Source: Chloroflexota bacterium
Lineage (GTDB): Bacteria; Chloroflexota; Limnocylindria; P2-11E
Assembly: GCA_016191385.1 (NCBI GenBank)
Contig: JACPOT010000013.1
Span: 1-34,726, forward strand
Length of the DNA stretch: 34,726 bases
Direction of reading: 5' to 3'
Shown here: in pieces, positions 1-34,726 of the stretch
Position numbering within the stretch: the stretch's first letter is position 1
Layout: the number at the start of each line of letters is the position of its first letter
The notes under the pieces: generated by a model
What the model was told of the DNA's origin: nothing
What the model saw: the letters and a program-made list of their open reading frames with translations, nothing else
The model's database searches: none
Made by a program: the position numbers and the translations under genes

Positions 1-1
1 G

Positions 2-52
2 CCGGCCAAGAACGAGCCGGCCAAGAACGAGCCGGCCAAGAACGAGCCGGCC
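2..52 (+). repeat. 15-bp tandem repeat (ccggccaagaacgag, about 3.4 copies visible) encoding PAKNE
   Basis: Exact 15-bp periodicity read directly. Confidence 0.9.
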
Positions 53-139
53 AAGGACAAGACAACTCCCGAGAAGAACGCGCCCGAGAAGCCCGACGCG
101 AAGAACGACGCGAAGGACGACAGGGGCAAGAAGCCCTGA
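2..139 (+). CDS. 3' end of a CDS with a low-complexity charged tail (PAKNEPAKNEPAKNEPAKDKTTPEKNAPEKPDAKNDAKDDRGKKP*); partial at window start
   Basis: Open frame in phase 2 from the window edge to TGA at 137-139; 15-bp tandem units encoding PAKNE. Confidence 0.6.
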   Translation, partial: PAKNEPAKNEPAKNEPAKDKTTPEKNAPEKPDAKNDAKDDRGKKP

Positions 140-185
140 CCCGCCGCTAAAATGGCGTAGCGAGCGGATCCGCTCGCACCCTCGC

Positions 186-260
186 GGCGGGCGTCGCCCA
201 GCGGCCTAGGGCCCCAGAATGTGGATCTGGTATTCGCGGGTTCGAATCCCGCCGCCCGCC
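186..260 (+). tRNA. tRNA-His (anticodon GTG)
   Basis: Acceptor gcgggcg/cgcccgc (187-193/253-259), D stem gccc/gggc, anticodon stem ccaga/tctgg with loop atGTGga, T arm gcggg-ttcgaat-cccgc; extra G-1 (186) opposite C73 (260) is diagnostic of tRNA-His. Confidence 0.95.
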
Positions 261-272
261 CAGTGGCCTTCT

Positions 273-1070
273 CTAGGTCCCCGCACGGCGCTTGGCCTCC
301 TCGATCAGCGACCGCACCATCGGCGCGCCGTAGTGGAACTGGCCCACGTCGAGGAACGTGGTCCACGGAGCGACGGCCTCCGCGTACTTCCCTTGTTCGT
401 ACAGCGCGAGACCCTTGAGGAACAGCGCATCGGGATCGCGCGGGCGCAGCGAGAGCACGCGGTCCGCCGCGAGGGCCGCGCCGTCGAGCGATCCGGAGCG
501 GAAGAGCAGGAGGCCGAGGCCGTTCAGGGCGGGCACGTTCTCCGGCTCGACGGACAGCACGGCGGTGTACTGAGCGGCTGCGTCGCTGTCGCGCCCTTCG
601 GCCTCGTACGCCTCGGCGAGCGCCAGGCGTGAGGGGATATCCGCGGGGCGCGCGCGCACGCGCGCCTCGAGGTCGGCCGTCGACGTGACCGCGGGCACCG
701 TTCCCGTGATCGTCTGGCCGGGCGCGCGGTCACCCGCGGACGCGGGCAGGCGCGCGACGACGACGATCGCGAGAAGGCCGGCGAGCACGGCCGCGAGCGC
801 GAACCTGCGCACGGGGGCGGCGGGGCCGCTCGCCTCTGCGGGCGGGAACGCCGCGGCCTCGATGCGCGCCCGGAGCCGCGCGGCATCGGCGGGGTCGATC
901 GTCCCCGCGGCGACCGCGAACTCGAGGTCGCGCAGCGAGCTCACCGCACGCGCGACGTCGTCGTGGCGGTCGGGCGCCTCGGCCGGCCACGCGATCCGCC
1001 GCAGGAGGGGACGGAGCGCGAAAGCGGCGCCGGTCATGAACGCGATCGCCGCGAGCAGCGCGACCGTCAC
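273..1070 (-). CDS. ccmI: Cytochrome c maturation protein CcmI-like, TPR-containing
   Basis: Real start probably GTG at 1070 (VTVALLAAIAFMTGAAFALRPLLRR...), overlapping the ccmH stop; TM segment plus TPR-like region (AEAYEAEGRDSDAAAQYTAVLSVEPENVPALNGLGLLLF). The ORF-track extension to 1529 is out-of-frame noise over ccmH. Confidence 0.8.
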   Translation of the reverse strand: MTVALLAAIAFMTGAAFALRPLLRRIAWPAEAPDRHDDVARAVSSLRDLEFAVAAGTIDPADAARLRARIEAAAFPPAEASGPAAPVRRFALAAVLAGLLAIVVVARLPASAGDRAPGQTITGTVPAVTSTADLEARVRARPADIPSRLALAEAYEAEGRDSDAAAQYTAVLSVEPENVPALNGLGLLLFRSGSLDGAALAADRVLSLRPRDPDALFLKGLALYEQGKYAEAVAPWTTFLDVGQFHYGAPMVRSLIEEAKRRAGT

Positions 1071-1522
1071 TCGGCGAGCGCCTCCTCGAGCACTCGGCGC
1101 TCGATGGCCGCGTGCTGCGCAGGCGTGACCATCACGGGCGCCGCGGCCTCGCGGCGCAGGCGCCGCGCGACGAGCACGCCGCCGGCGATCACCGCCAGCG
1201 GCGGGATCGCCCACACCGCCCCGCGGGCGTCTAGGAGCGGGGGCGACAGAAGGATCCAGTCGCCGTACGCCTGGCGGAACTCCGCGCGGATCTCGTCGTC
1301 CGTCCGGCCTTCGGCGACGCGCTGCCGCACCAGCCCGCGCATCTCGCGCGCCATGTCCGATGGCGAGTCCGCCACGGAGAGACCCTGGCAGACGGGGCAG
1401 CGCAGCTCCGTGCTGATGCGCTCGACGCGGTCCTCCTGCGGCTCGGCGCGCGGGAGCGCCGTAACGGCGATGCTCACCGCCAGGGCGGCCGTCCCGAGCG
1501 CGATCGCGACGCGCGGCCTCAC
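1067..1522 (-). CDS. ccmH: Cytochrome c maturation protein CcmH
   Basis: LRCPVCQGLSVADS motif, C-terminal TM; GTG start at 1522 overlaps the ccmF TGA (GTGA). Confidence 0.9.
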   Translation of the reverse strand: MRPRVAIALGTAALAVSIAVTALPRAEPQEDRVERISTELRCPVCQGLSVADSPSDMAREMRGLVRQRVAEGRTDDEIRAEFRQAYGDWILLSPPLLDARGAVWAIPPLAVIAGGVLVARRLRREAAAPVMVTPAQHAAIERRVLEEALAE

Positions 1523-3516
1523 TCCGCACCCGCTCCGGCGGGGACGGTCGCGGCCACGAGACGCTCGCGCGCTCGCGCGGCCGGCAGCGCCGCGATGAGC
1601 GCGCCGATGCCCACGATCGCGCCGCCGATCCACAGCCACGAGACGAGCGGGATGATCCTTATCTGGATCGTGGCCCACGCGCGTGAGCGGCCGTCGTACG
1701 CGGCGAGGATCGCGTAGACGTCCTCCGTCGCGCTCGAGCGGATCCCGGGCGAGCCGATGGCGCCGGTGGCGTTCGGGTAGTAGCTGAGGGCGGCGACGAG
1801 CGGCGCGCTCCCGCCCCCGTCGATCACGCGCAGGTCCGCGACGACCTGGGTGCGGCGTGGCTCGACCACGTCGCGCAGACCCTCGAAGACGACGGTCCGT
1901 CCCGCGACCTCCATCGTGCCGCCGGGTCCGAGCGTGGCCTCGGCTTGCACGGCCTGCGCCTGACTCATGGCGATCGCGAGCGCGATCACCGCGACGCCGA
2001 CGTGCACGACGTATCCGCCGTAGCGGCGGCCGCTGCGCTTGAACAGGTTCGCGAACGCGGTCGTCGCGCTCTCGCCGTGCAGCGTCCCGCGCGCGCGGAT
2101 CCCGCGGGCGAGCTCCTGCGCCACGGTCGCGCAGACGAAGCCCGCGAGGGCGAACGCCAGCACCGCGGCCGTCCCCCGCACGCCGACGACGAGCGCGACG
2201 AGCGCCAGCGCGCCGGAGGTCACGACGGGCGCGGCGAACTGGCGCTCCAGCGTCGCCCGCGATGCGCCGTGCCAGGGCAGCTGCGGGCCGACGCCCATGA
2301 GGAAGAGGAGCGCGAGCCCGAGCGGGACCGCGACGCGGTCGAAGTACGGCGAGCCGATCGAGACCTGGTCGCCGCTGAGGGCTTCCACGGCGAGCGGGTA
2401 GAGCGTCCCGAGCAGCACGGTGAGCGTCACGGCGACGAAGAGGACGTTCTGGAAGAGGAACACCGCCTCGCGGGAGATCGGCGCTACGGGCCCACTGTCC
2501 GCGAGCCGCGCCGATCGCCAGAGGAGAAGTCCGACCGAGAGGGCCAGGACGGCGGCGAGGTAGCCCAGAAGGAGCGGGCCGATCGCTGACTGCGAGAACG
2601 AGTGCACGGAGTTCACGACGCCGCTGCGCGTGAGGAACGTGCCGAGGATGGTGAGCGCGAACGTCCCGATGACCAGCGCGAGGTTCCACGTCCGCAGCAT
2701 CCGCCGCTTCTCCTCGACCATGACCGAGTGGAGGTAGGCCGTGGCCGCGAGCCACGGCATGATCGCCGCGTTCTCGACCGGGTCCCACGCCCAATACCCG
2801 CCCCAGCCGAGGACGTTGTACGACCACCACCCGCCGGCGACGATCCCGATGCCGAGGAGCGCCCACGCGACGAGAGCGGAGCGCCGCGTGGCCACCATCC
2901 AGCGGTCGCCGCCCTCGCCGAGGATGAGCGAGGCCATCGCGTAGGCGAACGGGATCGAGAAGAGGACGTACCCGAGGTAGAGCAGCGGCGGGTGCAGTCC
3001 CATCAGCCAGTGGTCCTGCAGCAGCGGGTTCGGCCCACGGCCATTCAGCGGGACAGCGTCGAGCCGCACGAACGGATCCGCCGCCGGCGTCACGACGAGC
3101 AGCAGGAAGAAGGAGAGCATCGCGAACAGCAGGGCGAGCGCCGTGGTCGCCAGGCGCGGGAGCTCGCGCGTGCCGCGCCAGGCCACGTACACGACCGCCC
3201 CGGCGAGGATCGTCGTCCACAGCAGGATCGACCCCTCGAGCGCGGCCCACAGCGAGATGGCGCTGAAGTACGTGGGCGTCTCGCGGGCGTTGTTCTCGGC
3301 GACGTAGTGGAGGGAGAAGTCGTGCGACACGAGCGCCCCCACCATCGCGAGCGACGCGACGGTCACGAGCGCGAGCGTCGCGATCGCGGTCATGCGCGCG
3401 CTGGCGAGGAAGCGTCCGTCGCGGCGCCACGCGGCCTGCGTCGCCGCAACGACACCCCACAGCGCGAGCGGGAACGCCGCCCGCAGCGCCCCCGCGCCGA
3501 CGTCACCCCAGCTCAT
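1519..3516 (-). CDS. ccmF: Heme lyase subunit CcmF/NrfE family
   Basis: 665 aa polytopic protein with the WGGYWAWDPVENAAIMPWL heme-handling motif. Confidence 0.95.
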   Translation of the reverse strand: MSWGDVGAGALRAAFPLALWGVVAATQAAWRRDGRFLASARMTAIATLALVTVASLAMVGALVSHDFSLHYVAENNARETPTYFSAISLWAALEGSILLWTTILAGAVVYVAWRGTRELPRLATTALALLFAMLSFFLLLVVTPAADPFVRLDAVPLNGRGPNPLLQDHWLMGLHPPLLYLGYVLFSIPFAYAMASLILGEGGDRWMVATRRSALVAWALLGIGIVAGGWWSYNVLGWGGYWAWDPVENAAIMPWLAATAYLHSVMVEEKRRMLRTWNLALVIGTFALTILGTFLTRSGVVNSVHSFSQSAIGPLLLGYLAAVLALSVGLLLWRSARLADSGPVAPISREAVFLFQNVLFVAVTLTVLLGTLYPLAVEALSGDQVSIGSPYFDRVAVPLGLALLFLMGVGPQLPWHGASRATLERQFAAPVVTSGALALVALVVGVRGTAAVLAFALAGFVCATVAQELARGIRARGTLHGESATTAFANLFKRSGRRYGGYVVHVGVAVIALAIAMSQAQAVQAEATLGPGGTMEVAGRTVVFEGLRDVVEPRRTQVVADLRVIDGGGSAPLVAALSYYPNATGAIGSPGIRSSATEDVYAILAAYDGRSRAWATIQIRIIPLVSWLWIGGAIVGIGALIAALPAARARERLVAATVPAGAGAE

Positions 3517-3959
3517 GGCGTCCTATGTGGCGGGGTCTGGCTCGGGCTCGGCGGCGCGTACACCTCGTCGTGCTTGGCGATGACCGACGACGCGCGGAAC
3601 GAGCCGTCGGTCGCGAAGACGCCTTCGACGACCGCGCCGGCGCCCTCGCGCAGGAGGGCCGGGGGAGCGCCCCGGCCGATCACCAATGTGCGCGTCACTC
3701 CGTCGGCCAGGATGAAGCGCAGGTCGCGGGTCGTCTCGTCGTAACGCAGCGTGCCGACCTCCACCTGGCCGCCCAGACGTGCGGTCGTGCCGGGCGCGAT
3801 CTGCTTCGCCTTCGCCTCGGTCGGCGTGAGGTAATAGATCGCCGATGGTCCGAGCGCCGCCAGCGCCGACCAGCCGATCCCCACGGCCACCGCCAGGGCC
3901 GTGATGAGCAGGAGCCGGCGCCCGCTGGCGCCAGCGGTGGTCCGCCTAGCGACGGACAC
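3513..3959 (-). CDS. ccmE: Cytochrome c maturation heme chaperone CcmE
   Basis: N-terminal TM, OB-fold-like sequence, conserved AKHDEVY (HxxxY heme-binding). Confidence 0.92.
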   Translation of the reverse strand: MSVARRTTAGASGRRLLLITALAVAVGIGWSALAALGPSAIYYLTPTEAKAKQIAPGTTARLGGQVEVGTLRYDETTRDLRFILADGVTRTLVIGRGAPPALLREGAGAVVEGVFATDGSFRASSVIAKHDEVYAPPSPSQTPPHRTP

Positions 3960-4038
3960 GAAGCGAGACGACGTATGCGGCGAGACACCCCCACACGATC
4001 AGGTATGCGGCGGCGATGAAGCCGAGGTTCTCGGTCAA
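3946..4038 (-). CDS. ccmD: CcmD-like 30-aa heme exporter small subunit
   Basis: Below the ORF-track length cutoff; manual translation from TTG at 4038: (M)[29 protein letters not shown], single TM with basic tail, located between ccmC and ccmE; start overlaps ccmC stop (TTGA). Confidence 0.75.
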   Translation of the reverse strand: MTENLGFIAAAYLIVWGCLAAYVVSLRVRR

Positions 4039-4754
4039 GCGCCTGCGGCTCTCTTCAAAAGCAGCGATCCGAGGACGCGGTCCTGGCGCGCGCGCTCCAG
4101 ATCGACGCGCGCGGCCAGCATCCAGGCGTAGAGGATGGTGAACGCGACCACGCCGACGATGAGGGTCGCGAGCATGCGGTCATCGAGCGCGGGCCCTCCG
4201 GGCCGCAGCACCGACGGCAGCTGGTGCAGGGCGTTCATCCAGGTGACCGAGAGATGGACGATGGGCACGTTCACGACAGCGACGATCCCCGCCACCGCGC
4301 TCCGGGTGGCGCGGCGCTCGAGGTCCAGCGAAAGGCTGCGCAGCAGCAGGTAGCCCACGTACATGACGAACATCACGGCGGTCGTCAGCAGGCGCGGCTC
4401 CCACGTCCACCACACGCCCCACGTCGGCTTGGCCCAGATGGACCCCGCGATGAGGGTGAGCCCGGTGAACAGCACGCCGATCTCCGCCGACGCGACAGCG
4501 ATCGCGTCGAACACCGGACGCTTGGACCACAGCCACCCCACGCTCGCGACGAAGACGACCAGGAACGCCAGGTAGGCGAGCCAGGCGGAGGGGACGTGCA
4601 CGTACATGACCCGCTGCACGTCGCCCTGGACCGCGTCGGTCGGGGCCCACACCAGCGCCATCGCTGTGGCGACCAGGGCCGCGACGACGCTCGCGGGGGC
4701 GAGCGCCGGACGGATACGCATGGGGATGGTCCGCGGGAATGCAGTGGTGATCAC
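4035..4754 (-). CDS. ccmC: Heme ABC exporter permease CcmC
   Basis: [12 protein letters not shown]...[17 protein letters not shown]...[13 protein letters not shown] motifs; likely GTG start at 4754 overlapping the ccmB stop. Confidence 0.92.
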
Positions 4755-5413
4755 TCGATGGCCGTCGGGACGATGGTAAGGCCGAGCACCGCATACACCA
4801 GCGCGATCGCGAGGAGCAGTCCCGACCACGCGAGCGAGCCGCTCGGGTCGCCCTCGAGCGCGAGCGCGGTCGCGTTCGTGGCCGCGACGAGCTGCGGCAC
4901 GAGGACCGGCAGCGCAAGGACCGGCACGAGCGCCGCGCGCGCGCGCAGCCGCAGCGTGAGCGCGACATCGAGGATCACCACCGCGGGCAGGGCCACGACC
5001 CCCAGGGCTGCCGCGAGCAGCAGGTGCCCCGGCAGGGCGATGTCGAGGTCGAGGAGCGCGATCTCGAGGACGCCCCCGCCGACGGCCACGACCGCGAGGG
5101 TCCCGAGGAGCGCGATGAGCTTGCCCGCGTAGAGCGCGTCCCGCCCCCCGGGGAGAGCCAGGACGGCGTCGATGGCGTCGTCCTCGAGCTCGCGCTCGAA
5201 CGACCGCATCGCGATCACGATCGCGGCGAAGAGCAGCGCGATCCAGTAGAGCGCTGGCGCAACGGACGATGCGCGCGCGACCTGCGGACCCACGACGACG
5301 CTCTCGAGGAGCACGAGCGCCGCGACGAACGTGGCGGCCGCCACCAGGCCGTCGGGCTGGCGGCGGTCCGCGCGGCCCTCGCGCGCGGCGACGAGCAGAG
5401 CGCGGCGGATCAT
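4751..5413 (-). CDS. ccmB: Heme ABC exporter permease CcmB
   Basis: Polytopic, RSFERELEDDAIDAVLALPGGRDALYAGK motif, between ccmA and ccmC. Confidence 0.9.
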   Translation of the reverse strand: MIRRALLVAAREGRADRRQPDGLVAAATFVAALVLLESVVVGPQVARASSVAPALYWIALLFAAIVIAMRSFERELEDDAIDAVLALPGGRDALYAGKLIALLGTLAVVAVGGGVLEIALLDLDIALPGHLLLAAALGVVALPAVVILDVALTLRLRARAALVPVLALPVLVPQLVAATNATALALEGDPSGSLAWSGLLLAIALVYAVLGLTIVPTAIE

Positions 5414-6039
5414 CCCTGGACCTCGCCGTCGTGCATCAGGTAGACGCGCCGCGCGTCGCGGTCGAGATCGGCATGCCCGTGCGAGGCGATGAGCACCGCG
5501 GCGCCGCCCCCGGCGCTATCGCGGAGCGCGCGCTGCAGTCTCGCGACGGCCTCGTCGTCGAGCTCGGCGAACGGCTCGTCCAGCAGCAGGATGTCGCACC
5601 TCTCGCTCTCGATGCGCGCGAGCGCCGCGCGCCGGCGCTGCCCCGCGGACAGCTGCTCCACCGGGCGATCCGCGTCAGCGCCCAGGCCCCAGCTGCGGAG
5701 GGGCACGCCGACGTCCGCGCGTCTCTCCCGGAACGCGGCGAAGAAGGCGAGGTTCTCTCGCGCGGTGAGCCCGTGGACCAGCTGGGGACGGTGGCCCAGA
5801 TAGAGGAGGTCCCCCGCGACGTCGACGGATCCCCGCAGCAGCGGGACCAGGCCGGCGAGCGCGCGCAGGGCCGTCGTCTTCCCACTGCCGTTCGGGCCGC
5901 GCAGGACGGTGATCCCCGGCAGGACCTCGATCGCGACGCCGCGCAGGATCACGCGATCGCCGAGCGCGACGACCGCGCCGTCGAGTCGCGCGGAGGGGAC
6001 CGGTGCGCCGGCACGCGCGATCGCCGCCGTACTCTGCAT
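5410..6039 (-). CDS. ccmA: Heme ABC exporter ATP-binding protein CcmA
   Basis: Walker A GPNGSGKTT, signature LSAGQRRR, Walker B ILLLDEPF; start ATG 6039 (alternative 6048). Confidence 0.92.
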   Translation of the reverse strand: MQSTAAIARAGAPVPSARLDGAVVALGDRVILRGVAIEVLPGITVLRGPNGSGKTTALRALAGLVPLLRGSVDVAGDLLYLGHRPQLVHGLTARENLAFFAAFRERRADVGVPLRSWGLGADADRPVEQLSAGQRRRAALARIESERCDILLLDEPFAELDDEAVARLQRALRDSAGGGAAVLIASHGHADLDRDARRVYLMHDGEVQG

Positions 6040-6046
6040 GACCGGC

Positions 6047-6424
6047 ATGATGCGGCCCCTGATCCTCGCCGTCGTCCTCGCTCTGGTGGGAGCGGCGTGC
6101 GAGGAGCCCGCCGCGACCGAGCCGTTCGCTCGCGGGCGGCAGCTCTTCGGGCGGCTCGGCTGCGCGCGCTGCCATGTCATCGACGCGCAGGGCGGCCGGC
6201 TCGGTCCCGACCTCTCGCGTATCGGCACCATTGCGGTGGCGCGCAAGCCCGAAGCGACTCCGTCGGCGCGCGGGGTCGCGGACGCCTACATCCGCGAGTC
6301 GATCCTGGACCCCGGCGCGTACATCGTCCCCGGATACAACGACGTCATGCCGCGTGGCCTCGCGCGGAACCTTTCCCAGAGCGACCTCGACGCCCTCGTG
6401 CTCTTCCTGAGGGAACACCGCTGA
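6047..6424 (+). CDS. Monoheme c-type cytochrome, predicted lipoprotein
   Basis: Signal peptide with lipobox-like LVGAAC, CARCH heme motif, distal Met region (YNDVMPRGL), typical C-terminal helix LSQSDLDALVLFLREH. Confidence 0.85.
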   Translation: MMRPLILAVVLALVGAACEEPAATEPFARGRQLFGRLGCARCHVIDAQGGRLGPDLSRIGTIAVARKPEATPSARGVADAYIRESILDPGAYIVPGYNDVMPRGLARNLSQSDLDALVLFLREHR

Positions 6425-6445
6425 TAACAGGCGGCGGCGCTGTTA
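6425..6445. promoter_or_regulatory. Inverted repeat TAACAG-N9-CTGTTA upstream of the sigma-factor gene; possible operator/promoter
   Basis: Perfect 6-bp arms between cytochrome stop and sigma GTG start; function inferred. Confidence 0.35.
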
Positions 6446-6457
6446 CGTTCACTCGCC

Positions 6458-7063
6458 GTGGAGGAGAGCGCGCCTAACGCCGCGACCGGCCAGGGCGTTG
6501 ATACCGACGAGCGGGACAAGGGTCTCGATGCCGACCTCGCCCGGCGGGCCTCCGCCGGCGACGCGCAGGCGTTCGGGACGCTCTACGACCGCTACGTCGA
6601 CGCGGTGTACCGGTACGTGTTCTACCGCGTCAGGAACGAGGCCGAGGCAGAGGACGTGACCAGCGACGTGTTCTTCAAGGCACTCCGCGCCATGCCCCGG
6701 TACCAGCCGCGGCAGCCGTTCCTCGCCTGGCTCTACCGCATCGCGCGCAACGCGGTGATCGACCGCGGGCGCCGCGTGCGGCCGCAGATCTCCTTCGAGG
6801 ACGCGCTCGCGCACCCCGGCGCCGACCAGGTCCTCGATCCGAACGACCGCCTCGACCGGATCTCCGACGCGGGCGAGCTGCGCGGCGCCATCGCGCGGCT
6901 CACGCCGCTCCAGCAGGACGTGATCATCCTCCGCTACGTCGAAGGCCTCGACACGCGCGCCATCGGCCGTCTTCTCGGACGGCGCGACGGCACGGTGCGC
7001 GGCATCGAGTTCCGCGCTCTCGGCGCGCTCCGCGGCATCCTCCCGCGCGAGGCCGTCTCGTGA
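6458..7063 (+). CDS. ECF-type RNA polymerase sigma-70 factor
   Basis: Region 2 (LYDRYVDAVYRYVFYRVRNEAEAEDVTSDVFFKAL...FLAWLYRIARNAVIDRGRR) and region 4 (LTPLQQDVIILRYVEGLDTRAIGRLLGRRDGTVR). Confidence 0.93.
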   Translation: MEESAPNAATGQGVDTDERDKGLDADLARRASAGDAQAFGTLYDRYVDAVYRYVFYRVRNEAEAEDVTSDVFFKALRAMPRYQPRQPFLAWLYRIARNAVIDRGRRVRPQISFEDALAHPGADQVLDPNDRLDRISDAGELRGAIARLTPLQQDVIILRYVEGLDTRAIGRLLGRRDGTVRGIEFRALGALRGILPREAVS

Positions 7064-7731
7064 ACGACACGCGCCTTCCGCGTCCGGTCATGCGCGACAG
7101 CGCACGGGCGCGGCTCCGCGGCGCGCTCATGAGCGAGGCCGTCCGGCTCGCCGAAGAGCGCCGCGCCCGGCGCGCGTCCCGCTTCGGATGGATCATCGGG
7201 CTGCGTCCCGTCGCGCTGGCCGCGGCGCTCGCCCTCGTGCTCGTGGCGGGAGCGGGTGCCGCTGCCGCGTCGAGCCTCCCGGGCGACGCCGCCTTCGGGC
7301 TCAAGCGCGCGGCCGAGCAGGTCGAGCTGACGCTCGCGCGTAGCGACGACGCGAAGGTGAAGGTCCTCGCGGACCAGGCGCAGCGCCGCCTCGACGAGCT
7401 CGCGCGATCGGCGACACGCGATGACCGGTCGCCGACGGCCTCGGTCGAGTACGAGAAGGCCGTGGAGCGGTTCGCCCAGGCGGTCGAGGCCGTACGCGCC
7501 GCGGAGCCCGAGGACAAGCGCGCCGCGGTCGAGACTCTCGTCGAGGCCGCGCGCGACAAGCACGTGAAGGTCCTCGAGCAGCTCAAGGACCGCGTCCCCG
7601 AGGAAGCCCAGCAGGGGATCGAGCGCGCCATCGAGGACCACGGCAAGCTGGCCGCGCCCGGCAAGGGGCCGAGCAAGACCCCCCGGCCGAGCGAGACCCC
7701 GCGCGGCGGGCGCCCCGCACCGACCCGCTAG
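7060..7731 (+). CDS. DUF5667-like single-TM protein, probable sigma-factor partner
   Basis: GTGA overlap with sigma gene; TM followed by SSLPGDAAFGLKRAAEQVELTLA motif and Pro/Lys-rich tail. Confidence 0.75.
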   Translation: MNDTRLPRPVMRDSARARLRGALMSEAVRLAEERRARRASRFGWIIGLRPVALAAALALVLVAGAGAAAASSLPGDAAFGLKRAAEQVELTLARSDDAKVKVLADQAQRRLDELARSATRDDRSPTASVEYEKAVERFAQAVEAVRAAEPEDKRAAVETLVEAARDKHVKVLEQLKDRVPEEAQQGIERAIEDHGKLAAPGKGPSKTPRPSETPRGGRPAPTR

Positions 7732-7766
7732 CACCGATCGGCAGGGTCCTTGCTTCGGCGTACGGC

Positions 7767-7919
7767 GTGTCCGCTGACGCCGCTTTCACCATCGCCATGG
7801 CCGCCGGATGGATCGCGCTCGTCGTCGCCTTCGCCTGGCCGACCCCGCACTGCAACTGCTGCGCGGTCGGCGCGGAGGAGGAGACCCGGCGCCGCGAGGG
7901 GCAGCGCCAACACCGCTAG
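7767..7919 (+). CDS. Possible 50-aa membrane microprotein with CNCC motif
   Basis: Manual frame from GTG: (M)SADAAFTIAMAAGWIALVVAFAWPTPHCNCCAVGAEEETRRREGQRQHR*; one TM then Cys cluster. Confidence 0.35.
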   Translation: MSADAAFTIAMAAGWIALVVAFAWPTPHCNCCAVGAEEETRRREGQRQHR

Positions 7920-7935
7920 CGCTCGGCGCGCCTTT

Positions 7936-9906
7936 TTAGCCGGGGGCTTCGCCGCCGGTAGCCGCAGGCGCTTCGCGCGTCGCGATCAGGTGCGGCCAGC
8001 GCCGGCGCACCGCGGCGGCGATGCCGTCCTGATCGAGCCCGAAGCGCTTCCGCCAGGCCTTCTGCGCGCCGTGGTCGACCCACTCGTCGGGGACGCCGAG
8101 GATCTCGAGATCCGCGCGCGCCCCATGCTCGGCGAGCAGCTCCGCGACGGCTGACCCGAATCCGCCCGCGGCCGCGTGCTCTTCGACCGTGAGGATCTTG
8201 CCGGTCCGTGACGCGAGCGCGAGGATCCGCTCGGCATCGAGGGGCTTCGCGAAACGCGCATTGACGACGCCCGCGCGGATCCCCTCCGGCTCGAGACGTT
8301 CCGCCGCCGCGAGCGCGGCACCCGCGAGCGTCCCGTACGCCAGGATCGTCACGTCCGCGCCCTCGCGCAGCGTCTCCGACAGGCCGATCTCGATCTCGCG
8401 CGGCAGGCGATCCAGCGACGCGCCCGTCCCCGCGCCGCGCGGGTAGCGGAGGGCGATAGGCCCCCGTCCGGCGAGGGCGTGGCGCGCGGCCGTCCAGACC
8501 ATGTCGCGCAGCTCGGCCTCGTCCTTCGGTGCCATGAGCACCATCCCCGGCAGGGCGCGCAGGTAGGCGATGTCGAAGAGGCCCTGGTGGGTCCGGCCAT
8601 CGTCGCCCACGATCCCCGCGCGGTCCAGCGCGAAGACGACGGGCAGGCCCTGGATGGCGACGTCGTGCACGACCTGGTCGTACCCGCGCTGCAGGAACGT
8701 CGAGTAGATGGCGACGATGGGCACGACGCCCTGCGTCGCCAGACCCGCCGCGAACGTCACGGCGTGCTGCTCGCAGATGCCCACGTCGAACAGGCGCCCG
8801 GGCAGCTCCGCGAAGAGCGGCTCGAGCCCCGTGCCCGAGGGCATCGCGGCGGTGATCGCGACGACGCGTTCGTCGGCGCGCATGACCTCGCGCACCGAGT
8901 CGGCGAACACCTTCGTGTATGTCGGTGCCGTCGCGGGACTCGCGCCCGCGGCGGAGACGCCGTGCCACTTCTGGTTGTCCTCCTCGGCCGGGGTGTAGCC
9001 GTGCCCCTTCTGGGTCTGGACGTGGACCAGCACCGGGCCGTCGCGCAGGTCGCGCGCGCGCTGGAGCACGTGCTCCACCTGCGCGAGGTCGTGTCCGTTG
9101 ACCGGTCCGAGGTAGGTGAAGCCGAGCTCCTCGAAGAGGACGTTGGGCATGAGGATGGCCTTGAGGCCCGTGAGCAGGCGGCGCGCGGCCTCCTCGGCGA
9201 GGTCGCCGGCGGGCATGCGGTCGAGGACGCTCTCGGTCAGGTGGCGCAGGTCCCGGTAAGGCCGGAAGGTGCGCAGGGCCTCGGTCAGGCGCGAGACCAG
9301 GGCGACCTGAGGGCGGTGCAGCTCGATGCGCGAGGCGTCGAGCATGCGGCTCATCGCGCCGACGTTGGGCGAGATGCTCATCCCGTTGTCGTTGAGCACG
9401 ACGATCACGCGCGTGCGCAGGTGACCGATGTTGTTGATGGCCTCGAAGGCCATGCCCGCGGTCAGGGCGCCATCGCCGATGATCGCGACCACGTGATGGT
9501 CCTGCGTCCTCAGGTCGCGCGCGACGGCCATCCCGTGGGCCGCGGAGATCGACGTGCCCGCGTGGCCGGCGCCGAACTGGTCGTGCTCCGATTCGGTGCG
9601 GACGAGGAATCCGGAGATCCCGTCCTGCTGCCGCAACGTACCGAAGCGATCCCGCCTGCCGGTGAGGATCTTGTGGACGTACGCCTGGTGGCCGGTGTCC
9701 CACACGAGCTTGTCCTCGGGCGAGCGGAACACGCGATGGAGCGCGACGGTGAGCTCCGTCGCGCCCAGGCTCGAGCTGATATGGCCGCCCGTGCGCTGCA
9801 CCGCCTCGACGGTGAACGCGCGGATCTCCGCGCACAGCGCCACGAGCTCGTCGTGGCTGAGACCGCGGAGATCGTCGGGTGAGGTGATGCGCTCGAGGAC
9901 CGCCAT
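7936..9906 (-). CDS. dxs: 1-deoxy-D-xylulose-5-phosphate synthase
   Basis: GHISSSLGATELTVALH, VWDTGHQAYVHKILTGR, GDGALTAGMAFEA, FDVGICEQHAVTFAAGLA, TVEEHAAAGGFGSAV. Confidence 0.97.
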   Translation of the reverse strand: MAVLERITSPDDLRGLSHDELVALCAEIRAFTVEAVQRTGGHISSSLGATELTVALHRVFRSPEDKLVWDTGHQAYVHKILTGRRDRFGTLRQQDGISGFLVRTESEHDQFGAGHAGTSISAAHGMAVARDLRTQDHHVVAIIGDGALTAGMAFEAINNIGHLRTRVIVVLNDNGMSISPNVGAMSRMLDASRIELHRPQVALVSRLTEALRTFRPYRDLRHLTESVLDRMPAGDLAEEAARRLLTGLKAILMPNVLFEELGFTYLGPVNGHDLAQVEHVLQRARDLRDGPVLVHVQTQKGHGYTPAEEDNQKWHGVSAAGASPATAPTYTKVFADSVREVMRADERVVAITAAMPSGTGLEPLFAELPGRLFDVGICEQHAVTFAAGLATQGVVPIVAIYSTFLQRGYDQVVHDVAIQGLPVVFALDRAGIVGDDGRTHQGLFDIAYLRALPGMVLMAPKDEAELRDMVWTAARHALAGRGPIALRYPRGAGTGASLDRLPREIEIGLSETLREGADVTILAYGTLAGAALAAAERLEPEGIRAGVVNARFAKPLDAERILALASRTGKILTVEEHAAAGGFGSAVAELLAEHGARADLEILGVPDEWVDHGAQKAWRKRFGLDQDGIAAAVRRRWPHLIATREAPAATGGEAPG

Positions 9907-9930
9907 TCCCGCTCGATACTAGGCGCGGAT

Positions 9931-10650
9931 ATGGGCTTTGACGGTCGCAGCGTCGTGGTCACCGGCGGGACCGGGCACCTCGGCGCGACGGTCGTCCGCC
10001 GCTTTCTCGAGGCCGGCGCGCACGTCGCCGTCCCGGTGCGGGACGCGGGCAAGGGAAGCGAGCTACGCGATGGGCTGAGCGGCCTCGCCGGGACCGGCAC
10101 CGATGCCCGCTTGTTCGTCGCGGAAGCGCAGGCGGCCGACCTCGCGGCGATGGAGCGCTTCGTCGAGGCGGTCATGACCCGCTGGGGACGCGTCGACGCG
10201 CTCGCGAACCTCGCCGGCCACTTCGCATCGGGTCCGGCGTGGGACCTCGACCTCCTGCGGCAGCTGTGGGAGGACAACTTCATGAGCGTCGCGACGGCGA
10301 CGGCGACGTGCCTGCGGCCGATGCGCGCGCGCGGCTACGGCCGCATCGTCAGCGTGAGCGCGTACGGATCCCTTCGTGGCGGCAAGGAGACCGCGGCCTA
10401 CGCGGCGTCGAAGAACGCGATCGTCCGCTGGACGGAGTCGATGGCCGCTGCCCTCAAGGACGAAGGCATCACCGTGAACGCCGTGCTGCCGTCGACGATC
10501 GACCATCCCGACAATCGCGCGGCGATGCCCAAGGTCGATCCGGCGAAGTGGGTGAGCCCCGACGAGCTCGCGTCCCTGATCCTGTTCCTGGTGTCCGAGG
10601 AAGCCAGCGGCGTCACCGGCAGCGCGATCCCCGTGCTCGGTCGCACTTAG
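9931..10650 (+). CDS. SDR family NAD(P)-dependent oxidoreductase
   Basis: TGGTGHLG cofactor motif, NLAG, YAASKNAIVRWTESMA active-site YxxxK, VNAVLPSTIDHP. Confidence 0.92.
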   Translation: MGFDGRSVVVTGGTGHLGATVVRRFLEAGAHVAVPVRDAGKGSELRDGLSGLAGTGTDARLFVAEAQAADLAAMERFVEAVMTRWGRVDALANLAGHFASGPAWDLDLLRQLWEDNFMSVATATATCLRPMRARGYGRIVSVSAYGSLRGGKETAAYAASKNAIVRWTESMAAALKDEGITVNAVLPSTIDHPDNRAAMPKVDPAKWVSPDELASLILFLVSEEASGVTGSAIPVLGRT

Positions 10651-10690
10651 GGAATGGATCCGACCGGCCCGCTGTTCTAATCTCAGAGGG

Positions 10691-12007
10691 ATGTCCGACT
10701 ACGACCTGATCATCATCGGCGGCGGGCCCGCCGGGATGACGGCGGGTCTGTACGCCGCGCGCGCCAACATGAAGGTGGTCCTCTTCGAGACGAAGGGCAC
10801 CGGCGGCGAGCTGAACAACACCGACCTCATCGAGGACTGGCCAGGCGAGGAGTCCATCACGGGCTTCGAGCTGGGCGAGAAGATGCGCAAGCACGCCGAG
10901 AAATTCGGCCTGGCCATCGAGATCTCGGGCGTCAAGCAGGTCTGGAGCGAAGGCGACCGCAAGGTCGTCGAGCTGGCGAACGGCACGCGCCACAGCGCCT
11001 ACGCCGTCATCGTCTCGGCCGGCGGCGAGCCCATCAAGCTCGGCGTCCCGGGCGAGCAGGAGCTGCACGGCAAGGGCGTTTCCTACTGCGCGGTCTGCGA
11101 CGGCGCGTTCTTCCGGAACATGGACCTCGCGGTCATCGGCGGCGGTGACTCCGCGTTCCAGGAAGGTCTCTTCCTCACGCGCTTCGCGAAGAAGCTGTAC
11201 GTCGTCCATCGCCGCAACGATTTCCGCGCGCAGAACATCCTCCAGACCCGGCTACTCGGCATGGACAAGGTCGAGGCCGTCACGCCCGCCGTCGTCACGC
11301 GTATCGGCGGGAACGGCGAGGTCAAGTGGATCGAGGTGGACCGCGACGGCAAGATCGAGAAGGTGCCGGTCGAAGGCGTGTTCATCTTCATCGGGTTCAA
11401 GCCGGTGGGCCGCCACCTGTTCACCAAGGAGCACATCGAGCACGACCCGAACGGCTACCTCATCACCGACCAGTACATGCGCACGTCCATCCCCGGCGTG
11501 TACGCCGTCGGCGACACGCGCGCGCAGCTCGCGAAGCAGATCACCACGGCCGTCGGCGACGCCACGACCGCGGTGCTGCACGCCGAGCGCTACATCGAGG
11601 AGCTGAAGCACGCGGAGCGGGCCTTCCCCGAGGCGCCGCGCGAGGAGATGCCGCGTGTCGCGCAGCGGATGGAGCCGGTGCGCGTCGAGGCCGGGCAGAC
11701 CGTCGTGCGCCAGGGCGACGTCTCCGACGCCTTCTACATCGTGGTGCGCGGCCGCCTCGGCGTCTTCAAGCGCGAGGACGACGGGAACGAGCGGCAGGTC
11801 AACACCCTGGGCACGGGAGAGTTCTTCGGAGAGATCGGCCTGCTCGCGCAGGCGCCGCGTGTCGCGAGCGTTCGCGCGCTCGAGCCGAGCGAGCTGCTGC
11901 GGCTCGACCAGGACGCGTTCAAGGAGCTCGTCTCGGTGTCCGCGGCGACCCGCGACCAGCTCGACAAGGTCGCCCGGGAGCGGCTGGCCGCCAACTCGCG
12001 CCGCTAG
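10691..12007 (+). CDS. Thioredoxin reductase-like flavoprotein with C-terminal cyclic-nucleotide-binding domain
   Basis: GGGPAGMTAGLYAARA, redox CAVCDG, GGGDSAFQEGLFL, VYAVGDTR; C-terminal ~120 aa VVRQGDVSDAFYIVVRGRLGVFKREDDGNERQVNTLGTGEFFGEIGLLAQAPRVASVRA is a cNMP-binding fold signature. Confidence 0.93.
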   Translation: MSDYDLIIIGGGPAGMTAGLYAARANMKVVLFETKGTGGELNNTDLIEDWPGEESITGFELGEKMRKHAEKFGLAIEISGVKQVWSEGDRKVVELANGTRHSAYAVIVSAGGEPIKLGVPGEQELHGKGVSYCAVCDGAFFRNMDLAVIGGGDSAFQEGLFLTRFAKKLYVVHRRNDFRAQNILQTRLLGMDKVEAVTPAVVTRIGGNGEVKWIEVDRDGKIEKVPVEGVFIFIGFKPVGRHLFTKEHIEHDPNGYLITDQYMRTSIPGVYAVGDTRAQLAKQITTAVGDATTAVLHAERYIEELKHAERAFPEAPREEMPRVAQRMEPVRVEAGQTVVRQGDVSDAFYIVVRGRLGVFKREDDGNERQVNTLGTGEFFGEIGLLAQAPRVASVRALEPSELLRLDQDAFKELVSVSAATRDQLDKVARERLAANSRR

Positions 12008-12214
12008 CTTGGCCGGACCGTAGGGGCACTCGAAGGCCGCCGTCGGAGTAGACAAGCACGTGACGCCGTCCCGAGCACTTCAGGAGTGGCGCGCTCATGC
12101 AGAGCCAACTGCGACTGGAGCGTCGCTTGACCAACCCGCTACAGTGCGCAATCCGTTCGTCGGCGCTGGGGCGCCACCCGACGGGCGAGGGCCGCGGGTT
12201 GGAAAGGACGAAGG

Positions 12215-13702
12215 TTGCGTCGACGGCTACGCCGCGGAGCTCTGCTCATGGCTTTCGTCTTCGTCGTATCTGGCATACCCCTCGTTGCCGGGACCACCCC
12301 GGCCGCGGCGGATAGCCAGCCACCGACCCAGCCGACAGCGATACCCGCCTGTCCTGGTGACGGGACCGAAGGCGGCGGCGCGAACTTCCCGAACCGCGTT
12401 CGCCGCGATGCGACCGGTTGGCACAACTTCAACAACACCCACTGCAATGTCTGGAACAAGTGGTACGAGCAATACAGTGGTCAGTCACCGCTCTACGCCA
12501 AGCTCCCCTCGCTGGATGTTGACGAGATCTGGGTCGACCCCGAGGACGCCGGCTCCGCCGGTTCTGTGCCCGGCGGCGGCTCGCCGCACTGCTATCGCGT
12601 CTACGTGCACTACGTCGCCTACACCGCGGGGACCGCGGGGACGAACGGCACCGCGCCAGGATCGTTGCGCGTCGCCGTTGATCTGACGCAGGGCGGCGGC
12701 ACTTTCACGGATGCGCGGGGCGACGGCTTCTACCGCCGGCCTCTCGATAACGTCTCTTCTGGCTGGTACATGCTCTGGCGTCCCGCGCTGGTTGTCGGTG
12801 CCCTCGACGGAGCGCGCTACACCGAGCACGCCAGCGACAGCTCGGGCGGGATCGCGCTTCTGAGCGGCGGCTGGGGATCCGCTGCCTGGGGCGCGCGACT
12901 CACCGCCGCCGGCAAGCTTCCTGTCGGCGCCGCGTCGGTGGTCGTCCCGACGGCCGCGCAGGTCAACTACGGCGCCAACGGCGAAGCGCAGTCCCGCTAT
13001 GAGGGGTGCCGCACGCTTCGCTCGCCCGGTGTGCCCGTGGTCGTAACTGGCCTCGGCGTCACCGGTACCAGCGCCAACTCCGTTGATCTGTCCTGGCAAG
13101 CGCTGAGCGGTGCAAGTGCCTATCACCTGAAACGCGCCACGGCTGCGGGCGGTGCATATTCGGTCGTCGCTGATACGTCGACAACGACCGCCACCGACAC
13201 AACGGTGTCCGCAGGAACGACCTACTACTACATCTTACCGCCGAGCTCGCGGACGGTGAGACGGCGCCGTCCGCTGAGGTCGCCACGACGACGGGCGTGG
13301 CGGTCCCCGGGAACACCCTGGGCATCGATCCGGATGGGGCGTACTCGAAGGACCCGGTCAACCTGGCCACCGGCGTGTTCACGGCTCGCGCCGATGACTT
13401 GGCCATGCCGGGTCGGGTGCTCCCGCTCGCGTTCAGCCGTTGGTACAACTCCAGCGATACGACCCCCGGGCCTCTCGGCCCGGCCTGGACCCACTCGTAC
13501 AACTCGCAAGTCACCGATAGCGGCAGCTCCGTCGAGATCCGCGGAGGCACAGGCCGGCGCGATGTATTCACCCGCAGCCCGGACGGGACCTATGCGCCGC
13601 CGATCGGTGTCTTCGACACCCTGGTCAAGAACGCCGACTCGAGCTTCACGCTCATCCTTCGCGACCAGGTCAGGTACGAGTTCTCGACCACCGGATCACT
13701 GA
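12215..13702 (+). CDS. N-terminal part of a secreted RHS protein (signal peptide, unassigned domain, FN3 domain); authentic only to about 13234, then frameshifted
   Basis: Signal peptide LLMAFVFVVSGIPLVAGTTPAAA; FN3-like VTGLGVTGTSANSVDLSWQALSGASAYHLKRA...TTYYYI; continuation ILTAELADGETAPSAEVATTT lies in the frame of the next ORF. Confidence 0.75.
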   Translation: MRRRLRRGALLMAFVFVVSGIPLVAGTTPAAADSQPPTQPTAIPACPGDGTEGGGANFPNRVRRDATGWHNFNNTHCNVWNKWYEQYSGQSPLYAKLPSLDVDEIWVDPEDAGSAGSVPGGGSPHCYRVYVHYVAYTAGTAGTNGTAPGSLRVAVDLTQGGGTFTDARGDGFYRRPLDNVSSGWYMLWRPALVVGALDGARYTEHASDSSGGIALLSGGWGSAAWGARLTAAGKLPVGAASVVVPTAAQVNYGANGEAQSRYEGCRTLRSPGVPVVVTGLGVTGTSANSVDLSWQALSGASAYHLKRATAAGGAYSVVADTSTTTATDTTVSAGTTYYYILPPSSRTVRRRRPLRSPRRRAWRSPGTPWASIRMGRTRRTRSTWPPACSRLAPMTWPCRVGCSRSRSAVGTTPAIRPPGLSARPGPTRTTRKSPIAAAPSRSAEAQAGAMYSPAARTGPMRRRSVSSTPWSRTPTRASRSSFATRSGTSSRPPDH

Positions 13703-16700
13703 CGCGGATCCACGAGCCAGCGGGCAACCAGATCACCTTCGGATACGTCTCAGGCAACCTTTCGACGATCACCGACACCAGCGGACGGCAGACCGCACTG
13801 ACCTATGACACCGCGAGCCGGCTGATCCAGATCCAGGATCTCCTCGCGCGCCGCGTTAGCTATGCCTACGACGCGCAAGGGCGTCTCAGCACGGTCACCG
13901 ACCGGATCGGCAATCAGGCCGGCCAGGATCCGCTCCAGCACCGCTGGACCTATGCGTACGACGGTGGGACGCAGCGGATCACCACCATCACGGATCCAGA
14001 CGGACGCGTGATCGTCACCAACACCTATGACGGGCAGGGCCGGGTCACGCAGCAGCGCGACGGTCTCAGCGCGCTGACGCAGATCGCCTACGCCGGAAGT
14101 CAGACCACCGTGACCGATCCTCGCGGTCACCAGACCGTGTACGCGTTCGACAGCCGGATGCGCATCCTGGGTCAGACCGACACGGTCGGGTCGAACACCT
14201 ATGCGCTCAGCTACACCTACGACGCAGCCGGGCACCGCACAAGCGTCACCGACCGCAACGGCCAGCGCACCGACCTGACGTACGACGTCCGCGGGAATGT
14301 CTTGACCAAGACCGACCCGCAGCTCGATGCGCAGACGCCGCGCTTCGTCACTGAGTTCCAGTACGACGCGCGGAACAACCTGATCGAAGCGCTGGATGCC
14401 CGAGGGTTCCGAACGACCATGACCTACGACGCGACGACGGATCTGCTGATGCGTGTGGACCGGCAGATCGACGCGACGACCTGGGCCGTCACCCGCTACG
14501 AGTACGGCGACGCTGCCGATCCGGGGCTTCCGACCCGGATCATCAGCCCGCGCGGCAACATGGGCAGCCAGCCGGACCCTGCGTACTCGACAACGATGTC
14601 GTACGACAGCGCTGGAAACCTGATCGGCCGCACCGACGCGGACGGCGTGACCACGACGTTCGTCTACGACGCGGTCGGACGGCTCACCAGCCTTGTTGAC
14701 CCCGCCGGGAACGCGCCGGGCGGCATTCCGACGGAGCACACCTGGACCGTGAGCTATGACGCCAACGACCGGGAGCTGGGTCGCACTGATCCGCTGGGCC
14801 ACACGATCGGCTACGCCTACGACCGGACCGGCGACCGCACCAGCGTGACCGATCGGAACGGCAACGTCACCAGCTACACATTCGACGAGGACCGCCGGAT
14901 CGCGACCGTTGCCCAGCGGCCTGACCCCACTGGGCAACCCACGCTCGTCTACACCACGAGCGTGACCCGGGATGGGAACGGCAACGCCACGCGCATCACC
15001 CAAGCTAACGGCGCCATCACCGATTACAGCTATGACGCGGTCGACCGCCTCGTCGCCGTGACGACCCATCCGACCGCGCAGACGAACCTTGTGACCAGCT
15101 ACATCCTCGACGGCAACGGTCAGCCATTGAGCCGCACGACCGGCGACGGTGTGACCGTGAGCTATGCCTACGACGCCTTGACCCGCCTGCGGTCAGTGAG
15201 CGGTCCCTCGCTCTCGATCACCTACTCATACGACCAGGTCGGCCACCGCACCCAGATGGTCGATGCGACCGGCACGACGACGTATGCCTATGACGGCCTG
15301 GGGCGGGTCACCCAGACGGCGGCGCCGAACGGGATCCTCACGTACGGCTACGACCTCGACGGCAACCGCACCAGGCTCGGCTACCCGGGCGGCGACGATG
15401 TCGACTACTTCTTCACGCCAGCCGGCCGACTGACGCACGTGACCGACTGGGCCGGGAGACTGACCTCCTACACCTACGCATCCAGCGGCGCGGTCGAGTA
15501 TCTCGACTACGCCAACGGGATGAGTGCCACCTACGCGTACGACCGGGCCCAGCGACTGACGCGGCTCACGAACACGGTCGGCTCGACCATCATCAGTGAC
15601 CACGTCTACACGCTCGACCCCGAAGGGGATCGCACCGCCCTCGACGAATTCGTTCAGGGGATCACGCTTCCACCGGCGTGGACGTCGAGCGTCCGGGTGA
15701 ACGACGACACGGGTGGCGCAGTGCAAGAGAGCCCGGCATTGGCGCTGGGCCCCGACGACTCCGCCTATCTGGCGTGGCGCGACCTGCGCTCGGGGAACGG
15801 CGACGTGTACTTCTCGAGCCGGGCAGGCGGTACCGAGACGTGGTCTCCGAACGTCAAGGTCAGTTCAGACAGCGGCACTCGTAACCAGGGTCCGCCCTCG
15901 ATCGCGATCGATGGATCGAGCAAGGTCTACGCGGTATGGCAGGACGAGCGCGACAACGCCGTCGGCGCAACCGACTCCGTGTTAGCGAGCCAGCCGAGTA
16001 CGACGCTTCCATGCTGCGGTAGCTACTACGAGTTCCTCGGGATGACCGCGCCGTCCGTGCCGGACGGCTGGAACCTTGAGGAAGGTGACGGGCTCTATGT
16101 GCCGCCGGGCGTCTATTCATTCGACTTCCAGATCGACGTCTTCTACGACTACGGGCGCATCTACGGGACGACTCCGGAAGCCGAGGACTTTTACGTCACC
16201 GGAACGATAGACAGCCTCAGCGGAGCGCCGACCTTCTCCTGGCTCTGGGACAACTATGGGCGCTGGAGGTGGACGGGCACGTTCACCATCTCGGCTGACG
16301 AGGGGGAAGGATACTTCCGCCTCTACATCGAACAGCAAGATCCGGGCGACTCGGTCGACGGCTGGCGGGCCAGCGCGCAGATGACCGTGTCGCGCATCTC
16401 GGATCCCAACATCTACTTCGCAAAGCGAGATCCCGCGACAGGAACCTGGAGCGCCAACATTCGCGTGAATGACGACACGACGAGCGGGTTCGTCCAGCGG
16501 GAGCCGCGTATCTCTGTCCGGAGCGACGGCGGAGCAACTGCAGTGTGGGTCGACGGGCGTTCGACGGAGCGGAACATCTACGCCGCCCAGCTGATGCCGG
16601 GCGCGAACGCTTGGGGCACAAACAGGCGTGTCAGCGATGAAACGGCTTCGTGGAAGGTCGCTCCGGACGTTGCCTTTGCACCCGACGGAACGGCCTACGC

Positions 16701-18534
16701 GGTCTGGATGGACACGCGCAACGGTGTCTGGTACGACCTGTACTTCAGCTCGCTCGCCGTGGGCGCGCCCAATTGGAGCGCGAACACCAAGATCAATGAC
16801 ATCGGCGGCAGCGCCTACAGCCCACGGATCACGGTCGACGGCTCCGGCAATGTGATGGTCGCGTGGTTCGAGAACAACTCGTATCCCAAGCGGATCCGGG
16901 TGAGGCGCCTTGCGGCGGGCAGTTCGACATGGACAGCCGCGAGCACATCGATCACCGATGCGGCGAGTCGGCCATGCGCGTACGAAATGGGCCTGGCAAC
17001 TCGTAGCGACGGTCTTTCTCAAGCTGCGTGGCCAGACTGTCGTGAGAGTGGGATGTGGTGGGCCCGTTCTATCTACGGCTCGACATACGATCCGATCACC
17101 GGGACCTGGCTGCCGTCGTCAAGGCTGAGCGAAGGCCTTCCAGCCGGCGCTTTCTGGCGGAGCGCTCCCGCCGTGGCCTTCGGCGGCTCCGAGATCGGTG
17201 CTGCGTGGCGTGACGATGGGGCCGGGAACCCAGACGTTCGGAGCAGTCACCGGTCTGCTGCCCCGCAGGGCGTTGACCACTTCGCGTATTCATTCGACGG
17301 GTTGACCCGATTGACGGCGGTCTCCGGCCCCTTGCCCGAGACCTTCACCCTCGATGCTGCGACCAACATTGCGACCCGCACCGGCCCGACCGCGACCTAC
17401 AGCTACGACACCGCGAACCGGATGACCGGCGACGGCTCACGAACGTACACGTGGAACGCGGCCGACCGCTTAGTGCAGCGTGGTGCTGACACCTTCAGCT
17501 ACGACGCTCTGGCTCGATTGACGTCCTCGACCGTATCGGGTTCGACCCGCACGTTCTCCTACGACGGCGATGGCCTCCTCACCAGCGCGACTCAAGGAGC
17601 AACGGCCGCTTATCTGTGGGACAGCACGAGCACACCGGCGGTCCTGCTCAAGGCGGGGACGGACCGGATCGTCTGGGGCCTCGGACCGCTCTATGGAGTG
17701 CGCGGGGACGGGACGACTTACACATTCGCCCGCGACGCGCTCGGCAGCGTCCGTGCGGAAGTTAACGGCGCCGGTACGGCGCAGAAGACCTTCCTCTACT
17801 CCGCGTTCGGCGAGCCTCAAGGGGCTCCCGCTGGAAGCTCCCCGACGCTCTTCGGCTTCGTTGGCGAGCTGCGCGATGCGTCGGGCCTTATCTACCTGCG
17901 CGCGCGCTGGTACGACCCGGCCACAGGCCGCTTCATGAGCAGGGATCCCGTCCCAGGAGACGCGACGATCCCGGTCTCTCTGAACGGGTACGCCTATGGA
18001 TACGGTGATCCGACGCGGTTCACCGATCCCTCCGGTCGGTGTGGTGGCCCGTTGCTCGCAGTCTGTATCGGCGCGATTGTCGGCGGCATTACGGGCGCTG
18101 CCGGAGCCGTGGCTCAGGGTGGATCGCTGGAGCAGGTCGCGGCGGCGACGGCCGTCGGAGCCCTCGGCGGCGCAGCAGTTGGCTACGGCGCGACGAGCGT
18201 GTGGGCTGGGGCCTTGATCGGTGCGGGGTCCGACCTCGTGGGTCAGATAATCACGACACGGGACTTCGGACGGGTGAACTGGGGGTCGGTCGCCGGCGCA
18301 GCGGCTGGCGGCGCGCTCGCGGCCTATGGGGGTCGGGAGACCCTTCGCGTGTTTGTTCAGGCCGACCGCGTGACGAGAGAGGCGGCAGCAGCCTTGATCG
18401 GGGTAGGCCCTTCGGCCGGACTGCCTCTCGTCCTCGGAGCGATCTGGGACGCTCTTCGTCGGGACTCGGGCGATCGCGGATTCATAGTCCCGCGCACTGG
18501 CGAAGGGCTCGATTATGCGGGAGCCGGCAAGTAG
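13297..18534 (+). CDS. RHS/YD-repeat protein, main body (DUF6531-like start, YD repeats, inserted repeat/propeller-like domain, RHS core, glycine-zipper C-terminus)
   Basis: DPVNLATGVFTARADDLAMPGRVLPLAFSRWYNS; many YDxxGxxT/S repeats; core LIYLRARWYDPATGRFMSRDP; annotated start is probably internal to the gene starting at 12215. Confidence 0.92.
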   Translation: MAVPGNTLGIDPDGAYSKDPVNLATGVFTARADDLAMPGRVLPLAFSRWYNSSDTTPGPLGPAWTHSYNSQVTDSGSSVEIRGGTGRRDVFTRSPDGTYAPPIGVFDTLVKNADSSFTLILRDQVRYEFSTTGSLTRIHEPAGNQITFGYVSGNLSTITDTSGRQTALTYDTASRLIQIQDLLARRVSYAYDAQGRLSTVTDRIGNQAGQDPLQHRWTYAYDGGTQRITTITDPDGRVIVTNTYDGQGRVTQQRDGLSALTQIAYAGSQTTVTDPRGHQTVYAFDSRMRILGQTDTVGSNTYALSYTYDAAGHRTSVTDRNGQRTDLTYDVRGNVLTKTDPQLDAQTPRFVTEFQYDARNNLIEALDARGFRTTMTYDATTDLLMRVDRQIDATTWAVTRYEYGDAADPGLPTRIISPRGNMGSQPDPAYSTTMSYDSAGNLIGRTDADGVTTTFVYDAVGRLTSLVDPAGNAPGGIPTEHTWTVSYDANDRELGRTDPLGHTIGYAYDRTGDRTSVTDRNGNVTSYTFDEDRRIATVAQRPDPTGQPTLVYTTSVTRDGNGNATRITQANGAITDYSYDAVDRLVAVTTHPTAQTNLVTSYILDGNGQPLSRTTGDGVTVSYAYDALTRLRSVSGPSLSITYSYDQVGHRTQMVDATGTTTYAYDGLGRVTQTAAPNGILTYGYDLDGNRTRLGYPGGDDVDYFFTPAGRLTHVTDWAGRLTSYTYASSGAVEYLDYANGMSATYAYDRAQRLTRLTNTVGSTIISDHVYTLDPEGDRTALDEFVQGITLPPAWTSSVRVNDDTGGAVQESPALALGPDDSAYLAWRDLRSGNGDVYFSSRAGGTETWSPNVKVSSDSGTRNQGPPSIAIDGSSKVYAVWQDERDNAVGATDSVLASQPSTTLPCCGSYYEFLGMTAPSVPDGWNLEEGDGLYVPPGVYSFDFQIDVFYDYGRIYGTTPEAEDFYVTGTIDSLSGAPTFSWLWDNYGRWRWTGTFTISADEGEGYFRLYIEQQDPGDSVDGWRASAQMTVSRISDPNIYFAKRDPATGTWSANIRVNDDTTSGFVQREPRISVRSDGGATAVWVDGRSTERNIYAAQLMPGANAWGTNRRVSDETASWKVAPDVAFAPDGTAYAVWMDTRNGVWYDLYFSSLAVGAPNWSANTKINDIGGSAYSPRITVDGSGNVMVAWFENNSYPKRIRVRRLAAGSSTWTAASTSITDAASRPCAYEMGLATRSDGLSQAAWPDCRESGMWWARSIYGSTYDPITGTWLPSSRLSEGLPAGAFWRSAPAVAFGGSEIGAAWRDDGAGNPDVRSSHRSAAPQGVDHFAYSFDGLTRLTAVSGPLPETFTLDAATNIATRTGPTATYSYDTANRMTGDGSRTYTWNAADRLVQRGADTFSYDALARLTSSTVSGSTRTFSYDGDGLLTSATQGATAAYLWDSTSTPAVLLKAGTDRIVWGLGPLYGVRGDGTTYTFARDALGSVRAEVNGAGTAQKTFLYSAFGEPQGAPAGSSPTLFGFVGELRDASGLIYLRARWYDPATGRFMSRDPVPGDATIPVSLNGYAYGYGDPTRFTDPSGRCGGPLLAVCIGAIVGGITGAAGAVAQGGSLEQVAAATAVGALGGAAVGYGATSVWAGALIGAGSDLVGQIITTRDFGRVNWGSVAGAAAGGALAAYGGRETLRVFVQADRVTREAAAALIGVGPSAGLPLVLGAIWDALRRDSGDRGFIVPRTGEGLDYAGAGK
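15655..17270 (+). other. Inserted Trp/Asp-rich repeat (beta-propeller-like) domain inside the YD-repeat barrel
   Basis: Repeated blocks VRVNDDTGG..ESPALALGPDDSAYLAWRDLRSGNGDVYFSSR / VKVSSDSG..PSIAIDGSSKVYAVWQDERDN / NIRVNDDT..EPRISVRSDGGATAVWVDGRSTERNIYAAQ / RVSDETA..APDVAFAPDGTAYAVWMDTRNGVWYDLYFSS / TKINDIGG..SPRITVDGSGNVMVAWFEN; YD repeats resume at DHFAYSFDGLTRLTAVSG. Confidence 0.75.
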
Positions 18535-18991
18535 GCTGATCTCGCCTGACTCGACCACCTTTGCCGAGAGACGCGTGCATCGGCTCCTGCGTCTTGGCAC
18601 GCCGTTGGGCGTCTTCTGGTTTGCGGCACTGCCAGTCCTACTCGCTGAGGTCAACCTTCAGGGCACGCTGTTCGTGATGGTGCTGTGCCTTATCAGCGGA
18701 CTGACCGGGGGCGTCGCGCTTTCGACCGCGCACGCGATCGAGGTCGTCTCGCAGGGTCTTCGGGTGCGCCAGCTGGTCCGAAGCCGCACGGTGACGTGGT
18801 CGGACATTGTTCTGGTGGAGAAGGCGGGCGCTTACCAGAACTCGGTCGTCCGGGTGGTCACCCGTGCAGGCGACTTTCTCGTTTTCAGATCGATCTCCGA
18901 CTTCGACCGGTTGATTCTCGTGCTGGAGCTGAGATCTCCGGTCGCGTTGAGCCGCATGCCGACCTGGCGCCGCCTACTTGTCCTGAAGTAG
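18515..18991 (+). CDS. Small membrane protein (two predicted TM helices followed by a PH-like soluble region); candidate immunity/partner of the RHS protein
   Basis: 158 aa; starts 20 nt inside the RHS 3' end; hydrophobic LGVFWFAALPVLLAEVNLQGTLFVMVLCLISGLTGGVAL then IEVVSQGLRVRQLVRSRTVTWSDIVLVEKAGAYQNSVVRVVTRAGDFLVFRSISDFDRLILVLE. Confidence 0.65.
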   Translation: MREPASRLISPDSTTFAERRVHRLLRLGTPLGVFWFAALPVLLAEVNLQGTLFVMVLCLISGLTGGVALSTAHAIEVVSQGLRVRQLVRSRTVTWSDIVLVEKAGAYQNSVVRVVTRAGDFLVFRSISDFDRLILVLELRSPVALSRMPTWRRLLVLK

Positions 18992-19049
18992 TTCGGCGGA
19001 TCGCGCCCGCTGCTCGATCATCGCCCCGCGCTGGGTTCCCGACCCATAG

Positions 19050-19736
19050 GTGGACGTGCAGGTGAGATCAATCCGGGGTGCCTTCCTCGGAGCCTCCTTT
19101 GCGTGCCTCGTCCTCGGTTGGGCCGCGTCGGAGACTAACGAGCACTACCGCCAGCGCGACTTCTTCTGTCTCTGGCAAGGTGCCCGGATCACAGCTGGCG
19201 GTGGCGACCCATATGACGAGACGGCATGGCGCGCGGAGACCTCCCAGCGAGAGCAGGACCTCGGCGCACCGGCGGGGTTCGCGTGCCCGCGCCGCTACTC
19301 ATATCCGCTCTGGACCGCGGTACTGATGCGTCCGTTCGGAGTGGTCCCGCTCGCCCTTGCCAGTAGCGCGTGGATGGCCCTCGCATTCACCTCGACGCTC
19401 GCCGGCATCGCCCTGTTGTGGACTGCGGTCGGCGGTCAAGCGCGCTTTGCCGGTGTGTTCGCCGCCATCGTGCTCACCTCGCAGCCGTTCTGGGTGCTCG
19501 TGGTCGGCGGCCAGGTCTCCGGCGTCCTCCTGGCTCTTGTAGGCCTCGGGGTCTGGTCTCTTTCACGTCAGCGTGAGGGCCTCGGTGCGGCGGCGCTGAC
19601 GGCTCTTCTGATCAAGCCGCAGGTCGCGGGGATCTTCGTTCCGGCCGTCGTCCTCCACCGGCTCATCGCTCAACGCCCGGGAGTCGTGGCCAGCTCCGCG
19701 GTGGTCGCACTGGTCCTGCTCGCCATGCGCTCGTGA
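19050..19736 (+). CDS. GT87/DUF2029-like membrane glycosyltransferase, N-terminal fragment
   Basis: YRQRDFFCLWQGARITAGGGDPYD..YSYPLWTAVLMRPFG..PFWVLVVGGQVSGVLLALVGLGVWSL..LLIKPQVAGIF; resembles the intact paralog at 28607-29740 but stops early. Confidence 0.7.
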   Translation: MDVQVRSIRGAFLGASFACLVLGWAASETNEHYRQRDFFCLWQGARITAGGGDPYDETAWRAETSQREQDLGAPAGFACPRRYSYPLWTAVLMRPFGVVPLALASSAWMALAFTSTLAGIALLWTAVGGQARFAGVFAAIVLTSQPFWVLVVGGQVSGVLLALVGLGVWSLSRQREGLGAAALTALLIKPQVAGIFVPAVVLHRLIAQRPGVVASSAVVALVLLAMRS

Positions 19737-20095
19737 CGGTGGCCGTGCTCCGGCGCGACCCCGGTCCGGTGCGCTTCGCAGCCCTGGCGCTCCCTTTCTC
19801 GCTCCTTCTGATGCCGTACATGTGGAGCTACGACTTTCTGGTCCTGGCATTTCCGTGGGCGGTCACCCTCGCGGCCGCACAGCAGGCCTCAGCGCCGTCG
19901 CGACCGCTGATCCTGTTCGGGCTCGCCGTCGTCGCGAGCGTATTGCCCTGGTCCCTCTACGCGGTCGGTCTCGAGCGAGGACAGGAGACCCTGAGCGCGC
20001 TCATTCCGGCTGCGACCGCGATCCTGGCCGCTATCGCGCTGAGGCGAGCAATGGACCCCAGTCAGGTCACGCGAACTGCCGCGCACGTGCGTTAG
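19733..20095 (+). CDS. GT87/DUF2029-like C-terminal fragment
   Basis: LALPFSLLLMPYMWSYDFLVLAFPWAVTLAA aligns by eye with LLLPLGALVVPYFQSYDHLLLALPWAYIA of the paralog; different phase from the upstream fragment, GTGA overlap. Confidence 0.65.
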   Translation: MTVAVLRRDPGPVRFAALALPFSLLLMPYMWSYDFLVLAFPWAVTLAAAQQASAPSRPLILFGLAVVASVLPWSLYAVGLERGQETLSALIPAATAILAAIALRRAMDPSQVTRTAAHVR

Positions 20096-21774
20096 CCGGC
20101 CGCGGCCCTCCGCGCGCCGCCGCGACGCCCGCGACCGCCGCGGGATCCGCGCCGCGTCTTCCTCTTGGGCGGGCCACCGTCGCTGGCCGCGGGGACGATC
20201 CCGCTCGCGTCGGGAAGCGGTAGCGGCACCGCGAGCGGCGCGAGCGGCATGGCGGCCTCGGCCACCGGCGTCTGCTCGAGGAGATCGAACTCCCCGAGGA
20301 CCGCGCGCGCTTCGAGGTGAGCCGGGTCCATCACGTAGCCGGCCCGCTTGCCGTGCTCCTGCGCGCGCATGAGGCCACGCTGCACCGCGCCCTGGAGGAC
20401 ACGCTCGATGCGCTCGCCCTCCACGCGCGCGAGGAGCTCCGCGAACAGCGCCGCGTTCACCCAGCCGGTCGTGTCGTCCTTGGCCCGCGTCGCGTGCACG
20501 AAGTTGAAGAGGTGCACGACCGACACCGCGGGACGCTTGGCGTACTCGACGAGCGGGTGCCCGTCGGCGAGCCAGCACATCGTGATCTGCTTCCCGTCGC
20601 GCTGGACCTGCTCGGTCATGATCGCGCCGCGCTCCTCGGCGATGCTGAAGAGCGTCTCGAGGAGGATGCGCCGCGCCGACCGGCCGCGCGCGACGCCGCC
20701 GGGCTGCTCCGCGCGCGAGAGTGGATCGAGCACGGCCTCCACTGCCGGCACGCGCCGCGCGTCGGTGGTCACGCTCTCGATGCGCCGCAGCACGCGGACC
20801 AGGTGGAAGAACGTCTCCGCTACGAGGGGTGAGGTGACCTCGGGCCGGATGAGCATGTTCGCTTTCGCGCGGGAGCGGCCCACCGATCGCGCGGCGACGT
20901 GACCCTGCTCCACAGCGGCGTCGATGCGCTGCTCGAGGACCGTGGACGCTTCCTTCTCCGAGAGCGGCACGACCCCGGACACGAAGTCGCTCCGCTTCAC
21001 CTCGCGTGCGCGCAGTGCGACGAGCTGGTCGAGCAGCAAGACCGCGAGCCGCCGCTGCTCCTTCTCGGACTCGGGTTCGCCGGTGGGCACGACCGCGGGT
21101 ACGGTCGGAGCGCTTCGCGCCGCCTCGACGGGCCGGCGTCCGCGGCCGCCGCGTGTCCGGCGCGCGCGATCGCCGCCCGGGACCGTGCGCACCGCCGCGG
21201 GGAGCTCGCGCTCCGCGCGGTCCTGCTGCGTGTCATCCGCGCGGAGGCCCGTCCCGGAGCGGGTCCAGCGCGCCTCGGGGATGAGATCCTCGAGCAGGAA
21301 GACGTCGTCGCGCAGGTACGGCGACTCGCGCAGCTCGTTCGCGAGCGACTGATCGCCCGCGACGAGGTAGACGTGCTTGTCCTCGTCCTTCAGCGCCTTG
21401 CACAGGGCGTTGAGGTCACGGTCGCCCGACACGATGAACCAGGTGTCGATGTCGGGACGGTCCTTGTAGAGGAGCTTCATCGCGCGGGTGATGAGCACGG
21501 CGTCGGAACGGCCCTTGAGGAGCCGCCCGCTCATCCGTTGCGCGACGGCGATGGGCTCGATGCCGGTGAACTCGAGCGCCATGAGAAGGGTCTCGTCCTG
21601 GGATGAGACCTCCTGACCGAAGATGGCGAGCTTGACCCGAACGGGTCCGAAGCTCGCGGCCTTGGTGAGGATGGCCTGCAGGATCGAGAGGGTCGACGGC
21701 AGCGGTCCTTCGGTGTGCTGCCGCATCGTGTAATAGACGTTCTCCCAGTCAATGAGGAGAGCGACGTCGGGCAT
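20092..21774 (-). CDS. NYN-domain (LabA/DUF88-like PIN fold) protein with long C-terminal extension and Arg/Gly-rich tail
   Basis: VALLIDWENVYY, GRSDAVLITRAMKLLYKDRPDIDTWFIVSGDRDLNALCKALKDEDKHVYLVAG; tail KRKTRRGSRGGRGRRGGARRAAAG. Confidence 0.88.
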   Translation of the reverse strand: MPDVALLIDWENVYYTMRQHTEGPLPSTLSILQAILTKAASFGPVRVKLAIFGQEVSSQDETLLMALEFTGIEPIAVAQRMSGRLLKGRSDAVLITRAMKLLYKDRPDIDTWFIVSGDRDLNALCKALKDEDKHVYLVAGDQSLANELRESPYLRDDVFLLEDLIPEARWTRSGTGLRADDTQQDRAERELPAAVRTVPGGDRARRTRGGRGRRPVEAARSAPTVPAVVPTGEPESEKEQRRLAVLLLDQLVALRAREVKRSDFVSGVVPLSEKEASTVLEQRIDAAVEQGHVAARSVGRSRAKANMLIRPEVTSPLVAETFFHLVRVLRRIESVTTDARRVPAVEAVLDPLSRAEQPGGVARGRSARRILLETLFSIAEERGAIMTEQVQRDGKQITMCWLADGHPLVEYAKRPAVSVVHLFNFVHATRAKDDTTGWVNAALFAELLARVEGERIERVLQGAVQRGLMRAQEHGKRAGYVMDPAHLEARAVLGEFDLLEQTPVAEAAMPLAPLAVPLPLPDASGIVPAASDGGPPKRKTRRGSRGGRGRRGGARRAAAG

Positions 21775-21947
21775 GCGTATGTCCTTTCAACGCGCGCCAG
21801 GACGATCCGGGTCGCGCTCTGTGACAGCGCACGTGCCGCCCGCCCCATCGATGGACCTCGGGGTGAGGTCTCGAGGCGCCAAAGCTCTCCTGCGCATCTC
21901 ATGGATGCGACGGCCGTCGCGCGCGCTGTGCTGGATACATTCTATGC

Positions 21948-23372
21948 GTGCTTCCCCTCCGTGACCTCGTCGAGGCCGCGCGCATGCGCGGCGCGGAGTA
22001 CGCCGACGCGCGCTGGGTCGAGCGCGAGCAGGAGTCCGTCGACGTCAAGGACGGCGAGGTCGAGGGCCTCGACCGCTCGCGCGACCGGGGCATCGGCCTG
22101 CGCGTGCTCGCCGGCGGCGCGTGGGGGTTCGCCGCGACGGATCGGACCAGCGACGCGGCGCTCCGCGAGCTCGTCGACGGGGCCTGCGCGCGCGCCGTCG
22201 CGTCGGCGAGCGTGCACCGCGAGCCGGTGCGGCTCGCCCCCCAGGCGGCGCAGCGCGGCACCTATCGCACGCCGTTCCGCACCGATCCGTTCACCGTGCC
22301 GGTGAAGCAGCGAGTCGAGCTGCTGCGGGCGACCGACGCCGCACTCAAGGGCCCGAACGCGCGGACGCGGCGTAGCGGGGTGACGGCGTTCCGCGCGCGC
22401 AAGCGGCTCGTCACGAGCGAGGGCACGGACGTGGAGCAGGAGATCGTCGAGACCGCGACGACCCTGTCGGTGCTGGCGGTGAAGGCAGGCGCGAAACCCG
22501 CGCTGCGGTCCGACATGCGCAACGCGCGCCAGGCGGGGTGGGAGTTCGTGGAGTCCGAGGACCTGCCCGCGCGGGCCGCGCGCTATCGCGACGACGTCGA
22601 GGCGATCCTCGACGCCCCTCTCGCGACCGCGAGACCGACGACGGTGATCCTCGACCAGCCCTTCCTCGCGCTCCTCGTGCACGAGTCGTGCGGGCACCCC
22701 ACGGAATCCGACCGCGTCCTCGAGCACGAGGTCGCGTTCGCGGGGACGTCGTTCATGTGGCCCGCCGACCGCGGGAAGCTTCGCTACGGGTCGGAGCACG
22801 TCTCCATCACGGCCGACGCGACCGTGCCGGGTGGGATGGGCACGTTCGGCTGGGACGACGATGGCGTGCCGGCGAAGCGCACGCGGCTCATCGAGCGCGG
22901 CATCTTCATCGGCTACCTCTCATCGCGCGAGACCGCCGGTGCGCTCGGGATCCCGGAGAGCGGCGGGTCCGCGCGGGCAGAGGGCTGGCAGCACTTCCCG
23001 ATCGTCCGGATGGTGAACGTGAGCCTCGAGCCGGGCCCGCGGACGTTCGACGACCTCGTCCGCGAGGTCGATGACGGCCTGCTGCTCCAGTCGCCCGCCT
23101 CGTATTCGCTCGACGAGAAGCGGCAGAACTTCCACTTCAGCGCGCAGGTCGCGCGGATCATCAAGAACGGTGAGGTCCAGGGGCACGTGCGCGGCGTCGC
23201 GTTCCAGTCCTACACGCCCGAGTTCTGGGGCCGCTGCGACGGCTGCGCCGACGACTGGCAGCTCCACGGCTTCCTCACCTGTGCGAAGGGCGAGCCCCTC
23301 CAGCTCATGCGCGTCGCGCACGGCGCGCCGCACGCGCGCTTCCGGGACCTGCCCCTGGAAGTGGTGCCCTGA
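21948..23372 (+). CDS. tldD: TldD/PmbA family metalloprotease, TldD-like
   Basis: LLVHESCGHPTESDRVLEHEVAFAGTSFM metal-binding motif; TldD-like GTFGWDDDGVPAKRTRLIERGIFIGYLSSRETA. Confidence 0.88.
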   Translation: MLPLRDLVEAARMRGAEYADARWVEREQESVDVKDGEVEGLDRSRDRGIGLRVLAGGAWGFAATDRTSDAALRELVDGACARAVASASVHREPVRLAPQAAQRGTYRTPFRTDPFTVPVKQRVELLRATDAALKGPNARTRRSGVTAFRARKRLVTSEGTDVEQEIVETATTLSVLAVKAGAKPALRSDMRNARQAGWEFVESEDLPARAARYRDDVEAILDAPLATARPTTVILDQPFLALLVHESCGHPTESDRVLEHEVAFAGTSFMWPADRGKLRYGSEHVSITADATVPGGMGTFGWDDDGVPAKRTRLIERGIFIGYLSSRETAGALGIPESGGSARAEGWQHFPIVRMVNVSLEPGPRTFDDLVREVDDGLLLQSPASYSLDEKRQNFHFSAQVARIIKNGEVQGHVRGVAFQSYTPEFWGRCDGCADDWQLHGFLTCAKGEPLQLMRVAHGAPHARFRDLPLEVVP

Positions 23373-23419
23373 CGCGCGGCGAACCTCCGGCCGCCGATCG
23401 CGTAGCGTCGGCTGCCGGG

Positions 23420-24778
23420 TTGATCGGCGCCGACGCTCTGCTCGACCCGTTGCGCACAGCGCTGCGCGACGCGCCCGCGGACGAAGCCGAGCTCTGCGTG
23501 CATCGTCGCCGCGCCGCCGTCACGCGCTATGCGCGCAGCCAGATCCACCAGAACGCCGCCTCCGACGAGATCCACGTCCACGCCCGGGCCATCGTCGGCA
23601 AGGCCCTCGGTGTCGTGACCACGAACTCACTGGTGCCCGAGGACCTCCGCCGCGCGCTCGCCGAGAGCGCGGAGACCGCGCGGCACCTGCCCGCGAACGA
23701 CGACTGGCCGGGCTTCGCCGCGCCGGAGCCGTACGGCGAGCCGCGCGCGTTCGATGCGCGCACCGCGGACGCGGAGGCCACGATGCAGGCGCAGGCCATC
23801 GGGATCATCTGTGAGCGCGCGACGACGGCCCGGATGCGCGTCGCGGGGACGCACCACCTCGATCTCACCGAGGACGCCGTGGCGAACTCCCACGGGATCG
23901 CCGCGTACGCGCCCGCGACCGTCGCGTACTTGCGCGCGCTCGCGCAGAGCGACGTCGGGAGCGGCTACGCCGAGGACCTCGCGAGCCGCATCGAGGCCCT
24001 CGACCCCAGGGATGTCGCCGAGCGCGCCATCCGCAAGTGCGCGCTCGACCGCGACCGGCGCACGCTCGAGCCCGGTGATCACGAGGCCGTGTTCGAAGAG
24101 CTCGCGGTCGCGGAGATCCTCCGTGTCATGTCGCTCAGCGGCCTCGGCGCGCAGTCCGTCCGCGAGGGCCGTTCGTTCATGAGCGGCCGCATCGGCGAGG
24201 CCGTCACGGGCCCGCGCTTCACGCTCCACGACGACGCACTCGACCCGCGCACGCTCGCGATCCCCTTCGACGTCGAAGGGACGCCGAAGCAGCGCGTCAC
24301 GCTGATCGACCGCGGCATCGCGCGGTCACCGGTGTACGACCGCACCACCGCGAAGCAGATGGGAACGCGCTCGACGGGTCATGCCGCGGACCCCTCGCGC
24401 TACGCGACGGGTGGCCACGCCGCCAACCTGACCATGGAGGGCGGCACGGCGACGCGTGAGGAGCTCATCGGAGCCGTGAAGCGAGGCGTCCTCATCACGC
24501 GCTTTCACTACACGAACATCCCGGACCCGCGGAGCGCGGTCATGACGGGGACCTCGCGAGACGGCACCTTCCTGATCGAGGACGGCCGCATCGTCGCGGC
24601 CCTGGCGAATGTGCGCTACACGATGAGCGCGCTCGACCTCTTCGCGGGCATAGAGCTGCTCGGCAAGCAGCGCCTCGCGCGCGACTGGTGGTCGTCCAAC
24701 GGGATGGGCTCCGTCGTCTCGCTGTGCCCGCCGGTGAAGGTCGCGCGCGCGACCATCACGGGGTCGTCGCCGACCTAG
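23420..24778 (+). CDS. tldE: TldD/PmbA family protein, TldE/PmbA-like
   Basis: Downstream of tldD; RFTLHDDALDPRTLAIPFDVEGTPKQRVTLIDRGIARSPVYDRTTA and TRFHYTNIPDPRSAVMTGTSRDGTFLIEDG; lacks HExxxH. Confidence 0.88.
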   Translation: MIGADALLDPLRTALRDAPADEAELCVHRRRAAVTRYARSQIHQNAASDEIHVHARAIVGKALGVVTTNSLVPEDLRRALAESAETARHLPANDDWPGFAAPEPYGEPRAFDARTADAEATMQAQAIGIICERATTARMRVAGTHHLDLTEDAVANSHGIAAYAPATVAYLRALAQSDVGSGYAEDLASRIEALDPRDVAERAIRKCALDRDRRTLEPGDHEAVFEELAVAEILRVMSLSGLGAQSVREGRSFMSGRIGEAVTGPRFTLHDDALDPRTLAIPFDVEGTPKQRVTLIDRGIARSPVYDRTTAKQMGTRSTGHAADPSRYATGGHAANLTMEGGTATREELIGAVKRGVLITRFHYTNIPDPRSAVMTGTSRDGTFLIEDGRIVAALANVRYTMSALDLFAGIELLGKQRLARDWWSSNGMGSVVSLCPPVKVARATITGSSPT

Positions 24779-26166
24779 CCGGCGTCCAGTGGGGGCGAGG
24801 GGGTCGGCGGGGGCGGCGACGCCGGCGCGGCAACGGTCGCGGGAGTGGTCGTCGGTCGGGCCGTCGGTGACGGGTCCGGTGTAGGCGTCGCCGCTCCGGG
24901 TGTCGCGCTGCCGGCCGTAGGGGTGGGCGCTGCGGGCGGCGTCGTGACCGGGGCGGTCGGCGCGCTGGATCGCGCGGCGACCTCGGTCATCGACGCTGAC
25001 GGGGTGACCGGAGGCGCGCCGGTGCACGCGACGGCCGCGATCGTGAACGCGAGGGCGGCAGCCCCCACCCGCCCGCGGATGAAGGCCGCGCTGGCGAGCA
25101 CGAGCGCGAAGATCGCCAGTGGGATGGCCACGCTGGCGGACTCGCGCCCGCGCGTGATCGCGAGCGCGTACGTGAATGGTGCGATCCCGACGAGCACGGC
25201 CACGCCGACGGCGACGACCCGCGTCCGCCACGGCGGCAGGGCGGCCGCGGCGGCGACGACCACGGGGACGAGCAGAAGGAGGTGGTCGTAGGACCACGCG
25301 TAAGGCGCCGCGAGGACCGACAGCGTGAGCCATCCCGGAAGCCCTGCGCCGCTCGCTACGACGAGCCAGGTGGCGATCGCGGTCATCGCGATCGCGACGG
25401 GCATGGCCGCATGCGGCGCGAACTCACCCGCGAGGCCGAGGAGCGTCGGCGACATCGGTGGATCGGGGACCCGTGCCGGCACCACGTAGGCGAGCCAGGC
25501 TGCGACCCAGCCGGGCCGCAGTACGGCCACCAGGCCGATCACGGCGACGATCACAAGGACGGCGGCGCCGAAGGCCCGGCGCCGGCGCGCGATCCGCGGC
25601 AGGGCGAACAGCCACAGCTGAGGCTTCACGAGCGTTGCCGCGGTCGCGATGGACACGGCCGCGCGCGGATGGCGCCTGAGCCACGCGACCGCGAGGGCCA
25701 GCGCGCCCGTCAAGTGGAAAGACCACTGCGAGACCATGAACGCGGTGAGGGCCGGTTGTGACGCGAGCAGCGCCGTACCAGTGAGCAGCTCGCCGAACGG
25801 GCCGATGTCGAACGCACGCAGAAGCTGGCGGACGCCAGCAGCCGCCAGGACCAGCCCGCTGAGGGTCCAGAAGACCGCGGCCGCCTCGAGGTCGAGCGAC
25901 CCAAGCGGAAGGAGGGCCAGCGCCAGGTGCGGCGGGTACCCGTACACCCGGGTGTCGGGACGCTGGATCCCGAGGCGCTCGGTCGTCGAGCGCCAGGTCA
26001 GGGGGTCGTACGGATCGGCTCCGGTGAGGATCGCGCGCGGCCCGGCCCAGATCCCCGCGAGGTCGGACTGTGGAAGGAGCGCGGCGCGCGAGCCCACCAT
26101 CCCCATGCCGGCGAGGACAAGGGCACCCAGGATCAACCCGAGCGCGAACGGCGCCTCGCGCCTCAC
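24775..26166 (-). CDS. GT87/DUF2029-like polytopic glycosyltransferase with Pro/Thr/Ala-rich C-terminal tail
   Basis: DLAGIWAGPRAILTGADPYDPLTW..YGYPPHLALALLPLG..LVKPQLWLFALPRIARR..LAAPYAWSYDHLLLLVPV; tail TPPAAPTPTAGSATPGAATPTPDPSPTARPTTTP; GTG start at 26166 overlapping the upstream gene stop. Confidence 0.8.
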   Translation of the reverse strand: MRREAPFALGLILGALVLAGMGMVGSRAALLPQSDLAGIWAGPRAILTGADPYDPLTWRSTTERLGIQRPDTRVYGYPPHLALALLPLGSLDLEAAAVFWTLSGLVLAAAGVRQLLRAFDIGPFGELLTGTALLASQPALTAFMVSQWSFHLTGALALAVAWLRRHPRAAVSIATAATLVKPQLWLFALPRIARRRRAFGAAVLVIVAVIGLVAVLRPGWVAAWLAYVVPARVPDPPMSPTLLGLAGEFAPHAAMPVAIAMTAIATWLVVASGAGLPGWLTLSVLAAPYAWSYDHLLLLVPVVVAAAAALPPWRTRVVAVGVAVLVGIAPFTYALAITRGRESASVAIPLAIFALVLASAAFIRGRVGAAALAFTIAAVACTGAPPVTPSASMTEVAARSSAPTAPVTTPPAAPTPTAGSATPGAATPTPDPSPTARPTTTPATVAAPASPPPPTPSPPLDAG

Positions 26167-27476
26167 GGCCCGCGCGTGCCCATCGCGCGGCGCGCAACGT
26201 TCGCGAGCATCACGAGCCCCGCGCCGAGGAACGCGAGCGGGATGAACGCGGCGGGATCCGAGTGCGTGACGCCGCGCTCGAGCGTGTACCACGGCTGCGC
26301 GAGGTCCCAGCGCCACACCAAACGGTCCGCGGGCATGAGCAGCTCCCAGCTCCAGCCGGTCCAGTCGTAGAACAGGGCCCCTGCGGCCGCAACGACCATA
26401 CCGACCGCGCCGAGCACCCCGATCGCGACGACCGCCCGGCGATCGCGAGCGTGGCGCTGCAGCCATAGCGCGACGCCGAGCGAAAGGAGCGGGAGCAGCT
26501 CCGCGAGATACCGCGGCCCGTAGCTCGTGCCACCCCACCACTCGACGAAGCTCGCGTACACGATGAAGTAGGCGGCGGCCGCGAGGCACTGCCAGCGCAG
26601 CAGATCGCCGAGATCATCGCGCTGGAGCGATCTCCGGACCAGCTCGTAAGCGCCGACCGCGACGAAGGGGGAGTACACCAAGAGGCCGCGGCTCGGCGAG
26701 ATGAGCAGGCCGGCGAGACCGACGGCGACGTTGGCGGTCGACCTGGGCTCGTAGTAGGGCGACAGCGGCTGCCCGAAAGCGACGAGGTCGTACGCCACGA
26801 GGAGGACGGCGGCCGGCATCGTCCAGACGGCGGCGGCGAGCGCCGCGGGCCGGTCGCGTCGCGCGAGGTGCAGGACGCCACCGATCCCGAACAGCGCGGC
26901 CGTCGGCCGCGTCAATGCGGCGAGGCCGAATGCCATCCCCGACCGCAGGCGCATTCGCCTGTCCGCTGAGAGCAGGAGCCAGAGCCCGAGAGCGATCCAC
27001 AGCTGCGCGGGTCCGTGCTGCCACAGCCCGCCTGCGCTGATCGGCCACGTGACCGTTCCGAACGCGTACAGCGTCGCGACGAGCATCGCGATGCCGGCGC
27101 CGGCCACCCTCGCCGCGGCCAGGTGGACGAAGACGACGGAGGCCGCGGCCGCCAAGGCCGCCGCGGTCTTGCCGACGAGCGTGATGCTCGCGCTCGCCGG
27201 TGGCTCGACCCTCAGGGCCAGGCCCAGCGCGATGACCGGAGCCGCGAGCATCGCCGCGCCGGGCGGATAGATCGCCGCGTCGTGGCCCCCAGCGCGGTAT
27301 GACCAATAGGAGATCCGGTCGTACGTCGGGCTGAACTCGTCGAGGAACGGGTCGCCGTCACGGACGAGGGTGTAACCGAGCAGCACGTTGGTGCTCGCGT
27401 CGACCGACGCGATCGTGCGGAAGGACGCGAGGTAGACCGCGAAGGCGATGAGCCCGACGAAGACCGCCGCGCGCAC
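26163..27476 (-). CDS. Polytopic membrane protein, PMT/GT39-like glycosyltransferase
   Basis: Many TM segments, VDASTNVLLGYTLVRDGDPFLDEF, GLLVYSPFVAVGAYELV, WWGGTSYGPRYLAELLPLLSLG. Confidence 0.75.
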   Translation of the reverse strand: MRAAVFVGLIAFAVYLASFRTIASVDASTNVLLGYTLVRDGDPFLDEFSPTYDRISYWSYRAGGHDAAIYPPGAAMLAAPVIALGLALRVEPPASASITLVGKTAAALAAAASVVFVHLAAARVAGAGIAMLVATLYAFGTVTWPISAGGLWQHGPAQLWIALGLWLLLSADRRMRLRSGMAFGLAALTRPTAALFGIGGVLHLARRDRPAALAAAVWTMPAAVLLVAYDLVAFGQPLSPYYEPRSTANVAVGLAGLLISPSRGLLVYSPFVAVGAYELVRRSLQRDDLGDLLRWQCLAAAAYFIVYASFVEWWGGTSYGPRYLAELLPLLSLGVALWLQRHARDRRAVVAIGVLGAVGMVVAAAGALFYDWTGWSWELLMPADRLVWRWDLAQPWYTLERGVTHSDPAAFIPLAFLGAGLVMLANVARRAMGTRGP

Positions 27477-28610
27477 CTACCCCGCTCTCGTGCCGCGCCA
27501 CGACGCGATCCACGTCGCGGCCAGCGCTGCGTGGCGCAGGGCGATGCCCGCGACGAGGCCCGCGTACAGGTACAGAGCCGTGTCACCCGCAAGCGGAGGG
27601 TGCGTCAGCGTGAGCGGATACACCGTCGCGAACACTATTGCGTCGCCGAGCGACAGCACCGCGAACGCTGGCCACGGCAAAGGGACGAGGGCGAAGAACG
27701 GAACGATCCAGAGGGAATACTGCGGCGAGTAGAGGCGCGTCCACAGCAGCAGCGCGAGCAGCGCGAGGAGCCCGGCCCGCGCGGGATCCGTCCCGCCGCG
27801 GCGCGATCCCATCAGGTACGTGAGCAGCATGCCCGCCGCGCTCGCGATCCCCACGATCTGCGCCGCGCCGGAGACCCCGCCGGCGTTCAGCGCGGCGAGC
27901 GTCACGCCCCAGAGCGAATCGAAGTTCGTGCGCTGGGCCTGCACCAAGGTGCTGACGGTGCTCGGAGCCACGCCGCCGAGGCTCGGCGACCACAGCACGG
28001 CCACCACGACGACGAAGACGCCGAGTGCCGTGACCGCGGCACGCGGTCCGGCCGACCGAAGGACCCGCAGGGCGAGGGGCGGAGCGGCCACGGCGGGGAA
28101 GATCTTCGCCACGGCTCCGACGGCGAGCGTGGCCATCGCCGCTCGATGCGACCCGCGGCGCGCGAGAAGGATCGCGCCCACGAAGAGCGCGGTCGGCAGC
28201 ACGTCGAAGTTGGCACCCGAATAGAGGAGCAGCTGCGGCGAGAGCGACCAGAACGCGAGCGCGCGCCGCAGGCCCGCGGCCCGCGCGAGCTCGGCTCCGA
28301 CGACCGCCGCCGACGCGGCGACGAGGACCGTCCAGAGCGCGACGTAGGCGACGACGTCCGGCGCGATGAGCGCGAGCGCGCCGGCGAGGTAGCCGATGCC
28401 GGGCGGGTAGTCGAAGAAGGCGTCGCGGTACGGCAGGCGACCCCCGCTGAGGTGGTCCAGGTAAGTCTGCCGCACATCGCTCCACACGAAGGGCTGGGCG
28501 GCGTCGGGAAGGACGCCCGCCGCGAGCAGGAGGCGTGGCGTCGCGCTCACGAGGACGGTCGCAGCGGCGATCGCCGCCGCGAGCGCCATCCGGCGTCGCG
28601 TCGGGTTCAT
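27477..28610 (-). CDS. Polytopic membrane protein, GT87/DUF2029-like
   Basis: Real start MNPTRRRMALAAAI at 28610; YRDAFFDYPPGIGYL, GAVAKIFPAVAAPPLALR, WTRLYSPQYSLWIVPFFAL. Confidence 0.75.
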   Translation of the reverse strand: MNPTRRRMALAAAIAAATVLVSATPRLLLAAGVLPDAAQPFVWSDVRQTYLDHLSGGRLPYRDAFFDYPPGIGYLAGALALIAPDVVAYVALWTVLVAASAAVVGAELARAAGLRRALAFWSLSPQLLLYSGANFDVLPTALFVGAILLARRGSHRAAMATLAVGAVAKIFPAVAAPPLALRVLRSAGPRAAVTALGVFVVVVAVLWSPSLGGVAPSTVSTLVQAQRTNFDSLWGVTLAALNAGGVSGAAQIVGIASAAGMLLTYLMGSRRGGTDPARAGLLALLALLLWTRLYSPQYSLWIVPFFALVPLPWPAFAVLSLGDAIVFATVYPLTLTHPPLAGDTALYLYAGLVAGIALRHAALAATWIASWRGTRAG

Positions 28611-29740
28611 CGCGTCACGCGGGTCGTCGCCGCGAGGAGCAGGACCGTGAGCGCGGGCGTCAACGCGTTCCAGCTGTCGCGGCCCGGGAACGCCGCCGCG
28701 TAGAGGACCCACGGCAGGACCGACGCGCACACGACGAGACCCGCGAGCGCGGTCGCCCGCGCGAGCGGGAGGAGCGCCGCGGCGTCGCGCGCGATGTACG
28801 CCCAGGGGAGCGCGAGCAGCAAGTGGTCATACGACTGGAAGTACGGCACGACGAGCGCCCCGAGCGGGAGGAGGAGAGCGGCGCGCCGGCCGTCGTCGAT
28901 GGGCGATCCGCGCACCAGCCACCACGCCGCCGCTCCCAGCAGTAGCAGCACCGGCAGGGCCAGGAGCGGCTCGCCGAGCTCGCCCGCGAGGCCCCACACG
29001 CTGGGAAGGCCGCGGACCATGTCGGCGCGGTGGCCGAGCACCTCGGACAGCCAGCGCACCGGCCACGTGGCGTCGTACGCGAGCGAGGCACCGGCCAGCA
29101 GCAGCGCGACGGTCGACGCGAGCGCGATGCCGCGCCACCGCTGCGAGCGGACCGCGCGCAGGAGGGCGATCGCGCCGAAGATCGCGGCCACCTGCGGCTT
29201 GAGGATCATCGCGCCCAGCGCGACGCCGTGGCGCTCGTCGCCGCGGCCGGACAGGTAGGCGGATGCGCCGGCCAGCCCGAGGAGGATCCCGCTCATCTGC
29301 CCGAGCACGAGCATCCGCCAGAACGGCAGCGAGAAGACGACGACGGTCGCGTATAGCAGCGCCGCGCGGCGCGGGCCGCGCGCGGCGCGCCAGCACAGGA
29401 CGAGGCCCGCCAGCGCACCCGCGATGTTGAGCGACATCCAGATCGCCGCGGCCGGTGTGATGGGGAGCGCGCCGAGCGGGGCGAGCGCGAGCGCCGTCCA
29501 CAGCGGATACCCGAACGTGCCGGGACACGGGTCGGCGACAAGCCCGCTGGCCGCGGGACGAGCCGCCGTCGCGCGCGTCGCCTGCTCCCACGCCGCGCGG
29601 TCATAGAGGTCGCGCCCCTCGAGCACGAAGCGGCCGCCGGTCCAGAAGCAGGCGAAGTCGTACGAGCGGTAGTCGTCGTTGCCGGCCGCCGCGGCGACCC
29701 CGCTCGCGGCGATCAGCAGGACGATCGCGATCCGCGTCAC
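28607..29740 (-). CDS. GT87/DUF2029-like membrane glycosyltransferase (intact paralog of the 19050-20095 fragments)
   Basis: GTG start at 29740; YRSYDFACFWTGGRFVLEGRDLYDRAAWE..FGYPLWTALALAPLG..ILKPQVAAIFGAIALL..VVPYFQSYDHLLLALPW. Confidence 0.8.
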   Translation of the reverse strand: MTRIAIVLLIAASGVAAAAGNDDYRSYDFACFWTGGRFVLEGRDLYDRAAWEQATRATAARPAASGLVADPCPGTFGYPLWTALALAPLGALPITPAAAIWMSLNIAGALAGLVLCWRAARGPRRAALLYATVVVFSLPFWRMLVLGQMSGILLGLAGASAYLSGRGDERHGVALGAMILKPQVAAIFGAIALLRAVRSQRWRGIALASTVALLLAGASLAYDATWPVRWLSEVLGHRADMVRGLPSVWGLAGELGEPLLALPVLLLLGAAAWWLVRGSPIDDGRRAALLLPLGALVVPYFQSYDHLLLALPWAYIARDAAALLPLARATALAGLVVCASVLPWVLYAAAFPGRDSWNALTPALTVLLLAATTRVTR

Positions 29741-31125
29741 GGCCGCCGCAGCAGGACCATTCCCGGATCGTCGACGATGCGACGCCATCCGCGCTCGCGG
29801 AGCGCGGCCACGAGCGGCCATGTCGGGCGGAGAAGGACCTGCGTGACGCCGTAGCGGTCGAGCACCTCGTCCCATCCCGGCCGCGCATCGAGCGCGAGCA
29901 GGTAGTCGTCGAGCACGGGGCCCACGTAGGGACGCAGCCGTCCGTCGACGAAGACCGGGATGCCCGTCGCCCAGATCAGGTAGCCGCCCCACATGTATTC
30001 GTTGAGCAGGACGCCGTCCGCGCGGAGATAGGGGAGCGCCGCTGTCGGATACAGCGAGAGGTCGGGCTCGCGCGCGGCCGCCGCGATCGCGGACGCCGTC
30101 ACGAGGGTCGCCAAGGCCAGGCTGATCGGGAGCGGTGGGCCGGAGCGGGTCGCCGGAACGGAATGCGCGCCGAGCCGCTCGAGAGCGCGCGGGAGTGCGC
30201 TCGCGAGGAAAGGGGCGGCGGCGAGCGCGAAGAGCGGTGCGTTCCGTGTCGCGAGCAGGCCGAGGAACGCGAGCGGCGCGAGCAGCGCGATCCAGCGCGG
30301 TCCCGTCCGTGCCGCGAGCGCGACGGCGATGACGGCGGCGAGGGTGATGAAGAACAGCGTGCCGGTCGCGGTGGTGAGATCGGGTGCGCGCCACTCCTCG
30401 ATGAACCGCGGTGGATCCAAGAGATGCCAGGCCGGGTTCTCGTACACGCGTGGGCCGTCGGGGTTGACGAAGGTCGCCAGGACGGTCGCCGCCGTCGCGA
30501 CCGCGAAGGCGCGGCGCAGCGCCGGAGCGAAGATCGCGACCTCGACCAGCGCGACGGCGAGCAGGACCACCCCCACGGCGAACCCGCCGTGCAGGTTCGC
30601 CCACAGCGCGAAGAGCGGAGGCAGGATCGCGAGAGCGCGCGTTCGGCCATCGCGCGCGCTGACGATGGCCCACAGGAAGACCGCGAAGCACACGAGGCCG
30701 TAGAGCTCGACGCGGTCGTTCCAATCGATGCGCACCAGCGCCAGCGCCGGTGCGCTCGCGATGGCCGCAAAGAGCGGGCGCGGGGCGGAGCGCAGGGCCG
30801 TCGCGACGACGACCGTCGCGAGGAGGAGCACCGCGACCGTACGCACCGCGACGATGCCCCACCAGGATGCGGCGCTGTACGCCGCGTACAGCAGCATCTG
30901 GCTGAGCCACTCGTGCTGCGGCACCTGCGCGCCCAGCGCCGTCGACGAGAACGTGTCGGTCCGCGCCAGGGCGCCGTGCTCGACGACCCAGCGCGCCGTG
31001 GCCAGCTGCCAGAAGAGGTCGCCGTCGTTGACCGCGGCACGAGAGGCCGCGACGGCGAAGACGGATGCGAGCAGCAGCGCGAGTCCCCAGGAACGCCACG
31101 CCGCGCGCGGCGCGGCCGCGGTCAT
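29737..31125 (-). CDS. Polytopic membrane protein, glycosyltransferase-like
   Basis: DGDLFWQLATARWVVEHGALARTDTFSST, HEWLSQMLLYAAYS, WANLHGGFAVGVVLLAVALVE, LLNEYMWGGYLIW. Confidence 0.75.
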   Translation of the reverse strand: MTAAAPRAAWRSWGLALLLASVFAVAASRAAVNDGDLFWQLATARWVVEHGALARTDTFSSTALGAQVPQHEWLSQMLLYAAYSAASWWGIVAVRTVAVLLLATVVVATALRSAPRPLFAAIASAPALALVRIDWNDRVELYGLVCFAVFLWAIVSARDGRTRALAILPPLFALWANLHGGFAVGVVLLAVALVEVAIFAPALRRAFAVATAATVLATFVNPDGPRVYENPAWHLLDPPRFIEEWRAPDLTTATGTLFFITLAAVIAVALAARTGPRWIALLAPLAFLGLLATRNAPLFALAAAPFLASALPRALERLGAHSVPATRSGPPLPISLALATLVTASAIAAAAREPDLSLYPTAALPYLRADGVLLNEYMWGGYLIWATGIPVFVDGRLRPYVGPVLDDYLLALDARPGWDEVLDRYGVTQVLLRPTWPLVAALRERGWRRIVDDPGMVLLRRP

Positions 31126-31811
31126 GGCGCCCGCAGGCGCTCCTCGTGGTCGGCATCGAGCCGCGCGAGCTCCGCGGCCGGAGTGATGCGCTCGTGCATC
31201 GCGCGCGCGACGGAGATGCGCCGCACGGTGCGCCGCGCATCTCCGAACGGGCCGGCAGCCGCCTCGAGCGCGCGCTCGACCTGGATGGTGTGCTCGACCA
31301 GATGCGACGCGAAGCGGTGGAGCCGGAAGCGCACGTCGACGTCCATGCCCTCATCGAGCGCGCCCCAGTGCGACGGTCGCGTCATCTCGGCCTCGGTGAC
31401 CGTGCCGAGATCGGCATCCGTCTCCGCGCGACGGATCCCCAGGCGCCCGGCGATGGCGCTGCCATCGCCCGCGATGTCAGCGGGGTCGGGCTTCGGGCGG
31501 CGATCCGCCGGCAGGGTGAGCGGCTCGTTCTCGGCCCGCACCGTGGCGTGGCGCGTGTTCGCGCGATACGAGCGCTCGACGCCGATGGTGTGCTCGAGCG
31601 TCTTGCGCGCGCTCCACTCGCCTTCGGCCGGAGCACGGTCGAGCGACGCCGCATCCATCCCGGCGAGCAGTCCGCGCAGATCTCCGTACGCGACCTGCGC
31701 GAGACCGAGGATCCGCTGTGACTCGCTGCCGCGATAGGTCTGCCGCGCGGCGACGACCGCGCCCTGCTCGACCTCGAGGGTGCGGAAGAGCAGGTCGTAC
31801 CGCGAGCCCAC
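31122..31811 (-). CDS. DinB-family (four-helix) protein; start uncertain
   Basis: AEGEWSARKTLEHTIGVERSYR and HRFASHLVEHTIQVERAL repeated helix/His pattern typical of DinB. Confidence 0.75.
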   Translation of the reverse strand: MGSRYDLLFRTLEVEQGAVVAARQTYRGSESQRILGLAQVAYGDLRGLLAGMDAASLDRAPAEGEWSARKTLEHTIGVERSYRANTRHATVRAENEPLTLPADRRPKPDPADIAGDGSAIAGRLGIRRAETDADLGTVTEAEMTRPSHWGALDEGMDVDVRFRLHRFASHLVEHTIQVERALEAAAGPFGDARRTVRRISVARAMHERITPAAELARLDADHEERLRAP

Positions 31812-31943
31812 GTTGATCCCGCGCCACCGGGCGGGACGGTCGAGGTCCGCATCACCGAGGGCCGCCAGGCGCGCGAGCAGGCCGATGAAACGGTCGATGG
31901 CGCGACCCTAGCGCACGGAGCGCGCTGATCGGGGCAGGTCCAC

Positions 31944-31981
31944 TGACAGAGGGCTCAGCCGATGACAGAGGGCTCAGCCGA
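31944..31981. repeat. Perfect 19-bp tandem duplication (TGACAGAGGGCTCAGCCGA x2)
   Basis: Two adjacent identical copies, 31944-31962 and 31963-31981. Confidence 0.95.
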
Positions 31982-32339
31982 GCGTCGCGGCGACCGCGGC
32001 AACGATCCCGCCAGCGAGCGCGGCCACGCGCACGTGACGCTCGGCGAGGACGGCGCCAGCCGCGAGCACGGCGACGCCGCTGAGGCCGCGGATCGCGAGC
32101 AGCGTCGTGAGACCGAGCGGAGAGCGCCCCCCCTGATCCAGCAGGAGCGCGACGGATCCCGCGACGAGGGCCAGGCCGCCGACGGCCAGGACGAGCTGCT
32201 CGCGGTCGTCCTCGTCCGGCGTCGGGGTGCGGCGTACGAACGTGCCAAATGCCGCACCGCCGATGAGGAGCGCGATGCCGACGAAGGAGGCGACGCGGCC
32301 CCCGACCTCAAGGGCGCTCAGCGCCGTGCTCTCAGGCAT
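31974..32339 (-). CDS. Small membrane protein of unknown function (3-4 TM)
   Basis: MPESTALSALEVGGRVASFVGIALLIGGAAFG..; ATG 32339 overlaps the 3' end of the yibE/F-like gene. Confidence 0.65.
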   Translation of the reverse strand: MPESTALSALEVGGRVASFVGIALLIGGAAFGTFVRRTPTPDEDDREQLVLAVGGLALVAGSVALLLDQGGRSPLGLTTLLAIRGLSGVAVLAAGAVLAERHVRVAALAGGIVAAVAATLG

Positions 32340-33438
32340 CCGTTCGCAGACCGCGGCTGCTGCCGGCAAGGCGGACCGCGATGGCCGTCGTGACCGGCAC
32401 AGTGAGGACGAGCCCGATGCTCGCGACGATGACGGTGAGGATCGAAAGGGTCATCTCCTCGCTGTTGAGCGCGACCGAGAGCGGCTGGTACCCGAGCGAC
32501 AGGAGCAGGACGAGCGGGAGCGCGCCTCCGAAGTAGGCGAGCGCCAGCGTGTTGACCAGCGAGCCGATGTGATCACGACCCACTCGCAGCGCCGACAGAT
32601 AGAGCGGCAGGCCGCGTAGGTCAGGGTCGGTGCCCGCGAGCTCGAACGTCGTCGAGGACTGGCCGACGCTCATGTCGACGAGAGCGCCGAGCGATCCGAC
32701 GATCACTGCCGCAAGGGCGAGGCGCGCGACGTCGATGGGCGTGTCGCTGGCGACGGAGAGGATGATCGTCTCCTCGCTCGCGAAGCCGCTCATCCGCGCC
32801 GCGGTGAGGGCCATGGCGCCGAGGCCGCCGACGGCGATGAGCCCGGCGAAGGTGCCGAGCAGCGCCGCGACGCTCTTTCGTCCGAAGCCGTGCACCACGA
32901 ACACGGCGACCGTGAGGACGCCGACCGAGCCGAAGACGGTCGGCAGCAGCGGATCGCCCCCGCGCTGGAGAGCGGGGATGATGAAGAGCAGGAAGACCGC
33001 GAGGCTCGCGGCGAGACCCGCGAGGGCCGCGAGGCCGCGAAGCCGCGCGACCGCCAGGAGCGCGACGACGAGGACGATGGCGAAGGGCACGAGCGTCGGA
33101 AAGCGGACGACCTCCGTCACCGTGTACGTGCGCGCGGCCACGTCGCGCGAGACCGTGAGGAGCACGCGATCGCCCTCGTGGAGTAGGCCCGCGGGATCGA
33201 GCGCGCGGCGCCCGCCCCAGTCGACCTCGACGCGTTCGCCGCGGTACAGGCTGCTGTCGAGCTGGACCTCGAGCCGCTGGTAGAGCTGCCCTTTCTCGAC
33301 GCCGGGGACGCGCCGCTCGGCCGTCGTGATAACGCGGGTGACGTGGGCCTCGACGACGGTGCCGGATGCCCCGGTATTCAGGTCGCCGCACGCGCTGAAC
33401 GACGCGCTGAGGAGCAGCAGGCCGGCGATGGCTCGCAT
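32332..33438 (-). CDS. YibE/F family membrane protein
   Basis: N-terminal lipobox-like LLSASFSAC, VVEAHVTRV..QLYQRLEVQL, then TM block PLLPTVFGSVGVLTVAVFVVHGFGRKSVAALLGTFAG..LVDMSVGQSSTTFEL..RVGRDHIGSLVNTLALAYFG. Confidence 0.88.
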   Translation of the reverse strand: MRAIAGLLLLSASFSACGDLNTGASGTVVEAHVTRVITTAERRVPGVEKGQLYQRLEVQLDSSLYRGERVEVDWGGRRALDPAGLLHEGDRVLLTVSRDVAARTYTVTEVVRFPTLVPFAIVLVVALLAVARLRGLAALAGLAASLAVFLLFIIPALQRGGDPLLPTVFGSVGVLTVAVFVVHGFGRKSVAALLGTFAGLIAVGGLGAMALTAARMSGFASEETIILSVASDTPIDVARLALAAVIVGSLGALVDMSVGQSSTTFELAGTDPDLRGLPLYLSALRVGRDHIGSLVNTLALAYFGGALPLVLLLSLGYQPLSVALNSEEMTLSILTVIVASIGLVLTVPVTTAIAVRLAGSSRGLRTDA

Positions 33439-33455
33439 CGGCTGAGGGTACGGCT

Positions 33456-34370
33456 CTAGCCGCCGCCTCCGAACAGGAGCTGCTGCAGGTCTGGCAGCGC
33501 GGTGCCGAGGCCGAAGAGGAACAGCATCCCGATGTAGAGGCTCGCGACCCCGACGACGACGCCGAGGACGATGAAGATCTGCCGCAGCCGCTGCGCGCCG
33601 ATGAAGCCGGTGGCGGAGACGACGGCGACGAAGGTGTTGGCGAGGACGAGCCCGACCGTGAAGACGAGCAGGATGACGATCCCGAAGCCCGGGTCGCGCG
33701 CGGTGCCGGCGACGCTCGCCAGGAGCAAAGCCTGCGATCCCGTCTCCGCGCCGATCCCGTGGATGATCCCCACGGCGTAGGCCGTCCGCGGGCCGTACTG
33801 CGTTGCGTGGACCGAGGCCACGTGCTCATGCCCGTGGATCCGGGCCTGCAGGGCGTTCCAGCCGCCGCGCGCGAGGTCGAAGACCAGCATCCAGCGGCTT
33901 CGCAGCCGGAGGTCTCCCCTCCCGCGGACGACCTGGACGACCGAGAAGAGCACCCACGCTCCCAGGAGCACGAGGGTCGCGCCGACGACCCTCTCGAGGA
34001 TCGGATCCACCCAGTCCGGCAGGATCGCCGCGAACAGCAGAGCGGAGACGCCGAGCACGATGACCATGGACGCGTGCCCGAGCGCGTACAGCGTCGCGAG
34101 GCCGAGGGCGTGCCGCTGCTCGTGCGCGAAGCGTGACTCGATGAAGGCGTGGGCCGGACCGACGCTCGCATGGGAGTGCGCGTGGGCGGTGACGTGCTCG
34201 TCGTGCCCGCGGGCGCTGACCGGAGCGCCGGCGGACACGCGCACGTCTGTGTGGCTCGCCGTGGTCGTGCTGGTGATGTCGCTGATGGCGGCGATGTGGT
34301 CCCAGTCGAACCCGTGGCGGAAGCCAAGGGCGAGGATGCCGAGGAGGACCGCGATCGTGCCGTCCGCCAC
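33456..34370 (-). CDS. NiCoT-family nickel/cobalt transporter
   Basis: RHGFDWDHIAAI (HX4DH), His-rich loop HDEHVTAHAHSHASVGPAH, GHASMVIVLG, GIIHGIGAETGSQALLL; GTG start 34370 abuts the upstream TAG. Confidence 0.9.
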   Translation of the reverse strand: MADGTIAVLLGILALGFRHGFDWDHIAAISDITSTTTASHTDVRVSAGAPVSARGHDEHVTAHAHSHASVGPAHAFIESRFAHEQRHALGLATLYALGHASMVIVLGVSALLFAAILPDWVDPILERVVGATLVLLGAWVLFSVVQVVRGRGDLRLRSRWMLVFDLARGGWNALQARIHGHEHVASVHATQYGPRTAYAVGIIHGIGAETGSQALLLASVAGTARDPGFGIVILLVFTVGLVLANTFVAVVSATGFIGAQRLRQIFIVLGVVVGVASLYIGMLFLFGLGTALPDLQQLLFGGGG

Positions 34371-34726
34371 TAGCGCGCGGCGCGCCTCCGGCAGGACGCG
34401 CACTCGCCGTAGAGGTCGAGGCGCGCATGGTCCACGGAGAAGCCGTGCCGCTCACGCACGGATCGCAGCATCGACGCGAGGACGGTCTCGTCGACGTCCT
34501 GGACGCGCTGGCAGGTGGTGCACACGAGATGATGGTGATGCTCCGGCGAGCAGGCCACATAGGCGTACACGTGACCGGGCCGCTCGAGCCGCTGAGCCAT
34601 GCCGCTCTCGACCTGTGCCTCGAGGGCGCGGTACACGGTCGCGAGGCCCAGGCGGTGGTGGCGGGGGCGGAGCCGGTCGTACAGCTCCTGCGCCGACAGG
34701 GCCGTCCCCGCGCGGGCCAGGGCCTC
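34370..34726 (-). CDS. Fur-family metalloregulator (5' end cut by window edge)
   Basis: ELYDRLRPRHHRLGLATVYRALEAQVESGMAQRLE..HHHHLVCTTCQRVQDVDE..LYGECASC; C-X2-C zinc motifs. Confidence 0.9.
   Translation of the reverse strand, partial: EALARAGTALSAQELYDRLRPRHHRLGLATVYRALEAQVESGMAQRLERPGHVYAYVACSPEHHHHLVCTTCQRVQDVDETVLASMLRSVRERHGFSVDHARLDLYGECASCRRRAAR

What the first reader, a model, noticed from the sequence alone, without database searches (positions are those of the whole stretch)
12215..18991. Candidate polymorphic-toxin-like locus: secreted RHS protein with an uncharacterised C-terminus and an overlapping membrane-protein ORF
The RHS core (LIYLRARWYDPATGRFMSRDP, about 17890-17950) is followed by ~170 aa (SGRCGGPLLAVC...DYAGAGK) dominated by glycine-zipper segments (GAIVGGITGAAGAVAQGG, AVGALGGAAVGYG, AGAAAGGALAAYGG). 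I recognise no nuclease, deaminase or ADP-ribosylation motif. The next ORF (18515-18991) begins 20 nt before the RHS stop and encodes two TM helices plus a PH-like soluble part. RHS/CdiA-type toxins are usually followed by immunity genes, and a membrane immunity protein would suit a membrane-targeting toxin. The toxin/immunity pairing is inference.
Basis: partly seen in the sequence, partly recalled or inferred. Interest (0 to 1): 0.78.

Follow-up and report, generated by a model that had tools for sequence, protein, structure and literature searches.

The report
Chloroflexota RHS toxin with membrane-type tip
An uncultured Chloroflexota bacterium carries a large RHS protein, of the kind bacteria use to poison rivals, whose swappable end is unusually hydrophobic and is followed by an overlapping gene for a small membrane protein that probably protects the producer; the kind of system is known, but this toxin end and this protector match nothing described.

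Summary
The observation mostly holds. The RHS ORF (13297-18534) ends in a 165-aa tip (18037-18531) with no known domain. A 158-aa ORF (18515-18991) overlaps its stop by 20 nt and has two predicted TM helices plus a marginal bacterial PH domain. Two corrections: the secretion part (12215 to ~13234) lies in another frame, and the 'glycine zippers' do not exceed what the tip's 42% Gly+Ala composition gives.

The RHS family is polymorphic. The two closest cores (56-57% identical) carry other tips, one a colicin-E5 RNase, each with a different next ORF. The first ~50-100 residues of the tip match a module in six other tips and in one longer, soluble-ended tip, so they are probably a shared entry segment. 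The last ~65 residues and the 158-aa protein have no detectable relatives.

Across 43 independent RHS loci, a hydrophobic tip end predicts a polytopic membrane protein in the next ORF (12/15 versus 9/28, OR 8.4, p=0.003). The next-but-one gene shows no such link, though only 16 pairs could be tested.

Best reading: a membrane-acting RHS effector with its membrane immunity protein, working like Tse5/Tsi5 or CDI ionophores. Pairing ~0.65 likely, membrane action ~0.5. No toxicity was tested. New member of a known kind.

The parts
12215..13234 (+). N-terminal part with Sec-type signal peptide (LRRRLRRGALLMAFVFVVSGIPLVAGTTPAAADS) and the start of an FN3-like stretch; frame 2, TTG start
   Evidence: translation; no Pfam hit for this fragment alone
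13225..13300 (+). frame change: FN3-like text runs from frame 2 (..GTTYYYI) into frame 1 (LTAELADGETAPSAEV..); frameshift mutation or assembly error
13297..18534 (+). RHS ORF, 1745 aa, open in frame 1 (GTG is the first start codon in that frame, not necessarily the real start)
   Evidence: DUF6531, 18 RHS repeats, YD repeats
13351..13569 (+). DUF6531 domain (RHS shell N-terminal)
   Evidence: Pfam PF20148, 68 bits
15679..17256 (+). ~525-aa insertion within the RHS repeats, BNR/sialidase-like (PDIAV_lipo sub-threshold match)
   Evidence: NF053835 51 bits, cut-off 90; also in G009 and G006 RHS; absent from own-genome paralog on C45
17797..18036 (+). RHS repeat-associated core, ends DPSG
   Evidence: TIGR03696, 63 bits, cut-off 32.5
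18037..18351 (+). tip residues 1-105: glycine/alanine-rich hydrophobic module (RCGGPLLAVCIGAIVGG..), probable entry/membrane-insertion segment; statistically shared part is residues 1-~100
   Evidence: profile matches limited to this part; helices 1-2 are the only parts of the AF2 model with pLDDT above 70
18352..18531 (+). tip residues 106-165: variable end with one hydrophobic helix, no relatives; candidate toxic part or part of a helical bundle
   Evidence: no homologue; hydropathy 1.8
18502..18507 (+). GAAGGG, ribosome-binding-site-like, 7 nt before the ATG of the small ORF, inside the RHS coding region
   Evidence: sequence
18515..18991 (+). 158-aa candidate membrane immunity protein: two TM helices then a bacterial PH (bPH_6) domain; overlaps RHS stop by 20 nt
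   Evidence: (helix-helix-beta in a low-confidence model)

Best explanation
This is a polymorphic RHS toxin locus of an uncultured Chloroflexota bacterium. The RHS shell, exported by a Sec signal peptide, would carry and release its C-terminal tip at a competing cell. The tip's first ~100 residues, a Gly/Ala-rich hydrophobic module shared with other RHS tips, would insert into or help cross the target membrane. The variable end (~65 residues, one hydrophobic helix), probably together with that module, would disturb the membrane (depolarisation or a small pore). The overlapping downstream gene makes a two-TM + PH-domain protein that would sit in the producer's membrane, bind the tip and prevent self-poisoning. 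Shown here: gene order, overlap, tip swapping, the module's distribution, and the statistical link between hydrophobic tip ends and membrane-protein neighbours. Inferred: export, toxicity, membrane action and immunity.
For: Closest RHS cores carry swapped tips: Colicin_E5 in G006 (40.4 bits, cut-off 25), a related glycine-rich tip in G009, another tip in G015. Each is followed by a different ORF. Seven tips share the module (window, G009, G034, G038, G121, G147 and G145), and all seven loci have an overlapping or abutting membrane ORF. In 43 non-redundant GC-rich RHS loci, a hydrophobic last 110 aa goes with >=2 TM in the next ORF: 12/15 against 9/28, OR 8.4, p=0.0033; next-but-one gene OR 0.8 (n=16), whole-tip hydrophobicity OR 1.7, p=0.3. 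A looser set of 75 pairs gives OR 4.8-10, p 4e-5 to 2e-3 over the cut-offs tried. G038 has a displaced second tip carrying the end of the core. AF2 draws five helices for the tip, as CDI ionophores have, at low confidence. Precedents: Tse5/Tsi5 (PMC9637101), EsxX (PMC12744356), CDI ionophores (PMC11630599).
Against: The window tip's link to the family is marginal: leave-one-out score 4.5 bits, reached by 1 of 500 locally shuffled copies, and confined to the first ~100 residues. The end of the tip and the 158-aa protein have no homologues, so cognate co-variation cannot be shown. Membrane next ORFs are common after all tips in the set (about half of the 47 pairs), so 7 of 7 is only moderately unlikely (about 0.02 by my estimate). 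The partner proteins are not one family: only the G121 and G147 ones are convincingly related. AF2 models are poor (pLDDT 56 and 46) and no fold matched. The RHS reading frame is broken in this assembly.
Confidence: 0.5

Rival explanations
1. The glycine-rich module is only a translocation or linker segment, and the toxin is the last ~65 residues acting inside the cell or at the wall by an unknown, non-membrane mechanism; the membrane protein blocks entry or binds that toxin.
For: The same N-terminal module (first 52 residues, 18 bits) begins the 296-aa tip L124, which ends in a soluble region and is followed by a soluble next ORF. A glycine zipper in Tde1 serves translocation, not killing (PMC10240207). 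Zhang et al. 2012 suggest two-TM immunity proteins may act by blocking uptake (PMC3482391).
Against: The last 65 residues contain a strongly hydrophobic helix (19-residue mean 1.8) and no motif of any catalytic toxin family. Hydrophobic ends in general go with membrane partners.
Confidence: 0.25
2. The tip is not toxic: it is a membrane anchor or a decayed, toxin-less end of an RHS surface protein, and the downstream gene is an unrelated or anchoring membrane protein.
For: No toxin domain. The RHS reading frame is broken at ~13234. A 2TM + bPH protein occurs elsewhere without RHS (G018, L194). Membrane next ORFs are common in this set.
Against: The tip frame is the only frame free of stops with sensible composition and runs into a gene overlap with a ribosome-site-like sequence. 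Sister loci carry a real nuclease tip at the same place. Related hydrophobic tips keep a tightly packed membrane partner.
Confidence: 0.2
3. Artefact: the 158-aa ORF is a chance ORF in 71% GC DNA.
For: About 12% of simulated regions give an ORF this long starting in a 110-nt stretch.
Against: Codon-position GC of 0.65/0.46/0.79 is coding-like, it matches bPH_6 above the curated cut-off, and it has a two-TM plus PH layout.
Confidence: 0.05

Closest known systems
Tse5 (RhsP1)/Tsi5 of Pseudomonas aeruginosa (PMC9637101)
   Same: RHS shell with a C-terminal tip of no predicted enzymatic function and putative TM and amphipathic helices; adjacent immunity protein with two TM helices
   Different: Tse5 is a T6SS effector with a PAAR-like N-terminus; here a Sec signal peptide, an FN3-like stretch and a BNR-like insertion. 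Tsi5 is described with two TM regions; the protein here adds a PH domain. No sequence comparison was made; pore formation is untested here
CDI ionophore toxins with two-helix CdiI proteins (PMC11630599)
   Same: Entry module followed by a helical, membrane-acting domain (five-helix bundle) with a putative glycine zipper; highly polymorphic hydrophobic immunity proteins encoded next to the toxin
   Different: CdiA two-partner secretion in proteobacteria, 72-100-aa immunity hairpins; here an RHS shell in Chloroflexota and 158 aa with a PH domain; five helices only in a low-confidence model
EsxX / TelE LXG toxins with ExiCD (PMC12744356)
   Same: Glycine-zipper membrane-depolarising C-terminus; polytopic membrane proteins give immunity
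   Different: T7SS/LXG delivery in Gram-positives; several immunity proteins per toxin; no RHS
Tde1 glycine-zipper translocation segment (PMC10240207)
   Same: Glycine-rich hydrophobic segment N-terminal to a toxin region
   Different: There the segment delivers a DNase domain; here no catalytic domain follows

Membership tests
RHS polymorphic toxins | RHS/YD repeats ending in a conserved RHS core | tested here: met
   PF05593 x18, PF20148, TIGR03696 above cut-offs
RHS polymorphic toxins | C-terminal tip variable between close relatives behind a conserved core | tested here: met
   Cores 51-57% identical (G006, G009, G015) carry unlike tips; Colicin_E5 in G006
RHS polymorphic toxins | Tip has a toxic activity | not testable with these tools
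   No recognised toxin domain; needs an assay
RHS polymorphic toxins | Cognate immunity gene directly downstream, changing with the tip | tested here: inconclusive
   Next ORF changes with the tip across loci and overlaps here; no relative of this exact pair exists to test co-variation
Pore-forming/ionophore RHS or CDI tips (Tse5, CDI ionophores) | Tip predicted to be helical and membrane-inserting | tested here: inconclusive
   Hydropathy gives two TM-like stretches; AF2 draws five helices with mean pLDDT 56
Pore-forming/ionophore RHS or CDI tips (Tse5, CDI ionophores) | Sequence or fold homology to a known ionophore | tested here: not met
   No Pfam, PDB-sequence or PDB-fold match; a direct comparison with Tse5 or CDI ionophore sequences was not made
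Pore-forming/ionophore RHS or CDI tips (Tse5, CDI ionophores) | Membrane-embedded immunity protein | tested here: inconclusive
   Two TM helices predicted in the adjacent 158-aa protein; immunity function itself untested
bPH_6 (PF10756) | Match above the curated cut-off | tested here: met
   22.2 bits against 22, residues 76-125 only
Glycine zipper proteins | GxxxG repeats beyond what composition gives | tested here: not met
   8 observed, 7.1 expected, p=0.4; triplets 11 against 6.5, p=0.07

The most novel reading that the evidence does not exclude
Uncultured Chloroflexota keep a large arsenal of RHS tips that kill by acting on membranes rather than by enzymes. A shared Gly/Ala-rich entry module is joined to ever-changing short hydrophobic ends, each neutralised by a different membrane protein. 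In this locus the neutraliser is a new kind, a two-TM protein with a PH domain.
Probability: 0.25. Interest if true: 0.55.

Novelty: new member of a known kind. Interest (0 to 1): 0.36.

Why it matters
If right, it adds a toxin/immunity pair with no sequence relatives, and a PH-domain membrane protein as a possible immunity type, from a phylum where, as far as I know, competition between bacteria is little studied. It also gives a simple, testable rule from comparative data: when the last ~100 residues of an RHS tip are hydrophobic, the neighbouring gene tends to encode a polytopic membrane protein. That rule would help pick membrane-acting tips out of the many 'unknown' RHS ends.

Tried and rejected
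Homologue searches for the 158-aa protein: 61 relatives, 177 class genomes, one genome-contig scan, PDB sequences. Nothing beyond noise; the best class hit was E=0.02, and the PDB hits are designed helical repeats matching its hydrophobic helices. Tip in 177 class genomes, viral contigs and PDB: nothing useful. AF2 of tip and of the 158-aa protein: low confidence, no fold match. First automated next-ORF picks were noisy in high-GC DNA (for example L056 was given a wrong 84-aa ORF), so a GC3-based rule was used and key loci were read by hand. I first took the seven tips as one homologous family; leave-one-out tests showed that for the window this holds only for the first ~100 residues, and that most partners are not demonstrably one family. 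Whole-tip hydrophobicity does not significantly predict the partner type, so the idea that zippers alone mark membrane toxins was dropped. bPH_6 proteins in relatives do not lie beside RHS genes in the ~1.5 kb flanks seen.
Full report
Setting. The window is the whole of contig C17 of a 1.42-Mb, 70% complete metagenome-assembled genome. Its DXS protein is 69-73% identical to the nearest Chloroflexi MAGs and ~55% or less to anything else, so the organism is an uncultured member of Chloroflexota. The neighbouring genes are ordinary: DXS, SDR, a flavoprotein with a cNMP-binding domain, GT87 glycosyltransferases, CcmF.

Anatomy. The RHS ORF is 13297-18534 in frame 1. It has DUF6531, 18 RHS repeats and a C-terminal RHS core. 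The signal-peptide-bearing N-terminus is open from 12215 in frame 2, and an FN3-like sequence passes from frame 2 to frame 1 near 13234. Between RHS repeats lies a ~525-aa insertion (15679-17256) resembling BNR/sialidase-type repeats. It is present in the closest RHS relatives (G006, G009) and absent from a second RHS gene of the same genome.

The tip. After DPSG come 165 residues, 42% Gly+Ala, with no family match. GxxxG pairs are no more frequent than in shuffled copies, so 'glycine zipper' describes composition more than a proven motif. Hydropathy gives TM-like stretches, one of them in the last 60 residues. AF2 on a 7-sequence alignment draws five helices but is confident only for the first two. 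No solved structure matches.

The small ORF. 18515-18991 overlaps the RHS stop by 20 nt, has a GAAGGG 7 nt upstream and coding-like GC by codon position. Two hydrophobic helices are followed by a bPH_6 domain match just over the curated cut-off. It has no relative in 177 class genomes or elsewhere searched. A protein of similar layout exists in a relative without a nearby RHS gene (G018) but is not detectably homologous.

Is it a polymorphic toxin locus? RHS cores occur in 53 of 177 class genomes. The nearest cores carry other tips. G006 (56%) has a Colicin_E5 RNase tip above the Pfam cut-off with a soluble next ORF. G009 (57%) has a Gly/Ala-rich tip followed, with a GTGA overlap, by a hydrophobic 119-aa ORF. 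G015 has yet another. In G038 a second, displaced tip module follows, carrying the same end-of-core sequence NNPGLLTDPSG and now apparently frame-broken. This is the usual anatomy of tip exchange in RHS systems (established knowledge of the family).

Relatives of the tip. A profile of six tips finds only 7 of 177 class genomes and 4 of 400 phylum genomes. All seven loci, the window included, have an overlapping or abutting membrane ORF. Leave-one-out tests show that five of the tips are clearly related, while the window and G009 tips are marginal (4.5 and 6.0 bits, reached by about 1 in 500 shuffles). For the window the similarity sits in the first ~100 residues; residues 61-165 match nothing on their own. 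The same front module also begins a 296-aa tip (L124) with a soluble end and a soluble next ORF. So I read the front as an entry or membrane-insertion module and the back as the variable effector end. The membrane partners are mostly not one family; only those of G121 and G147 are convincingly related.

I collected 156 unique RHS tips from the class and phylum and asked whether hydrophobic tips have membrane-protein neighbours. With the next ORF chosen by codon-position GC (blind to hydropathy) in GC-rich loci and one tip per cluster (n=43), a TM-like stretch in the last 110 residues goes with >=2 TM helices in the next ORF in 12 of 15 cases, against 9 of 28 without (OR 8.4, one-sided p=0.0033). 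Windows of 70 and 130 residues give OR 15.8 and 7.3. The next-but-one gene shows nothing (OR 0.8, n=16), and whole-tip hydrophobicity shows nothing significant (OR 1.7, p=0.3). A looser set of 75 pairs gives OR 4.8-10.4, p 4e-5 to 2e-3. Several cut-offs were tried and all are shown in those calls. The whole-tip test on the first, looser set was weak (OR 1.8-2.3, p 0.07-0.14), and restricting to the tip's end was a second step taken after seeing that result, so the p-values are optimistic. The window itself is one of the 12.

Mechanism. Tse5, whose immunity protein Tsi5 has two predicted TM regions, forms pores and depolarises cells (PMC9637101). CDI ionophores have an entry domain, a five-helix bundle and two-helix membrane immunity proteins that diverge fast (PMC11630599). 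EsxX is a glycine-zipper depolarising toxin with polytopic membrane immunity proteins (PMC12744356). By analogy I favour a membrane-acting tip with a membrane immunity protein. The chief rival, based on Tde1 (PMC10240207) and on the modular front part, is that the glycine-rich segment only helps entry and the last 65 residues do something else.

Verdict. Polymorphic RHS locus: about 0.9. Tip and 158-aa protein are a toxin/immunity pair: about 0.65. Membrane action: about 0.5. It is a new member of a known kind, with an unusual PH-domain partner. All functional steps are inferred.

Noticed in passing
window 13225-13300: Frame change inside an FN3-like stretch separates the signal-peptide part (frame 2) from the RHS ORF (frame 1): frameshift or assembly error.
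   Followed up: partly
window 15679-17256: About 525-aa BNR/sialidase-like insertion inside the RHS repeats, shared with G006 and G009 RHS proteins and absent from the own-genome RHS paralog on contig C45.
   Followed up: partly
window 19050-20095: A GT87-like gene directly downstream is split over two frames (19050-19736 and 19733-20095), another possible frameshift in this contig.
   Followed up: no
L190:4349-4906 (-), genome G038: Displaced second RHS tip module carrying the end-of-core sequence NNPGLLTDPSG downstream of an intact RHS gene, apparently frame-broken: a decaying orphan tip.
   Followed up: partly
L122 and L123 (G309:C2:288900-328700): Tandem array of at least ten RHS cores within ~33 kb with many different tips: a large tip arsenal in another Chloroflexota lineage.
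   Followed up: no
L060 (-) tip, G028:C122: 64-aa Cys-rich, very hydrophobic RHS tip (YCYWACFWVCAVVVIIACTV...), followed 149 nt later by a 3-TM ORF.
   Followed up: no
L189:3031-3753 (-), G145: 241-aa partner of a glycine-rich RHS tip with a soluble N-terminal part followed by three hydrophobic helices, ATG overlapping the RHS stop (P0006).
   Followed up: partly
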